Shown here: positions 1 to 64,000 of the stretch, piece after piece | Position numbering within the stretch: the first letter of the stretch is position 1 | Layout of the letters: every line of letters begins with the position of its first letter | Assembly (NCBI RefSeq): GCF_025515205.1 | Contig: NZ_JAOPFX010000001.1 | Location: 1,550,001-1,614,000, forward strand | Source of the DNA: Microbacterium fluvii | Lineage (GTDB): Bacteria; Actinomycetota; Actinomycetes; Actinomycetales; Microbacteriaceae | Direction: 5' to 3' | DNA: 64,000 nucleotides | The notes under the pieces: generated by a model | What the model was told of the DNA's origin: nothing | What the model saw: the letters and a program-made list of their open reading frames with translations, nothing else | The model's database searches: none | Position numbers and translations under genes: made by a program

Positions 1-626
1 GTGAGGTACTTCTCGCCCTGCGCGTTGTCGGTTCCCACCAGCGACAGCTGGGTTCGCAGCGAGGCCGCCTGGAAGACGTAGACGCCGGCGTTGACCTCCG
101 TCACCGCCGCTTCCACCGGGGTGGCGTCCTTCTGCTCGACGATGCGCGCGACGGTGCCGTCGGCGTCGCGGAGGATGCGCCCGTACCCGGTCGGGTCGTC
201 GAGCACGGCCGTCAGCAGCGTGGCCGCGGCCGCCGAAGCGCGGTGGTCGTGCACGAGGGCCTCGAGGGTCTGCGCGTCCAGCAGCGGCACGTCGGCGCTC
301 AGCACCAGCACGTCGCCGTCGAAGTCGGGCACCGCCGTCAGCGCCACCTCGACGGCGCGACCGGTGCCGGCGATCTCGTCCTGGTCGACGACGACGACCT
401 CGGGGGCCACGCCCAGCACCGCGTCGGCGACCTGATCGCGCTCATGCCGCACGACGACGACGACGTGCGCGGGCGCGAGATCGCGCGCCGTGTCGAGCAC
501 GTGGCCCACGAGGGGCCGGCCGCCGATGCGGTGCAGCACCTTCGGCAGCGCCGACCGCATCCTGGTTCCCTGCCCCGCGGCGAGGATGATGACGGCCAGG
601 GACTCGTCGATGCGCGTCTCAGTCAT
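1..626 (-). CDS. glmU: GlmU, bifunctional UDP-GlcNAc pyrophosphorylase / GlcN-1-P acetyltransferase, N-terminal part
   Basis: GlmU makes UDP-N-acetylglucosamine, the cytoplasmic precursor of peptidoglycan, by acetylating glucosamine-1-phosphate and then uridylylating it. About 208 N-terminal residues lie in the window; the rest, including the left-handed beta-helix acetyltransferase domain, is beyond position 1. The nucleotidyltransferase signature LAAGQGTRMRSALPKVLH sits near residues 15-32, followed by an AGTGRAV stretch where GlmU has its GTG/A uridine-binding loop and by a (S)ADVPLL motif where GDVPLL is usual. The only start codon before the signature is ATG at 626, which lies 1 nt after the mature 3' end of the tRNA-Gln on the same strand. 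There is therefore no room for a separate Shine-Dalgarno site, and the message is probably made by tRNA processing or read from the tRNA transcript. The identification is firm. Confidence 0.95.
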   Translation of the reverse strand, partial: MTETRIDESLAVIILAAGQGTRMRSALPKVLHRIGGRPLVGHVLDTARDLAPAHVVVVVRHERDQVADAVLGVAPEVVVVDQDEIAGTGRAVEVALTAVPDFDGDVLVLSADVPLLDAQTLEALVHDHRASAAAATLLTAVLDDPTGYGRILRDADGTVARIVEQKDATPVEAAVTEVNAGVYVFQAASLRTQLSLVGTDNAQGEKYL

Positions 627-627
627 G

Positions 628-699
628 CTCCGCCGCCAGGATTCGAACCTAGACCTCACAGCTCCAAAGGCTGTCGTGCTGCCATTACACCACGGCGGA
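628..699 (-). tRNA. tRNA-Gln (anticodon TTG)
   Basis: Read on the minus strand, a full cloverleaf can be drawn. The 7-bp acceptor stem is TCCGCCG/CGGCGGA, the D stem is GTGT/GCAC, and the anticodon stem ACAGC/GCTGT closes the loop CTTTGGA with anticodon TTG. The T arm is CTAGG-TTCGAAT-CCTGG, and the discriminator base is G at 628. The 3' CCA is not encoded: the genome reads GCATG there, where ATG is the glmU start. tRNA-Gln directly before glmU is a familiar actinobacterial arrangement. Confidence 0.96.
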
Positions 700-805
700 C
701 CGCGGCCGGATCGGGCCGCCCCTCAAGTCTGCCAGGCCGGGGCGCCGGTTCCGGCCACCGCGATCATCGGGGCGGCCGATGCGCGCCGGAGAGATCGCCC
801 ACGGC

Positions 806-811
806 GATAAT
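806..811 (+). promoter_or_regulatory. -10 element of marR gene, leaderless type
   Basis: GATAAT lies exactly 6 bp before the GTG at 818. This puts the transcription start at or next to the start codon and leaves no space for a Shine-Dalgarno site. The same spacing is seen at many other genes in the window. Confidence 0.6.
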
Positions 812-817
812 GGGCAC

Positions 818-1315
818 GTGCCGCACCATTCCGACGAGGTCGACCGCATCGTCGAGGCCTGGCTCGCCCAGCGACCCGACCTCGACTTCTCTCCGCTGGA
901 GGTGCTCTCACGCGTCGACCGGCTCTCGCGCCACCTCGACCGCGCGCGCAGGGAGGCGTTCCGCCGCAGCGAGCTCGAACCGTGGGAGTGGGACGTGCTG
1001 TCCGCGCTCCGCCGGGCCGGGGAGCCCTACCGCCTGAGCCCGAAGCAGCTGCTGCAGCAGACCCTCGTCTCCAGCGGCACGATGACCAATCGGATCGACC
1101 GCCTGGTCGGGCGCAGGCTCGTGCGCCGCGAAGCCGACCCCGACGACGGGCGCAGCATCCTGGTGATCCTCAGCGAAGACGGGCGGGTGCGCGTCGATGC
1201 CGCCATCACGCGTCTCGTCGACGCCGAGGCGGCGCTGCTGGGGTCGCTGTCCAAGAGCGACCGCGAGCGGCTGGCCGCGCTGCTGCGCAAGCTGAGCCTC
1301 AGCTTCGGGGTGTGA
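818..1315 (+). CDS. MarR-family transcriptional regulator
   Basis: A winged-helix regulator of 165 residues, the usual length of the MarR family. The HTH and wing are visible in LLQQTLVSSGTMTNRIDRL followed by GRRLVRREADPDDGRS, where the D-x-R pair at the wing tip is typical of MarR. Flanking helices (VDRLSRHLDRARREAF and the C-terminal LSKSDRERLAALLRKL) would form the dimer interface. Such proteins act as dimeric repressors of efflux or stress genes, often released by small aromatic ligands; the ligand here is unknown. GTG 818 is preferred to the in-frame ATG at 779 because a -10 element ends 6 bp before it. The gene is divergent from tRNA-Gln/glmU and convergent with the ABC-F gene, 6 bp away, so its target cannot be read from the neighbours. 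Confidence 0.88.
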   Translation: MPHHSDEVDRIVEAWLAQRPDLDFSPLEVLSRVDRLSRHLDRARREAFRRSELEPWEWDVLSALRRAGEPYRLSPKQLLQQTLVSSGTMTNRIDRLVGRRLVRREADPDDGRSILVILSEDGRVRVDAAITRLVDAEAALLGSLSKSDRERLAALLRKLSLSFGV

Positions 1316-1321
1316 CGGACC

Positions 1322-3127
1322 TCAGTCGAGCTGCTCGGTGATCTCGAACCACCGCGTCTCGGCCTCGTCGCGCTCGGTCTCCAGCGCCCCGATGCGCTGC
1401 ATCTCGGCGCCGAGGCCCACATAGTCGGACTGGTCGTGATCGGCCAGCGCCGCGCGGGCCGTCGAGATCTGCGCCTCGAGCTTCTGCATGCGCCGCTCGA
1501 GGGCTGCGAGCTCCTTCTGCGCGGCGCGCAGCTCGGCGCCGGAGAGACCGGTCGAGACCGGGGCGGATGCCGTCGGCGCTGCCGCGTGGGCCTCGTCGAG
1601 GGCGCGCAGCCGCAGGTATTCGTCGACGCCGCCCGGAAGGTGCCGCAAGCGCCCGTGCAGGATGGCGAACTGCTGGTCGGTGACCCGCTCGAGGAAGTAG
1701 CGGTCGTGCGAGACGACCAGAAGGGTGCCGGGCCACGTGTCGAGCAGGTCTTCGAGGGCCGCGAGCATGTCGGTGTCGAGGTCGTTGGTGGGCTCGTCGA
1801 GGATCAGCACGTTGGGCTGGTCGAGCAGGATCAGCAGCAGCTGCAGTCGCCGCTTCTGCCCTCCGGAGAGGTCTTTCACGGGTGTGGACAGCTGCGCGCT
1901 GGAAAAGCCCATGCGCTCCAGGAGCTGCCCCGGGGTCAGCTCGGTCGCCTTCGATCCGGTGCCGAACGAATAGGTCGTGCGCAGTCGCCCGATCACCACC
2001 CGCACCGGGTCGTCGAGATGCGCGTCGAGCTCGTCCATCCGCTGAGTGAGGGTCGCGACCTTGACGGTCTTGCCCCGCTTGACCCGCCCGCTCGTGGGCT
2101 CGACGGTGCCGGCGATGAGCCCGAGGAGCGTCGACTTGCCGGCGCCGTTGACGCCCAGCACGCCCGTGCGCTCGCCAGGGGCGATGCGCCATTCGACGTC
2201 GCGCAGCACCTCACGCGCGGGGTCGGCCCCGACCGGAGGGTAGGTGACGCCCGCGTCGAGCAGGTCGACGACGTCTTTGCCCAGCCGCGAGACGGCCAGC
2301 GACTGCAGCTCGGTCTTGTCGCGGATCTCGGGCACGTCGGCGATGAGGGCGTTGGCCGCATCGATGCGGAACTTGGGCTTGGAGGTGCGGGCCGGAGCGC
2401 CGCGGCGCAGCCACGCGAGCTCTTTGCGGGCGAGGTTCTGCCGACGCGCCTCGATCGAGGCCGCCTGCCGGTCGCGTTCGACCCGCTGCAGGATGTAGGC
2501 CGCATAGCCGCCGTCGAACGGCTCGACGATGCGGTCGTGCACCTCCCACGTGCGTGTGCACACCTCGTCGAGGAACCAGCGGTCGTGCGTGACGACAAGA
2601 AGGCCGGCCGCGTTCGCGGCCCAGCGCGTCTTCAGGTGGGCCGCGAGCCACGCGATGGCCTCGACGTCGAGGTGGTTGGTCGGCTCGTCGAGCATGATGA
2701 CGTCGTCGTCGCGCACCAGGAGCGCCGCCAGTGCCACCCGTCGGCGCTGCCCGCCCGAGAGCGTGTCGACCTGGGCGTCCCACGGGATGCCGCCGAGCAG
2801 CCCCGCGATCACGTCGCGCACGCGAGCGGAGCCCGCCCACTCGTGCTCCGGGGTGTCGCCGACGACCGCCTCGCCCACGCTCCGGCCGCTCTCGAGGGTG
2901 TCGGCCTGGTCGAGCACGCCGACCCGCACGCCTCCTCGGACCGTGACGCGCCCCGCGTCGGGCTCGAGCCGCCCGGCGAGCATCGCCATCAGGCTCGACT
3001 TGCCGTCGCCGTTGCGGCCCACGATGCCGATGCGGTCGCCCTCGTCGACGCCCAGCGAGACGGAGTCGAAGACGATGCGGGTGGGGAACTCGAGATGCAG
3101 GGCTTCGGCCCCGAGAAGATGCGCCAT
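1322..3127 (-). CDS. ABC-F family ATPase (Uup/EttA-like)
   Basis: A 601-residue soluble protein with two ABC ATPase domains and no membrane segments, the hallmark of ABC-F proteins that act on ribosomes or confer ribosome protection. Domain 1 has Walker A GIVGRNGDGKSSL, signature LSGGQRRRVAL and Walker B IMLDEPTNHLD. Domain 2 has [22 protein letters not shown] and LILDEPTNDLD. Between them is the charged linker arm rich in Arg/Gln (VERDRQAASIEARRQNLARKELAWLRRG). The C-terminal 90 residues form a coiled coil (AAQKELAALERRMQKLEAQI), as in Uup. ATG 3127 was chosen because the domain starts at once (MAHLLGAEALHLEFPTRIVF); longer frames upstream add no recognisable sequence. It follows the eis-like gene by 38 bp on the same strand and is probably co-transcribed with it. 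Whether it gives antibiotic tolerance or has a housekeeping role cannot be told. Confidence 0.93.
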   Translation of the reverse strand: MAHLLGAEALHLEFPTRIVFDSVSLGVDEGDRIGIVGRNGDGKSSLMAMLAGRLEPDAGRVTVRGGVRVGVLDQADTLESGRSVGEAVVGDTPEHEWAGSARVRDVIAGLLGGIPWDAQVDTLSGGQRRRVALAALLVRDDDVIMLDEPTNHLDVEAIAWLAAHLKTRWAANAAGLLVVTHDRWFLDEVCTRTWEVHDRIVEPFDGGYAAYILQRVERDRQAASIEARRQNLARKELAWLRRGAPARTSKPKFRIDAANALIADVPEIRDKTELQSLAVSRLGKDVVDLLDAGVTYPPVGADPAREVLRDVEWRIAPGERTGVLGVNGAGKSTLLGLIAGTVEPTSGRVKRGKTVKVATLTQRMDELDAHLDDPVRVVIGRLRTTYSFGTGSKATELTPGQLLERMGFSSAQLSTPVKDLSGGQKRRLQLLLILLDQPNVLILDEPTNDLDTDMLAALEDLLDTWPGTLLVVSHDRYFLERVTDQQFAILHGRLRHLPGGVDEYLRLRALDEAHAAAPTASAPVSTGLSGAELRAAQKELAALERRMQKLEAQISTARAALADHDQSDYVGLGAEMQRIGALETERDEAETRWFEITEQLD

Positions 3128-3165
3128 GTCCCTACCAGGGTAGGCGCTCGGCCGCCGCGGCCCGC

Positions 3166-4504
3166 TCAGTACCAGTAGCTCAGCCGAGGGGCGCGGTGCC
3201 ACGAGAAGGCGGATGCCGTCGCCTCGACATCGTCAGAGCGCAGCCGCCCCGCCGCCGCCAGGGCGATCGCCGACACTCCGCCGAGATACAGCGCCGACAG
3301 CTCGGCGGTGCCCAGGCTCACCCCGACCGCGTCCGTCGGCGCGTCGCCGGTGAGCGGATCGACGGATGCGGCGCCCTCGGCGTCGATGCGCAGCAGGAAT
3401 CTGCCCCCGCCGATCCCCAGCGGGTCGTGCACGTCGAGGGCGAAGACCCCCGGCCGCGCGTAGCGGCGCGCGGTGAGCGCCGCGGGCACATCGAGGATCC
3501 GCACGTAGTGGTGGTCGGTGACCGTCACCGTCGCCGCCCGCTGGTCGGCGATCATCCACAGGAGCGCCTCGTCGACGGCGAGCTCTCCTGCACGCACCTC
3601 GGCGACGAGGTCGAGCTGCAGCAGGAACCGCCACAGCGCCGCGGAGGCGTCGTCCGTCTCGGCCATGAGCGCCGCGACCTCCACCGTCCACTTCGTGAAG
3701 TCGTCGTGGTTCTCGCTCAGCGTGTACAGGGCGACGCCGCGCACCGCGCCCTCGGCATCGGTGTACTGCACGGCGCGGAGCTTGCCCGCCTCTTCGGCAT
3801 CCGGCCGCGTCCGTGCGAATCCGTCCCAGTGGCCGGGGGGGAACCGACAGCTCGCCGGGGCGCGAGGGGCGCAGCCGCTCGTGCACCGCAGGGGCGACCT
3901 CGCGCCAGCGCTCGCGCGAGATGAAGTCCACCCGCCCTGCCGGCTCCGGCCCGACCCATCCGGCTCGGCGAGCCTCGATGCGCCAGCTCGCCCCGGCCGC
4001 CGCCGGTGCGAAGCCGTAGCGGCCGTAGAGGGTCGACTCGCTCACGGTGAGGGTCGCGATCGGCACGCCCACCGCCGCGGCGTGACGCAGCTCGCCCTCC
4101 ATCATGGCGCGGGCGATGCCGCGGCGGTGGTGGGTGGGGGCCACGGTGACCGAGCTGACGGCGCACGCGGGCACGATCGCACCGCCGGGGACCGTGAGCT
4201 CGGCCACCCACGACGCGAACGTGCCGACGGGCGTCTCGGGTTCGGGCGCCGTCGTGTCGAACACGCCGATCAGCCGGCGGTAGCCGAGCCGCTCGTGCGC
4301 GGCGTCGCGCTGCACCTGAGTGCGCTCGCCGCCGAGAAAGCCCCTCGTCATCGCCTCGAGCCACCGGTCGAAGGCCGCGCGGTCGTCGTGGGGCACGGTG
4401 CTCAGGTCGAGCCCGCGCTCCGCGAGCGCCGTGCGGGCGGCGGCATCGGCGGGCGCGCGCAGATGCGCGGCGACGACGGTCTCCGAGTCTTCATCGTGCG
4501 ACAT
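3166..4504 (-). pseudogene. Eis-type GNAT N-acetyltransferase, interrupted by a frameshift
   Basis: Two reading frames together make one Eis-family protein of about 445 residues. The first (4504 to about 3840) holds the GNAT domain, with the acetyl-CoA loop VTVAPTHHRRGIARAMM and the YGRYGFAPA motif. It then runs into nonsense after ...RPGELSVPP. The second frame continues from about 3838 to 3166 with the Eis middle and sterol-carrier-like C-terminal part (RAVQYTDAEGAVRGVALYTL ... HRAPRLSYWY). The switch falls in a run of seven C (minus strand; G at 3835-3841). Six C would restore one frame reading SVPPGHWDGFARTRPDAEEA, which fits the family. Eis proteins acetylate aminoglycosides or lysines through a C-terminal carboxylate base. 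The break is either a sequencing error in the homopolymer, a phase-variable tract or a recent mutation. The gene starts 12 bp after ispE and ends 38 bp before the ABC-F gene. Confidence 0.85.
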
Positions 4505-4516
4505 GATCTTCTCCGT

Positions 4517-5446
4517 TCAGCCGGCCATGACGCGCGCGCCGGCCACCGGACCGTGCACGTGCAGCGAGCGGTATCCGGTCGCCGTCAGCGTCACCTGAAG
4601 TTCCAGGGCAGACTCGGCGTCGGCGGTCAGCAGCGCGAGGGTCGGCCCCGACCCCGAGACGATGCCCGCCAGCGCGCCCGAGCTCTCCGCCGCCTCGAGC
4701 GGCTCGCGCAGATCGGGGCGCAGCGACAGCGCCGCGGCCTGCAGGTCGTTGCGCACGTACTCGGCCAGCGCGACCGGATCCCCCGCGCGCAGCGCGTGCA
4801 GCACTCCGGCGTCGACGGTGGGCACCTCGGGGGCGGGGCCGATGTCGGTGCGGGCGCGCAGGTCGTCGAGGTGCCGGTAGACCTCGGGCGTCGAGAGTCC
4901 GTGCTCGCTCGTCACGATGACCCAGTCGAAGCGCCCCTTCGCGAGGGCAGGGCTGAGCTGGTCGCCGCGGCCGGTGCCGACGGCCGTGCCGCCCATGAGC
5001 GCGAACGGCACATCGGCGCCCAGTCGCGCCGCCAGCCGATGCAGCCCCTGCGTGCCGAGGTCGCCGCCCCACAGCGCATCGCACGCCACGAGGGCGGCAG
5101 CAGCATCCGCCGAGCCTCCGCCCATGCCGCCGGCGACCGGCACGTGCTTGACGATCTCGAGGTGCACGCCGCCGTCGTGGCCGAGCTCCCTGGCGACCAG
5201 ACGCGCCGCGCGCAGGGCCAGATTGCGGTCGTCCTGCGGCACGCCGGCGGTGTCGACGGACCCCGAGACCGACACCGTGAAATCGTCGCCCGGCTGCGCC
5301 CAGACGTCTTCGTAGAGCGAGACGGCCTGATAGGCCGACGCGACGTCGTGGTAGCCGTCGCTGTGCACCCCGCCGACCTCGAAGAACACGTTGAGCTTTC
5401 CCGGGGCGCGAACGTGCACGCGAGGAGGCGTGGCGGGAAGCGTCAC
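4517..5446 (-). CDS. ispE: 4-diphosphocytidyl-2-C-methyl-D-erythritol kinase
   Basis: IspE phosphorylates CDP-methylerythritol at the 2-hydroxyl with ATP, the fourth step of the non-mevalonate isoprenoid pathway in the cytoplasm. The 309-residue protein has the GHMP-kinase order: N-terminal [13 protein letters not shown] with the conserved PGKLN, the phosphate loop [17 protein letters not shown] near residues 100-116, and C-terminal [16 protein letters not shown] 5446 is the chosen start, since it overlaps the TGA of the upstream reductase as GTGA and gives the usual N-terminus. The gene lies in the actinobacterial rsmA-ispE neighbourhood, here with an aldo-keto reductase inserted between the two. 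It is probably translated by coupling from that gene. Confidence 0.95.
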
Positions 5447-6513
5447 CGGGTCGTCGATTCGGCCCACAGGTCGACGTCGAGGTCCACGCCGTCTGCGAGC
5501 GCGTCGATCTGCTCGAGCTCTTCGGTGGTCAGCGCGGGGCCGTCGAGAGCCGCGAGGTTCTCGTCGAGCTGATCGGGCCGCGAGGCGCCGATGAGCGCGG
5601 AGGCCACCACGCCGTCGCGCAGCACCCACTGCAGCGCGAGCTGGGCGAGGGTCTGACCGCGCTCCTTGGCGATGACGTCGAGCCCGCGCAGCGTCGCCAG
5701 GCCCTTCTCGGAGACGCGACGCTGCGGCAGCGACGCGCGCTGCTGCGCACGCTGCGCCGTACCGTCGCCGAGGTACTTCTCGGTCAGCAGGCCCTGCGCC
5801 AGCGGGGTGAAGGCGATGGCCCCCATCCCCTCCTGCCGCAGCACACCGGTGAGACCGTCTTCGACCCAGCGGTTGAGGATCGAGTACGAGGGCTGGTGGA
5901 TCACCAGCGGGGTGCCGAGGTCGCGTGCGACGGCCGCCGCGACGGCGGTGCGCTCGGCGCTGTACGACGAGATGCCGACGTACAGGGCCTTGCCCTGGCG
6001 CACGAGGGTGTCCAGGGCCCCCACGGTCTCTTCGATCGGGGTGTCGGGGTCGACGCGGTGCGAATAGAAGATGTCGACGTAGTCGACGCTCATGCGCTTC
6101 AGCGACTGCTCGCAGCTGGCGATGAGGTACTTGCGCGAGCCGTTGTTGCCGTAGGGACCGTGCCACATGTCGTAGCCGGCCTTCGACGAGATGATGAGCT
6201 CGTCACGGCACGGCGCGAAGTCCTCGCGCATCATCCGGCCGAAGTTGGTCTCGGCCGACCCGTACGGCGGGCCGTAGTTGTTGGCCAGGTCGAAGTGGGT
6301 GATGCCGCGGTCGAAGGCGTGGCGCAGCAGTGCACGCTGGCTGTCGAACGGGATGTTGTCGCCGAAGTTCCACCACAGGCCGAGCGAGATGGGAGGCAGC
6401 AGCAGCCCGGAGGCGCCGACGCGGCGATAGGTGGCCTGATCGTAGCGATCGGATGCGGCGGCGTAGGGCCGGAGGAGGTCTCCCCCGCGGGACAGGTACG
6501 GCGAATCGGTCAC
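5443..6513 (-). CDS. Aldo-keto reductase, YghZ/Gpr (L-glyceraldehyde-3-phosphate reductase) type
   Basis: A 356-residue (beta/alpha)8 NADPH-dependent reductase close in sequence to E. coli YghZ, which reduces L-glyceraldehyde 3-phosphate and methylglyoxal. The AKR catalytic tetrad is visible as Asp and Tyr in [12 protein letters not shown], Lys in [10 protein letters not shown] and His in DIFYSHRVD. Family-typical stretches are [11 protein letters not shown], the NADPH-binding [17 protein letters not shown] and [18 protein letters not shown] 6513 overlaps the rsmA stop as GTGA, and the gene's own stop overlaps the ispE start in the same way, so the three genes look like one coupled operon. 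Its placement between rsmA and ispE is unusual and suggests a lineage-specific insertion. The physiological substrate is inferred from the family only. Confidence 0.88.
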
Positions 6514-7367
6514 GTTCCGAGCGTATCGGCCGCGCGCGCGATGCGCTGGAAGTCGGAGACGTCGAGCTCTTCGCCGCGTGCCGTGGGGGCCACCCCTGCC
6601 GCCTCGAGCACGGCGGACGCCGTCGCCGCCGAGCCGCCGAGCAGGCCGGAGAGCCCTTGGCGCAGCATCTTGCGCCGCTGCTGGAAGGCGGCGTCCACGA
6701 CGCGGAAGGTGCGGCGCCGCTCGTCGTCGTCGCCGCGGGCCACGGCATCCCGTTCGAAGGCGACCAGGACGCTGTCGACGTTGGGCACCGGCCAGAACAC
6801 CTGCCGCGAGACGGTTCCGGCCAGTCGCCATGGCCCGTACCACGCGGCCTTGACGCTGGGCGCGCCGTAGATCTTCGACCCGGGGGCGGCGGCGAGGCGC
6901 TCGCCGACCTCGGCCTGCACCATCACGACCCCGCGCTGGAGCGACCCGAACGTCTCGAGGAAGTGCAGCAGCACCGGCACGCTCACGTTGTAGGGCAGGT
7001 TCGCCACGAGCACGGTCGGGTCGCCCGGCAGCTCGGCGACCCGCAGCGCGTCGGCGTCGACGACCGTGAGGGCGCCCCCGGCGACCCCGTGGGCAGCGGC
7101 GGTCGACGGCAGCCGTTCGGCGAGGCGGTGGTCGATCTCGACGGCGGTCACCGCAGCGCCCGTCTCGAGGATCGCGAGGGTCAGCGAGCCCAGGCCGGGC
7201 CCCACCTCGACGACCCGCTCGCCGGCCTGCACGCCGGCCACGTGCACGATCTTGCGCACCGTATTGGCGTCGACGACGAAGTTCTGCCCGAGCCTCTTGG
7301 TGGGGGTGACGTCGAGTTCAGCGGCGAGCGCGCGGATCTCGGCGGCGCCGAGCAGGGAGACGGGCAT
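6510..7367 (-). CDS. rsmA: 16S rRNA (adenine1518/1519-N6)-dimethyltransferase
   Basis: RsmA (KsgA) dimethylates two adjacent adenines in the 3'-terminal hairpin of 16S rRNA late in small-subunit assembly; loss confers kasugamycin resistance. The 285-residue protein has the family N-terminus [23 protein letters not shown]-binding motif [14 protein letters not shown], and the catalytic [11 protein letters not shown] (N-L-P-Y). A C-terminal helical domain follows, with [18 protein letters not shown] 7367 has a GGAGG sequence a few bases upstream. In M. tuberculosis rsmA is preceded by tatD and rpfB; here tatD is 7.3 kb away and no rpfB is seen. The gene is divergent from the polysaccharide cassette. 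Confidence 0.95.
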
Positions 7368-7507
7368 GGCCTCCACAGTACCCACCGGGCTGCGCGCGAT
7401 CGTCCAGCCAATCGTCACGCAGCGTTCACACGCGCGGAACACCGCGGATGCGCCGCGGCGCGCATGCTGGTCTCGGGAAGGGCGGCGGGTCGGTCGTCGC
7501 CTTCGCA

Positions 7508-7530
7508 CACAGGTGTCGCACTCACCTGTG
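7508..7530 (+). promoter_or_regulatory. Inverted repeat upstream of the GT2 gene, possible operator
   Basis: CACAGGTG at 7508-7515 and CACCTGTG at 7523-7530 form a perfect 8-bp inverted repeat with a 7-bp spacer, 31 bp before the GT2 start. The 194-bp divergent rsmA/GT2 interval holds no other gene. The repeat may bind a dimeric regulator of the polysaccharide cassette or fold in the 5' leader; which is not clear. Confidence 0.4.
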
Positions 7531-7561
7531 CGGCGCTGATCATCTGATCCGGGGGGACAGG

Positions 7562-9310
7562 ATGACGATCCCAGCAGAGGCTCGAACCCATCTGACGAGA
7601 TTCGATCGCAACGGGCGCACCGTGCGTGTGAGCGAGACCTCGGCCCTGTTCGTGCTCGTCTCGGTGCTCGCGACGCTCGGGGTCGTCGCCTACGCGCTGT
7701 TCCTGCTCGACCCGAGCCACCGCGGCGACCTGCTCCCCTACGGCCTGGTGATCGTCGCCGAATCGGTGCTCGTCGTGCAGGCGCTGCTGTCGATGTGGAC
7801 GATCCTCTCGTCGGGATACGAGCCGCGCGACTTCCCCTATCACGAGGCCAGGCGCACGCTGATGCCCGCCGCCGATCTCGGCGACGACACGATGCGACTG
7901 GGCGCGGACGATCTGCTCGTCGACGTGTTCGTCACGGTGTACGGCGAAGACATCGACACGGTGCGCCGCACCGTCGCGGCGGCCGTCGCGATGCGCGGCG
8001 CGCACCGCACGTGGGTGCTCGACGACGGCCGATCGGATGCGGTGAGGGCGGCAGCCGAGCAGCTCGGCGCCTGGTACATCCGCAGGCTCAGCCCCAACGG
8101 GGCCAAGGCCGGCAACATCAACCACGCGCTGTCGGTGGCCAAGGGCGAGTACTTCGCCGTGTTCGACGCCGATTTCGTGCCCGATCCGGAGTTCCTCGTC
8201 GAGACCGTGCCGTTCTTCATCGACGGCAACGTCGCGTTCGTGCAGACGCCGCAGGCCTACGGCAACCTGCACACCGTCATCGCCAGGGGCGCGGCGTTCA
8301 TGCAGACGGTATTCTACCGCTTCGTGCAGCGCGGCCGCAATCGGTTCAATGCGGCCTTCTGCGTGGGCACCAACGTGATCTTCCGCCGGGCCGCGATCGA
8401 CGAGATCGGCGGCATGCACACCGACTCGAAGTCGGAAGACGTGTGGACGGCGCTCACCCTGCACGAGCACGGCTGGCGCTCGGTCTACATCGCCGACATC
8501 CTCGCCGTCGGCGAGGCCCCCGAGACGATCGAGGCCTACAGCAAGCAGCAGCTGAGGTGGGCGACCGGCGGCTTCGAGATCCTGCTCACCCACAACCCGC
8601 TGAGCCCCCGGCGGCGCCTGACCGGCGATCAGCGCGTGCAGTACTTCGTCACCGCGACCTTCTACCTCACCGGCATCTGCCCGCTCCTGCTGCTGCTCGT
8701 GCCCCCGCTGGAGATCTACTTCGACCTGCGCCCGATGAACCTCACGATCACCCCGGTGACGTGGCTGCTGTACTACGCGGGGTTCTATGTCCTGCAGATT
8801 GTGCTCGCCTGGTTCGTCGTGGGCTCGTTCCGCTGGGAGACGCTGACGCTTGCCACCGTGTCGTTCCCGATCTACGCGAAGGCGCTGTGGAACGTCGTGT
8901 GCGGACGAGACGTCGGCTGGCACGTCACCGGGTCTGGGTCGACCCGATCGCCGTTCGAGTTCATCGTGCCGCAGGTGCTGTTCTTCGTCTTCCTCGCACT
9001 CACCTCCGTCGTCGCGATCTGGCGCGACGTGCAGAACGGCACACTGACCCTCGCCACCGCGTGGAACGTGACCAACACCGCGATCCTGGGAGCCTTCGTC
9101 GCGACCGCCCTGCGCGAGGGGCGGGCGGTGCGGAGGGCGGCGGCGCCGCCGGCCGCCGCCGCGCCGCCCGCGCCTACGACGATCGTCGCGCGCCCCCTGC
9201 CGCGCATTCCGGCGCCGGTCCCGGCGCTCACCGCGACGCGCCTGATCGACGACGCTCCGCGCTCCCGCGCCGCCGCCCGAGCGGTCGCCGCCGGTGGAGG
9301 TGCGCGATGA
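7562..9310 (+). CDS. Membrane GT2 processive polysaccharide synthase (cellulose/curdlan-synthase-like)
   Basis: A 582-residue integral membrane family-2 glycosyltransferase. Two N-terminal membrane helices (about residues 27-48 and 60-82) precede a cytoplasmic domain. This carries the full processive-synthase signature: VLDDG (Asp near 154-155), FDADF (DxD at 202-204), SED (291-293, equivalent to TED) and QQLRW (QxxRW, 329-333). Four or five more helices follow, then a Pro/Ala-rich tail of about 55 residues. These motifs define enzymes that polymerise UDP-glucose into beta-glucans and pass the chain through their own membrane channel. There is no C-terminal PilZ domain, so direct c-di-GMP control as in BcsA is not indicated. 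ATG 7562 follows a GGGGGGACAGG purine run. The stop overlaps the next start (ATGA), tying it to the fusion-like protein and the GH81 lipoprotein. Beta-1,3-glucan or mixed-linkage glucan is the likeliest product, by inference from the GH81 partner. Confidence 0.88.
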
Positions 9311-10038
9311 CGTGGGCCGGCCGCATCCGCCTCGCCGTGGGGCTTCTCGTCGTGTTCGCCGTCGTCGGCGCGTGCACGCTCGTGTTCACCCAGCGCCAGA
9401 CCAGGGCCGACAGCGTGAGTGCCGCCATGACCGCCGATGCGTTCTCGCTGGGCAGCGTCTATGCGGGCACGGTCGTCGATCAGAACGTCTCGGCGGGCGA
9501 CACCGTGGCGCAGGGCGACACGCTGTTCACGGTGCGCAGCCCGCAGCTCGCCCGTGATCTCGAACAGAAGGCGATCACCGCCGACGACCTCGGCGTGCCG
9601 GTCGACGACGACGGCACCTACGAGGTCGTCGCGAGCGTCGACGGCGTCGTCGCCGAGGTGCTGGCGCCCGCCGGCGACTTCGTGCAGGCCGGAGAGCTGC
9701 TGGCGACGATCGACCAGGCCGGTTCTCTGGCCGTGGCGGCGCAGTTCCAGCTGACCGCCCGCGACTACGGCAGGGTCGAGGCCGGCAGCACGGTGGAGCT
9801 GCTGCTGCCGGACAACCGGCGCATCTCGGGCCGCGTCGCCGAGATCGACGTCGAGACCGACAGCGGCTCGGCCCGCTCCACGATCGTCGTGGAGAGCCCG
9901 GCGCTGGCCGCGCACGCGATCGGCGGCCTCTATCAGCCGGGCACCCCGGTGACAGCGACGCTGCAGCTGCGCGACGACGGCCCCCTGGCGGGCATCACCG
10001 ACGCGTTCGGCGACTTCGTGCGGAAGATCGGCCTATGA
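9307..10038 (+). CDS. HlyD-like membrane-fusion-type protein
   Basis: A 243-residue protein with one N-terminal membrane helix (about residues 7-27) and an extracytoplasmic part. Two half lipoyl-like motifs are visible: GTVVDQNVSAGDTVAQGDTLFTV, and after a very short connector GVVAEVLAPAGDFVQAGELLATI. A beta-barrel region follows (GSTVELLLPDNRRISGRVAEI). Compared with HlyD/AcrA proteins it lacks the long alpha-helical hairpin, which is usual for Gram-positive versions that need not reach an outer membrane. In bacterial beta-glucan systems (for example the bgsA/bgsB pair) a small fusion-like protein accompanies the GT2 synthase and is needed for activity or export; that role is inferred here from position. 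It overlaps both neighbours by ATGA, which implies fixed stoichiometry. Confidence 0.8.
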   Translation: MTWAGRIRLAVGLLVVFAVVGACTLVFTQRQTRADSVSAAMTADAFSLGSVYAGTVVDQNVSAGDTVAQGDTLFTVRSPQLARDLEQKAITADDLGVPVDDDGTYEVVASVDGVVAEVLAPAGDFVQAGELLATIDQAGSLAVAAQFQLTARDYGRVEAGSTVELLLPDNRRISGRVAEIDVETDSGSARSTIVVESPALAAHAIGGLYQPGTPVTATLQLRDDGPLAGITDAFGDFVRKIGL

Positions 10039-12014
10039 GGCGGGCCCTGCGCGCGGCCGGCGCGGCCGGCGCGATCGCGGTGGCGCTCGTGGCGACGGCG
10101 TGCGCCCCGATGCGCGACGCGGGGCCGGCGGCCGGCCCCACGACCGTCGCCTCGCTGCCTGTGCAGCGCGTCGCCGACACGGGGACCGTGCGCGTCGCCG
10201 ACGGCCTCGCTCCGCCGACCAGCCGGTGGTTCTCGGGTCTCGCCTTCGGCGAGGCGCCGCAGCCGGTCTACCCGTACCCGATCGCGTTCGCCGTCACCGG
10301 CGGCGGGTTCGCGATCGACCTGCCCGCCGTCACCGCGACCGCCGACACGATCGCGGCGGGCTTCGCCGGTGGCCTCGAGGTCGACCTGGGCGCGAGCGGA
10401 TTCGAGATCGTCCGCTACGACCCGGTCTCGGTGACGCTGCGCCTGTGGGACGCCGCCGGCGACCTCGGCGACCTCACGATCGCCGAAGGCTCCCCCGTCG
10501 TGGCGTTCACGGCCTCCCGTGCGCTCACCCTCCGCGTGGGGGCGGAACTCTCCCCCGTCGCGGGAGGCTGGACGGCGACCGCCGACGACACCGTCTTCGC
10601 CCTCTCGGCCCCCGGCGCCGCCGTCAGCGGGACGAGCGTCGGGATGGATGCCGGTGGCACGGCCCAGTTCGTCGCGCCCGCTCCGGGGGCCGATCCCGCA
10701 GAGTGGCTCGCGGCGCTCGCCGCACCTGTCGCCGCCGTCGATGTCACATGGTCGACGGGCCCCACCGAAGTCCGCACACGCCTGACCTACCAGGGCACCT
10801 CGTCGACCGTGCTGGTGTCCTTTCCCGGCCACGACGACGCCGGCGGGCCCGACTGCGGCCTCGGCACGTACGACACCGCCTACGGCCGGGCCACGGCCTG
10901 TGCGGGCACCGAGCTGACCTGGTCGACGGCGGCGCTCACCCCCACCGATTCGTACGACCTCTCCGGACTCCCCACGGCCGATCGCCGTCAGCTGGTCGAC
11001 CAGGTGGCGGCCGATCTCGACGCCACGGCGCCGGCACCCGGCGACATCTATTACGGCGGCAAGGCGCTCTCGCGACTGGGCGCCCTGCTCTCGATCGCGC
11101 GGGGCCTCGGCGACGAGGCGCTCGCCGAACGGACCGCCGACAGACTCGAGACGGAGCTCGACCCGTGGGTCGACGCAGCGGCCTGCTCGGCGGCGAGCGC
11201 ACGCTGCTTCGTCTACGACGACGCGCTGCACCTGGTCGTCGGGCGCACACCGTCGTTCGGCTCGGAGCAGGGCAACGACCATCACTTCCACTACGGCTAC
11301 TTCTTCAGCGCGGCCGCGGCCCTCGTGGAGTACCGACCCGACGCGGCAGAGCACCTCGCCCCCGTGATCGATGCGCTCGCCGCCGACGTCGCGACGGGCT
11401 CGGTCGATCCCGAGATCCCGGCGCTGCGCGTCTTCGACCCCTACCGCGGACACTCGTGGGCGTCCGGACAGGCGCCCTTCGCCGACGGCAACAATCAGGA
11501 GTCCAGCTCCGAGGCGGTCGCCGCGTGGAACGGTCTGGCGCTGTGGGCAACGGCGACCGGCGACGACGATCTCGCGGCGCGGGCGACGTGGATGCTGTCT
11601 GTCGAAGCCGCGGCCGCGCTGAGCCTGTGGCTCGCCCCCGCCGAGCTTCCCTCCCCCTACGCCCACCAGATCGTCTCGCTCAGCTGGAGCGCCAAGCGCG
11701 ACTACGCGACGTGGTTCAGCGCGGAGCCCTCGGCGATCCTCGGCATCCAGCTGCTGCCGCTCGGGCCGATCGCCCTGCAGTACCTGGGCGGCGACTCCGA
11801 GCAGGTGGCGCGCGCCGTCGACGAGGCGGGCGGTGCGGCGGCGTTCCCCCGCGCGCTCGGCGACTATGTGCTGATGTATTCGGCGCTCGGCGGTGACGAA
11901 GCGGCCGCCGCGGCCGCCGCGGCTCTCGACGCACTGCCCGACACCGCGATCGACGACGGCAACTCGCGGTCGGCGATGCTGGCGTGGCTCGCGGGGGTCA
12001 GCAGCCGTCACTAG
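10035..12014 (+). CDS. GH81 endo-beta-1,3-glucanase lipoprotein
   Basis: A 659-residue glycoside hydrolase family 81 protein; this family cleaves beta-1,3-glucan with inversion of configuration. A lipoprotein signal is visible: Arg residues, a hydrophobic stretch and a VATAC lipobox with Cys at 23. The enzyme should thus be anchored on the outer face of the membrane. The GH81 core is recognisable by NDHHFHYGYFF (Asp 415, probable acid), GHSWASG, and DGNNQESSSEAVAAW (Glu 489 and Glu 493, probable base). An N-terminal beta-sandwich domain covers roughly residues 50-300. It is coupled by ATGA to the fusion-like protein and so to the GT2 synthase. This is the layout expected for an editing or release hydrolase of a glucan-producing machine; a separate role in feeding on fungal glucan is the main alternative. 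Confidence 0.85.
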   Translation: MRRALRAAGAAGAIAVALVATACAPMRDAGPAAGPTTVASLPVQRVADTGTVRVADGLAPPTSRWFSGLAFGEAPQPVYPYPIAFAVTGGGFAIDLPAVTATADTIAAGFAGGLEVDLGASGFEIVRYDPVSVTLRLWDAAGDLGDLTIAEGSPVVAFTASRALTLRVGAELSPVAGGWTATADDTVFALSAPGAAVSGTSVGMDAGGTAQFVAPAPGADPAEWLAALAAPVAAVDVTWSTGPTEVRTRLTYQGTSSTVLVSFPGHDDAGGPDCGLGTYDTAYGRATACAGTELTWSTAALTPTDSYDLSGLPTADRRQLVDQVAADLDATAPAPGDIYYGGKALSRLGALLSIARGLGDEALAERTADRLETELDPWVDAAACSAASARCFVYDDALHLVVGRTPSFGSEQGNDHHFHYGYFFSAAAALVEYRPDAAEHLAPVIDALAADVATGSVDPEIPALRVFDPYRGHSWASGQAPFADGNNQESSSEAVAAWNGLALWATATGDDDLAARATWMLSVEAAAALSLWLAPAELPSPYAHQIVSLSWSAKRDYATWFSAEPSAILGIQLLPLGPIALQYLGGDSEQVARAVDEAGGAAAFPRALGDYVLMYSALGGDEAAAAAAAALDALPDTAIDDGNSRSAMLAWLAGVSSRH

Positions 12015-12017
12015 GGT
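12012..12017 (+). promoter_or_regulatory. -10 element of the sugar-porter gene
   Basis: TAGGGT begins on the TAG stop codon of the GH81 gene and ends 6 bp before the ATG at 12024. This is the spacing used by the leaderless genes of this window. The transporter may therefore be transcribed on its own as well as from the upstream cassette. Confidence 0.45.
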
Positions 12018-12023
12018 GACAGG

Positions 12024-13460
12024 ATGAGCGACTCCGGCACGATCCCCTCCGACGCCTTCTCGCTGCGCAGCCCCTACGGCCGCCGTGCGATCGCGCTGTC
12101 GATCGCGGCCGCCGTGGGCGGATTCCTCTTCGGCTTCGACTCGTCGGTCATCAACGGCGCCGTCGACTCGATCCAGCAGGATTTCGGCCTCAACGACGTC
12201 GTCACGGGGTTCGTCGTCGCCGTCGCGCTGCTGGGCTGCGCCGTCGGCGCCGTGCTCGCCGGCAACCTCAGCGATCGGTGGGGGCGGCTGAAGGTCATGC
12301 TGCTGGGCGCCGTGATGTTCTTCGCCAGTTCGATCGGGGCCGCGTTCGCGTTCTCGGTGTGGGACCTCGGGCTCTGGCGCGTGATCGGGGGCCTGGGCAT
12401 CGGCATCGCCTCGGTCGTGGCGCCCGCCTACATCGCCGAGGTCGCCCCTCGCCAGATCCGCGGCGGGCTCGCCTCGCTGCAGCAGCTGGCGATCACCCTC
12501 GGCATCTTCACGGCGCTGCTGAGCGACGCCCTGCTGGCGGGCACTGCGGGCGGCGCCGACGAGGTGCTGTGGTTCGGCATGGAGGCGTGGCGGTGGATGT
12601 TCCTCGTCGGCACGATCCCGGCGGCGGTCTACGGCATCCTCTCGTTCACGGTTCCGGAGTCGCCGCGCTTCCTCATCGCGCAGGGGCGGTCGGACCAGGC
12701 CCGCGCGATCTTCGAGCGCCTCGTGCCGCCCGCCGATCTCGAGCACACGATGCGCGACCTGCAGACCGCGATCGAGGCCGACCGGCGCAACGCCGGCGTC
12801 TCGCTGCGCGGGCCGGTGTTCGGGCTGCAGCGCATCGTCTGGATCGGCATCATCCTGTCGGTGTTCCAGCAGTTCGTCGGCATCAACGTGATCTTCTACT
12901 ACTCGACGAGCCTGTGGGCCTCGGTCGGGTTCGACGAGAGCGATTCGTTCACGATCAGCGTCGCGACGGCCGTGACGAACGTGCTCGTCACCCTCGTGGC
13001 GATCTTCCTCGTCGACCGCATCGGGCGAAAGCCGATCCTGCTCACCGGATCGGTGCTGATGGCGGTGTCGCTCGCGACGATGGCGGTGGCCTTCGTCTTC
13101 GCCGAGGGCACGGGAGACGACGTGTCGCTCCCCGGAGCGTGGGGGCCGATCGCCCTCGTCGCCGCGAACGTGTTCGTGGTCGGGTTCGGTGCGTCGTGGG
13201 GCCCGCTCGTGTGGGTGCTGCTCGGCGAGATCTTCCCGAGCCGCATCCGCGGAAAGGCGCTGGGCGTGGCGGCGGGCGCCCAGTGGATCGCGAACTTCCT
13301 CGTGACGGTCACCTTCCCCGCCATGAGCGGCTGGTCGCTGCCGGCGACCTACGGCATGTACGCGGTGTTCGCGGCTCTCTCGTTCGTCTACGTCGCCTGG
13401 CGCATCCCCGAGACCAAGGGCATGGAGCTGGAGCAGACCGAGACGCTGTTCACGAGGTGA
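12024..13460 (+). CDS. MFS sugar porter (XylE/GalP-type sugar:H+ symporter)
   Basis: A 478-residue, 12-helix transporter with the complete sugar-porter signature set: GGFLFGFDSSVINGAV in helix 1, DRWGRLKVML between helices 2 and 3, PESPRFLIAQGR before the central loop, QQFVGINVIFYYS in helix 7, DRIGRKPILL between helices 8 and 9, and PETKGMELEQ at the end. The family takes up hexoses or pentoses with protons. The QQFVGIN motif is the sugar-binding part of helix 7, but the substrate cannot be fixed from sequence. The gene starts 9 bp after the GH81 stop, so it could import glucose released by that enzyme. Its stop overlaps the next transporter as GTGA. Confidence 0.92.
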   Translation: MSDSGTIPSDAFSLRSPYGRRAIALSIAAAVGGFLFGFDSSVINGAVDSIQQDFGLNDVVTGFVVAVALLGCAVGAVLAGNLSDRWGRLKVMLLGAVMFFASSIGAAFAFSVWDLGLWRVIGGLGIGIASVVAPAYIAEVAPRQIRGGLASLQQLAITLGIFTALLSDALLAGTAGGADEVLWFGMEAWRWMFLVGTIPAAVYGILSFTVPESPRFLIAQGRSDQARAIFERLVPPADLEHTMRDLQTAIEADRRNAGVSLRGPVFGLQRIVWIGIILSVFQQFVGINVIFYYSTSLWASVGFDESDSFTISVATAVTNVLVTLVAIFLVDRIGRKPILLTGSVLMAVSLATMAVAFVFAEGTGDDVSLPGAWGPIALVAANVFVVGFGASWGPLVWVLLGEIFPSRIRGKALGVAAGAQWIANFLVTVTFPAMSGWSLPATYGMYAVFAALSFVYVAWRIPETKGMELEQTETLFTR

Positions 13461-14686
13461 TCGGGGAGTTCATCGCGCCCCGGCGTCTGGGCCGGGACTT
13501 CCGGTGGCTGCTGGCGTCGTCGTGGACGAGCAACCTCGGCGACGGCATCGCTCTGGCGGCCGCTCCGCTGCTGATCGCGTCACTGACCTCGTCGCCGCTG
13601 CTGGTGGCGGCGGGCGCCATGATGCAGTACCTGCCCTGGCTGCTGTTCGGCCTGCTCGCGGGGGCCGTCGCCGACCGGCACGACCGGCGCAGGCTCGTGA
13701 TGCTCGCCAACGGCCTGCGTGCGGTGATCGTGCTCGCGCTGGTCGCCGTGCTGGTGACCGGCCACGCCACCGTGTGGATGGTGCTGGCCACGGCGTTCCT
13801 CTACGGCACGGCCGAGGTCTTCGCCGACTCGGCCGGCAGCACGCTGCTGCCGATGCTCGTGGGCCCCGCCGACCTCGGCATCGGGAACGCGCGGATGCAG
13901 GCCGGATACCTCGTCGCCAATCAGCTCGCGGGGCCGCCGCTGGGTGCCTTCCTGTTCGCGCTCGGGTCGTTCTGGCCGTTCCTGCTGCAGGTGCTGTGCG
14001 TCGCGCTGGCGGTCGTGCTGATCTCTCGGATCGCGCACACTCCCGTCCCCGACCGAGGCGCAGGCACGGCCACGACGCACGCCATCCGCGAAGGCCTGAC
14101 GTGGCTCAGACACAACGCCCCGGTGCGCACCCTCGTGATCATCATCCTGGTGTTCAACATCACCTGGGCGGCCCCCTGGAGCGTGCTCGTGCTCTATGCC
14201 ACCGAGCGGCTGGGACTGGGGCCGGTCGGCTACGGCGCCCTGACGACCGCGACCGCCGTGGGCGGAATGATCTCGGTGTTCGCCTTCGGGTGGCTCGAGC
14301 GCCACGTGTCGTTCTCGACGCTCATGCGGGTGTGCCTGTCGGCGGAGGTGCTCATGCACCTCGGGTTCGCCCTGACGACCTCGCCGCTCGTGGCGTTCGC
14401 GATCATGTTCGGCTTCGGTCTGTATGCGTTCGTCTGGGGCACGATCTCGACGACCGTGCGTCAGCGGCTCGTTCCCCTCGAGCTGCAGGGACGCATCGCG
14501 TCGGTGAACATGGTGGGCGTGTTCGGCGGGCTCGTGATCGGGCAGTTCATCGGGGGCCTGCTCGCCCAGAGCTTCGGGCTGACGGCGCCCTGGTGGTTCG
14601 CCTTCGCCGGCTCCGCACTCACGCTCGCGATCGTGTGGCGACCGATCACGGCCATCGCCGCCGCCCCGCCGGTGCGGGAGGGGTGA
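13457..14686 (+). CDS. MFS transporter, MFS_3/EntS-like efflux type
   Basis: A 409-residue major facilitator protein of the type that includes enterobactin and macrolide exporters. The N-terminal half has SSWTSNLGDGIALAAAPLL and the A-motif-like GAVADRHDRRRLVML between helices 2 and 3. The family signature GTAEVFADSAGSTLLPMLV and the helix-4/5 loop NARMQAGYLVANQLAGPPLG follow. Translation from GTG 13457 overlaps the sugar-porter stop as GTGA, so the two are coupled even though they belong to different MFS families. The substrate is unknown. It ends 20 bp from the convergent tatD gene, with no clear terminator between. Confidence 0.85.
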   Translation: MIGEFIAPRRLGRDFRWLLASSWTSNLGDGIALAAAPLLIASLTSSPLLVAAGAMMQYLPWLLFGLLAGAVADRHDRRRLVMLANGLRAVIVLALVAVLVTGHATVWMVLATAFLYGTAEVFADSAGSTLLPMLVGPADLGIGNARMQAGYLVANQLAGPPLGAFLFALGSFWPFLLQVLCVALAVVLISRIAHTPVPDRGAGTATTHAIREGLTWLRHNAPVRTLVIIILVFNITWAAPWSVLVLYATERLGLGPVGYGALTTATAVGGMISVFAFGWLERHVSFSTLMRVCLSAEVLMHLGFALTTSPLVAFAIMFGFGLYAFVWGTISTTVRQRLVPLELQGRIASVNMVGVFGGLVIGQFIGGLLAQSFGLTAPWWFAFAGSALTLAIVWRPITAIAAAPPVREG

Positions 14687-14705
14687 GTCGCCGGCTCAGG
14701 CGCCC

Positions 14706-15605
14706 TCAGTCGTCGAACGAGCCGTAGACGGCGAGCGTGTTGGCCGCCAGCTGCGCGCACAGCTCGTCGATGTCGACGTCGAGTTCGGCCGCCATGAAGC
14801 GCACCGTCACCGGCACGAGGTAGGGCGCGTTCGGGCGCCCGCGGTGCGGCGTGGGCGTGAGGAACGGCGCGTCGGTCTCGACGAGGATGCGATCGCGCGG
14901 CGTCACGGCGAGGGCATCGCGCAGGTTCTGCGCGTTCTTGAAGGTGATGTTGCCCGCGAACGAGAGGTAGCACCCGCGCCCGGTCGCGATGCGGGCCATC
15001 TCGGCGTCGCCCGAGAAGCAGTGGAAGACCGTGCGATCGGGCGCCCCGACGCGTTGGAGGGTCTCGAGAACGGCGTCGTGGGAGTCTCGGTCGTGGATCT
15101 GCATCGCGATGTCGTGCTTCTTGGCCAGCGCGATGTGCGCCTCGAAGCTCGCGAACTGCGCCGGCAGTCCCTCATCGCCGGTGCGGAAGAAGTCGAGTCC
15201 CGTCTCGCCGATCGCGCGCACGCGCGGCTGTGCCGCCAGCTCGTCGATCACGGCGATCGCCTCGTCGAGCATTCCCTGCTCGGCATAGGCCGGCGCCTCG
15301 TTCGGGTGGATCGCCACGGCGGCGAGCACCCGGGGATGGGATGCCGCCGCCCACGCCGACCATCGGCTCGAGTCGATGTCGCCGCCGGCCTGCACGACGC
15401 CGGCCACCCCGACCGCGGCGGCGCGGTCGAGCTGCTCGTCGAGCGACAGGCCGCCGGTGCCGGAGCCGGCCGAAGGGCCGTCTTCGATCTCGAGGTGCGC
15501 GTGGTTGTCGTACACGGCCACGGCGAGCGGCTCGGGCGCGTCGGGGTAGGTCACATCGCGCGCGCCCTTCTCGCGCTGCCGCACGTATTGGCTCGGATCG
15601 GTCAT
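14706..15605 (-). CDS. tatD: TatD-family metal-dependent DNase/hydrolase
   Basis: A 299-residue TIM-barrel hydrolase; family members are divalent-metal 3'-5' exonucleases on DNA and RNA. All metal ligands are present: HAH in YDNHAHLEIE, Glu in AIGETGLDFF, His in MQIHDRDSHD, His in TVFHCFSGD, and Asp in VETDAPFLTP. The ATG overlaps the metG stop (ATGA), the standard metG-tatD order in actinobacteria. The N-terminus carries about 30 residues ahead of the barrel (MTDPSQYVRQREKGARDVTY), a common actinobacterial extension. In many relatives rpfB and rsmA come next; here the accessory sugar/polysaccharide block intervenes. Confidence 0.93.
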   Translation of the reverse strand: MTDPSQYVRQREKGARDVTYPDAPEPLAVAVYDNHAHLEIEDGPSAGSGTGGLSLDEQLDRAAAVGVAGVVQAGGDIDSSRWSAWAAASHPRVLAAVAIHPNEAPAYAEQGMLDEAIAVIDELAAQPRVRAIGETGLDFFRTGDEGLPAQFASFEAHIALAKKHDIAMQIHDRDSHDAVLETLQRVGAPDRTVFHCFSGDAEMARIATGRGCYLSFAGNITFKNAQNLRDALAVTPRDRILVETDAPFLTPTPHRGRPNAPYLVPVTVRFMAAELDVDIDELCAQLAANTLAVYGSFDD

Positions 15606-17179
15606 ACCGACTGCTCGACGCGGGGGAACAGCGGCGCGAGCCCGTTGACCGACGTGCCGGGGCGCAGCACCCCCCACCGACCCGCCTCGCGCAGCGGCTG
15701 ATCCTGCAGGCGGCCGATCGCCTCGGCGGCACCCAGGGCGATCCACAGCTTCTCGGTCGAGATCGGCATCACCGGCGACAGCAGCACCGCGAGCGCACGC
15801 AGGCCCTCCGCCGCCGTGTACAGCACAGTGCCCAGGCGCGCGCGCTGTGCGTCGTCTTTGGCCAGCGCCCACGGCTCGTTGTCGGTGATGTAGCCGTTGA
15901 GCGCATCGACGATCGTCCAGATCGCCGAGATCGCCTCATCGATGCGGAATCGCTCGATGGCGTCGTCGGCGGCGGCAGCCGCATCCGCCACGACCTTCTG
16001 GATCTCGAGGTCGCCCTCGAGGTAGTCGGCCGCGGGCGGCAGCACGCCCTCGTAGTAGCGCTCGATCATCGCCGTCGTGCGCGAGGCGAGGTTGCCGAAT
16101 CCGTTGGCGAGCTCGGCCTGGTAGCGGGCCGAGAGGTCTTCCCACGAGAACGAGCCGTCCTGACCGAAGGCGATGGCAGAGAGGAAGTAGAACCGGTACG
16201 CGTCGGAGCCGAACACGTCGGTGATCTCGGTGGGTGCGATGCCGGTGAGCTTCGACTTCGACATCTTCTCACCGCCCACCAGCAGCCAGCCGTGCGCGAA
16301 GACGCCGCGGGGCACGTCGAGGCCGGCAGCCATCAGCATCGCCGGCCAGATGACGGCATGGAAGCGCAGGATGTCTTTGCCGACCACGTGATAGGCCGGC
16401 CAGCGTCGCGCGAACTCGGCCTGATCCTCGCCGAAGCCGACCGCCGTCGCGTAGTTGAGCAGCGCGTCGACCCACACGTAGATGACGTGCGACGGGTCCC
16501 ACGGCACCTCGATGCCCCAGTCGAAGGCGCTCCGCGAGATCGAGAGGTCCTTCAGACCCTGCTTGACGAACGAGACGACCTCGTTGCGCGCCGAATCGGG
16601 GCGGATGAAGTCGGGCTGGGTCTTGTAGAGCTCGAGCAGGCGATCGCCGAACTCGCTGAGCTTGAAGAAGTAGTTCTTCTCCTGCAGCAGCTCCAGCGGC
16701 TTGGAGTGGATCGCGCAGACCTTGAGCCCCTCGAAGGCGCCGGTGCCGTCGACGATCTCGGACTCGGGCTTGAACTCCTCGCACCCCACGCAGTACAGCG
16801 CCTCGTACTCGCCGGCGTAGATGTAGCCGCGGTCGTAGATCGCCTGCACGAACTTCTGCACGCGCTCCTCGTGACGCGGCTGGGTCGTGCGGATGAAGTC
16901 GTCGTTGGCCACGTCGAGGGTCTGCAGCAGCGGGAACCACGCCTCGGTCACGAGCTTGTCGACCCACTCCTGCGGGGTGACGCCGTTGGCCGCGGCAGCA
17001 CGCAGCATCTTCTGGCCGTGCTCGTCGGTGCCCGTCAGCATCCAGGTGTCGTCGCCCGACTGGCGGTGCCAGCGCGCGAGGGTGTCGACCGCCACGGTCG
17101 TGTAGCCGTGGCCGATGTGGGGCACGTCGCTCGGATAGTAGATGGGCGTCGTGATGTAGAAGGAGCGGCCGGAAGTCAC
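15602..17179 (-). CDS. metG: Methionyl-tRNA synthetase
   Basis: A class I aminoacyl-tRNA synthetase of 525 residues that charges tRNA-Met. The HIGH motif appears as PHIGHGY near residues 20-26 and the KMSKS loop as GEKMSKSKLTG. The connective domain carries one CxxC metal knuckle (YCVGCEEF). The C-terminal EMAP-like tRNA-binding domain of longer MetG forms is absent, as usual for actinobacteria. GTG 17179 is the start: TAGAAT (minus strand 17191-17186) lies 6 bp upstream, so the message is predicted to be leaderless. It overlaps tatD at its 3' end. Confidence 0.96.
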   Translation of the reverse strand: MTSGRSFYITTPIYYPSDVPHIGHGYTTVAVDTLARWHRQSGDDTWMLTGTDEHGQKMLRAAAANGVTPQEWVDKLVTEAWFPLLQTLDVANDDFIRTTQPRHEERVQKFVQAIYDRGYIYAGEYEALYCVGCEEFKPESEIVDGTGAFEGLKVCAIHSKPLELLQEKNYFFKLSEFGDRLLELYKTQPDFIRPDSARNEVVSFVKQGLKDLSISRSAFDWGIEVPWDPSHVIYVWVDALLNYATAVGFGEDQAEFARRWPAYHVVGKDILRFHAVIWPAMLMAAGLDVPRGVFAHGWLLVGGEKMSKSKLTGIAPTEITDVFGSDAYRFYFLSAIAFGQDGSFSWEDLSARYQAELANGFGNLASRTTAMIERYYEGVLPPAADYLEGDLEIQKVVADAAAAADDAIERFRIDEAISAIWTIVDALNGYITDNEPWALAKDDAQRARLGTVLYTAAEGLRALAVLLSPVMPISTEKLWIALGAAEAIGRLQDQPLREAGRWGVLRPGTSVNGLAPLFPRVEQSV

Positions 17180-17185
17180 CAGTGA

Positions 17186-17191
17186 ATTCTA
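17186..17191 (-). promoter_or_regulatory. -10 element of metG, leaderless type
   Basis: TAGAAT on the minus strand, followed by the 6-bp spacer TCACTG and then the GTG start of metG. There is no Shine-Dalgarno sequence in the 6 bp. Confidence 0.65.
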
Positions 17192-17243
17192 GTTCGCGCG
17201 GATGCCGCCGCTTCGCGTATGACGTGGCCGGCCAGGCGAGGGC

Positions 17244-18269
17244 TCAGGCGCTGACGCGTCGAACGAGGGTCGTGGGCAGTACGACGGACTCGCGCGGGTG
17301 ACCGGCGATCAGGTCGAGCACCATCTCGACCATCATCGTCGAGATCTCCGGCCAGGGCTGTCGCATCGTCGTCAGCGGCGGATCGTGGGTCTCGGCCAGC
17401 CCGGAGTCGTCGAAGCCCGCGATGGCGAGGTCTTCCGGCACCCGCCGGCCGAGCTTGCGGGCCGCGGCGGTCGCACCGACGGCCATGATGTCGGACGCGG
17501 CGAAGACGGCGTCGATGTCGGGCGCGCGCTCGAGCAGCCGCGTCATGGCGGCAGCGCCAGCTTCGCTGTCATAGCGGTCCTGCTCGACCAGCCCGGGGTC
17601 GAACCGGTCGCCCATCACCTCGCGGAATCCGTCGAGCCGGTGGCGACCGCCCGGAGTGTCGTTGGGGCCCGTGATGATGGCGATCCTGCGGTAGTCCTGC
17701 TCGAGGAGGTAGCGCGTCATGACGCGCGCAGACTCGACCTCGTCGACCGACACGGTGGGAACGTGGATGCGGTCGCCCAGGGGAACGCCGGTGCACACGG
17801 TCGGCACTCCCGCGGCGATGAGCGAGGCCAGCAGCGGGTCGGACTCGTGCGACGAGATCAGCAGCACGCCGTCGACGTGGCCGGCCCGCACGTAGTGCTC
17901 GACATTGGCGCGCTCGGCGGGGCTGTCGGCGATGAGCAGCACGAGGGTCATCGACCGCTGGGCGAGCGCTTCGGTGGCCCCCCGGAGCAGGAGCGCGAAG
18001 GTGGGGTCGGCGAACAGCAGATGCTGCGGCTCTGTGAGCAGGAACGCGACGGAGTTCGCCCGCCCGGTGGCGAGGCTGCGTGCCGCGTGATTGGCCGTGT
18101 ACCCCGTGCGACGGATGGCGTCGTCGACGGCCGCCCGCGCGTCGGGCGACACCCAGTGCCCGCCGTTGATGACGCGCGAGACGGTGCCGCGCGAGACGCC
18201 CGCCGCCGCCGCGACGTCGCGGATCGTGGGGCGCCGGCGTCCGTCGGCGGACTCCGGCGACTGTTCCAT
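17244..18269 (-). CDS. LacI-family regulator of the beta-galactoside operon
   Basis: A 341-residue repressor with an N-terminal LacI-type HTH (TIRDVAAAAGVSRGTVSRVIN, about residues 15-35), a hinge, and a periplasmic-binding-protein-like effector domain. That domain includes the family stretches GVLLISSHESDPLL, RIAIITGPNDTPGG and AVFAASDIMAVGA. ATG 18269 is the only plausible start near the HTH. The gene is divergent from a GH42 beta-galactosidase. Two copies of a 17-bp sequence containing a near-palindrome centred on CG lie in the shared 188-bp region, which makes it very likely that this protein represses both transcripts. A galactoside as inducer is inferred from the enzyme. Confidence 0.93.
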   Translation of the reverse strand: MEQSPESADGRRRPTIRDVAAAAGVSRGTVSRVINGGHWVSPDARAAVDDAIRRTGYTANHAARSLATGRANSVAFLLTEPQHLLFADPTFALLLRGATEALAQRSMTLVLLIADSPAERANVEHYVRAGHVDGVLLISSHESDPLLASLIAAGVPTVCTGVPLGDRIHVPTVSVDEVESARVMTRYLLEQDYRRIAIITGPNDTPGGRHRLDGFREVMGDRFDPGLVEQDRYDSEAGAAAMTRLLERAPDIDAVFAASDIMAVGATAAARKLGRRVPEDLAIAGFDDSGLAETHDPPLTTMRQPWPEISTMMVEMVLDLIAGHPRESVVLPTTLVRRVSA

Positions 18270-18303
18270 GACTCGTGACTCTACATCGTCGGCGGCGCGA
18301 GGG

Positions 18304-18320
18304 TGGGACCGGTCACAGTT
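18304..18320 (+). promoter_or_regulatory. LacI-type operator 1
   Basis: TGGGACCGGTCACAGTT is an exact 17-bp copy of the sequence at 18372. Its first 14 bp (TGGGACCGGTCACA) are a near-palindrome with a central CG, two mismatched positions, and an even-length symmetry. This is the form bound by LacI-family dimers. It lies close to the lacI side and could mediate autoregulation or looping. Confidence 0.7.
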
Positions 18321-18343
18321 CGATAACGGCATGTGGTCTGACC

Positions 18344-18371
18344 TTGCAATCCGGAAACACGTACGTAACAC
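18344..18371 (+). promoter_or_regulatory. Probable promoter of the GH42/ABC operon
   Basis: TTGCAA at 18344-18349 and TAACAC at 18366-18371 with a 16-bp spacer give a sigma-70-like promoter. The predicted start falls inside operator 2, so repressor binding would block initiation. Confidence 0.5.
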
Positions 18372-18388
18372 TGGGACCGGTCACAGTT
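18372..18388 (+). promoter_or_regulatory. LacI-type operator 2
   Basis: Second exact copy of the 17-bp sequence, 68 bp downstream of the first, that is between six and seven helical turns. It overlaps the predicted start of the beta-galactosidase transcript. Confidence 0.72.
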
Positions 18389-18457
18389 GGCGAAGAGAGC
18401 CAGGTGACCGTGAGAGTCCGGCGGAGATCCCGCCCCCTGATCCGAAGGAGGGTCTTC

Positions 18458-20482
18458 ATGACCTCGACGCCCGCCTGGCCCGACCTGGGTGGAATCGCCT
18501 ACGGCGGCGACTACACCCCGGAGCAGTGGCCCCGCGAGACGTGGCTCGAGGACGTGGAGCTCATGAAGCAGGCGGGGGTCAACCTCGTCAGCATCGGCAT
18601 CTTCTCCTGGGGCCTCCTGGAGGTGCGCGAGGGCGAGTACGACTTCTCCTGGCTCGATGATGTGATCGAGCTGCTGCATGCGAACGACATCCGCGTCGAC
18701 CTCGGCACTCCCACCGCCTCTCCCCCCGCGTGGTTCTTCGCCCACCATCCCGACGCCCGCGCCGTCACGCGCGACGGCGTCGTGATGGGCTTCGGCGCGC
18801 GCGGCATGGCCTCGCACTCCGCCCCCGCGTATCGCGAAGCCTCCGTGCGCATCGCCTCCGAGCTGGCGCAGCGCTACGGCGACCACCCCGCCGTCGTGCT
18901 GTGGCACGTGCACAACGAGTTCGGCGTCCCTGTGGGCGAGGACTACTCGGCGCACTCCGTGCGGGAGTGGCGCCTCTGGCTGCAGCAGCGCTACGGCTCG
19001 CTCGACGCCCTCAACGCCGCGTGGGGCACCGCCTTCTGGGGTCAGCACTACGGAGAGTGGGATCACGTCGGCGCGCCGGCGGCCGCACCCTCCGTCGTCA
19101 ACCCCGCCCAGCGTCTCGACTTCGCCCGCTTCACCGACCACCAGCTGCGCCAGTGCTTCATCGCCGAGCGCGACGCGATCCGCGCGCACAGCGACCGGCC
19201 GATCACCACGAACTTCATGGCGAACCAGCACAACGGCTGCGACCTGTGGGCGTGGGGCCGCGAGGTCGACATCGTCTCGGACGACCACTACCTGTGGGCG
19301 GCCGACGAAGAGGGCGAGATCGGCCTGGCCATCGCCGCCGACCTCACCCGCTCGGTCGGCGGCGGCGCCCCGTGGATCCTCATGGAGCACTCCACGTCGG
19401 CCGTCAACTGGCAGCCCCGCAACGTCGCCAAGCGCCCGGGAGAGATGGCCCGCAACTCGCTGTCGCACCTCGGCCGCGGTGCCGACGGCATCCTCTTCTT
19501 CCAGTGGCGCGCCTCCCGGTCGGGCGCCGAGAAGTTCCACTCCGCGATGCTGCCGCACGCCGGCACCTCGTCGCGCGTCTTCCGCGAGGTCGTCGACCTC
19601 GGTGCCAAGCTCGGCCGGGTCTCCGACATCCGCGGTTCGCGCGTGCACGCCGACGTCGCGATCCTGTGGGACTTCGAGTCGTTCTGGGCGCAGGATCTCG
19701 AATGGCGCCCGTCGGAGGACGTCACCCACGATGAGCGCATCCGCGCCTACTACGAGCGGCTCTGGCGCGACGGCATCACGGTCGACTTCGCCCTGCCCGG
19801 CCAGGACCTCTCCGGCTACAGACTCGTGGTCGCCCCCGCGCAGTACCTGCTGAGCCGCGCCGACGCCGACAACCTCAACCGCTATGTCGAAGCCGGCGGC
19901 ACGCTGGTCGTGTCGTTCTTCTCCGGCGTGGTCGACGAGCACGACGCCGTGCACGAGGGCGGGTTCGCCGCCCCGCTCGAGCCCGCGCTCGGCCTCACCG
20001 TCGAAGAGCACCTGCCGCTGCGTCAGGGCGATGTCGCCGAGATCTCCTTCGCCGGCGCGACCTACCCCGCCGACGTATGGCAGGAGGACCTCGCGCTCAC
20101 GACGGCCGAGGTGCGCGGCACCTATCTCGACGGCCCCGCCGCCGGGCGCGCCGCCGTCACCCGCAACGTCCACGGCGCGGGCGCCGGGTGGTACGTGGGC
20201 ACCCGACCGGATGCGGCGGGCCTGGCCGCAGTGATGACCGCGGTCTACGCCGACGCCGGCGTCGCTCCCGCCGGACTTCCCGAGGGGGTCGAGACCGTGC
20301 GTCGCCACGGCGACGACGCCGACTTCCTCGTGGTGATCAATCACGGAACCGAGACGGTTTCGTTGCCTGCTTCGGGCCTGAACCTGCTGACGCAGGAGCA
20401 GACCGAGGACAAGCTGGTGCTGCCGGGTGGGGACGTCGCCGTCCTCCGTCAGCCGCACACAGCCGAAGGGGGTGGTCATTGA
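18458..20482 (+). CDS. GH42 beta-galactosidase
   Basis: A 674-residue retaining beta-galactosidase of family 42. Domain A is a TIM barrel beginning GGIAYGGDYTPEQWP, with the acid/base Glu in WHVHNEFG (residue 154) and the nucleophile Glu in LMEHSTSAVNWQ (residue 310). Domain B follows with the glutamine-amidotransferase-like fold (VAPAQYLLSRADADNL), and a small beta domain closes the chain. No signal peptide is present, so it acts in the cytoplasm on oligosaccharides brought in by the adjacent importer. ATG 18458 has a strong GAAGGAGG site 6 bp upstream. It is the first gene of the operon and lies under the two LacI operators. Lactose, galacto-oligosaccharides and galactan fragments are all possible substrates; the layout resembles ganA with ganSPQ of Bacillus subtilis. 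Confidence 0.94.
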   Translation: MTSTPAWPDLGGIAYGGDYTPEQWPRETWLEDVELMKQAGVNLVSIGIFSWGLLEVREGEYDFSWLDDVIELLHANDIRVDLGTPTASPPAWFFAHHPDARAVTRDGVVMGFGARGMASHSAPAYREASVRIASELAQRYGDHPAVVLWHVHNEFGVPVGEDYSAHSVREWRLWLQQRYGSLDALNAAWGTAFWGQHYGEWDHVGAPAAAPSVVNPAQRLDFARFTDHQLRQCFIAERDAIRAHSDRPITTNFMANQHNGCDLWAWGREVDIVSDDHYLWAADEEGEIGLAIAADLTRSVGGGAPWILMEHSTSAVNWQPRNVAKRPGEMARNSLSHLGRGADGILFFQWRASRSGAEKFHSAMLPHAGTSSRVFREVVDLGAKLGRVSDIRGSRVHADVAILWDFESFWAQDLEWRPSEDVTHDERIRAYYERLWRDGITVDFALPGQDLSGYRLVVAPAQYLLSRADADNLNRYVEAGGTLVVSFFSGVVDEHDAVHEGGFAAPLEPALGLTVEEHLPLRQGDVAEISFAGATYPADVWQEDLALTTAEVRGTYLDGPAAGRAAVTRNVHGAGAGWYVGTRPDAAGLAAVMTAVYADAGVAPAGLPEGVETVRRHGDDADFLVVINHGTETVSLPASGLNLLTQEQTEDKLVLPGGDVAVLRQPHTAEGGGH

Positions 20483-20537
20483 CCGACCACTCTCACGCGG
20501 GGAGACTCGCAAATCAGCAGCACTGAGAGAAACACCC

Positions 20538-20559
20538 GTCACGGCTGACCGGCCGTGAC
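20538..20559 (+). other. Intercistronic hairpin between the beta-galactosidase and binding-protein genes
   Basis: GTCACGGC (20538-20545) and GCCGTGAC (20552-20559) form a perfect 8-bp stem with a 6-nt loop and no following T run. It lies in the 152-bp gap before the binding-protein gene. It may adjust mRNA stability or partial read-through; an operator role is also possible, given the dyad symmetry. Nothing else was seen in the gap. Confidence 0.45.
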
Positions 20560-20634
20560 ACCCACCATCGGTCGTGACGACGCGACCTCGCACAGAGGCC
20601 GCGTCGGATCGTCCACCCTATGGAAGGAAAATCC

Positions 20635-21876
20635 ATGCGCAAGTTGGGTATCGGCATCGCTGCACTCGCAGCGGGCACCCTTCTGCTGGCCGGTTGCTCG
20701 GGCAGCAGCACCCCCACCGCCACCGAGTCAGAGGACACGGCGATCGACGCCTCCGGCGTGACGCTGACGATCTGGACCGACGAGAACCGCAAGCCGGCGA
20801 TCGAAGCGGCCGCGAAGGTCTTCGAAGAGGAGACGGGCGGCAAGATCGAGCTCGTCCAGAAGAACTTCGACGACATCCGCACCGACTTCATCAACCAGGT
20901 CCCCACCGGCAACGGCCCCGACCTGACGATCGGCGCGCACGACTGGCTGGGCGCCCTCGTGGCCGCCGGTGTCGTCGACACGATCGACCTCGGCGACAAG
21001 GCCAGCTCGTTCGAGCAGGTCGCCCTCGACGCGATGACCTACGACGGCCAGCTCTACGCGCTGCCCTACTCGTTGGAGACCATCGCGCTCATCCAGAACA
21101 CCGACCTGGTCGGCGAAGACGTTCCCGCCACGTGGGACGACCTCGTCGCGCAGGCGGATGCCGCAGGCGCCGAGCGTCCGATCGCGATCAACACCGCCGG
21201 CCAGACCGGTGACGCCTACACGATGTACGGCTTCCAGACGTCGTTCGGCGCCCCGGTGTTCGTGCAGGACTCGTCGGGCTCGTACACCACCGAGGTGGGC
21301 ATGGGCGGCGAGGCCGGCGAGGCGTTCGCCCAGTGGCTCAGCGACAACGGCAAGAAGGGCACCGGCTACATCTCGACGACTGTCGACTACGACATCAACA
21401 ACGAGCTGTTCGCCAGCGGCAAGGCCGCCTTCACGGTGCAGGGCCCCTGGGCCGTCGAGGCGCTCACCGCAGACGGCGTCAACATCAAGGTCAGCCCGAT
21501 CCCCTCGGCCGGCGGCGAGACCGCTTCGCCGTTCGTGGGCGTGCAGGGCTTCTACCTGAGCTCGCAGAGCAAGAACGCTCTGGTCGCCCAGGAGTTCCTC
21601 GTGAACTACATCGCCACCGAAGACGCCCAGCAGGCGCTCTACGACGCCGACCCGCGCATCCCCGCGTGGAGCACGGTCGCCGAGAAGGTCTCGTCCGACC
21701 CGGTGATCGCCGGCTTCCTCGCCTCGTCGCAGAACGGCGTGCCGATGCCCTCGATCCCCGAGATGGGTTCGGTCTGGGACCTCTGGAACGCCGCTCAGGT
21801 GCAGATCATCGACGGCGCTGACCCGGTCAGCACGTGGAACAAGATGATCGACGACCTCAACTCGGCGCTCGGCTGA
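20635..21876 (+). CDS. Sugar ABC transporter substrate-binding lipoprotein (MalE/GanS-like)
   Basis: A 413-residue family-1 solute-binding protein. The lipobox LLLAGC (Cys about 22) follows a hydrophobic leader, so the mature protein is tethered outside the membrane. The maltose-binding-protein fold is shown by TLTIWTDENRKPAIEAAAKV, PDLTIGAHDWLGALVAAGVV, LYALPYSLETIALIQNTDL and FTVQGPWAVEAL. ATG 20635 is preferred to ATG 20620 because GGAAGGAAAA is correctly placed before it and the signal peptide then has the normal length. It delivers an oligosaccharide to the two permeases that follow. The cytoplasmic beta-galactosidase and LacI regulator suggest a beta-galactoside. No ATPase gene is present, so a shared MsiK-type ATPase encoded elsewhere is likely. 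Confidence 0.92.
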   Translation: MRKLGIGIAALAAGTLLLAGCSGSSTPTATESEDTAIDASGVTLTIWTDENRKPAIEAAAKVFEEETGGKIELVQKNFDDIRTDFINQVPTGNGPDLTIGAHDWLGALVAAGVVDTIDLGDKASSFEQVALDAMTYDGQLYALPYSLETIALIQNTDLVGEDVPATWDDLVAQADAAGAERPIAINTAGQTGDAYTMYGFQTSFGAPVFVQDSSGSYTTEVGMGGEAGEAFAQWLSDNGKKGTGYISTTVDYDINNELFASGKAAFTVQGPWAVEALTADGVNIKVSPIPSAGGETASPFVGVQGFYLSSQSKNALVAQEFLVNYIATEDAQQALYDADPRIPAWSTVAEKVSSDPVIAGFLASSQNGVPMPSIPEMGSVWDLWNAAQVQIIDGADPVSTWNKMIDDLNSALG

Positions 21877-21884
21877 TGACACGC

Positions 21885-21918
21885 GCGGGGGCAGGGTGCC
21901 TCGGCATCCTGCCCCCGC
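21885..21918 (+). other. Strong intercistronic hairpin after the binding-protein gene
   Basis: A 16-bp stem (21885-21900 with 21903-21918, one G-U pair) with a minimal loop lies 9 bp after the binding-protein stop and 37 bp before the permease start. There is no T run. Such hairpins commonly protect the upstream message or cause partial termination, so that binding protein exceeds permease. A similar hairpin follows the second sugar-binding gene of the window. Confidence 0.6.
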
Positions 21919-21955
21919 TACATTGAACCCAACTCGTCCCACGAAGGAGACGCCC

Positions 21956-23584
21956 ATGTCGACGCCGAACGGAACGGTCGCCGCACCACCCACGCCCTCC
22001 GGCGACGACTCGACACCCCCCGCCGCCCGCGAATCCCACGCGCGCAACTGGAAGGGCATGGGCTGGGCGTTTCTGGTCAAGGTGCTGCTGCTGGCCGTCA
22101 TCAACGCCTTCGGCATCTTCACGATCATCGCCGGCATCGAAGCCGGCAACTGGATCGTCGTCGGCGCGATGGTGCTCATCGTCGTCGCCGCCGACTGGAT
22201 CTACTTCTCCAAGCGCCCCATCGCGCTGAAGTACCTCTTCCCCGGACTCGTCTTCCTCTTCGTCTTCCAGGTCTTCATCTTCGGCTACACCGCCTACATC
22301 GCCTTCACCAACTACGGCACGGGCCACGTCGGCACGCAGGAGCAGGCCGTGCAGGCCGCCCTCATCCAGGGCGAGCGCCGCGTCGAGGGCTCCCCCACCT
22401 ATCCGCTCGTCGTCGTCGAGCAGGGCGACACGCTCGGCTTCGCCATCAACGACGAGGGCGAGGTCAAGGTCGGCAGCGAGGAGCAGCCTCTCGAGACCGT
22501 CGCCACGACCGGCGACTCCGGCGCCCCCACCGAGGTTCCGGGGTGGACGATCGTCCCCCGCAACCAGCTCATCAGCGACCCCGACATGGCCACCGCCGTG
22601 CAGGATCTGCGCGTGCCCGTCTCAGACGACCCGAACGACGGCTCGATCCGCACCCGAGAGGGCAGCACCGGCGCCGTGTACACCTCGACGATGGTGTGGG
22701 ACGCAGAGGCGCAGACGATCACCGACACGACCAGCGGCACCGTCTACACCGCAGACGATCACGGCAACTTCGTCGCCGAAGACGGCACGACCCTTCCCAC
22801 CGGCTGGGTCGCCCACGTCGGCTGGGAGAACTTCGCCCGGCTGTTCACCGACCCCGCGATGGTGCAGCCGCTGGCGATGGTCACGGCCTGGACCTTCGCC
22901 TTCGCGATCCTCTCGGTGTTCGTGCCGTTCGCGATGGGCCTCGTGATGGCGATCATCTACAACGATCCGCGCGTCCGAGGTCGCAAGATCCTGCGCACCC
23001 TGTTCGTGCTGCCCTACGCCTTCCCCGCCTTCATGTCGGCGCTGCTGTTCCGCGGCATGTTCAACGCCGAGTTCGGCATCATCAACGAGCTGTTCTTCGG
23101 CGGGGCCAACATCAACTGGCTGGGCGATCCGTGGCTCGCTCGAGGCGCCGTGCTCTTCGTGAACATCTGGCTCACGTATCCGTACTTCTTCCTCGTGTGC
23201 ACGGGCGCCATCCAGGCCCTCCCCGCCGACGCGCTGGAGGCGGCATCCATCGACGGCGCGAGCAAGTTCCGCCAGATGCGCTCGATCATCCTGCCGCTGG
23301 TTCTCGTGTCGACCGCGCCGCTGCTGATCTCGTCGTTCGCGTTCGCGTTCAACAACTTCACGATCATCTACATGTTCAACAACGGCGGGCCCGCGATACC
23401 AGGGGCGCCATATGCCCTGGGTGCGACCGACATCCTGATCTCGGCCATCTACGACATCTCCGGCGTCTCGGGAGGCGCCGCCGACTACGGCCTGGCGAGC
23501 GCCCTGTCGATCCTGGTGTTCATCGTCGTCGGAATCATCGCCGCGCTCGCCTTCCGCCAGACCAAGAAGCTCGAGGAGTTCTAG
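21956..23584 (+). CDS. Sugar ABC transporter permease, MalF/GanP type
   Basis: A 542-residue inner-membrane permease. Two helices (about residues 40-80) and a third near 88-110 precede an extracytoplasmic insertion of roughly 170-180 residues. The six-helix transport core then follows, with the ATPase-coupling EAA loop ALEAASIDGASKFRQMRSIILPL near residues 425-447. A large loop between helices 3 and 4 is also the hallmark of E. coli MalF, where it (P2) docks on the binding protein. ATG 21956 has GAAGGAG 6-7 bp upstream. The gene is followed after 2 bp by its partner. It forms one half of the channel for the beta-galactoside importer. Confidence 0.91.
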   Translation: MSTPNGTVAAPPTPSGDDSTPPAARESHARNWKGMGWAFLVKVLLLAVINAFGIFTIIAGIEAGNWIVVGAMVLIVVAADWIYFSKRPIALKYLFPGLVFLFVFQVFIFGYTAYIAFTNYGTGHVGTQEQAVQAALIQGERRVEGSPTYPLVVVEQGDTLGFAINDEGEVKVGSEEQPLETVATTGDSGAPTEVPGWTIVPRNQLISDPDMATAVQDLRVPVSDDPNDGSIRTREGSTGAVYTSTMVWDAEAQTITDTTSGTVYTADDHGNFVAEDGTTLPTGWVAHVGWENFARLFTDPAMVQPLAMVTAWTFAFAILSVFVPFAMGLVMAIIYNDPRVRGRKILRTLFVLPYAFPAFMSALLFRGMFNAEFGIINELFFGGANINWLGDPWLARGAVLFVNIWLTYPYFFLVCTGAIQALPADALEAASIDGASKFRQMRSIILPLVLVSTAPLLISSFAFAFNNFTIIYMFNNGGPAIPGAPYALGATDILISAIYDISGVSGGAADYGLASALSILVFIVVGIIAALAFRQTKKLEEF

Positions 23585-23586
23585 AG

Positions 23587-24501
23587 ATGTCTGCGACCAC
23601 GACTCAGGCCCCTGCCACCTCCGCCTCCCCTGCGCGGGAGAAGCGGCGGGCCGGTCAGAACCGCCGCTGGTTGCTCGAAGTCGGCTGGAAGTACCTGCTG
23701 GCCCTGGTGATCCTGTTCTACGCGATCTTCCCCCTGCTGTACGTGCTGTCGGCCTCGTTCAACCCGAAGGGGAGCCTCGCCGCCTCGACCGCGATGTTCT
23801 CGGCCTTCGACCTGTCGAACTACGCCGCGCTCGGCGACACCCGCTACTGGACCTGGTACGCCAACACCCTCATCGTCGGCATCTCGGCCGCGGTGGGTGC
23901 GGTCATGATGGGAGCCGCCGCCGCCTACGCGTTCTCGCGGTTCCGCTTCAAGGGGCGCCGCACGAGCCTGACGGCGCTGCTGATCATCCAGATGTTCCCG
24001 CAGGCCCTCGCGTTCGTCGCCATCTTCCTCATGCTGCTCTCGCTCGGAGAGGTGATCCCGGCGCTGGGCATCGACTCGAAGATCGCCCTCATCTGCATCT
24101 ACCTCGGCGGCGCGCTGGGCGTGAACACCTTCCTCATGTACGGGTTCTTCAACACGATCCCGATCGAGATCGACGAGTCGGCCAAGATCGACGGCGCCAC
24201 CCACGCCCAGATCTTCTGGCGGCTGATCATGCCGCTGGTGACCCCGATCCTCGCGGTCGTCGCCCTGCTGGCCTTCATCGCGGCCTTCGGCGACTACATC
24301 ATCTCGAAGATCGTGCTCGTCTCGGAGCAGAACTGGACGCTCGCGGTCGGCATGTTCCAGTGGGTGTCGAACCAGCTCTCGGCCAACTGGGGCATCTTCG
24401 CCGCCGGTGCGGTGCTGGCCTCGATCCCCGTGCTGGTGCTCTTCTTCTCACTCCAGCGCTACATCGTGGGCGGCCTCACGGCCGGATCCGTCAAGGGCTG
24501 A
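23587..24501 (+). CDS. Sugar ABC transporter permease, MalG/GanQ type
   Basis: A 304-residue permease with six membrane helices. The EAA coupling loop IEIDESAKIDGATHAQIFWRLIMPL has the family's conserved Gly. The C-terminus LQRYIVGGLTAGSVKG is the typical MalG ending that contacts the ATPase Q-loop. It starts 2 bp after the MalF-like stop and is the last gene of the operon, ending just before a hairpin shared with rsmI. It forms a heterodimeric channel with the upstream permease. Confidence 0.93.
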   Translation: MSATTTQAPATSASPAREKRRAGQNRRWLLEVGWKYLLALVILFYAIFPLLYVLSASFNPKGSLAASTAMFSAFDLSNYAALGDTRYWTWYANTLIVGISAAVGAVMMGAAAAYAFSRFRFKGRRTSLTALLIIQMFPQALAFVAIFLMLLSLGEVIPALGIDSKIALICIYLGGALGVNTFLMYGFFNTIPIEIDESAKIDGATHAQIFWRLIMPLVTPILAVVALLAFIAAFGDYIISKIVLVSEQNWTLAVGMFQWVSNQLSANWGIFAAGAVLASIPVLVLFFSLQRYIVGGLTAGSVKG

Positions 24502-24512
24502 TCCCTCGACTT

Positions 24513-24555
24513 CAGGCGGCGCTCGCCGTCAGTTCCTGACCGCGAGCGCCGCCTG
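24513..24555 (+). terminator. Probable terminator of the beta-galactoside operon, overlapping the rsmI 3' end
   Basis: A perfect 13-bp inverted repeat (24513-24525 with 24543-24555) and a 17-nt loop follow the last permease gene. The right arm lies within the last codons of the convergent rsmI gene. The stem is GC-rich but has no long T tract, as is common in high-GC actinobacteria. Confidence 0.6.
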
Positions 24556-25347
24556 ATAGAGCTCACGGGACGAATGCCCGGTGTGCGCCGAGACCTCGGC
24601 AGCGGCATCCTTCAGCCGTCCGCCGTCTCGGACGATCTCGAGCACCTGCGTGACGGCGTCGGGGAACGCCACCTCGCGTGCCTGCGCCCCCGCCACGACG
24701 ATCACGAGCTCGCCCCGCGCGCCCGCCTCGGCCCACGCGGCGAGCTCGGCGAGCGTGCCGCGGGCGACCTCCTCATGCAACTTGGTGAGCTCGCGGCACA
24801 CCGCCGCCCGACGGTCGGCGCCGAAGCCATCGGCCATGTCGGCGAGGGATGCTGCGACCCGGGTCGGCGCCTCGAAGAACACCATCGTGCGCTGCTCGGC
24901 CGACAGCGCACGGAAGACGGAGCGCCGCTCCCCCTGCTTGCGAGGGAGGAACCCCTCGAACGTGAAGCGGTCGGTGGGAAGGCCCGAGACCGCCAGCGCC
25001 GTCAGCACGGCGCTGGGGCCGGGGATCGCGGTGACCGTGACCCCCTGCGCGGCGGCTTCGGCGACCAGGCCGTATCCAGGGTCGCTGACGGTGGGCATGC
25101 CCGCGTCGCTGAGCACGAGCACGTCGACGCCGCGCGCGAGCTCGACGATCTCGGCCGCCCGCTGCTTCTCGTTGTGGTCGTGCAGCGCGATCAGCCGCGG
25201 CCTGTTGTCGATGCCGAGCGCGGCGAGCAGGCGCTGGGTCGTGCGGGTGTCCTCCGCCGCGACCACCGACGCCTCGGTGAGCGCCTCGACCAGGCGGCGG
25301 GAGGCATCGCCGAGGTTTCCGATCGGCGTCGCGGCGAGGATGATCAC
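24529..25347 (-). CDS. rsmI: 16S rRNA (cytidine1402-2'-O)-methyltransferase
   Basis: RsmI 2'-O-methylates C1402 in the decoding centre of 16S rRNA. The 272-residue protein has the tetrapyrrole-methylase-like fold: N-terminal IILAATPIGNLGDASRRLVEAL, AAEDTRTTQRLL, the SAM-binding VLVLSDAGMPTVSDPGY and AIPGPSAVLTALAVSGLP. The motif FFEAPTRV and a short HTH-like C-terminus (SSRELYQAALAV) follow. GTG 25347 is the start; TATGCT lies 6 bp upstream within a palindrome shared with the divergent pmt gene. The pmt-rsmI divergent pair is conserved in actinobacteria. Confidence 0.95.
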   Translation of the reverse strand: MIILAATPIGNLGDASRRLVEALTEASVVAAEDTRTTQRLLAALGIDNRPRLIALHDHNEKQRAAEIVELARGVDVLVLSDAGMPTVSDPGYGLVAEAAAQGVTVTAIPGPSAVLTALAVSGLPTDRFTFEGFLPRKQGERRSVFRALSAEQRTMVFFEAPTRVAASLADMADGFGADRRAAVCRELTKLHEEVARGTLAELAAWAEAGARGELVIVVAGAQAREVAFPDAVTQVLEIVRDGGRLKDAAAEVSAHTGHSSRELYQAALAVRN

Positions 25348-25371
25348 CGCCCCAGCATAGGCTGGGGCGGT
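25346..25371. promoter_or_regulatory. Palindromic bidirectional leaderless promoter between rsmI and pmt
   Basis: An 11-bp arm at 25346-25356 and its exact reverse complement at 25361-25371 flank the spacer ATAG. Each strand has a -10 hexamer (TATGCT for rsmI, TAGGCT for pmt) followed by the same 6 bp, GGGGCG, and then GTG. The two start codons are separated by only 22 bp, so both -10 elements overlap physically and the two promoters should exclude each other. Confidence 0.75.
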
Positions 25372-26920
25372 GACGACGACCGCCCCCGCCCAGCACGCGG
25401 AGCGCCTGCCGCTGCTCGACCGCGTGCGACTGCAGATCGCCGCCGACCCTCGGCGCGTGCGGCTGTGGCGCTGGCTCGCGCCGACCCTCATCGTGCTGCT
25501 GGCAGGCATCCTGCGGTTCTGGAACCTCGCCCACCCGCACGCGCTGATCTTCGACGAGACGTACTACGCGAAAGACGCCTGGACGCAGTGGAATCTCGGA
25601 TACCCCTCGACCTGGCCCGAGGGCGCCGACGAGCGCTTCCTCGCCGGAGAGACCGACATCTTCTCGGCCGACGGCAGCTACGTCGTGCATCCGCCGCTGG
25701 GCAAGTTCCTCATCGGCATCGGCTTCGCCCTCTTCGGCCCCGACACCGCCCTCGCCTGGCGCTTCATGCCGGCCGTGTTCGGCACGGCCCTCGTGCTGCT
25801 CGTCTACCTCGTCGCCCGCCACCTCACCGGCTCGATCGCGTTCGCGAGCGTCGCGGGGGTGCTCCTGGCCGTCGACGGCCTCGCGATCGTGCTCAGCCGG
25901 GTGGCGCTGCTCGACATCTTCCTCGCCTTCTTCACCGTGCTGGCGTTCTGGTTCGTGCTGCTCGACAGACGCCGGCACCTCCCGCGGCTGACACGGGCGA
26001 TCGGAGCGCGAGCCGAGACGCCTCCCGCCTGGGGTCCGCTGCTGTGGAACCGCCCCTGGATCATCGCGGCGGGTCTCGCCGTGGGGGCGGCGACCGCCGT
26101 CAAGTGGTCGGGACTCTACGTCGCGGCCGCCCTCGGCATCTACCTCGTGGTCACCGACGCGCTCGCGCGGAGGCGCCTGGGGGTGACGTTCTGGCCGATG
26201 GATGCGGTCCGTCAGGGTCTCGTGGACTTCGTGCTGTTCGTGCCGGTGGCCGCTCTCGTCTATCTCGCCTCGTGGACGGGCTGGCTCACGACCGACGGGG
26301 GGTACGGCCGGCACGCCCTCGACGAGACGCCGTGGAGCGGCTTGTGGTCGTGGGTGCCGCTGCCGCTGCAGAACCTGTGGGCGTACCACGAGCAGATGTA
26401 CGGCTTCCACGTGGGGCTGACCTCGGGGCACAGCTACGCCTCACCGGCGTGGCAGTGGCCGCTGCTGACCCGCCCGACCTCGATGTACTACCAGCAGGAC
26501 GGCGACCTGGTGCAGAACATCTACAGCATGCCCAATCCGCTCATCTGGTGGGCGGGCGTGGCGGCGGTGCTGTGGCTGACCTACCGGTTCGTCGTCGCCC
26601 GCGACTGGCGGCACGCGGTCGTGCTCACCGGCATCGCCGCGACGTACGTGCCGTGGCTGCTCTACCCCGAGCGCACGATCTTCCAGTTCTACACGATCGC
26701 GATCGTGCCCTTCATGGTGCTCGCCCTCACCTTCGCGCTGCGCGACGTCGCCGGGCGCCCCGACGACTCGGCCTCCCGCCGCATATCGGGCCAGCGCGTC
26801 GTGATGGTGTTCCTCGTGGTCGCCGTCGCGATCTCGGCGTTCTGGTACCCGATCCTCACCGCGACCAGCGTGCCCTATGAGTTCTGGCAGCTGCACAACT
26901 GGATGCAGAGCTGGATCTGA
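25370..26920 (+). CDS. pmt: Dolichyl-phosphate-mannose-type protein O-mannosyltransferase
   Basis: A 516-residue polytopic GT39 enzyme that moves mannose from polyprenyl phosphate to Ser/Thr of proteins as they are secreted. The first extracellular loop has the catalytic acidic pair in HALIFDETYYAKDAW, with the aromatic/His motif SYVVHPPLGKFLIGIG after it. About ten membrane helices are visible, with the PMT-type middle loop DETPWSGLWSWVPLPLQNLW. GTG 25370 follows a -10 element by 6 bp. In actinobacteria this gene lies next to rsmI, and its targets are cell-envelope lipoproteins. The 3' side has a short direct repeat and then the haem operon on the other strand. Confidence 0.93.
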   Translation: MTTTAPAQHAERLPLLDRVRLQIAADPRRVRLWRWLAPTLIVLLAGILRFWNLAHPHALIFDETYYAKDAWTQWNLGYPSTWPEGADERFLAGETDIFSADGSYVVHPPLGKFLIGIGFALFGPDTALAWRFMPAVFGTALVLLVYLVARHLTGSIAFASVAGVLLAVDGLAIVLSRVALLDIFLAFFTVLAFWFVLLDRRRHLPRLTRAIGARAETPPAWGPLLWNRPWIIAAGLAVGAATAVKWSGLYVAAALGIYLVVTDALARRRLGVTFWPMDAVRQGLVDFVLFVPVAALVYLASWTGWLTTDGGYGRHALDETPWSGLWSWVPLPLQNLWAYHEQMYGFHVGLTSGHSYASPAWQWPLLTRPTSMYYQQDGDLVQNIYSMPNPLIWWAGVAAVLWLTYRFVVARDWRHAVVLTGIAATYVPWLLYPERTIFQFYTIAIVPFMVLALTFALRDVAGRPDDSASRRISGQRVVMVFLVVAVAISAFWYPILTATSVPYEFWQLHNWMQSWI

Positions 26921-26922
26921 CG

Positions 26923-26961
26923 CTTCGACAGGCTCAGGGACCACCCTTCGACAGGCTCAGG
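26923..26961 (+). repeat. Short direct repeat in the pmt-hemL gap
   Basis: CTTCGACAGGCTCAGG occurs at 26923-26938 and again at 26946-26961, filling almost the whole 42-bp gap between the pmt stop and the hemL stop. The unit resembles dispersed intergenic repeats common in high-GC bacterial genomes. It has no T tract and is not an obvious terminator. Confidence 0.7.
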
Positions 26962-26962
26962 A

Positions 26963-28285
26963 TCAGGGCGCCGTGGCGGATGCCGCCGCCGTGGCCGCGA
27001 CCGGCAGTGCCGCCCGGATGCGCTCGAGCGCCGACTCGTCATGCGCCGCCGTGAGGAACCACGCCTCGAACACGCTCGGCGGCAGGGCCACGCCTTCGGC
27101 GAGCATCGCGTGGAAGAAGGGCGCGTAGCGCCACGCCTCCTGCGCCTTCGCGTCCGCGTACGTGCGCACAGGGTCGGCGCGGAACGCGATCGAGAAGAGG
27201 CTGCCCGCACGCGAGATCGTGTGTGCGACGCCTTCGGCCGCCAGCGCCGCATGCGCGGCGTCGGCGACGGCCGAGGCAGCCGCATCCACGCGTCGGTAGA
27301 CCTCCGCGTCGGCGAGACGCAGCGTCGCGATGCCCGCGGCGACGGCGAGCGGATTTCCGCTGAGGGTGCCCGCCTGATAGACGGGGCCGAGCGGCGCGAG
27401 GAGGTCCATGATCTCGGCGCGCCCGCCGATGGCGGCCAGCGGCATGCCGCCGCCGATGACCTTGCCGAAGGTGACGAGGTCGGGGGTCCATCGCTGGCCC
27501 GCCTGCTGCTCGAGCCCCCACCAGCCGGCGGAGCCGACGCGGAAGCCGGTGAGCACCTCGTCGAGGATGAACAGGGCGCCGTGGGCGTGAGCGGTGTCGA
27601 CGAGGAAGGCGTTGAAGCCCTCGTCGGGGGCGAGGACTCCGGCGTTGGCTCCTGCGGCCTCCGCGATGATCGCGGCGATGCGGCCGGGGTGCGCCGCGAA
27701 GGCGGCCTCGACCGCCGCGCGGTCGTTGTAGGGCAGCACGAGGGTGAGCCCCGCGATGTCGGCCGGGACCCCCGCCGAGCCCGGCAGCCCGAGGGTCGCG
27801 ACGCCCGAGCCCGATTCGGCCAGCAGGCCGTCGGAGTGGCCGTGGTAGTGGCCGGCGAACTTGATGATGACGTCGCGGCCCGTCGCCCCGCGGGCGAGGC
27901 GGATGGCGGTCATCGTCGCCTCGGTGCCGGTCGAGACCAGGCGCAGGCGCTCGATCTCGGCGCGCCGGCCTGTCTGCAGCCGGTCGATCACGAGCTCGGC
28001 GAGCTCGGTCTCGCCGGGGGTGGAGGCGCCGAACGAGAGGCCGCGGGCGGCCGCCTGCTGCACGGCGGCGACGACCTCGGGGTGGGCGTGGCCGAGCAGG
28101 GCCGGCCCCCACGATGCGACGAGGTCGACGTAGTCGCGGCCGGTCACGTCGCGCACGGTCGCCCCCGAGGCGGAGACGATCGACAGCGGCGTGCCGCCGA
28201 CCGAGCCGAAGGCGCGGACGGGCGAGTTCACGCCGCCGGGGATGACGGCGCGCGCGCGGGCGGCGGCCTGTTCGTTGGAGGTCAT
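26963..28285 (-). CDS. hemL: Glutamate-1-semialdehyde 2,1-aminomutase
   Basis: HemL converts glutamate-1-semialdehyde to 5-aminolevulinate, completing the C5 route started by HemA. It is a 440-residue class III PLP aminotransferase, with the N-terminal [17 protein letters not shown], the PLP-phosphate region [15 protein letters not shown], the Asp in [12 protein letters not shown] and the Schiff-base Lys in [11 protein letters not shown] (about residue 275). ATG 28285 overlaps the hemB stop as ATGA. It is the last gene of the minus-strand haem operon and carries an Ala-rich C-terminal tail. Confidence 0.96.
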
Positions 28286-29265
28286 CGATTCCATCTCTCG
28301 GCGAGCTCGAGAGCCCAGTAGGTGAGCACGGCGTCGGCGCCAGCGCGGAAGATCGAGACGACCGACTCCTCGACGGCGCGGTCTCGGTCGATCCAGCCGT
28401 GGGCGGCGGCGGCCTCGATCATGGCGTACTCCCCCGACACCTGGTAGGCCCACACCGGAACGGGAGAGGATGCGGCAGCATCCGCCAGCACGTCGAGGTA
28501 GCTCATGGCGGGCTTGACCATGACGACGTCGGCGCCCTCGGCGACGTCGAACGCCACCTCCCTGGCGCCCTCGCGACGGTTGGCGGGGTCGAGCTGGTAG
28601 GTGCGGCGGTCGCCCTCGAGCGACGACTGCACGGCCTCGCGGAAGGGGCCGTAGAAGGCCGACGCGTACTTGGCGGCGTAGCCGAGGATCGCGACGTCGC
28701 TGCGGCCCGCGCCGTCGAGCGCCGCGCGCACGACAGCGGTCTGGCCGTCCATCATGCCCGACAGGCCCAGCAGGGCGGAGCCCGCCTCGGCCTGAGCGAG
28801 CGCCATGTCGCGGTAGCGCTCGAGGCTCGCATCGTTGTCGACGCGACCCTGCGCATCGAGCACGCCGCAGTGGCCGTGGTCGGTGAATTCGTCGAGGCAC
28901 AGGTCGGTCTGCACGACGAGGGCATCGCCCACCTCGGCCACGGCGACCCGGGTCGCGACGTTGAGGATGCCGTCGGGGTCGGTCGCGCCCGAGCCCTGCG
29001 CGTCTTTGCGCGTCGGCACGCCGAAGAGCATGACGCCGCCGATGCCGGCCGCGGCCGCCCGGTTCAGTTCGGCTTTGAGCGAATCGAGCGAGTGCTGCAC
29101 GACGCCGGGCATCGACGAGATCGGCACGGGCTCTGCGCTGTCTTCCCGCACGAACAGCGGCAGCACGAGCTGCGCGGCCTGCGGTCGGGTCTCGCGCGCC
29201 AGCCGCCGCCAGGCGGGGCTCTGGCGCAGGCGGCGCAGGCGAGCAGTGGGGAACTCGGCGGTCAT
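28282..29265 (-). CDS. hemB: Delta-aminolevulinic acid dehydratase (porphobilinogen synthase)
   Basis: HemB condenses two 5-aminolevulinates into porphobilinogen. The 327-residue TIM-barrel protein has both Schiff-base lysines ([14 protein letters not shown] and [11 protein letters not shown]). Its metal site reads [14 protein letters not shown]. Compared with the three-Cys zinc site of E. coli, the second ligand is Asp, so two Cys and one Asp remain, a mixed form that seems typical of actinobacteria. The ATG at 29265 lies 37 bp after hemC, and its stop overlaps the hemL start. Confidence 0.95.
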
Positions 29266-29302
29266 CTCTTCTCCTCGAGGTTCGGGCGGCGCCCGATGCG
29301 GG

Positions 29303-30202
29303 TCAGTTCAGCGGCGCGAGGTCGGCCGCGCCCTGCGCGAGCAGCTCGTCGGCCACGCGCACGGCGAGCTCTTCGGCCACATCGACGTCGTCGGCGGCGG
29401 CGTGCGAGCTCGTCAGGTGCGCCGAGCCGTCGGGCGCATAGACGCGGGCGCTCAGGAACACGAGGTCGTCTTCGAAGAACGCGTGCACGCCGATGGGTGC
29501 GGCGCAGCCCGCCTCGAGACGCGCGAGCACGCCCCGCTCGGCCTCGGCCGTGACGCGCGACGGACGGTGGTCGATGCGGCGGGCGAGCCGCTCGTCGCCC
29601 GCGCGCACCTCGATCGCCAGCGCCCCCTGCGCCGCGGCAGTGGGCCACGCGTCGGCGTCGAGCAGCTCGGTGGCGGCCTCGTCGAGGCGACCCAGGCGCT
29701 TCAGGCCCGCCGCCGCGAGCACGACGGCGTCGAGGTGGCGTTCCGGATCGGTCGCGGCGAGGCGCCCCAGGCGCGTGTCGACGTTGCCGCGGATGTCGAC
29801 GAGCACGAGGTCGGGGCGTCTGGCGGCCAGCTGCGCCCGGCGCCGCGGCGAGCCGGTGCCCACGCGCGCGCCCTCGGGCAGTGTGTCGAGGGTCAGTCCA
29901 TCGCGCGCGCACAGTGCGTCGCGCACATCGGCGCGCCGCGGCACGGCGGCGATGGCGAGCCCCGGCTCGGGCGCCGTGGGGAGGTCCTTAAAGGAGTGCA
30001 CGACGGCATCCACCTCGCCCGCCAGCAGCGCATCGCGCAGCGCCTTGGCGAACACGCCGGTGCCGCCCAGCGAGGCGAGAGAGGCGGTCGAGGTGTCGCC
30101 CTCGCTCGTGATCTCGACGAGCTCGCCGCCCAGCTGCTGGGCGACGGTGCCGGCCTGCGCCGTCGCGAGTGCGCTGGCGCGGGTGCCGATGCGCAGGGTC
30201 AT
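29303..30202 (-). CDS. hemC: Hydroxymethylbilane synthase (porphobilinogen deaminase)
   Basis: HemC links four porphobilinogens into hydroxymethylbilane. The 299-residue protein has LRIGTRASALATAQA at the N-terminus, HSFKDLPT with the conserved Lys/Asp, GTGSPRRRAQL, and EAGCAAPIG with the dipyrromethane-cofactor Cys (about 233). ATG 30202 overlaps the hemH stop as ATGA. The 37-bp gap to hemB has no room for hemD, which commonly sits here in actinobacteria. Confidence 0.95.
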   Translation of the reverse strand: MTLRIGTRASALATAQAGTVAQQLGGELVEITSEGDTSTASLASLGGTGVFAKALRDALLAGEVDAVVHSFKDLPTAPEPGLAIAAVPRRADVRDALCARDGLTLDTLPEGARVGTGSPRRRAQLAARRPDLVLVDIRGNVDTRLGRLAATDPERHLDAVVLAAAGLKRLGRLDEAATELLDADAWPTAAAQGALAIEVRAGDERLARRIDHRPSRVTAEAERGVLARLEAGCAAPIGVHAFFEDDLVFLSARVYAPDGSAHLTSSHAAADDVDVAEELAVRVADELLAQGAADLAPLN

Positions 30203-31245
30203 GCCGACTGCGCCGCTTCGCTGCGCACCGAGCCCTGCGGCTCGTGGTCGGGCCAGGGGCCGAGGTCGGTCAGGTGCGGACGCTCCGCATGCGGGATCTC
30301 GTTGACGCGCTCGAGCACGAGGTCGACGAGGCCGCTCACGAACACGGGGTCGACGCCGGGGGTCGGGATGCGCTCGACGTGCAGGCCGTGCCCGGTCGCC
30401 GTCTCGACGGCTTCGGTGTCGAGGTCCCACATGACTTCCATGTGGTCGCTGATGAAGCCGAACGGCACGATGATGACGCCGGGCACGGCGCCTGCGAGCT
30501 CGTCGATCGCGTCGTTGATGTCGGGCTCGAGCCACGGGATGTGCGGGGCGCCGCTGCGCGACTGGTAGACGAGCGACCACGGCGCGTCGGTCGCGCCGGC
30601 CTCTCGGAGGATCGCCTCGGCGCCGGCCAGGTGCTGAGCGACGTAGGCGCCGCCCTCGCCGTGCTCCGGACCGGATGCGGCTGCCGCGGCCGTCGGGATC
30701 GAGTGCGTCACGAACATGACGTGCGTGCCCTCGGGAGCCCGATCCAGGGCCGCCCGCAGGTTGGTCGCGAACGGACCGATGAAGCCCGGGTGGTCGAAGA
30801 ACTCGCGGATGCGCGAGATCTCGAGCTCGTCGCGCAGCCCGGTCTCGTCGAGAGTGCGGTCGAAGTCCTCGCGGTACTGCCCGACGCCCGAATACGACGT
30901 GTAGGCGCTCGTGATGAGGGCGATGACGCGGCGGTGGCCTGCCTCGTGGAGCTCGCGGAAGGCCTCGTCGAAGTAGGGCGCCCAGTTGCGATTGCCCCAG
31001 ACGACCGGCAGGTCGATGCCGCGCGCCTCGAGCTCGGCCTCGAGGGCCGCCTTGAGGTCGCGGTTCTGCTGGTTGATGGGGCTCACCCCGCCGTTGGCGC
31101 GGTAGTGGTGGGCGACCTCTTCGAGGCGCTCGTCGGGGATGCCCTTGCCGCGGGTGACGTTGCGCAGGAACGGGATGACGTCGTCCTGGCCCTCCGGGCC
31201 CCCGAAGCTCGCGAGCAGGATCGCGTCGTAGGCACCGGCGCTCAT
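30199..31245 (-). CDS. hemH: Ferrochelatase, coproporphyrin III type (CpfC)
   Basis: A 348-residue ferrochelatase. Family landmarks are AILLASFGGPEGQDDVIPFL, YRANGGVSPINQQN, the metal-binding His region FVTHSIPTAAA, and the acidic face near FGFISDHMEVMWDLDTEA. In Gram-positive bacteria with HemQ this enzyme inserts iron into coproporphyrin III rather than protoporphyrin IX. The adjacent hemQ gene, overlapping it by ATGA, supports that role. The C-terminal 25 residues (LTDLGPWPDHEPQGSVRSEA) are poorly conserved. Confidence 0.94.
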   Translation of the reverse strand: MSAGAYDAILLASFGGPEGQDDVIPFLRNVTRGKGIPDERLEEVAHHYRANGGVSPINQQNRDLKAALEAELEARGIDLPVVWGNRNWAPYFDEAFRELHEAGHRRVIALITSAYTSYSGVGQYREDFDRTLDETGLRDELEISRIREFFDHPGFIGPFATNLRAALDRAPEGTHVMFVTHSIPTAAAAASGPEHGEGGAYVAQHLAGAEAILREAGATDAPWSLVYQSRSGAPHIPWLEPDINDAIDELAGAVPGVIIVPFGFISDHMEVMWDLDTEAVETATGHGLHVERIPTPGVDPVFVSGLVDLVLERVNEIPHAERPHLTDLGPWPDHEPQGSVRSEAAQSA

Positions 31246-31898
31246 CGCAGCACCTCCGCGACCTCTGCGGCGTCGATGCGGCGCCCGGTGAAGAACGGGA
31301 TCTCTTCGCGCACGTGGCGGCGGGCCTCGGTGTTGCGCAGGTGCCGCATGAGGTCGACGAGCTCGGTCGGGTCGTCGGCCTCGAGGCCCAGGAGCCACTC
31401 GTAGTCGCCGAGGGCGAAGCTCGCGACGGTGTTGCTGAGCACCTCGGGGTATTCGCGGCCCTTGAGGCCGTGGTCGCGCAGCATCGCACCGCGCTCGGCG
31501 GGGTCGAGCAGGTACCACTCGTAGCTGCGGACGAAGGGGTAGACGGTGAGCCACTGCTTCGGCGCGAGTCCGCGGGCGAAGGCGGGGGCGTGGTCGCGGC
31601 TGAACTCCGCGTCGCGGTGCACGCCGAGGGCGTTCCACGTCGGAAGCAGCGCGTGCAGCTCGGCCGTGCGGCGCAGCATCCGCAGGTCTGCCTGCAGCTT
31701 CTGCGCCGACGAGCCGACCAGCCAGATGAGGATGTCGGCGTCGGCACGCAGGCCCGAGACGTCGTAGAGGCCGCGGACGGTGTCGCCGAGCTCGGCGACG
31801 GCATCGGCCAGGGCGGGGCGGGTCTCGGTGTCGACCGAGGGGTGCGGGTCGCGCCGCAGCACGGCCCAGAGGGTGTAGTGGTGGGTCTGGTCGCTCAC
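31242..31898 (-). CDS. hemQ: Coproheme decarboxylase HemQ (ChdC)
   Basis: HemQ oxidatively decarboxylates coproheme to haem b with hydrogen peroxide, the last step of the coproporphyrin-dependent pathway. The 218-residue protein has the chlorite-dismutase fold: HYTLWAVLRRD, DILIWLVGSSAQKLQADLR, and the catalytic-Tyr stretch TVYPFVRSYEWYLL. The His-containing MLRDHGLKGREYPEV and NTVASFALGDYEWLLGLE follow. GTG 31898 is the start. The gene is 36 bp after hemE; in many actinobacteria the coproporphyrinogen oxidase gene lies between hemE and hemQ, but not here. Confidence 0.95.
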   Translation of the reverse strand: MSDQTHHYTLWAVLRRDPHPSVDTETRPALADAVAELGDTVRGLYDVSGLRADADILIWLVGSSAQKLQADLRMLRRTAELHALLPTWNALGVHRDAEFSRDHAPAFARGLAPKQWLTVYPFVRSYEWYLLDPAERGAMLRDHGLKGREYPEVLSNTVASFALGDYEWLLGLEADDPTELVDLMRHLRNTEARRHVREEIPFFTGRRIDAAEVAEVLR

Positions 31899-31934
31899 CC
31901 TTCCATCCTCCCCCGGATGCCGCGACGAGGCGAA

Positions 31935-33011
31935 TCAGGTGTGCGTTTCGTGCACGAGCTCCACGATGCGGGTGAGCACCCCGGGGTCGGTCTCTGGCGG
32001 AACGCCGTGGCCGAGGTTGACGATGTGCGCGGGGGCCGCGCGGCCTCGGTCGACGACGTCTTCGACGTGGCGGGCGATGAGGTGCTCGGGCGCCGTCAGC
32101 ATCGCCGGGTCGATGTTGCCCTGCAGGGGCACCCTGTCGCCCAGGCGCTCGCTGGCGACATCGAGCGGGAGGCGCCAGTCGATGCCGACGACATCGGCGC
32201 CGAGGCCGGGGATCAGGTCGAGCATCTCGGTCAGCCCGAGTCCGAAGTGGATGCGGGGAACCTCGAGCCCCCGCAGGGCGTCGAAGGCACGGCGGCTGTG
32301 CGGCGCGACGCGGCGCTGGTAGTCGGTGCGCGAGAGCGAGCCCGCCCACGAGTCGAACAGCTGCACGACGCTCGCGCCCGCCTGCACCTGGGCCAGGAGG
32401 AAGGCGCCGGTCACGTCGGCGCACCAGTTCAGCAGCGCCGCCCACGTCTGCGGGTCGGTGCGCATGAGCGCCCGCGCCCGCAGCTGCTCGCGCGACGGCC
32501 CGCCCTCGACGAGGTAGCTGGCCAGCGTGTACGGCGCGCCGCCGAAGCCGATGAGCGGCGTCGAGCCGAGCTCGGCGACCGTGATCGCGACCGCCTCGCT
32601 GATCGGCGCGAACGCCTCGGGGTCGATCGGGCGCAGCGCCAGCACGTCGGATGCCGTTCGGATCGGCTGGTCGATGACGGGGCCTCTGCCCGGCACGATC
32701 TTGACGTCGATGCCCGCCAGCAGCACCGGCACGACGATGTCGCTGAAGAAGACGGCGGCATCCACCCCGTGGCGTCGGACCGGCTGCAGCGTGATCTCGG
32801 CCGCGAGTGCCGGATCGAGGCACGCGTCGAGCATCTCGGTGCCCGCCCGCGACGCACGGTATTCGGGGAGCGAGCGGCCCGCCTGGCGCATGAACCACAC
32901 CGGCGGCTGCTCTGGGCGGTCGCCGCGGGCGGCGCGCACGAGGGGCGATGACGCCGTGCGCCCGTCGACGAGCGGATGCTGGGCGGGCAGGGTCAGGGGC
33001 TCGAACGGCAT
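31935..33011 (-). CDS. hemE: Uroporphyrinogen III decarboxylase
   Basis: HemE removes four acetate carboxyls from uroporphyrinogen III to give coproporphyrinogen III. The 358-residue protein has the signature PVWFMRQAGRSLPEYRA, SDIVVPVLLAGIDV, the substrate-site GGAPYTLASYLVEGG, FDSWAGSLSRTDY and GNIDPAMLTAP. ATG 33011 is preceded 6 bp upstream by TAGCCT; the spacer GGAGAC could also work as a weak Shine-Dalgarno site. It is the first gene of the minus-strand haem operon and is divergent from hemA, with 52 bp between the starts. Confidence 0.96.
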   Translation of the reverse strand: MPFEPLTLPAQHPLVDGRTASSPLVRAARGDRPEQPPVWFMRQAGRSLPEYRASRAGTEMLDACLDPALAAEITLQPVRRHGVDAAVFFSDIVVPVLLAGIDVKIVPGRGPVIDQPIRTASDVLALRPIDPEAFAPISEAVAITVAELGSTPLIGFGGAPYTLASYLVEGGPSREQLRARALMRTDPQTWAALLNWCADVTGAFLLAQVQAGASVVQLFDSWAGSLSRTDYQRRVAPHSRRAFDALRGLEVPRIHFGLGLTEMLDLIPGLGADVVGIDWRLPLDVASERLGDRVPLQGNIDPAMLTAPEHLIARHVEDVVDRGRAAPAHIVNLGHGVPPETDPGVLTRIVELVHETHT

Positions 33012-33063
33012 GTCTCCAGGCTAAGCGCCCGGGGCCCGTGCAGACGGCGGGTAGAATCACCTG
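33012..33063. promoter_or_regulatory. Divergent hemE/hemA promoter region
   Basis: On the plus strand TAGAAT (33052-33057) lies 6 bp before the hemA GTG. On the minus strand TAGCCT (33023-33018) lies 6 bp before the hemE ATG. Both transcripts are predicted to be leaderless or nearly so. No dyad symmetry strong enough to call an operator was seen. Confidence 0.6.
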
Positions 33064-34311
33064 GTGCTGTTCTGCGTCACGGCGAATCATCGAAACACCG
33101 AGTTCGACGTGCTCGACCGCATCTCCCAGGTCTCCGCCGCCACGGCCGCCGACGTCCTGCACGCGCACGAGTTCGTCCGAGGTGCCGTCGTGCTCTCCAC
33201 CTGCAACCGCTTCGAGGCCTACCTCGAGCTCGACGAGCCGGTCACCGGCGCCGCCGCTCTGGCCCACGAGGCCGTCTTCGACGCCGTGGCCGCCGCGGCG
33301 GGCGACGACGCCGAGGTGCTGCGCGCCTCCGCGACGGCCCTGGTCGGCGACGACGCCGTACGGCACCTGTTCGCCGTCTCGAGCGGCCTGGAGTCGATGG
33401 TCGTGGGCGAAGAGGAGATCACCGGCCAGGTGCAGCGGGCCCTCGCATCCGCCCGCGACAACGGCACGACCTCGACCGAGCTGGAGCAGGTGTTCCAGCG
33501 CGCGGCCTACGCGACCCGCGCCGTTCGGGCCAAGGCCGACCTCGCCGGCGCCGGCCGCTCGCTCGCGCGGCTCGCGCTCGACCTCGTCGACACCCGCGTG
33601 ACCGACTGGGCGCACACGCCCGTGCTGCTGGTGGGCACCGGGCAGTATGCCGCCACGACGATCGCGGCGCTGCAGGCCCGCGGCGCCGCCGACATCCGGG
33701 TGTTCTCGGCCACGGGGCGCGCGCAGCAGTTCGCGGCGCGCTACGGCGTGCGGGCCGAGTCGGAGCTCGCCGCCGCGATCGCGAGCGCCGATATCGTCAT
33801 CACCTGCACGGCCCGCTACGTCATCACCCCCGACGACATCCCCGATTCGCGCGAGCGCCTCGTGATCGACCTGGGCCTGCCCCGCAACGTCGACCCCGCC
33901 GTCGGCGAGGTCGGCGGCATCGAGCTGCTCGATCTCGAGCTCATCGGCCGGCACGCGTCGCTGCCCGAGCTCAGCGCCGGGGCGCACGAGGTGGTGGGGT
34001 CGGCGGTCGCGACGTATGCCGCCGAGCGCGCCGCTGCGCCCGCCGTCGTCGCGCTGCGCTCACACATCCAGCAGTCGCTGCTGAGCGAGCTCAGCCGCCT
34101 CCGCGTGCGCGAGGACGAGCCGCGGACCGAGGCCGCCCTTCGTCATTTCGCCGGGATGCTGTCGCACGGCCCCTCCGTGCGCGCTCGCGAGTTCGCCGCC
34201 CAGGGCCGCATGGCCGAGTTCGAGGCCGCGCTCGAGATGGTGTTCGGCGTGGCCGTGGCCGAGCTCGCCTCCGACGAGGCCGCCGGCGACGAGGGACTCG
34301 CCGCCGGCTGA
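33064..34311 (+). CDS. hemA: Glutamyl-tRNA reductase
   Basis: HemA reduces glutamyl-tRNA to glutamate-1-semialdehyde with NADPH, the first committed step of haem synthesis. The 415-residue protein has the N-terminal FCVTANHRNTEFDVLDR, the nucleophilic Cys in VVLSTCNRFEAYLE (residue 47), SSGLESMVVGEEEITGQVQ and the NADPH-binding LLVGTGQYAATTIAAL. A helical dimerisation domain ends the chain. In the nucleotide loop GTGQYA replaces the more common GAGxM. GTG 33064 is leaderless by the position of its -10 element. It is transcribed away from the other haem genes and converges with an aldo-keto reductase 6 bp downstream. Confidence 0.95.
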   Translation: MLFCVTANHRNTEFDVLDRISQVSAATAADVLHAHEFVRGAVVLSTCNRFEAYLELDEPVTGAAALAHEAVFDAVAAAAGDDAEVLRASATALVGDDAVRHLFAVSSGLESMVVGEEEITGQVQRALASARDNGTTSTELEQVFQRAAYATRAVRAKADLAGAGRSLARLALDLVDTRVTDWAHTPVLLVGTGQYAATTIAALQARGAADIRVFSATGRAQQFAARYGVRAESELAAAIASADIVITCTARYVITPDDIPDSRERLVIDLGLPRNVDPAVGEVGGIELLDLELIGRHASLPELSAGAHEVVGSAVATYAAERAAAPAVVALRSHIQQSLLSELSRLRVREDEPRTEAALRHFAGMLSHGPSVRAREFAAQGRMAEFEAALEMVFGVAVAELASDEAAGDEGLAAG

Positions 34312-34317
34312 GCCGCG

Positions 34318-40031
<5,714 letters not shown>

Positions 40032-40045
<14 letters not shown>

Positions 40046-40883
40046 GCGGGCCGTCGGGCGAGGGACCGCCGGCCGCGAACCTGCCGGGCGTGTTCGCCCA
40101 TTGGCTCCATGATCCCGCGTACAGCGCGATCTCGATGCCCGCGAGCTCGCCCGCCAGCACGGTGTGCGCGGCGGTCACCCCCGACCCGCAGTACGCGGCC
40201 ACCGGGATCGAGCCGTCGGCGCCGACAGAGGCGAACGCGGCGCGCAGCTCGGCCGGGGGGCGCAGGCGTCCGTCTGCGAGGTGGGTCGTGGTCGGGAGGT
40301 TCACGGCGCCGGGGATGTGCCCGGCGACAGGGTCCATCGGCTCGACCTCTCCCCGGTAGCGCTCGGGCGCCCGCACGTCCAGCAGCACACCCGTCGCCGA
40401 CCACCGCTCCGCCTGATCGATCGTGATGCCCTCGGTGATCTCCGCCAGCACGACGTCGCCGCGCGGCGGCTGCACGTCGCCGGTCTCGACGGCGCCGCCG
40501 CCGGCGACCCACGCGCGCCATCCGCCGTCGAGCACGCGCACATCGGCGACACCGCTGCGGGTGAGCAGCCACCACGCGCGGGCCGCGGCGACCGAGGCGA
40601 CGTCGTCGTAGACGACGACGGTGTCGCCCTCGCGCAGCCCCCAGCGGCGGGCGGCGTCTTCGAGGTCGTCGCGACGCGGCAGCGGATGCCGCCCCTCGGC
40701 CGGTTCGCCTCGCCTGCTCAGCTCGCGATCGAGGTCGACATAGACGGCGCCGGGAATGTGCCCCTCGAGGTAGTCGGGCCGCCCCTCCGGACGGTCGAGC
40801 CGCCAGCGCACATCGAGCAGCCGCGGGTGGTCCCCCGACGCGCGCAGCGCGGTGACCTGAGCGGGCGAGATGAGAACGGCCAT
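40032..40883 (-). CDS. sseA: 3-mercaptopyruvate/thiosulfate sulfurtransferase (double rhodanese)
   Basis: A 283-residue protein of two rhodanese domains. The N-terminal inactive domain has LLDVRWRLDRPEGRPDYLEG HIPGA, where the Asp-Val-Arg-Trp start is typical. The C-terminal active domain ends in AAYCGSGVTAAH. The active loop CGSGVT is the form found in 3-mercaptopyruvate sulfurtransferases, whereas thiosulfate enzymes prefer a more basic loop. The enzyme moves sulfane sulfur to cyanide or thiols in the cytoplasm. It overlaps the end of hrpA tail to tail and is divergent from the Cys/Met-metabolism PLP gene, which hints at a shared role in sulfur amino acid turnover. Confidence 0.92.
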
Positions 40884-40984
40884 ACCCCATGGTGCCCCCG
40901 CCGCGACAGGGCCGGCGGCGACGCGCTGCAACAGTTCGACACACGGGCAGTCGGCGGCGGCATCCGACCACGAGAATGGTCGTC

Positions 40985-42295
40985 ATGCCCGAAGGATCCT
41001 GTCACCCCGCGTTCGCCACCACCCAGGTGCAGGCCGGCTATGTCGCCGGCGCTCCGGTGGCCAGCGCCGTGCCCCCGATCCACCAGTCGAACGCCTACGA
41101 GTTCGGCTCCCTCGCCGAAGCGAGGGACCTGTTCGCGCTGCGCCGCGAGGGCAACGTCTACAGCCGCACGGGCAACCCCACCGCGACGGTGCTCGAGACC
41201 CGCGTCGCCGCCCTCGAGCACGGCGTCGGGGCCGTCTCGGTCGCCTCGGGTCAGGCGGCCGTCGCGCTGGCCCTGCTCACCCTCGCCCGTCAGGGCGAGC
41301 ACATCGTGGCGGCCAACCAGCTGTACGGCGGCACGATCTACCTGCTCAAAGACACCTTCGCCGACTGGGGCATCGAGGTGAGCTTCGTCGACCTCGACGA
41401 CCCCGACGCGTGGCGGGCCGCCGTGCGCCCCACCACCCGCGCCTTCTTCGCCGAGACGATCACCAACCCGCTCGCCCAGGTGCTCGACGTGCGGGCGCTG
41501 GCCGACGTCGCGCACGAGGCCGGTGTGCCGCTCGTGATCGACAACACCGTCGCGACCCCGTTCCTGCAGCGCCCGAAGGAGTTCGGCGCCGACATCGTCG
41601 TGCATTCGGCGACGAAGTTCATCGGCGGGCACGGCTCGTCGCTGGGCGGCATCGTCGTCGATCTCGGCACGTTCGACTTCGCCGCCGACCCCTCCCGATG
41701 GCCGCAGCTGAACCAGCCCCTGCACCGCGTGCCCGGCGCGTCGCTCGTCGAGCAGTTCGGCGACCGCGCCTACCTCACGCTCCTGCGCACGAAGTACTCG
41801 CAGGACCTCGGGCCGTCGCTGCCGGCGTTCAACGCCTTCCAGCTGCTGCAGGGCCTGGAGACCCTCGACCTGCGCATGGCACGGCATTCGTCGAGCGCCC
41901 TCGCCGTGGCGGAGGCGCTGGAGACCCACCCCGCCGTGGCGAAGGTGCACCACCCCGGGCTCGCCTCCAGCCCCGATCACGCGCTCGCCCAGACCTACCT
42001 GCCGCGAGGGGCCGGCTCGGTGTTCGCCTTCGAGCTGCACTCCACCGGCGACCCCGACGACGATTTCGCGCGGGTGGCATCCGTCATCGATGCACTGCGC
42101 GTCGTGCGCCTGGTCGCCAACATCGGCGACGCGCGCAGCCTTGTCGCCCACCCCGCCTCGATGACGCATGCGCACCTGGATGCCGAGCAGCTGGCCGCCG
42201 GCGGCATCTCGCCGACCACGATCCGGCTCTCGATCGGGCTCGAAGACGTCGATGACGTCATCGCCGACCTCACGGTCGCGCTCGACCGGCGCTGA
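40985..42295 (+). CDS. Cys/Met-metabolism PLP enzyme, O-acetylhomoserine sulfhydrylase-like
   Basis: A 436-residue fold-type I PLP enzyme of the cystathionine-gamma-synthase family. It has PPIHQSNAYEFGSLAEARDLF and YSRTGNPTATVLETRVAALEHG at the N-terminus, ASGQAAVALALLTLARQGEH at the PLP phosphate, VIDNTVATPFLQRP, and the Schiff-base Lys in VHSATKFIGGHG. The length and the LNQPLHRVPGASLVEQFGDRAYLTLLRTKYSQDLGPS region are typical of O-acetylhomoserine sulfhydrylases (MetY), which make homocysteine from O-acetylhomoserine and sulfide. Cystathionine lyase activity cannot be excluded. ATG 40985 is preferred; an in-frame ATG 9 bp upstream overlaps the -10-like GAGAAT (40972-40977). A strong terminator follows. 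Confidence 0.9.
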   Translation: MPEGSCHPAFATTQVQAGYVAGAPVASAVPPIHQSNAYEFGSLAEARDLFALRREGNVYSRTGNPTATVLETRVAALEHGVGAVSVASGQAAVALALLTLARQGEHIVAANQLYGGTIYLLKDTFADWGIEVSFVDLDDPDAWRAAVRPTTRAFFAETITNPLAQVLDVRALADVAHEAGVPLVIDNTVATPFLQRPKEFGADIVVHSATKFIGGHGSSLGGIVVDLGTFDFAADPSRWPQLNQPLHRVPGASLVEQFGDRAYLTLLRTKYSQDLGPSLPAFNAFQLLQGLETLDLRMARHSSSALAVAEALETHPAVAKVHHPGLASSPDHALAQTYLPRGAGSVFAFELHSTGDPDDDFARVASVIDALRVVRLVANIGDARSLVAHPASMTHAHLDAEQLAAGGISPTTIRLSIGLEDVDDVIADLTVALDRR

Positions 42296-42309
42296 CCCCT
42301 CCCGCGAAC

Positions 42310-42345
42310 GCAGAAGCGCCCCGCCGATCGGCGGGGCGCTTCTGC
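42310..42345. terminator. Bidirectional terminator between the metY-like gene and gguB
   Basis: A perfect 16-bp stem (42310-42325 with 42330-42345) and the tetraloop GATC lie between two convergent genes. The stem begins GCAGAAGCGCC, so either strand gives a GC-rich hairpin ending in a TTCTGC run. It can serve both transcripts. Confidence 0.9.
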
Positions 42346-42356
42346 TGGTTCGGGGC

Positions 42357-43595
42357 TCAGCTGTTGCCGGAGCGCCGCTTGTTGTAGACGTCGAAGGCGA
42401 CCGCCAGCAGCAGCACGAGGCCCTTGACGGCCTGCTGCCACTCGATGCCGATGCCCATGATCGACATGCCGTTGTTGAGCACGCCGATGATGAGACCACC
42501 GATGATCGCGCCGCCGATCGTGCCGACGCCGCCCTGCACCGCCGCGCCGCCGATGAACGCCGCCGAGATCGCCTCGAGCTCGAAGCCGTCACCTGCCTTG
42601 GGGCCGGCGAGGTTGAGGCGCGCCGTGAAGATGAGGCCGGCGAGGGCCGCGAGCACGCCCATGTTCACGAACAGCCAGAAGTCGACCCGACGGGTCTTGA
42701 TGCCCGACAGCTCGGCCGCGTGGCGGTTGCCGCCGATCGCGTAGATGTGACGGCCGAACACCGTGCGGTTCATGACGACGCCGTAGATCAGCACGAGCGC
42801 GGCCAGGATGATGAGGGTCACCGGGATGCCCTTGTACGACGCGAGCGCCCAGCTGAACCAGCCGATGACGACGGCGATCAGCACGAGCTTGGCGACGAAC
42901 CACACGCCGGGCTCGACCTCCTGGTCGTACTTCTGACGGCCGCGGCGGGTGCGCACCTGCTGCACGACGAACGCGACGATGGCGATGGCGCCGATGACCA
43001 GGGTGAACAGGTCGGGGTCGGTCTCACCGAAGATGCCGGAGAGGAACCCGTTGCCGATCGCCCGATATTCCGTGGGGAACGAGCCGATGTTGGCGTTGCC
43101 GAGCACGACGAGTGCGAGGCCGCGGAAGATGAGCATGCCCGCCAGGGTCACGATGAACGCCGGGATGCCGACGAACGCCACCCAGAAGCCCTGCCACGCG
43201 CCGACGAGGGCGCCGATGAGCAGCGACAGCACGATGGCGAGGAACCACGGGAGCTCCCACTTGACGGCGAGCACACCGGAGACGGCACCGATGAAGGCGG
43301 CCACCGAGCCGACCGACAGGTCGATGTGGCCCGCGATGATGATCATCACCATGCCGATCGCGAGCACGAGGATGTACCCGTTCTGCACGACGAGGTTCGA
43401 GATGTTCTGCGGGCGCAGCAGGATGCCGTTGGTGAGGATCGTGAACAGCACCACCACCGCGATCAGCGCGAGGAAGATGCCGTTCTTGCCCAGGTCGCTG
43501 AGCACGTGGCTGAGCCAGCTGGTGAACTTGTTCTCGGTCGGGTTGACGAGTCCGCCGGCGGCGGTGGACTCGTTCGAGAGGTTGTCGTTGGACAT
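42357..43595 (-). CDS. gguB: Monosaccharide ABC transporter permease (GguB type)
   Basis: A 412-residue permease of the BPD_transp_2 (ribose/xylose) family, longer than RbsC because of an insertion of about 80 residues (FVVQQVRTRRGRQKYDQEVEPG) between membrane segments, as in GguB/XylH. Conserved stretches are GMVMIIIAGHIDLSVGSVAAF in the channel core, TLAGMLIFRGLALVVLGN, and AIGGNRHAAELSGIKTRRVDFW in the cytoplasmic coupling loop. GGAGAC lies 8 bp before the ATG. It is the last gene of the pentose operon, 23 bp after the ATPase gene, and is followed by the strong terminator. Confidence 0.93.
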   Translation of the reverse strand: MSNDNLSNESTAAGGLVNPTENKFTSWLSHVLSDLGKNGIFLALIAVVVLFTILTNGILLRPQNISNLVVQNGYILVLAIGMVMIIIAGHIDLSVGSVAAFIGAVSGVLAVKWELPWFLAIVLSLLIGALVGAWQGFWVAFVGIPAFIVTLAGMLIFRGLALVVLGNANIGSFPTEYRAIGNGFLSGIFGETDPDLFTLVIGAIAIVAFVVQQVRTRRGRQKYDQEVEPGVWFVAKLVLIAVVIGWFSWALASYKGIPVTLIILAALVLIYGVVMNRTVFGRHIYAIGGNRHAAELSGIKTRRVDFWLFVNMGVLAALAGLIFTARLNLAGPKAGDGFELEAISAAFIGGAAVQGGVGTIGGAIIGGLIIGVLNNGMSIMGIGIEWQQAVKGLVLLLAVAFDVYNKRRSGNS

Positions 43596-43618
43596 TTCTG
43601 TGTCTCCTGCGGGCCCCG

Positions 43619-45148
<1,530 letters not shown>

Positions 45149-45191
45149 GTTTCCGACTTCCTCGTGGTCCCGTCACCGGGAGAGTACTGGA

Positions 45192-45230
45192 GGCGACGGC
45201 GGTGGGGAGGTATCCCCCACCGCCGCCGCC
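45192..45230 (-). other. Intercistronic hairpin between chvE and gguA
   Basis: A 16-bp stem (45192-45207 with 45215-45230, one mismatch) and a 7-nt loop lie in the 106-bp gap after the binding-protein gene. There is no T run. It probably reduces read-through or protects the upstream mRNA so that binding protein is in excess. Confidence 0.6.
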
Positions 45231-45254
45231 GATTCGACGGGGTGCGTCGGCCTC

Positions 45255-46382
45255 TTACAGGCCGAGCTCCTCGGCGGTCCAGTAGCCGGTGTCGACCAGA
45301 GCCTCCTGGACGTTGTCCTTGACGACCGGGACCGGAGCCAGCAGGTACGACGGGACGACCTTCACGTCGTTGTCGTACGTGGTGGTGTCGTTGACCTCGA
45401 CCTCTTCGCCGTTCAGGATCGAGATCGCCATGCCGGCGGCGACCTTGGCCAGCTCACGGGTGTCCTTGAAGATCGTCGCGTACTGCTCGCCCGCGAGGAT
45501 CGCCTTGACCGAGTCGACCTCGGCGTCCTGGCCCGAGATGATCGGCCACTCGTCACCGGTCGAGTAACCGGCGTCGGTGAGGGCCGAGATGATGCCGCGC
45601 GAGATCCCGTCGTAGGGCGAGAGCACCGCGTTGACCTTCGTGCCGTCCGAGTAGTTGGCCGTCAGGATGTCCTCCATGCGGCTCTGGGCGGTCTCGCCGT
45701 CCCAGCGCAGCGTGGCGGCCTGCTCGATCGTCGTCTGGCCCGACTTCACGACGAGCGTGCCGTCGTCGATCAGCGGCTGGAGCACGTCCATGGCGCCGTT
45801 GAAGAAGAAGAAGGCGTTGTTGTCGTCGAGCGAGCCGGCGAACAGCTCGATGTTGAACGGACCCTCGGGTGCGCCGTCGAGCGGGTTGCCCTCGAGGTCG
45901 GTGAGGCCCAGGCCGTTGAGGACCGTCCACGCCTGCTGCTGGCCGACGAGGAAGTTGTCGAACGTCGCGTAGTAGTCGACGTTCTCGGTGCCCTTGATGA
46001 GACGGTCGTAGGCGATCACCGGGATGTCGCTGTCGGCCGCGGTCTGGAGCACCTCGGAGAGGGTGGTGCCGTCGATCGAGGCGATGATCAGCGCCTCGGC
46101 GCCCTTGGTGATCATGTTCTCGATCTGCGAGACCTGGGTGGGGATGTCGTCCTCTGCGTACTGCAGGTCGACCGAGTAGCCGGCGTCTTCGAGCGCGGCC
46201 TTGACGGCGTCGCCGTCCTGGATCCAGCGCTCCGAGCTCTTGGTGGGCATCGCGACGCCGATGAGGCCGCCGTCGCCGGAGCCGCCGTCGCCCGCGTCGC
46301 CGTTGTCGGTCGAGCCCGAGCAGGCGCTCAGCATGAGCGCGCCCGCGGCCACGGCCGCGATGGCGATCTTCTTGAACTTCAC
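45255..46382 (-). CDS. chvE: Multiple-monosaccharide-binding lipoprotein, ChvE-like
   Basis: A 375-residue lipoprotein (lipobox LMLSAC, Cys about 21, then a Gly/Asp/Ser-rich linker) of the periplasmic-binding type 1 fold. It matches Agrobacterium ChvE in long stretches: [71 protein letters not shown] and [18 protein letters not shown]. ChvE binds galactose, glucose, arabinose and xylose. The araD gene 81 bp upstream points to L-arabinose as the main ligand here; that is an inference. A TGTGACCG half-site resembling the LacI operator lies 49 bp before the start. Confidence 0.94.
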
Positions 46383-46463
46383 TGTGGTTCCTTTCCAGTG
46401 GACATCACTGTCTTGGTGTCGATATTCAGTTGTGACCGCGCTCGGCCTGACGGGTCAGGAGAG

Positions 46464-47204
46464 CTACCGGCGGTCGTCGGTGGCCTGTCCGTAGACGTTC
46501 TGGTACCGGGCGTAGAGCCCGTCGATCGCGTCCTGCGGGATGGGGATGAGCGGGCCGCCCTGCGCGGCGACGTGCACCGTGCGGGCGACGTCTTCGAGCA
46601 TCACGGCGGCCTTGACGGCGTCCTTCGCCGTCGCGCCGATCGTGAACGGACCGTGGTTCTGCATCAGCACGGCACGGCTGCGATGCCCGGTGAGCGTCTC
46701 GACGATGCCGCGGCCGATCGAGTCGTCGCCGATGATCGCGAACGGCCCGACCGGGATCGGTCCGCCGAACTCGTCTGCCATCGCCGTGATGACGCACGGG
46801 ATCTCTTCGCCTCGGGTCGCCCACGCCACGGCGTAGGTCGAGTGCGTGTGCACGACGCCGCCCACGTCCGGCATGTTGCGGTACACGTAGGCGTGGGCCG
46901 CCGTGTCGGAAGAGGGCGAGCGGTCGCTCCCCGGCGTTCCCTCGATGACGGTGCCGTCGAGGTCGCACAGGATCATGTTCTCGGGCGCGAGGTCGTCGTA
47001 CGAGACGCCGGAGGGCTTGATCACGAAGAGGTCTGCGCCCGGCACGCGGGCCGAGACATTGCCGCCGGTCCAGACGACCAGGCCGTAGCGCACCAGCTCG
47101 GCGTGGAGGGCCGCGACGTCGGCGCGCACTCGCGCGATCGCGACCTCCGTCTTCACGCCCGCGAGGTAGCTGTCGCTCTCGGGAACACTGGCACCCTGCA
47201 CCAC
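46464..47204 (-). CDS. araD: L-ribulose-5-phosphate 4-epimerase
   Basis: AraD converts L-ribulose 5-phosphate to D-xylulose 5-phosphate, the last step that feeds L-arabinose into the pentose phosphate pathway. The 246-residue class II aldolase-like protein has WTGGNVSARVP, IKPSGVSYDDL, SPSSDTAAHAYVYR, the zinc histidines in GVVHTHSTYAVAWA, and MQNHGPFTIG. GTG 47204 has AAGGAG 7-8 bp upstream; the next codon is also GTG. Neither araA (isomerase) nor araB (kinase) is in the window. A LacI-type operator overlaps its promoter. Confidence 0.93.
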   Translation of the reverse strand: MVQGASVPESDSYLAGVKTEVAIARVRADVAALHAELVRYGLVVWTGGNVSARVPGADLFVIKPSGVSYDDLAPENMILCDLDGTVIEGTPGSDRSPSSDTAAHAYVYRNMPDVGGVVHTHSTYAVAWATRGEEIPCVITAMADEFGGPIPVGPFAIIGDDSIGRGIVETLTGHRSRAVLMQNHGPFTIGATAKDAVKAAVMLEDVARTVHVAAQGGPLIPIPQDAIDGLYARYQNVYGQATDDRR

Positions 47205-47268
47205 TGCGCCGACTCCTTTGTCTGATCTGTTGCGTGAGCCGTCATGTGACAGCCGATGTGACAGTCCA

Positions 47269-47293
47269 TGTGACCGTTCACATCGAAACTATA
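47269..47293 (-). promoter_or_regulatory. araD promoter with LacI-type operator
   Basis: On the minus strand TATAGT (47293-47288) is the -10 element. The palindrome at 47269-47282, TGTGAACGGTCACA on the minus strand, has a central CG and covers the predicted start. Two further TGTGAC half-sites lie at 47245-47250 and 47257-47262, so cooperative or extra binding is possible. Confidence 0.72.
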
Positions 47294-47356
47294 GTCAGCC
47301 GGTGCGCACCCCTGTCAACACGACATGATCTCGGGTTGGTAACGGATGCCGCACGC

Positions 47357-48367
47357 TCACCGCAAGGGCGCCGTGGAGCGCCGGACGATCAGCTCGGGCA
47401 TGATCGTGGGCAGCGGCGCGAGATCGCCGTCGTGCGGGCCCAGCAGCAGATCGACGCAGCGGCGACCGAGCTCGCTGAAGTCCTGCCGCACGGTCGTCAG
47501 GGGCGGCCAGAAGTGCGCCGCCTCGGGAATGTCGTCGAATCCGACGATGCTGATGTCGCCCGGCACATCGAGTCCCGCGTCGCGGATCGCGTGCATCAGG
47601 CCCAGCGCCATCTGGTCGTTCGACGAGAAGATCGCCGTGAAGTCGCGCACCCGCAGCAGCTCCTGGCCGGCGTAGTAGCCGAACTGCGCCGTCCAGTCCC
47701 CCAGGATCGGCGCGGTCGTCGGGATGTCGTTGGCGCTCATCTCGTCGAGGAACCCGCGCATGCGCGCTTCGGCCTCGATCCAGTCCTGCGGACCGGCGAG
47801 GTGGTAGATCGCCCGATGTCCCTGGCTGATCAGGTGTTTGGTCGCCAGGCGCGCCCCGGCGATCTGGTCGACGGTCAGGGTGTGGTCGGGGTCGAGCCCC
47901 GTCGACTGCAGCGTGACGTAGGGCACGTCGAGGTGCTGTGCGGCGAGCGCCCGGAAGACGCGCACCTGGGGCGCGATCACGACGACCCCCTCCACCGACT
48001 GCGCCGTCAGGTGCGCGATGCCGTCGGGGATCGACTGCGGATCGTGCGCGTCGATGTTGGCCGTGCTCACCCAATAGCCGCGCCGCCTGGCCGCCTCCTC
48101 GATGGCGGCGATGCTCGAGGCCGGACCGTACTGCTCGCTCGAGGCCGACAAGATGCCGATCGTCTGCGAGCGGCTCGTCACGAGCGCCCTCGCCGCGCGG
48201 TTGGGGCGATACTGCAGGTCGCTCATGACCTGCTGCACGCGCTGCTTGGTCTCGGGGCGGATGCTGGGATGCTCGTTGAGCACACGCGAGACCGTCTGAT
48301 GCGAGACTCCGGCCAGCCGTGCGACGTCGCGGATGCTGGGCCTGCGGCCGCCGGCGTCGTCGCTCAT
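47357..48367 (-). CDS. LacI-family regulator of the pentose operon
   Basis: A 336-residue repressor: N-terminal HTH SIRDVARLAGVSHQTVSRVLN, hinge YRPNRAARALVTSRSQTIGIL, and effector domain with SVEGVVVIAPQVRVF, AIFSSNDQMALGLMHAI and ISIVGFDDIPEAAHFWPPLTTV. ATG 48367 has GGAGAG 8 bp upstream and gives the usual N-terminus. Operator-like palindromes differing at one position lie before its own gene and before araD. It therefore probably controls itself and the araD-chvE-gguAB operon, with a pentose or its phosphate as inducer. Confidence 0.92.
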   Translation of the reverse strand: MSDDAGGRRPSIRDVARLAGVSHQTVSRVLNEHPSIRPETKQRVQQVMSDLQYRPNRAARALVTSRSQTIGILSASSEQYGPASSIAAIEEAARRRGYWVSTANIDAHDPQSIPDGIAHLTAQSVEGVVVIAPQVRVFRALAAQHLDVPYVTLQSTGLDPDHTLTVDQIAGARLATKHLISQGHRAIYHLAGPQDWIEAEARMRGFLDEMSANDIPTTAPILGDWTAQFGYYAGQELLRVRDFTAIFSSNDQMALGLMHAIRDAGLDVPGDISIVGFDDIPEAAHFWPPLTTVRQDFSELGRRCVDLLLGPHDGDLAPLPTIMPELIVRRSTAPLR

Positions 48368-48393
48368 GTGGTGCTCTCCGTGGGGAACGGCCA

Positions 48394-48426
48394 TGTGCAC
48401 GGTCACACGGCCCCGGTGCCATTATG
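48394..48426 (-). promoter_or_regulatory. lacI-type gene promoter and autoregulatory operator
   Basis: On the minus strand CATAAT (48426-48421) is a -10 element. TGTGCACGGTCACA (plus-strand reading, 48394-48407) differs at one position from the araD operator read as TGTGAACGGTCACA. It lies just downstream of the predicted start, where a repressor would block its own transcription. Confidence 0.68.
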
Positions 48427-48448
48427 CACGGGCGCTTCGGCGCGCGCC

Positions 48449-48454
48449 TACACT
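48449..48454 (+). promoter_or_regulatory. -10 element of the unknown gene at 48461
   Basis: TACACT is followed by 6 bp (GGCGGG) and the GTG start at 48461, a leaderless arrangement. Confidence 0.55.
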
Positions 48455-48460
48455 GGCGGG

Positions 48461-48985
48461 GTGTCGGACTTCGCGCGCTTCCTTCCGCTGAACGGCCGCC
48501 CGCACGGCGACGAGGCCGCCGTCTCGAGCGACCGACGCGCGGCCCTCGCCGATGTGGTCGCCGAGGCCGCACATCTGCTCGAGCGGACGGAGCTCCCCCG
48601 GCGCGCCGAACTCGCCGCGGCCTTCACCGCCGACGCCCGCCTCGACCTCGACCCCACGGCGCTGTCCGCCGCGGCCGATCACGTGCGCGCGGGCCGCAGG
48701 CGCAGCATCCGCTCGCTCGCCCGCGCGACGCGTGCGCTGCTCGTGCTCGGCGAGGCGGTCGGCGCGGCGCCGGAGCTGTCGGCGGCGACGACCGGCGCCG
48801 TGGCGCTCTACGGCGCCACGAGCGGTCCGTTCGATCGGCGCGCCGTGCTCAAGGGCCGCACGGTGGCCGCCACCGACGCCGACTGGTCGTTCGGCCGCGG
48901 CCCGACCGTCAGCGCGCCGGCGCTGCAGATCGTGGCTTTCGTGCTCGGGGTCTCTGACACGCCGCCCACCGCGCCGCGGGCGTGA
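48461..48985 (+). CDS. Uncharacterised 174-residue protein
   Basis: I do not recognise this protein. It is Ala/Arg-rich (174 residues), soluble, without a signal peptide or membrane helix. It is mostly predicted helical (RAALADVVAEAAHLLERTEL, LAAAFTADARLDLD) with a Gly/Ser-rich C-terminal third containing GATSGPFDRRAVLKGRTVAATDADWSFGRGP. The GTG at 48461 is supported by the leaderless promoter, third-position GC is high throughout, and its stop overlaps a possible GTG start of the oxidoreductase gene. It is therefore probably a real gene co-transcribed with the oxidoreductase. It is divergent from the pentose LacI gene, but the operator lies on the other side of that promoter, so shared control is uncertain. 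Confidence 0.65.
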   Translation: MSDFARFLPLNGRPHGDEAAVSSDRRAALADVVAEAAHLLERTELPRRAELAAAFTADARLDLDPTALSAAADHVRAGRRRSIRSLARATRALLVLGEAVGAAPELSAATTGAVALYGATSGPFDRRAVLKGRTVAATDADWSFGRGPTVSAPALQIVAFVLGVSDTPPTAPRA

Positions 48986-48999
48986 GTACGCTCGAGGAC

Positions 49000-49983
49000 A
49001 TGACCGGACTTCGCTGGGGAATCCTCGCCACGGGCCTGATCGCCCGCCTGTTCACGAGCGACCTGCGCACGGCAGGGCTCGACGTCGCCGCGGTGGGTTC
49101 GCGCAGCCCGGGGTCGGCCGAGCGCTTCGCCGAGGAGTTCGGCATCGCCCGCGCCTACGGCTCGTACGAAGAGCTCGTCGCCGATCCCGACGTCGACATC
49201 GTCTACGTCGCGACGCCGCACCCGATGCACGCCGAGAACGCGCTGCTGGCGATCGCGGCGGGCAAGCATGTGCTGGTCGAGAAGCCCTTCACGCTGACCG
49301 CGGCCGAAGCACAGCAGGTGCGCGATGCGGCCGCGGAGCGCGGAGTGCTCGCGATGGAGGCGATGTGGACGCGCTACCTGCCGCACATGGCGCGCATCCG
49401 CGAGATCATCGCCGACGGCACCCTGGGCGAGGTGCGCACGGTGTTCGCCGACCACACGCAGCAGATCTCGGCCGACCCCGCGCACCGCCTGAATGCCCTC
49501 GAGCTCGGCGGCGGGGCGCTGCTCGACCTCGGCATCTACCCCGTGTCGTTCGTGTGGGACGTGCTCGGCGCGCCTTCGACCGTCGTCGCCTCGGCACGGC
49601 TCGGCGAGACCGGCGCCGACACCGAGGTCGCGACGATCTTCACGCACGCGAGCGGCGCAGTCTCGACGACGGTGTCGTCCTCGCGCGCAGCCGGCCCGAA
49701 CACGGCGCACGTCGTGGGCACGAAGGCCCGCATCGACATCGACCGCGTCTGGTACAACCCCACGACCTTCCGCATGACCGCCCCCGACGGCACGGTGCTC
49801 GAGGAGTACGTCTCCGAGGTCGAGGGCCGTGGCATGCAGTACCAGGCGATCGCCGCCGAGCGGCTGGTCGCGGCGGGCCTCACCGACAGCGACCTGCTGC
49901 CGATCGACGAGACGGTCGCGATCATGGGCACCCTCGACGAGGTGCGCCGGCAGATCGGCGTGCGCTACCCCTCGGAGCACTGA
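49000..49983 (+). CDS. Gfo/Idh/MocA-family NAD(P)-dependent oxidoreductase
   Basis: A 327-residue two-domain dehydrogenase. The N-terminal Rossmann fold shows LRWGILATGLIARLFTSDL and VDIVYVATPHPMHAENALLAI; the family catalytic Lys is in HVLVEKPFTLTAAEA. The C-terminal alpha/beta domain has ELGGGALLDLGIYPVSFVWDVLG, of the dihydrodiol dehydrogenase / 1,5-anhydrofructose reductase type. Substrates of this group are sugars, inositols or trans-dihydrodiols; none can be fixed here. ATG 49000 (with TACGCT 7 bp upstream) is preferred to GTG 48982, which overlaps the previous stop. Confidence 0.9.
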   Translation: MTGLRWGILATGLIARLFTSDLRTAGLDVAAVGSRSPGSAERFAEEFGIARAYGSYEELVADPDVDIVYVATPHPMHAENALLAIAAGKHVLVEKPFTLTAAEAQQVRDAAAERGVLAMEAMWTRYLPHMARIREIIADGTLGEVRTVFADHTQQISADPAHRLNALELGGGALLDLGIYPVSFVWDVLGAPSTVVASARLGETGADTEVATIFTHASGAVSTTVSSSRAAGPNTAHVVGTKARIDIDRVWYNPTTFRMTAPDGTVLEEYVSEVEGRGMQYQAIAAERLVAAGLTDSDLLPIDETVAIMGTLDEVRRQIGVRYPSEH

Positions 49984-50006
49984 CCTCCACCTGTCAGACT
50001 TGAGCC

Positions 50007-50870
50007 ATGCCGGATCTGCAGAACCCCCGCGTGGCCGTGTACCTCGACTTCGACAACATCGTCATGAGCTGGTACGACCGCGTGCACGGGCGCAACTCGT
50101 ATTCGCGTGATCGGCAGCGCATCGTCGAAGATCCCACCGTGCCCGAGATCGCCGAGCGCCTGGCCGCGGCGACCGTCGACGTAGGCGCGATCATCGACTA
50201 CGCGGCCTCGTTCGGCACCCTCGTGCTCACCCGTGCCTACGCCGACTGGTCGCAGCCGGTCAACGCCGACTACCGCTCGCAGCTTGTGGCCCGCGCCGTC
50301 GACCTCGTGCAGCTGTTCCCGGCCGCCGCGTACGCCAAGAACGGCGCCGACATCCGCCTGGCCGTCGACACGGTCGAAGACATGTTCCGCCTGCCCGACC
50401 TCACCCACGTCGTGATCGTCGCGGGCGACAGCGACTATGTGCCGCTCGCACAGCGCTGCAAGCGCCTCGGCCGGGTCGTCGTGGGGGTGGGCGTCGCCGG
50501 CTCCACCGCGAAGTCGCTGGCCGCCGCGTGCGACGAGTTCACCGCGTACGACACCCTCCCCGGCGTCCCCCGGCCCGAGACGAAGAAGGCGGATGCCTCG
50601 GCCCCCGCGACCCGGTCGCGTCGCAAGAAGCCGCAGGATCCGGCGGCGGGTCTGCTCGAGCGCGCCATCCGCCTCGAGACCGAGCGCGCCGACGAGGAGT
50701 GGGTGCACCTGTCGGCGGTCAAGAACCTTCTCAAGCGCATGGACCCCTCCTTCAGTGAGAAGGAGCAGGGCCACCGCGCGTTCTCCGACTTCGTGAAGGC
50801 CTACCCCGCCGTCGCCGAGCTCGACGAGTCGACCAACATCGTGCGCGTGCGGCTGTCGCCCGACCGCTGA
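50007..50870 (+). CDS. NYN-domain protein with C-terminal LOTUS/OST-HTH-like domain
   Basis: A 287-residue protein. The N-terminal 175 residues are a NYN (PIN-like) nuclease domain with the acidic residues in VAVYLDFDNIVMSWY, NGADIRLAVDTVEDMF and VVIVAGDSDYVPLAQRCKRLG. A Lys/Arg/Pro-rich linker (ETKKADASAPATRSRRKKPQ) leads to a C-terminal winged-helix of the LOTUS/OST-HTH type (VHLSAVKNLLKRMDPSFSEKEQGHRAFSDFVKAYP). NYN-LOTUS proteins bind and cleave or sequester RNA; the bacterial ones are little studied. CAGACT (49995-50000) lies 6 bp before the ATG, so the mRNA is probably leaderless. No toxin-antitoxin partner is next to it. The catalytic acidic set looks complete. Confidence 0.88.
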   Translation: MPDLQNPRVAVYLDFDNIVMSWYDRVHGRNSYSRDRQRIVEDPTVPEIAERLAAATVDVGAIIDYAASFGTLVLTRAYADWSQPVNADYRSQLVARAVDLVQLFPAAAYAKNGADIRLAVDTVEDMFRLPDLTHVVIVAGDSDYVPLAQRCKRLGRVVVGVGVAGSTAKSLAAACDEFTAYDTLPGVPRPETKKADASAPATRSRRKKPQDPAAGLLERAIRLETERADEEWVHLSAVKNLLKRMDPSFSEKEQGHRAFSDFVKAYPAVAELDESTNIVRVRLSPDR

Positions 50871-50893
50871 AGGCCGGGCGACAGAATCCGGTT

Positions 50894-52423
50894 CTATGCC
50901 GCGAGCGGAATGGAACCCACGAGCACTCCGACGGCGAGCATCACGAGCGAGACGATCGTCGCGCGCCACAGCACCTTCTTGTGGTGGTCGCCGAGGTTGA
51001 CGCCCGCCAGCGACACCAGCAGCAGGATGGCCGGCACGAGCGGGCTCTGCAGGTGCACCGGCTGGCCGGTGATCGACGCCCGCGCCATCTCGACGGGGGC
51101 GATGCCGTAGTTCGCGGCGCTCTCGGCGAGGATCGGCAGGATGCCGAAGTAGAACGCGTCGTTCGACATGAAGAACGTGAACGGGATCGACAGGATGCCG
51201 GTGATCACGGCCATGAAGGGTCCGAGCGACGGCGGGATGACCGTCGTGATCCAGCTCGCCATCGCGTCGACCATGCCGGTGCCGCCGAGGACTCCCACCA
51301 GCACGCCGGCGGCGAGCACCATCGAGACGACCCCGACGATCGAGGGCGCGTGCGCGACGATCTCGTCGGCCTGGCTCTTGAGCTTCGTGAAGTTCACGAC
51401 CAGGGCGATCGCCGCGCCCACCATGAACACGTAGGGCAGCGGGAACAGGTCGAGCACCAGCAGCACCATCACGGCGACGGTCAACGCGAGGTTGAACCAG
51501 ATGAGCTTCGGCCGCAGCGTCGGCCGGTTCGGGTCGAGCATCGTGTCGGCCATCGCGGTGTCGGTCTGGTCGACGAGCTCTGCGACGGCGACGCCGCCGC
51601 GGCCGCCCTGCACCGTGACGATGTTGCCGGTGCGCAGCGACGCGCGTGCGCCGGGCTTCGACTCCGCGCCGCGGAAGATCCGCGGGCCGCCGAGCACACC
51701 GTCTCCGCCGCTGAGCTTCGAGGTGTCGATCGAGCCGGCGAGCCGGCGGCGCTCCGAGAGCCCCAGCATCCACGAGAACGTGAGCGCGATCACCAGGCCG
51801 GCCGCGAGCGACGGGAGCATGGGCACGAAGATGTCGGTGGGCTCCAGGCCCAGCGCGGTCGCCGCCCGCACGGTGGGCCCGCCCCACGGCACGATGTTGA
51901 GCGTCCCGTTCATGAGGCCCGCGACGCAGGTGAGCACGACGGGGCTCATGCCCAGGCGCAGATAGATGGGCAGCATCGCCGAGGTCGTGATGATGAACGT
52001 CGTCGACCCGTCGCCGTCGAGCGAGACGGCGCCCGCCAGCAGCGCCGTGCCGAGCACGACCTTGGCGGGGTCGTCGCCCAGCACCCGGGTGATGACGCGG
52101 ATGAGCGGATCGAAGAGTCCGACGTCGATCATGATGCCGAAGTACATGATCGCGAACATCAGCAGCGCCGCCGTGGGCGCCATGTTGCCGATCGCGTCGA
52201 TGACCATGTCGCCCAGGCCCAGCCCTGCCCCGGCGAACAGGCCGAAGATCGTCGGCACGAGGATGAGGGCGACCATCGGGGTGAGGCGGCGCGTCATGAT
52301 GAGCGCCATGAAGGTGAGCACCATCGTGAACCCGAGGATCACGAGCACGGCGTCCGGCGGCACGAACGCCGTGGCGTAGGCCTCGTCGGCCTCCGCCGCG
52401 AGGGTGAGCGTGGTGGCGAGCAT
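50894..52423 (-). CDS. CitMHS-family citrate:metal/H+ symporter
   Basis: A 509-residue integral membrane protein with about 12 helices of the CitMHS family, which imports citrate complexed with Mg2+ or Ca2+. Landmarks are LFAIMYFGIMIDVGLFDPL, AGAVSLDGDGSTTFIITTSAMLPIYLRLGM, NIVPWGGPTVRAA and the C-terminal half FTFFMSNDAFYFGILPILAE. The central cytoplasmic loop of about 90 residues is rich in Gly/Arg. ATG 52423 has AAGGAG 6 bp upstream. It is divergent from a CitA/CitB-like two-component pair, which is the usual regulatory partner. Confidence 0.92.
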   Translation of the reverse strand: MLATTLTLAAEADEAYATAFVPPDAVLVILGFTMVLTFMALIMTRRLTPMVALILVPTIFGLFAGAGLGLGDMVIDAIGNMAPTAALLMFAIMYFGIMIDVGLFDPLIRVITRVLGDDPAKVVLGTALLAGAVSLDGDGSTTFIITTSAMLPIYLRLGMSPVVLTCVAGLMNGTLNIVPWGGPTVRAATALGLEPTDIFVPMLPSLAAGLVIALTFSWMLGLSERRRLAGSIDTSKLSGGDGVLGGPRIFRGAESKPGARASLRTGNIVTVQGGRGGVAVAELVDQTDTAMADTMLDPNRPTLRPKLIWFNLALTVAVMVLLVLDLFPLPYVFMVGAAIALVVNFTKLKSQADEIVAHAPSIVGVVSMVLAAGVLVGVLGGTGMVDAMASWITTVIPPSLGPFMAVITGILSIPFTFFMSNDAFYFGILPILAESAANYGIAPVEMARASITGQPVHLQSPLVPAILLLVSLAGVNLGDHHKKVLWRATIVSLVMLAVGVLVGSIPLAA

Positions 52424-52569
52424 CTCGACTCCTTCGTCCTGGCACACTCCGCCGTGTGCGATTGTGCGAATCTAGGCGGGCCGCGGGTGCGGCGCGGGGT
52501 ATGTCGCATTGCCGCGGCTTGTGCGCGTAGCGTGTGTTGAGCGCATTGTGCTCACGAGCGGAGGAACCG

Positions 52570-54234
52570 GTGCGATTCACGACGAGGGTGCTGGTGCTGC
52601 AGCTCGTGCTCGTCGCCGCGGTGGTGGCGGTGTGCACGACCGTGTTCGTGGTGCTCGGCGTGCAGCAGCTGCGCGCAGAGTCGGAGGCGTCGGCCCTCAA
52701 CATCGCCCGCACGGTCGCGGAAGACCCCGATGTGCGCGCCCTCGTCGCGGAGTTCTCGGCCGACCCCGGCACTCCCGCCGCCGCAGAGCTGCGCGACGGC
52801 CCGCTGCAGGAGCTGGCCGTCGACGTGGCGGTGCGTACGGATGCGCTGTTCGTCGTCATCACCGATGACCACGGCATCCGTCTCGCCCACCCCAACCAGG
52901 AGCTGCTCGGCCAGGAGGTGTCGACCCCGTATGCCGAGGTGCTCGCCGGCAACGAGGTCGTCGACTGGGAGCGCGGCACCCTCGGCGAGTCGGCTCGGGC
53001 GAAGGTGCCGATCTGGCCGGAGAGCGGGGGCGAGCCGGTCGGCGAGGTCAGCGTCGGGTTCGAGCGGGCGAGCGTGTTCGACGACCTGCCCGCGCTCATC
53101 GTCGCCGTCGGCCTCGCCGCCCTGGGCGCGCTCGCGCTGGCGGTGCTGGCGACGCTGCTCATGCGCCGCCGCTGGGAGCGACTGACCCTCGGCGTGCAGC
53201 CGGAGGAGCTCGTGGCGCTCGTGCAGAACCAGGCGGCCGTGCTCGACGGCGTGGGCGACGGCGTCATCGCGCTCGACCCCGGCGACGTCGTGCGCGTCTG
53301 CAACGCGGCGGCGGCGCGGATGCTGGGGCTCCACGACCCGGTCGGCAGGTCGCTGGGCGACCTCGGCGACGCGGCGGGGCTCATCCGCTCGGTGCGGGAG
53401 GGCGGCCCCGGCGACGGCGTCGTGCTTGGCGACCGTGTGCTCTACCTCGATGTGCGCCCCGTCGCGCGCGAGGGCCGCGCCCTCGGCGACGTCGTGGTCG
53501 TGCGCGATCGCACCGACCTCGTCGCCCTCAGCGAGCGCCTCGACACGGTGCGCACGATGGCGGGAGCGCTGCGGGCGCAGCGGCACGAGTTCGCCAATCG
53601 CCTGCACGTGGCGACGGGCCTCATCGACGCGGAGCGCGTCGGCGACGCCCGCGCCTTCTTGGCCGAGCAGGGCGAGCGCGGGTCGGTCGACTTTCCCGTC
53701 GAGGGCGTCGAGCGGGTCGGCGAGCCGTTTCTGCAGGCCTTTCTCGGCGCCAAGGCGATCGAGCTCGGCGAGCGAGGCGTCGCGCTGCGAGTCGACGACG
53801 ACACCCTCGTGCTCGGAACGATCGAGGCCGCAGAAGACGTCGCGGCGATCCTCGGCAACCTCGTCGACAACGCGGCGACGGCCGCCGTGCGCGCACCGGA
53901 GCCGCGCGGGGTGAGCGTCGCCTTCTTCACCGAGGCGACCGAACTCGTCTTCACCGTTGCCGACTCCGGCGGCGGCGTGCCCGACGGTGTCGATGTGTTC
54001 GCGCCGCGTGCCGGCGGCACCGCAGAGCATGCCCTCGAGGGCGAGACGGCGGGACGGGTGCACGGCCTGGGCATCGGCCTGCCTTTCTCGCGTGAGCTCG
54101 CCCGCCGCCGCGGCGGCGAGGTGTGGCTCATCGACCGGGGCGGCGAGGGCGCCGGCGCGGTCTTCGGCGCGCGCCTGCCGGATGCGGTGCGCCCCGCATC
54201 CGAGAAGATCTCGAAGGAAGGCCCCACCCCATGA
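52570..54234 (+). CDS. CitA/DcuS-family sensor histidine kinase
   Basis: A 554-residue membrane sensor. Helix 1 (about residues 6-32) and helix 2 (about 170-197) frame an extracytoplasmic Cache/PDC-type domain with DALFVVITDDHGIRLAHPN. A cytoplasmic PAS domain (GVGDGVIALDPGDVVRVCNAAAARML) follows. The phosphorylated His is 339 in AQRHEFANRLHVATGLI, the R-H-E/D-F-N-x-L box of the citrate/C4-dicarboxylate sensors. The ATPase has ILGNLVDNAATAA (N box), DSGGGVPDG and GIGLPFSREL (G box). It should sense extracellular citrate or a related acid and activate the divergent transporter. GTG 52570 follows GGAGGAA; the stop overlaps the response-regulator start as ATGA. Confidence 0.93.
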   Translation: MRFTTRVLVLQLVLVAAVVAVCTTVFVVLGVQQLRAESEASALNIARTVAEDPDVRALVAEFSADPGTPAAAELRDGPLQELAVDVAVRTDALFVVITDDHGIRLAHPNQELLGQEVSTPYAEVLAGNEVVDWERGTLGESARAKVPIWPESGGEPVGEVSVGFERASVFDDLPALIVAVGLAALGALALAVLATLLMRRRWERLTLGVQPEELVALVQNQAAVLDGVGDGVIALDPGDVVRVCNAAAARMLGLHDPVGRSLGDLGDAAGLIRSVREGGPGDGVVLGDRVLYLDVRPVAREGRALGDVVVVRDRTDLVALSERLDTVRTMAGALRAQRHEFANRLHVATGLIDAERVGDARAFLAEQGERGSVDFPVEGVERVGEPFLQAFLGAKAIELGERGVALRVDDDTLVLGTIEAAEDVAAILGNLVDNAATAAVRAPEPRGVSVAFFTEATELVFTVADSGGGVPDGVDVFAPRAGGTAEHALEGETAGRVHGLGIGLPFSRELARRRGGEVWLIDRGGEGAGAVFGARLPDAVRPASEKISKEGPTP

Positions 54235-54881
54235 CCATCCGCGTGCTCGTGGTCGACGACGACTTCCGCGTCGCCGGCCTCCACCACGGCATCGTCGCCG
54301 CCCACAGCGGCTTCACGGCCCTCGACCCCGTGCGCTCGGTGGGCGACGCGGTGTCGGCGATCCGGGCGCACCGACCCGAGCTGCTGCTCGTCGACGTGTA
54401 TCTGCCCGACGGCGACGGGGTCGAGCTCGTGCGCTCGGCCGACACCGACGCGTTCGTGCTCTCGGCGGCCGACGACCCCGCCACGATGCGCCGCGCCCTG
54501 CGCGCGGGTGCGCTCGGCTATCTCGTCAAGCCGTTCGAGGCGCGGCTGCTCGAGGACCGGCTCGACCGGTACGCGCGGTTCCGCAACCTCGTCGGCGGCG
54601 ACCGCGCCCTCGGGCAGGAGGAGTTCGACCGTGCACTCGCGATCCTGCACGGCGGCGGCGAGCAGCCGTCGGCCTCGCGGTCTGCGACCGAGCAGTTGAT
54701 CCTCGAGAAGCTCGGCGAAGGCGAAGCCTCAGCGCTCGAGGTCGCCGAGCGGGCCGGCATCTCACGGGCGACTGCCCAGCGGCACCTGTCGACGCTGGCC
54801 GCCCGCGGGTTCGTCGAAGTGCGGCTGCGCTACGGCACGACGGGGCGCCCCGAACACCGCTACCTCGCCGTCGGCGGCTGA
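54231..54881 (+). CDS. CitB/DcuR-family response regulator
   Basis: A 216-residue regulator. The receiver domain has the acidic pocket VVDDD (residues 9-11), phospho-acceptor Asp 55 in LLLVDVYLPDGDG, and Lys 100 in GYLVKPFE. The C-terminal domain carries a winged HTH of the CitB type (ALEVAERAGISRATAQRHLSTLAARGFVEVRLRYGTTGRPEHRY). Coupled translation with the kinase makes the pair clear. The target is most likely the citM-type gene across the 146-bp divergent region, where the heptamer ATTGTGC occurs twice. It converges with a doxX gene 13 bp downstream. Confidence 0.93.
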   Translation: MTIRVLVVDDDFRVAGLHHGIVAAHSGFTALDPVRSVGDAVSAIRAHRPELLLVDVYLPDGDGVELVRSADTDAFVLSAADDPATMRRALRAGALGYLVKPFEARLLEDRLDRYARFRNLVGGDRALGQEEFDRALAILHGGGEQPSASRSATEQLILEKLGEGEASALEVAERAGISRATAQRHLSTLAARGFVEVRLRYGTTGRPEHRYLAVGG

Positions 54882-54894
54882 TGCAGGGACTCTG

Positions 54895-55275
54895 TCAGGG
54901 GCGCGTGCTCCACCACGCCCACGCCACCAGCACGGGCTGGAACACGAGGCGCACGAGGCGCTTGAGGTCGGTGTCGAGCCCGAAGCCGTCTCGGCGATTG
55001 ATGTACTGCGAGATGTTGCCGGGGAAGACGGCGACGAAGAAGGCCGCGAGGATGAGCCCGACGCGGCTGCGCTCCTTCGGGAAGATCACGAGCGCTGCGC
55101 CCAGCGCGATCTCGACGACCCCCGAGGCCACGACCACGCCGTCTTCATCGATCGGCACGAGCTCGGTGACGAACTCGGGCACCTGCGCCTGGAACTCCTT
55201 GCGCGCCCAGAACAGGTGACTGACGCCGGCGAAGATCATGGAACCGGCGAGGAGGAGGCGCGCGAAGGTCTTCAT
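54895..55275 (-). CDS. DoxX-family membrane protein
   Basis: A 126-residue protein with four membrane helices, of the DoxX/DoxD type: LLLAGSMIFAGVSHLFWARKEF, VVVASGVVEIALGAALVIF, LILAAFFVAVFPGNISQYINRRDGFGLD and VFQPVLVAWAWW. Members form part of quinone-linked or thiol-stress membrane complexes in some bacteria, but the function here is unknown. AATACT lies 6 bp before the ATG, so a leaderless start is likely. A second gene of the same kind lies at 60206-60616; the two share the FPGNI/VHQ segment. Confidence 0.85.
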   Translation of the reverse strand: MKTFARLLLAGSMIFAGVSHLFWARKEFQAQVPEFVTELVPIDEDGVVVASGVVEIALGAALVIFPKERSRVGLILAAFFVAVFPGNISQYINRRDGFGLDTDLKRLVRLVFQPVLVAWAWWSTRP

Positions 55276-55291
55276 GCGTCGAGTATTGCGG

Positions 55292-55551
55292 TCACCCGGT
55301 GATCTCGTCGACCCATTCCGGCACGATCATCGTGGCAGGACCTGCGCGCACCTCGCGTTCGGCTCGGCGGATGCGGCAGCCCGCCGCCGCGCGTCAGAGA
55401 AGCGCTGCACGCGATCGGGATCACCGGCGAAGCCCTCCGGGGTCGCGACGTCGTCGACGCGCTGCCCCTCCCACAGTCCTCCGGCGCCGCGGAAAGTCGC
55501 CAGCCCGCTCTCGGCCGAGATGCCGGCACCGGTGAGCACGACCACACGCAT
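55292..55551 (-). pseudogene. Decayed Sir2-family NAD-dependent deacetylase
   Basis: The first 65 codons read as a normal bacterial sirtuin N-terminus, [20 protein letters not shown] followed by [21 protein letters not shown] and [16 protein letters not shown], including the NAD-binding GAGIS and FRG. After PNA the frame ends within nine codons. A few bases later, in another frame, a sirtuin-like C-terminal end VPEWVDEITG runs to a stop at 55292. The zinc-binding and catalytic His parts, about 150 residues, are missing, so the gene has an internal deletion joined out of frame. Its -10-like GACAAT, 6 bp before the ATG, is still intact. Confidence 0.8.
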
Positions 55552-55578
55552 AACCCCATTGTCGCGCGGGCGCCGTCG

Positions 55579-55584
55579 TAGGCT
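55579..55584 (+). promoter_or_regulatory. -10 element of the DUF4921 gene
   Basis: TAGGCT, then GGCGGG, then the GTG at 55591. Hexamer and spacing match the other predicted leaderless promoters, and the hexamer is identical to that of pmt. Confidence 0.6.
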
Positions 55585-55590
55585 GGCGGG

Positions 55591-56880
55591 GTGAGCGAAG
55601 ACGCGTCATCGACCCCGCTGCGCCGGCTGCCCGACGGCACCGTCAAGCAGATCGGACCGCTCACGGGAACGCGCGTGTGGACGGTGCCGGGTCGCGGCAA
55701 CAGGCCTCTGGCCGCCGCACGCGACGAGCCGCGGCGACTCGGCCGCGGCGAGGAGCGGCGCCTCTGCGCCTTCTGCGAGGACCGCTACCTCGAGACCACG
55801 CCCGAGAAGACGAGGCTCGTCGGCCCCGACTACGCCGAGCTGCGCCGGGTGCCGGCGCGTGAGCTGCACGACACCGTCGCCGAGTTCCGCCGGTTCGGCA
55901 ACCTCTTCGAGATCGTCTCGGCCGAGTACTGGCGCGAGGACCACGGGTTCCGCCAGCCCCGCGAGATCGTGGAGTGGGCCCGCGAGTATCTCGCCGACCC
56001 GCAGGGGCGGGCGCACATCGCGGCGCTGCAGCAGGTGCGCGAGCGGGCGTCGGGTGCCGCGCAGAGTATCGAAGAGGCGGCGCTCGACCTGGTCGGCGGA
56101 TCGCACGACGTCGTGGTGGCGCGCCGGCACGTCGTCGACGGCGCCCGCACCGATGCCGAGCTCGTCGGCTCGGGGGTTCTCACCGCCGACGAGCACGCGC
56201 AGTACTTCGCGCTCACCGTGCGCTCGCTCGCCGAGATCGCCGCGGCGCAGCCGAATGCCGCCTCCGTCGCGGTGTTCCAGAACTGGCTGCGACCGGCCGG
56301 AGCCTCGTTCGACCACCTGCACAAGCAGCTCGTCGCGATCGACGAGCACGGCCCGCAGGCCGAGCGGGAGCTGCGGATGCTCAGCGAAGACCACGATCTC
56401 TATCAGCATGCGATCGCCGATCTCGCCGTGCGCGAGGGGCTGCTGGTCGCCGCGAACGACGGGGCGGTCGCGTTCGCCGGCGTCGGCCATCGCTACCCCG
56501 CGTTCGAGGTGTACTCGACGTCTCGGGCGAACCTGCCGCAGGAGCATTCCGCCGACGAGGTGCGTGCCGTCTCCGATCTCGTGCACGCGCTGCACGCGGC
56601 GACCGGAGTGTTCGTGCCCACCAACGAGGAGTGGCACTACCGCCCTCCGCGTGCGGGGTGGCCGATGCCATGGCGCGTGGTGCTGAAATGGCGCATCTCG
56701 AACCCGGCGGGCTTCGAGGGCGGCACCAAGATCTACGTCAACACGATCGACCCGTGGGAGCTGCGCCGCCGCGCAGTCGAGGCCCTGCGGATGCTGCGCG
56801 ATGAGGGGCGGGTGGCCGACGGCATCCGCACCGGCGACGAGGTGACGGCAGTCGACGCGCGCCTGCGCTACGCCGAGTGA
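55591..56880 (+). CDS. DUF4921-type, GalT-like HIT-superfamily protein
   Basis: A 429-residue cytoplasmic protein that resembles galactose-1-phosphate uridylyltransferases in layout. It has a zinc knuckle CAFCEDR near residue 60 and the HIT-type motif HLHKQ in [14 protein letters not shown], with the form His-x-His-x-Gln of GalT (HPHGQ in E. coli). The C-terminal half has [20 protein letters not shown] and [15 protein letters not shown]. These fit a nucleotidyl- or nucleoside-monophosphate transferase, but the substrate is not known. I assign it to the DUF4921 group from memory of actinobacterial proteins. GTG 55591 has a -10 element 6 bp upstream. It ends 7 bp from the convergent DNA ligase gene. 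Confidence 0.78.
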
Positions 56881-56887
56881 CCGCGGT

Positions 56888-58426
56888 TCACCCGCGCAGC
56901 AGCAGCCGCAGATCCTGGATCGTGTCTGCCTCGTCTGCCCGCTTGTCGGGCCGGTAGCCCTTGACCCTGGCGAATCGCAGCGCGACGCCGCCGGGGTAGC
57001 GAGAGGAACGCTGCACGCCGTCGATCGCGATCTCGACGACCGTGACCGGTTCGACCTCGAGGGCGTAGCGTGTGCGGTCGGTCGCGATCGTGGGAAAGTG
57101 CGCCGTCTGCCACCGAAGCAGCTCGTCGGTGAGCCCCTTGAAGGTCTTGCCGACCATGACGAACCCGCCGCCGAACTCGCCCGTCGCATCGCGCGCACCG
57201 AGGTGCAGGTTCGAGAGCAGCCCCGTACGCCGCCCCGACCCCGGCTCGACGGCGAGCACGACGAGGTCGAACGTCAGCACGGGTTTGACCTTGATCCAGC
57301 TCTTGCCGCGCCGCCCGGCGGCATAGGGGGCATCGAGCGCCTTGACCATCACTCCCTCGTGGCCGGCGGCGAGGGCCTCGCGCGAGAAGGCGGCAGCCGC
57401 GTCAGGGTCGTCGGTCGTCGTGCTCGGGATGCGCAACGCGCCCGCCACCCGCTCGAGTTCGGCGCGGCGCACGTGCAGCGGCTCGTCGAGGAGGTCGCGG
57501 CCGTCGACATGGAGGATGTCGAAGAACCACGGCCGCAGCGCGAGCTCTCGGGTCGCGTCGGCCCCGAAGCGCGCCATGGTGTCTTGGAACGGCCGCGGAC
57601 CGCCGTCTTCATCGAGGGCGAGCGTCTCGCCGTCGAGGATCACCGCGGATGCCGGCAGCTCCCGCACCGCCGCGACGATCTCGGGTACCCGGTGGGTGAT
57701 GTCGGCGAGGCTCCGCGTGAACACGCGCACCTCGTCGCCGTCGCGGTGCACCTGGATGCGCGCACCGTCGAGCTTGTACTCGACCGATGCGGGACCCGTG
57801 ATCGCCACGGCCTCGTCGGTGGTCGCCGCCGTGGAGGCGAGCATCGGGGCGACGCCCCGGCCGACGACGAGTCCCACGCCCTCGAGCTCGTCGACGGTGC
57901 CGGTGAGGGCGATCACCGCCGTCTCGCCGAGGTCGCCCGTGAGCATCGCGGCGCGCCGCACGGCCGCGATCGGCCGATCCGCGGCCTTCGCGACGGCGTC
58001 GGTGAGCACGCCCTCGAGGGCTCCCGTACGCAATTCCCCCATGATCACGCGGGCGATGAAGTCCCATTCACCCGGTGCGGCGCGAGCTGCCAGACCGTCG
58101 AGGATCGCTCGGCGCGCCGCCGTCGATCCCTCGCCCTCGGCCGCGGCCAGCGCGTCGAAGGCGGCGTCGACATCGAGGATCGTGAGCGCCGGCTCACGTT
58201 CGAACTCGCGCTCGGGCCCGGCGGCTTGCTCGCCGATGGCGGCGAGCGTGCGCCAGCCGACGCCGAGCCGACCCTGTCGCGGCCGCGCGGTCAGGAGCCC
58301 GACCGCCGGGCGGATCTCATCGGCCTCCAGCTCCGACAGCATCGCCGCGAGCATGGCGACCTTGGCGAGCCGCGACGGTGTCGACGTCACGGCGCCGACG
58401 GCCTCGACGAGCTGAGCGAGCAGCAT
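56888..58426 (-). CDS. ATP-dependent DNA ligase (LigB type)
   Basis: A 512-residue ATP-dependent ligase of the kind found beside the NAD-dependent LigA in actinobacteria (for example mycobacterial LigB). An N-terminal DNA-binding domain covers about 200 residues. Motif I is EYKLDGARI with the adenylated Lys at about 218; motif III is FFDILHVDGRDL, motif IV HEGVMVKALD, and motif V SWIKVKPV. The OB fold ends GVALRFARVKGYRPDKRADEADT, with the motif VI-like region there. Its role is probably in repair. CAGAAT 6 bp before the ATG at 58426 suggests a leaderless mRNA. The ligase is a housekeeping-type gene, with no Ku or polymerase neighbour in the window. Confidence 0.93.
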   Translation of the reverse strand: MLLAQLVEAVGAVTSTPSRLAKVAMLAAMLSELEADEIRPAVGLLTARPRQGRLGVGWRTLAAIGEQAAGPEREFEREPALTILDVDAAFDALAAAEGEGSTAARRAILDGLAARAAPGEWDFIARVIMGELRTGALEGVLTDAVAKAADRPIAAVRRAAMLTGDLGETAVIALTGTVDELEGVGLVVGRGVAPMLASTAATTDEAVAITGPASVEYKLDGARIQVHRDGDEVRVFTRSLADITHRVPEIVAAVRELPASAVILDGETLALDEDGGPRPFQDTMARFGADATRELALRPWFFDILHVDGRDLLDEPLHVRRAELERVAGALRIPSTTTDDPDAAAAFSREALAAGHEGVMVKALDAPYAAGRRGKSWIKVKPVLTFDLVVLAVEPGSGRRTGLLSNLHLGARDATGEFGGGFVMVGKTFKGLTDELLRWQTAHFPTIATDRTRYALEVEPVTVVEIAIDGVQRSSRYPGGVALRFARVKGYRPDKRADEADTIQDLRLLLRG

Positions 58427-58524
58427 CTTCGCATTCTGGCACCGACCTGCGACATCGGCGCCCGAAGGGGTGATCCCCCGTCTACCCACGCCTCCCGATC
58501 CGGATCGCTGCCGGACCCCCCGGG

Positions 58525-60099
58525 TCAGAAGGGCGGCGGGGGCCCGATATCCTCGCCGGCGGCCGCCGCGGGCAGCGGCGCCGCTGCCCGGTGGTCAGGA
58601 TCCGGCAGGAATCTCACCATCCCCGGCGGCCGGTCCCGGTGGGTGCGGCCGGTCGGACTCGTCCATTCGAGCACTCCCCCGCCCAGTTGGCGCACCCGCC
58701 AGTCGGTGTGGTGCTTCATCGTGTGATGCCGTCGGCACAGGTGGGCGAGGTTGCACGTGCTGGTCGCTCCACCGGTGGCCGCATCGACCGTGTGGTCGAC
58801 GTCGCACCGTTCGACCCGGCGTCGGCACCCGGGGAACCGGCACCGTTCGTCGCGGGCCGCGAGAAAGCGGCGCTGCGCCGCCGTCGGCTGGTAGCTGTCG
58901 ACGGTGAAGACCTGGCCGCTGAACGGATCGGTGAACAGTCGCGACCAGGTGGGAATGGCCGCCGCGAGCCGCCGTACCGTGGCCGCGCACACCACGCCGA
59001 ACCCCGCCAGCAGCGCCGGACCGTCGGGCTGCCCCTCGGACCGCGGCTGCGACGTGGAGCCCTGGTCGTCGAGAGGGACGAGCGCATCGCCGGCGTCGGC
59101 GTCGGCGTCGGCCAGCAGCGTCATTGCCGGAATCATGACCTGCACGCGCCCGTGGACCGCCGTGTCGGGGTCGCCGTGGGCGATCGGGGTGGCGGTCAGC
59201 AGCAGATCGGTGAACGCATCGGCCCGCAGCTGGTCCATCGTGCGGCCATCCACCGGGGGCTCGGCGCTCGCGCCGCCACCCTGGACTCCCCCGGCTGGTG
59301 CGCCCTCGCGTGTCTCGCCCTCGACCGCGCCGCCCTCTACCGCGCCGCCCTCAAGGTCGCTCCGGCCCTGCGGGCCGCCGGTGCGCACGACGACGGCCCC
59401 GCCCTCGCGTGGCGCGTCGTCGCCGGCGAGCGGCTGCCGATACATGCTGCGGGCGATCTGCGTGAGCCGGTCGTCGATCGCATAGGCGAGCACGGCGTCG
59501 ATGTCGGCCTGCACGCGCGCGAGCCCGTCGCCGAGCGGTCGCACCCGAGTGTTGCGCTCCGACGCTGCACGCCCGAGACGCGCGGCCGTCGCTTCCGGGT
59601 CGATCCGTGCGGCGATCACCTGGGCGGGTTCCCGCAGCCGGCCCGCAGATTCGACGAGTGCGACCTTGAGCACCTTCCGCTCGAAGCGGCGGCGCCCCTT
59701 CTCGGTGGAGATCGTCGTGCCGGTCTCTCTGATCACGGCGACGTGTGCGGCGTCGATGCGCCCCTTTCGCCAGGCGCGCAGCACCTTGGGAAACTGCGCC
59801 ACGACGACCGCGGCGTCGCCTATGCGGCACTGCATCGCCTGATCGCCGACCCTCACGGCCGCACCGAGCTCGGCGCTGACCTCGCGCACCGCGAGACGTG
59901 AACTGAGTCCAGGGGCTGCCGCTGCCAGGCAGTGCCGCTCGCGCTCGGCGATCAGATCCACGGCCCGTGCCAGCACCTGCGCCTCTGCGGCCTGCGCCGC
60001 CGCCAGCGTCGCCCTGGCCGAGGCCACCTCGATCACCAGCGCGTCCAGATCGTTCCGCCAGATCTCCTGGTCGACCGCGTCACCGCGAGGTGCACCCAT
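58525..60099 (-). CDS. DUF222 / 13E12-repeat family protein with C-terminal HNH endonuclease domain
   Basis: A 524-residue protein of the multi-copy family called 13E12 in mycobacteria. The N-terminal DUF222 part (about residues 30-220) includes LAVREVSAELGAAVRVGDQAMQCRIGDA and VLRAWRKGRIDAAHVAVI. A low-complexity Gly/Glu linker with the repeats EGGAVEGGAVEGE follows. The C-terminal HNH domain has CRFPGCRRRVERCDVDHTVD, CNLAHLCRRHHTMKH, with two Cys pairs and the conserved D-H, N and H residues. Function is unknown; nuclease activity is inferred from the HNH motif. The gene with its AT-rich upstream segment looks inserted between doxX and the ligase gene. Confidence 0.88.
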   Translation of the reverse strand: MGAPRGDAVDQEIWRNDLDALVIEVASARATLAAAQAAEAQVLARAVDLIAERERHCLAAAAPGLSSRLAVREVSAELGAAVRVGDQAMQCRIGDAAVVVAQFPKVLRAWRKGRIDAAHVAVIRETGTTISTEKGRRRFERKVLKVALVESAGRLREPAQVIAARIDPEATAARLGRAASERNTRVRPLGDGLARVQADIDAVLAYAIDDRLTQIARSMYRQPLAGDDAPREGGAVVVRTGGPQGRSDLEGGAVEGGAVEGETREGAPAGGVQGGGASAEPPVDGRTMDQLRADAFTDLLLTATPIAHGDPDTAVHGRVQVMIPAMTLLADADADAGDALVPLDDQGSTSQPRSEGQPDGPALLAGFGVVCAATVRRLAAAIPTWSRLFTDPFSGQVFTVDSYQPTAAQRRFLAARDERCRFPGCRRRVERCDVDHTVDAATGGATSTCNLAHLCRRHHTMKHHTDWRVRQLGGGVLEWTSPTGRTHRDRPPGMVRFLPDPDHRAAAPLPAAAAGEDIGPPPPF

Positions 60100-60235
60100 A
60101 CTCGACTCCCACGTCGGGCTCTTTCGAGCCGTTCACGTGGAGGATCGGGCACTACCCTCCGACTACCACTCCATCATCGTATACCGTTTCGGATTTCGCA
60201 AGCATTCAGGATACATTATTCGTTCCTATGTTCTC
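60100..60235. other. AT-rich segment upstream of the HNH gene, possible insertion junction
   Basis: This stretch, especially 60165-60235, is far richer in A/T than anything nearby. On the minus strand it contains TTGCGA and GATGAT with a 17-bp spacer, a possible promoter for the HNH gene. It also supplies the last codons (ENIGTNNVS) and the stop of the neighbouring doxX gene, which do not look like the family's normal end. No target-site duplication or terminal repeat was seen. Confidence 0.5.
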
Positions 60236-60616
60236 CCCAGTCCACAGCGCCCACGCCACCGGCACCGGCTGCAGCAGCAGCCGCACGAAGCGCGCACGAT
60301 CGGTGCGCAGCAGCGGTGCCGAGCGCCGGGTGCGCCACTGATGCACGTTGCCGGGGAACACGGCCATGAAGAAGCCCGCGATCAGTGCACCCACCGTGCG
60401 CCGCTCGCGCGGCAGCGCGACCAGCGCCGCTCCGAGCATGATCTCGGCCGCACCCGAAGCAACCACGATCGCATCCTTGTCGAGGCGCAGCCCCCGCACC
60501 GCCCAGTCCGGCACGACGATGCGGTACCCCCGGCGACCCCACGTCAGGTGGGAGACGCCGGCGGCCACCAGCAGTGCCGCCAACAGCAGGCGGGCGACAA
60601 TCCGCACCGCTCTCAC
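60206..60616 (-). CDS. DoxX-family membrane protein with altered C-terminus
   Basis: A 136-residue, four-helix DoxX-type protein: LLLAALLVAAGVSHLTWGRRGY, IVVASGAAEIMLGAALVAL, LIAGFFMAVFPGNVHQWRTRRSAPLLRTD and LLLQPVPVAWALWT. The last nine residues (ENIGTNNVS) are encoded by AT-rich DNA and extend past the point where the paralogue at 54895-55275 ends (WAWWSTRP). GTG 60616 overlaps the stop of the LLM-type oxidoreductase as GTGA, so the two are coupled. A membrane partner for a flavin- or quinone-linked redox reaction is possible but unproven. Confidence 0.83.
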   Translation of the reverse strand: MRAVRIVARLLLAALLVAAGVSHLTWGRRGYRIVVPDWAVRGLRLDKDAIVVASGAAEIMLGAALVALPRERRTVGALIAGFFMAVFPGNVHQWRTRRSAPLLRTDRARFVRLLLQPVPVAWALWTGENIGTNNVS

Positions 60617-61494
60617 TCCCGCACCGCCCTGGCCACCTCGCCGGCTGCGGCGAAGAACTCCGACAGCACGGCATCCGCCGTCGGCAGCAGAACCACCGAG
60701 TCCACGCCTGCCGTGGCGTACCCGCGCACCGCCGCCACGACGTCGTCGACCGACCCGGCGGCGACCCTGGCTGCCGCATCCGCCGGCGCCTCGGCTCCGA
60801 ACACCGCGAACTCCGCGCTCGCCCGCGCGACCGCATCCGCTCCGAACGCCGTGAGCACATAGGCGACGATGTCGGGAGCACCCGAGCGCCGCGCGGCGGC
60901 CCGGGCCGACCGCACCGCAGCGACTGCGGCGGCGATCTCGTCCACGGTGTGCCGGCTGTCGAGCACGACGCCATCAGCGACCTCTCCGGCCAGGACGAGC
61001 GTCTTGGGCCCCTCCGCCGCCGCGTACACGAGCGGCGCGGCGGCCGGCGGCCAGTCGAGTCGCACCGCATCGAGGTGCACATAGCGCCCATCGGCCGTCA
61101 CCTCGTCGCCGGCGAGCAGCGTCCGCAGCGCCGGCACGTACTCGCGCATGAGGGTGAGCGGCGACGCCACCCGTGCCCCGACCTGCCCCATCCACGGCAG
61201 CACGCCGTGGCCGACTCCCGGCAGCAGGCGACCAGGGAAGAGCCGCTCCACCGTCGCGATCTCCATGGCCCCGATCGCGACGTTTCGCAGCGGCATGGGT
61301 GAGATGCCGATGCCGACCTTCAGCCGCGTCGTCCAGGCGAGCACGGCGGATGCCGCGGCATACGCCGACTGGCGGAAGCAGTCCTCCCACAGCCAGAGTT
61401 CATCGAGCGCCGCGCTCTCTGCGGCCAGCGCCGCGTCGTGCAGCGCCTCGGGCGCGTTCGGGTAGGGACTGAAGATCGCACCGATGCGGGTCAT
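60613..61494 (-). CDS. LLM-class (luciferase-like, FMN/F420-dependent) oxidoreductase
   Basis: A 293-residue TIM-barrel protein of the bacterial luciferase superfamily. Typical stretches are ALAAESAALDELWLWEDCFR, TRLKVGIGISPMPLRNVAIGAMEIATVERLFPGR, GVGHGVLPWMGQVGARVASPLTLMREYVPALR, and LVYAAAEGPKTLVLAGEVADGVVLDS. Actinobacterial members often use coenzyme F420, but FMN cannot be excluded. The ATG at 61494 has CAGAGT 6 bp upstream. It is coupled to the doxX gene downstream and lies 28 bp after the GntR gene on the same strand, so all three may form one GntR-controlled unit. Confidence 0.87.
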   Translation of the reverse strand: MTRIGAIFSPYPNAPEALHDAALAAESAALDELWLWEDCFRQSAYAAASAVLAWTTRLKVGIGISPMPLRNVAIGAMEIATVERLFPGRLLPGVGHGVLPWMGQVGARVASPLTLMREYVPALRTLLAGDEVTADGRYVHLDAVRLDWPPAAAPLVYAAAEGPKTLVLAGEVADGVVLDSRHTVDEIAAAVAAVRSARAAARRSGAPDIVAYVLTAFGADAVARASAEFAVFGAEAPADAAARVAAGSVDDVVAAVRGYATAGVDSVVLLPTADAVLSEFFAAAGEVARAVRE

Positions 61495-61522
61495 GCATCG
61501 ACTCTGCCAGAGACCCCCGACC

Positions 61523-62161
61523 TCACCAGCCGCCCATGCGGCGCCGCGCGAAGGTGTCGAGGCGCTCCTGCTTGGTGCGCGCCAGGTGCGCGACGATCGC
61601 GCGGCCGGCGGCGTCGGCATCGCGCGCTCGCAGTGCCGCGAGCACCAGGTCGTGCTCACCCGACGTGTCGACCCGGTCGTCGCGATGCTGCGTCTCCTGA
61701 TCGAAGATGCGCAGGCGCGCAACGAGGCCCGCGAGCATCGACTGCAGCGTCGCGTTCTGCGACGCCTCCCACAGCACCTCGTGGAAGCGCGAGTGCAGCC
61801 GTCGCGACAGCGCCGGGTCGCCCGCGGCCTCGGCAGACTGCCGCTGCAGCTGATCGAGTTCGGCGAGGTGCAGTTCGGTGCGCACGGATGCCGCAGCCTC
61901 GGCCGCGGCCCGCTCGAGCGCGATGCGCACGTCGTAGATCTCGATGACATCCTCTGGGCTGCCCGACCGGATGCGGAAGCCGCGAGAGGCGCGCACGATG
62001 AGCCCCTCCTGCTCGAGCCTGTTCAGCGCCTCCCGCACCGGGGTGCGCGAGACGCCGTAGTGGTCGGCGATCCGCGCCTCGACGAGCTGATCGTCGGCGG
62101 CGAACCGCCCGGCCACGAGGTCGGAGCGCAGCTGCGTGTGGAGGGAGGCGCGTTCAGTCAT
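61523..62161 (-). CDS. GntR-family (FCD) transcriptional regulator
   Basis: A 212-residue regulator. The winged HTH reads LRSDLVAGRFAADDQLVEARIADHYGVSRTPVREALNRLEQEGLI, with the GntR signature SRTPVREAL. The C-terminal all-helical FCD ligand domain has the Asp/His set in IYDVRIALERAAAEAA, HSRFHEVLWEAS and SGEHDLVLAALRARD, which would bind a metal and a small acid. ATG 62161 has GAGG just upstream; an in-frame ATG at 62179 overlaps the operator. The palindrome TGTATACA at 62171 lies before it, so autoregulation is likely. It is divergent from the YkoE/YkoD importer genes. Confidence 0.91.
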   Translation of the reverse strand: MTERASLHTQLRSDLVAGRFAADDQLVEARIADHYGVSRTPVREALNRLEQEGLIVRASRGFRIRSGSPEDVIEIYDVRIALERAAAEAAASVRTELHLAELDQLQRQSAEAAGDPALSRRLHSRFHEVLWEASQNATLQSMLAGLVARLRIFDQETQHRDDRVDTSGEHDLVLAALRARDADAAGRAIVAHLARTKQERLDTFARRRMGGW

Positions 62162-62170
62162 CACCTCAAC

Positions 62171-62178
62171 TGTATACA
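62171..62178 (+). promoter_or_regulatory. GntR-type operator
   Basis: TGTATACA is a perfect 8-bp palindrome of the form seen in FCD-type GntR operators. A weaker relative, TGCATACG, lies 13 bp further at 62192. Both are within the 129-bp divergent region between the gntR and ykoE genes. Confidence 0.6.
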
Positions 62179-62290
62179 TCTAGGCCCCCACTGCATACGC
62201 CAGCTACACATGACGACACATTTGCACACCGATCACTCCCGCCGACGCATACTTGAGCGTCCCGAACCCGCTCCGCACCGAGGAAGCACC

Positions 62291-62935
62291 ATGACCGACC
62301 AGCAGACCACCACCCGCGGCGAGACCTCCGCGGTCGCCGCGCCCGCTCCCAGCCTGCTGCGCTGGCGTGTCATCGACATCGTCGTGGCCAGCGTCGTCGC
62401 CGTCGCCGCCGGCCTCGTCTTCGTGCTGTGGAACATCGCCTCCAACCCGATCAGCGCTCCGCTGAGCGCACTGCTGCCGGGGCTGCAGGGACTCGTCGCC
62501 GGCGGGTGGCTCTTCGCCGGCGTGCTCACGGCCCTCATCATCCGCAAGCCCGGCGCCGCCCTGTACGGCGAGCTGCTCGCCGCGAGCGTGTCGGCCCTCG
62601 TCGGCAACCAGTGGGGCGTGCTGACCCTCGAGTCGGGCCTCGTGCAGGGCCTGGGCGCCGAGATCGTCTTCGCGGTCTTCCTCTACAAGCGCTGGAATCT
62701 GCCGGTCGCGGTGCTCGCCGGGGCCGTCTCGGGTCTCGCGCTCGCGATCAACGACCTCATCCTCTGGTACCCGGGCTCGGGCACCGCGTTCACCGTGATC
62801 TACACCGTCTCGGCGATCGTCTCCGGCGCTCTCATCGCCGGCGTGCTGTCGTGGTTCGTGGTCAAGTGGATCGCCAAGACCGGAGCCCTCAGCCGCTTCG
62901 CCGCAGGTCGCGAGGCCCGCACGGCCGGTCGATGA
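62291..62935 (+). CDS. ykoE: YkoE-family ECF-type transporter substrate subunit
   Basis: A 214-residue membrane protein with five or six helices. It starts WRVIDIVVASVVAVAAGLVFVLWN, where the Trp-Arg-x-x-Asp-Ile-Val opening is typical of YkoE. It continues with PGLQGLVAGGWLFAGVLTALIIRKPGAALYGELLAA and VQGLGAEIVFAVFLYKRWNLPVAVLAGAVSGLALAINDLI. YkoE binds the thiamine precursor hydroxymethylpyrimidine in Bacillus and works with YkoD (ATPase) and YkoC (transmembrane). ATG 62291 has GAGGAAG upstream. The 110-bp leader does not show the conserved elements of a TPP riboswitch, so the ligand may be regulated, or be, something else. The stop overlaps the ATPase start as ATGA. Confidence 0.88.
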   Translation: MTDQQTTTRGETSAVAAPAPSLLRWRVIDIVVASVVAVAAGLVFVLWNIASNPISAPLSALLPGLQGLVAGGWLFAGVLTALIIRKPGAALYGELLAASVSALVGNQWGVLTLESGLVQGLGAEIVFAVFLYKRWNLPVAVLAGAVSGLALAINDLILWYPGSGTAFTVIYTVSAIVSGALIAGVLSWFVVKWIAKTGALSRFAAGREARTAGR

Positions 62936-64000
62936 CGGCGGCTGCAGCAGCCCCGGCCCGCGGGGCGCAGATCAGCGCCGCGGGCTGGGGCTGGCGCCAC
63001 GCCGGCCGCGACGACTGGGCGGTCGAGGGGCTCGACCTGCGCATCGGCGCGGGCGAGCACGTGCTGCTGCTCGGGCCCTCGGGCGCCGGCAAGTCGACGC
63101 TGCTCCACGGCATCGCGGGCCTGCTCGGCGGCCACGAAGACGGCGACGAGACCGGCGCTCTGCTGGTCGACGGCGCCCGACCTGCGCAGCGCCGCGACCG
63201 CATCGGCATGGTGCTGCAGGACCCCGATTCGCAGGTGATCCTCTCCCGCGTGGGCGACGACGTCGCGTTCGGCATGGAGAACCTGCGCGTACCACGAGGG
63301 AGCATCTGGGCGCGCGTGCGCACGGCCCTCGCCCGCGTGGGTCTGGTCGCCCCCGACGATCACGACACCTCCGAGCTGTCGGGCGGGCAGAAGCAGCGCC
63401 TCGCCCTCGCGGGGGTCATCGCCATGGAGCCCGGCCTCATCCTCCTCGACGAGCCGACGGCGAACCTCGACCCGGCCGGCGTGCGGGAGGTGCGGGATGC
63501 TGTCGCCGCCGTCGCCGACGAGACCGGCGCGACGCTCGTCGTCATCGAGCACCGCACCGAGATCTGGCTGCCGGTCGTCGACCGCGCCGTCGTCTTCGGC
63601 GAAGGAGGCATCATCGCCGACGGCCCCGCCGCCGCCACGATCGAGCGGGAACGGGAGCGGCTGCTGGCCGCAGGAGTCTGGGTGCCCGGCGCGCCCCTCC
63701 CCCGGCTGCAGCGCACCCGCAGCGCCGACGATCGGGTCGTCCTGACCGCATCCACTCTCGCCGTCGGGTATCCGTCGGCGACCCACCTGCCGCCGCGCTT
63801 CGACTTCGAGATCCGCCGCGGGCGCACCACGGTGGTCACCGGTCCCAACGGCGCGGGCAAGTCGACGCTGGCGCTCACCCTCGGCGGCCTCATCCCCGCC
63901 GCGGCGGGCGAGCTGGCCGCATCCGCCGACTTCGCCCCCGATCCGCGCCGGCCAGCTCCCGCGACCTGGAAGTCGCGCGAGCTGCTCACTCGCATCGGCA
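62932..64000 (+). CDS. ykoD: YkoD-family ECF transporter ATPase with two ABC domains, truncated by the window end
   Basis: The 356 codons present encode one complete ATPase domain and the start of a second. Domain 1 has Walker A LLGPSGAGKSTLLHGIAGLL, the Q-loop GMVLQDPDSQVI, signature LSGGQKQRLALAGV, Walker B LILLDEPTANLD and the H-loop VIEHRT. After a linker, domain 2 begins with [20 protein letters not shown]. Two fused ATPase domains are the YkoD form of the ECF energy-coupling module. It starts by ATGA overlap with ykoE. A YkoC-like transmembrane gene is expected beyond 64000. Confidence 0.92.
   Translation, partial: MTAAAAAPARGAQISAAGWGWRHAGRDDWAVEGLDLRIGAGEHVLLLGPSGAGKSTLLHGIAGLLGGHEDGDETGALLVDGARPAQRRDRIGMVLQDPDSQVILSRVGDDVAFGMENLRVPRGSIWARVRTALARVGLVAPDDHDTSELSGGQKQRLALAGVIAMEPGLILLDEPTANLDPAGVREVRDAVAAVADETGATLVVIEHRTEIWLPVVDRAVVFGEGGIIADGPAAATIERERERLLAAGVWVPGAPLPRLQRTRSADDRVVLTASTLAVGYPSATHLPPRFDFEIRRGRTTVVTGPNGAGKSTLALTLGGLIPAAAGELAASADFAPDPRRPAPATWKSRELLTRIG

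Follow-up and report, generated by a model that had tools for sequence, protein, structure and literature searches.

A conserved GT2–HlyD–GH81 gene triplet of actinobacteria as a candidate operon for curdlan-type β-1,3-glucan synthesis

Results

Three overlapping genes encode a processive GT2 glycosyltransferase, a short HlyD-like protein, and a GH81 predicted lipoprotein in the window, the whole 64,000-nucleotide stretch of Microbacterium fluvii DNA that was analyzed. Their sequences indicate that they form one conserved unit, a predicted operon, which is most likely an independently evolved curdlan-type synthase operon with a built-in endo-β-1,3-glucanase. The unit probably directs the synthesis of a linear β-1,3-glucan (curdlan-type) exopolysaccharide and the cutting of this product by its own GH81, which is predicted to be membrane-anchored. 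The three genes are as follows.

7562..9310, + strand: GT2 processive synthase (ATG at 7562, stop at 9308-9310, 582 aa)
9307..10038, + strand: HlyD-like partner (ATG at 9307, stop at 10036-10038, 243 aa)
10035..12014, + strand: GH81 predicted lipoprotein (ATG at 10035, stop at 12012-12014, 659 aa)

Both junctions are ATGA, with the downstream start inside the upstream stop; the coordinates and the junction reads agree with the two overlaps given in a preliminary description of this DNA. Of 78 loci, 75 have the GT2 and HlyD genes overlapping in register, which suggests coupled translation. The GH81 start was offset by -1 in 44/78 loci when the start codon closest to the preceding stop was taken as the start, a choice that favors overlaps.

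Properties and phylogeny of the GT2 synthase

The GT2 matched PF13641, PF13632, PF00535, and PF03552 in the Pfam search. No PilZ match was obtained, so the absence of PilZ reported earlier was borne out and the GT2 does not have the C-terminal PilZ domain of the BcsA type. The processive-polymerase motifs that had been recognized were present as D154-D155-G156, D202-A-D204, S291-E292-D293, and Q329-Q-L-R332-W333 (DDG, DAD, SED, and QQLRW), and these residues did not vary across a 14-row alignment including the window sequence. In the structural model, long helices that presumably span the membrane flank the catalytic domain on both sides, and the C-terminal tail is Ala/Pro-rich and was modelled at low confidence. 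The top curated family was CelA/BcsA (TIGR03030) at 231.7 bits, which is below its cut-off of 699.1, and the score for NodC was 31.9 bits against 231.7 for CelA. No chitin or hyaluronan synthase was found among the 14 PDB sequence hits. The nearest solved fold was BcsA, followed by plant CesA and CslF6, and the hyaluronan and chitin synthases ranked lower. The family scores, PDB hits, and fold ranking support the assignment of the enzyme as a cellulose-synthase-like processive GT2, not the chitin- or hyaluronan-type placement that the preliminary description had regarded as contrary to its proposal. Several relatives carry the name "cellulose synthase (UDP-forming)" in one annotation source.

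The position of the GT2 relative to CrdS/BgsA-type and BcsA rows, a comparison suggested at the outset, was examined in two trees. PgaC and L173 lay on very long branches in the 53-row tree, for which the short rows L162, L165, and L170 were dropped before building. The clade tests were performed on a 26-row tree without PgaC, L173, L162, L165, L170, and most relatives, for groups named after being seen in the 53-row tree; a joint clade of the GT2 with the rhizobial CrdS/BgsA-type GT2s (6 rows) was rejected (p-AU 0.00403), as was a joint clade with BcsA (two rows, p-AU 0.00261). The GT2 is its own lineage, outside the CrdS/BgsA-type and BcsA groups, and curdlan therefore cannot be read from orthology.

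The row standing in for CrdS in the clade tests was L148, a plasmid crdASC-type locus, not the characterized CrdS itself. L148 matched the published crdA start with 2/17 mismatches, exactly at the start codon, and the start primer with 2/18 mismatches, and its first gene has 1455 bases versus 1458 for the published crdA. The two crdC primer sites, which carry 6 and 4 mismatches, have the published spacing of 248 bases, and one crdC primer had a better site elsewhere in the locus (5 mismatches). No convincing site for the crdA and crdS qPCR primers was found in the L148 locus. The Rhizobium leguminosarum gene L113, annotated as "Curdlan synthase", was rejected as a CrdS reference: it has an S. 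meliloti glycosyltransferase relative at 79% and a hemolysin D gene immediately upstream, and it clustered with the S. meliloti BgsA-type row with a support of 100/100 in the 53-row tree.

The operon might instead make a mixed-linkage (1,3;1,4)-β-glucan, like BgsA or the Clostridial RiGT2, with GH81 trimming the β-1,3 stretches only. The S. meliloti BgsA-type GT2, which shares 36% identity with the triplet GT2 over 286 residues, also has an HlyD-like neighbor. However, the triplet GT2 lies outside the BgsA-type clade, and GH81 requires runs of β-1,3 links; such runs are missing from glucans that alternate strictly or are rich in 1,4 links. Gram-positive mixed-linkage synthases do exist, although RiGT2 has PilZ and the triplet GT2 does not (available text of PMC10374906). 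A mixed-linkage product is accordingly considered unlikely.

Properties of the HlyD-like partner and GH81

The HlyD-like protein matched PF13437 (HlyD_3). Its model (pLDDT 87.8) comprises a long helix at the N-terminus that presumably crosses the membrane, barrel-sandwich and β-barrel domains, and a C-terminal helix, and the Foldseek matches were ZneB, MexA, MacA, and EmrA, which have the membrane-fusion-protein fold. The protein thus has the barrel-sandwich and β-barrel domains that characterize membrane fusion proteins. The long coiled-coil hairpin that would engage a partner channel was absent from the model, and just short helices (79-86 and 92-95) are found there.

The third protein matched PF17652 (Glyco_hydro81C) at 171.4 bits, over the gathering cut-off of 25.6, and a lipobox-like VATA-C23 was read at its N-terminus, in agreement with the first assignment as a predicted lipoprotein of GH81, a family of endo-β-1,3-glucanases. 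It possesses D415, E489, and E493, which we take to be the catalytic Asp and two Glu of GH81. D415 was kept in 78/78 relatives and E489 and E493 in 76/76 each, two further rows ending before both Glu. The position of E489 is occupied by Q in the solved GH81 entry 5upi and by A in 6fop. Among the listed rows scored negative for the lipobox, the motif sits at the very start in L051 and L074, since a late start codon was picked, and the N-terminus of L102 was too long for the 45-residue look; the Cellulomonas rows L077 and L105 have a hydrophobic N-terminus without a lipobox.

Distribution of the triplet

The proposal had depended on the triplet being conserved in relatives, and the search of other genomes found it across Micrococcales, in 16 named genera of actinobacteria. 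Of 80 named loci, 78 have the triplet, and the two exceptions lie at contig ends. From 331 confirmed candidates the best 80 were kept, and the conservation was therefore measured on relatives with at least 62% identity. Fisher tests on the data did not correct for relatedness. Within this scope, the hydrolase gene is conserved in the predicted synthase operon. Among 198 Microbacterium genomes, full-length GH81 occurred in 10 and adjoined GT2 in all 10. GT2 was present in 11/198 of these genomes, and 3 of the 11 copies were broken or partial, which indicates that the trait is dispensable in the genus. Among 81 Cellulomonas-group genomes, 51 had GT2 and 50 of these had GH81 just downstream. In a sample of 297 genomes of the order, GH81 was found in 45 genomes, 36 of which also had GT2, adjacent in every case (36/36).

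Not every GH81 belongs to a triplet. Copies unlinked to GT2 accounted for 58/109 domains in the Cellulomonas set and 21/58 in the order sample, and 9 of the 45 order-sample genomes with GH81 had no GT2; GH81 in these bacteria thus also does other work. The unlinked Cellulomonas copies and the nine genomes without GT2 would suit a role in which GH81 mainly attacks foreign β-1,3-glucan (fungal or plant walls) while the GT2-HlyD pair makes another adhesive polymer during feeding. This explanation is quite improbable, however, for the operon GH81: its gene overlaps or closely trails the HlyD gene, a lipobox was found in 62/76 loci where the start was found, and GH81 follows GT2 wherever the contig extends far enough to look. 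That the operon makes cellulose, with GH81 a bystander or a nutrient-scavenging β-1,3-glucanase placed there by chance, agrees with the top curated family and with the names of some relatives but is very improbable, because the score of 232 bits is far below the 699-bit CelA cut-off, PilZ is absent, grouping with BcsA was rejected (p-AU 0.003), and a GH81 neighbor kept in nearly all of the 80 best loci and in so many genera is not due to chance.

The genes around the triplet were also compared. No HlyD or GH81 domain was found among the few neighbors scanned of L156, L157/L179, and L158/L181, three of the phylum's nearest GT2s outside the family. No further β-glucan gene was found in the 7 ORFs flanking the C. 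flavigena locus or the 2 flanking a Demequina locus. One ORF flanking the Demequina locus has an α-amylase domain.

Two further features adjoin the triplet in the window.

7508..7530, no strand: perfect inverted repeat CACAGGTG-7-CACCTGTG (8-bp arms, 7-bp loop), upstream of GT2
12024..13460, + strand: sugar porter family MFS transporter, just downstream of GH81

The inverted repeat had been suggested as a possible controller of the operon. It is the sole such site in the genome, and among the 177 loci compared, the two that come from the genome of the window itself are the only ones with it; it was therefore rejected as a conserved operator and is strain-specific. The sugar porter does come right after GH81, as described, but of the 80 named loci (best 80 of 331), some of which end soon after GH81, just 1 showed a relative next to the triplet. 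It was rejected as a member of the cassette and is probably a neighbor. Neither the strain-unique repeat nor the rarely linked porter looks like part of the system.

Discussion

Comparison with known glucan systems

The triplet has an HlyD-family partner beside its GT2, as in CrdS/BgsA-type loci. In crdASC of Agrobacterium (CrdA, CrdS, and CrdC), whose known product is β-1,3-glucan, an HlyD-family protein likewise adjoins the processive GT2, as seen in L148. However, the HlyD gene comes first there, whereas GT2 comes first in the triplet; the HlyD protein of L148 has 484 aa versus 243 aa; and the third gene is CrdC-like instead of GH81. The third gene of L148 gave no match to the HlyD profile. 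The bgsA/bgsB system of Sinorhizobium also has, on pSymB, overlapping genes for a GT2 and an HlyD-like protein (L114, which we take to be bgsBA). It differs in that no hydrolase gene was found among the seven features listed at L114, the HlyD-like protein has 410 aa, the GT2 belongs to another clade, and the product is a (1,3;1,4)-glucan.

Synthase operons with their own hydrolase are represented by two cellulose systems. In bcsABZC of E. coli, the synthase, a membrane/periplasmic partner, and an endoglucanase (BcsZ) share one gene cluster, and BcsA is the top structural match of the triplet GT2. Unlike bcsABZC, the triplet has no PilZ and no outer-membrane pore gene, has an HlyD-like protein instead of BcsB, and has a hydrolase of a β-1,3 family, not β-1,4. 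Clostridial ccsZABHI is, according to the available text of PMC7710045, a Gram-positive GT2 cellulose operon with its own glycoside hydrolase CcsZ, although this hydrolase is GH5 and not GH81, CcsA has PilZ, CcsB is CBM11-like and not HlyD, and acetylation genes are present. The novelty claimed in the preliminary description is therefore narrower than stated: a synthase operon with its own glycanase was already established (BcsZ; CcsZ, PMC7710045, in the text available), and the new elements are a hydrolase of family GH81, an actinobacterial lineage, and a short HlyD partner. We found no description of GH81 within a GT2 synthase operon in the literature searched.

Proposed function

We propose that GT2 would polymerize UDP-glucose on the cytosolic side and export the chain across the membrane through a channel of its own, like BcsA. 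The HlyD-like protein, with its one-helix anchor, may cap the channel exit and direct the polymer into the Gram-positive cell wall, taking the place of BgsB and of the HlyD-family first crd gene; having no hairpin that reaches an outer-membrane pore, it would serve as a cap. GH81 at the outer leaflet would cleave the emerging or stored glucan. This cutting may set the length of the glucan and release it, or may convert the coat into usable oligosaccharides under carbon shortage.

Cellulomonas and curdlan

The triplet is present at one locus each in the genomes taken as C. flavigena, C. fimi, and C. gilvus. As far as the available text of PMC3544764 goes, C. flavigena makes abundant curdlan and C. 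fimi a little, the re-use of curdlan was called unclear by the authors, and Cellulomonas curdlan has been on record since at least 1990 (patent cited therein). The available part of PMC3035266 also describes curdlan of C. flavigena and states that C. gelida makes none. The three sequenced cellulomonads were reported to have two GT2s each with low identity to CrdS as possible curdlan synthases (PMC3544764, available text). The positions of the triplet loci fit the first-listed candidates, and the triplet GT2s are probably Cfla_3154, Celf_3456, and Celgi_1506, as judged from position. With two CrdS-distant GT2s per cellulomonad, the other GT2 could also be the curdlan synthase. The paper on these candidates gives no link to an operon, HlyD, or GH81 in its available text (PMC3544764), and the two genome papers, in their available text, provide GT2 candidates or counts without an operon, partner, or recycling enzyme. 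C. fimi holds the operon yet is reported with little curdlan, which is evidence against the assignment. β-1,3-Glucan as the putative product of the triplet gains weight from Cellulomonas.

A broader proposal is offered tentatively. Micrococcales may have evolved β-1,3-glucan synthesis independently of Agrobacterium CrdS, using a GT2 without PilZ, an HlyD cap without the hairpin, and a tethered GH81 by which the coat becomes a retrievable extracellular carbon store; the triplet may then be the missing Gram-positive curdlan operon, that of C. flavigena included, hidden in databases as a cellulose synthase and a multidrug efflux pump. The three-gene unit would give the long-known curdlan of Cellulomonas a candidate gene set. 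If the proposal is true, the labels "cellulose synthase" and "multidrug efflux pump" that one source attaches to a number of the triplet genes would be corrected, a synthase of this kind would work without PilZ and without an outer membrane to cross, and the commercially used β-1,3-glucan synthase would have a second bacterial lineage, separate from the first.

Organization of the predicted operon and conserved residues

The three genes lie head to tail, and ATGA occurs at both junctions, where each start codon overlaps the preceding stop codon.

7562–9310, + strand: GT2 (processive synthase), GT2-type Pfam domains
9307–10038, + strand: HlyD-like protein, Pfam HlyD_3
10035–12014, + strand: GH81, Pfam Glyco_hydro81C

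These ORF coordinates, junctions, and domains bear out the overlapping three-gene cassette of the preliminary description. No Pfam match to PilZ was found in the triplet proteins. The DDG, DAD, SED, and QQLRW motifs of GT2 were invariant in a 14-row alignment. In GH81, residue 23, as read from the sequence, is a lipobox-like cysteine; D415 was kept in 78 of 78 relatives, and E489 and E493 were each kept in 76 of 76 (two further rows end before E489). The solved GH81 entries 5upi and 6fop, which we take to be deliberate mutants at the place of E489, carry Q and A there, respectively, as expected of catalytic mutants. The inverted repeat at 7508–7530, whose 8-bp arms match perfectly around a 7-bp loop, is the sole such site in the 3.33-Mb genome; possible readings are a strain-specific operator or a hairpin.

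The model of the HlyD-like protein (pLDDT 87.8) consists of one N-terminal helix (3–31), barrel-sandwich and β-barrel strands, and a C-terminal helix (228–240), with short helices alone where other family members carry the hairpin. Its Foldseek matches include ZneB, MexA, EmrA, and MacA. Its resemblance to the HlyD partners encoded at rhizobial loci was weak, with E values of about 3e-7 to 5e-10 for five of them and no significant similarity for that of L148, a crdASC-type locus of Agrobacterium tumefaciens.

Conservation of the triplet

The triplet is conserved in relatives. A scan of named genomes with the 14-row alignment gave 331 confirmed candidates, and among the best 80 of these the order GT2-HlyD-GH81 was found in 78 loci, the two exceptions (L064 and L086) both being at a contig edge. 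Sixteen genera are named among these best 80; 77 loci belong to Micrococcales, and the other three are one Friedmanniella MAG, one Acidobacteria MAG, and one misspelt Cellulomonas name. The GT2/HlyD overlap was in register (−1) in 75 of 78 loci. Four Demequina loci (L041, L060, L063, and L083) have a tandem double GT2-HlyD pair with one GH81 in view, perhaps two synthases with a common hydrolase. The locus labelled as an Acidobacteria MAG (L093) has the triplet with a GT2 inside the actinobacterial clade, reflecting either mis-binning or transfer.

In the Cellulomonas group, GT2 was present in 51 of 81 genomes, and in 50 of these 51 it was followed by a same-strand GH81 no more than 4.5 kb away; in the sole remaining genome (G237), GT2 is at a contig end. 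GH81 occurred anywhere in 51/51 genomes with GT2 versus 4/30 of the others (Fisher p 2.4e-17, ignoring relatedness). The group has 109 GH81 domains, 51 linked and 58 unlinked. A second GH81 directly follows the first in nine genomes (G199, G216, G226, G227, G243, G244, G245, G276, and G281). In the order sample, GH81 was found in 45 of 297 genomes; GT2, counted in those 45 only, was present in 36, in every case next to GH81, extra GT2 copies without a GH81 directly after them numbered 4 of 41, and 37 of 58 GH81 domains were linked. Among 396 genomes sampled across the phylum, a close GT2 was found in the genome of M. fluvii alone, the 18 further matches obtained at E 1e-60 being distant.

Within the genus, full-length GH81 was found in 10 of 198 genomes, always beside GT2; two extra GH81 rows are a second, unlinked copy (G048) and a weak 43-residue match (G036). 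GT2 was found in 11 of the 198, namely the 10 GH81 carriers and G138, which has an N-terminal piece only (L183). Two of the 10 GH81 carriers have a broken GT2, split over two frames in G085 (L022/L025) and without a middle part in G037 (L182), where the HlyD match is also shortened. GT2 is thus broken or partial in 3 of 11 carriers, possibly through assembly error, and the GH81 match is still beside GT2 in G037 and G085. The operon adjoins rsmA in 10 of the 11 named loci that are Microbacterium-like, and is therefore mostly at one chromosomal site in the genus. With 11/198 carriers, it has probably been lost repeatedly, or moved repeatedly by exchange between flanks.

Phylogenetic position of GT2

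The best curated family for GT2 was CelA, at one third of the cut-off (232 of 699 bits), and the NodC score was far below it. Sequence matches in the PDB were BcsA, plant CesA, and a mannosyltransferase, with no chitin or hyaluronan synthase among them. The structure closest to the AlphaFold model (mean pLDDT 77) was BcsA, followed by CesA and CslF6 and then by hyaluronan synthases. The family scores, PDB matches, and fold ranking contradict a chitin- or hyaluronan-type synthase, the case that the preliminary description had set against its own reading.

CrdS was represented in the trees by a stand-in, the crdASC-type homologue L148.

2098–7032, L148 crdASC-type locus: HlyD-family protein (484 aa), GT2 (655 aa), and hypothetical protein (426 aa), plasmid pAtFPH-AT4a of Agrobacterium tumefaciens

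The 28 operon GT2s formed a single clade (100/99) apart from BcsA and the rhizobial GT2s in a 53-row tree. In a 26-row tree, from which the longest branches were left out, a joint clade with the rhizobial CrdS/BgsA-type group was worse by 29.5 log-likelihood units (p-AU 0.004), and one with BcsA by 30.2 (p-AU 0.003). The tree placement sought for GT2 is thus a clade separate from both. Their sisters among the rows used were other actinobacterial GT2s (98/97), and no HlyD or GH81 domains were found among the few neighbours scanned of three of these. The "Curdlan synthase" of Rhizobium leguminosarum (L113, CP007068.1, 3791–5644) was rejected as a CrdS; because it clusters with the BgsA-type synthase of S. 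meliloti and a hemolysin D gene lies upstream, its annotation misleads searches for CrdS.

Predicted product and role of GH81

GH81 enzymes are endo-β-1,3-glucanases. Wherever the contig extends far enough to tell, and extra tandem GT2 copies aside, a GH81 gene comes after the synthase, so stretches of β-1,3-glucose are most likely present in the polymer. A synthase operon is able to retain its own hydrolase, as described for CcsZ (PMC7710045); the operon resembles those of BcsZ and CcsZ in this respect, the hydrolase here being GH81. On the basis of the GH81 linkage and this precedent, the operon likely makes a glucan of the curdlan type and pairs this synthesis with a tethered endo-glucanase, and GH81 would trim, release, or recycle the glucan.

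According to the Cellulomonas genome paper, C. flavigena produces curdlan abundantly and C. fimi in small quantity, and each genome has two GT2s with 35–39% identity to Agrobacterium CrdS (PMC3544764). The chromosomes assigned to C. flavigena, C. fimi, and C. gilvus each have the triplet and one GT2 of the operon family; by position, these GT2s would be Cfla_3154, Celf_3456, and Celgi_1506. The C. flavigena GT2 has 38% identity to both the crdASC-type GT2 of L148 (281 residues) and the BgsA-type GT2 (284 residues), and identity alone therefore cannot choose between a curdlan and a mixed-linkage product. Three points count against the link to curdlan: C. fimi carries the operon yet makes little curdlan; each Cellulomonas genome has a second CrdS-like GT2; and C. 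gelida, compared by phenotype only, makes no curdlan according to PMC3035266. The proposal of a β-1,3-glucan cassette is nevertheless strengthened by the conservation of the triplet and by Cellulomonas, its product remaining a prediction.

No description of the operon was found in titles or abstracts of the literature on GH81, curdlan synthase, curdlan in Cellulomonas or Actinobacteria, and mixed-linkage synthase, most subscription papers lying outside this scope; the main text of an EPS-operon survey does not mention curdlan, GH81, or HlyD (PMC7112194). Among proteins P0001–P0240, the jgi names are "cellulose synthase (UDP-forming)" for several GT2 relatives and "multidrug resistance efflux pump" for several relatives of the HlyD partner, and these names hide the operon in databases. 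The re-use of curdlan by C. flavigena is called unclear by the authors of the genome paper (PMC3544764); recycling by GH81, if true, would answer this question.
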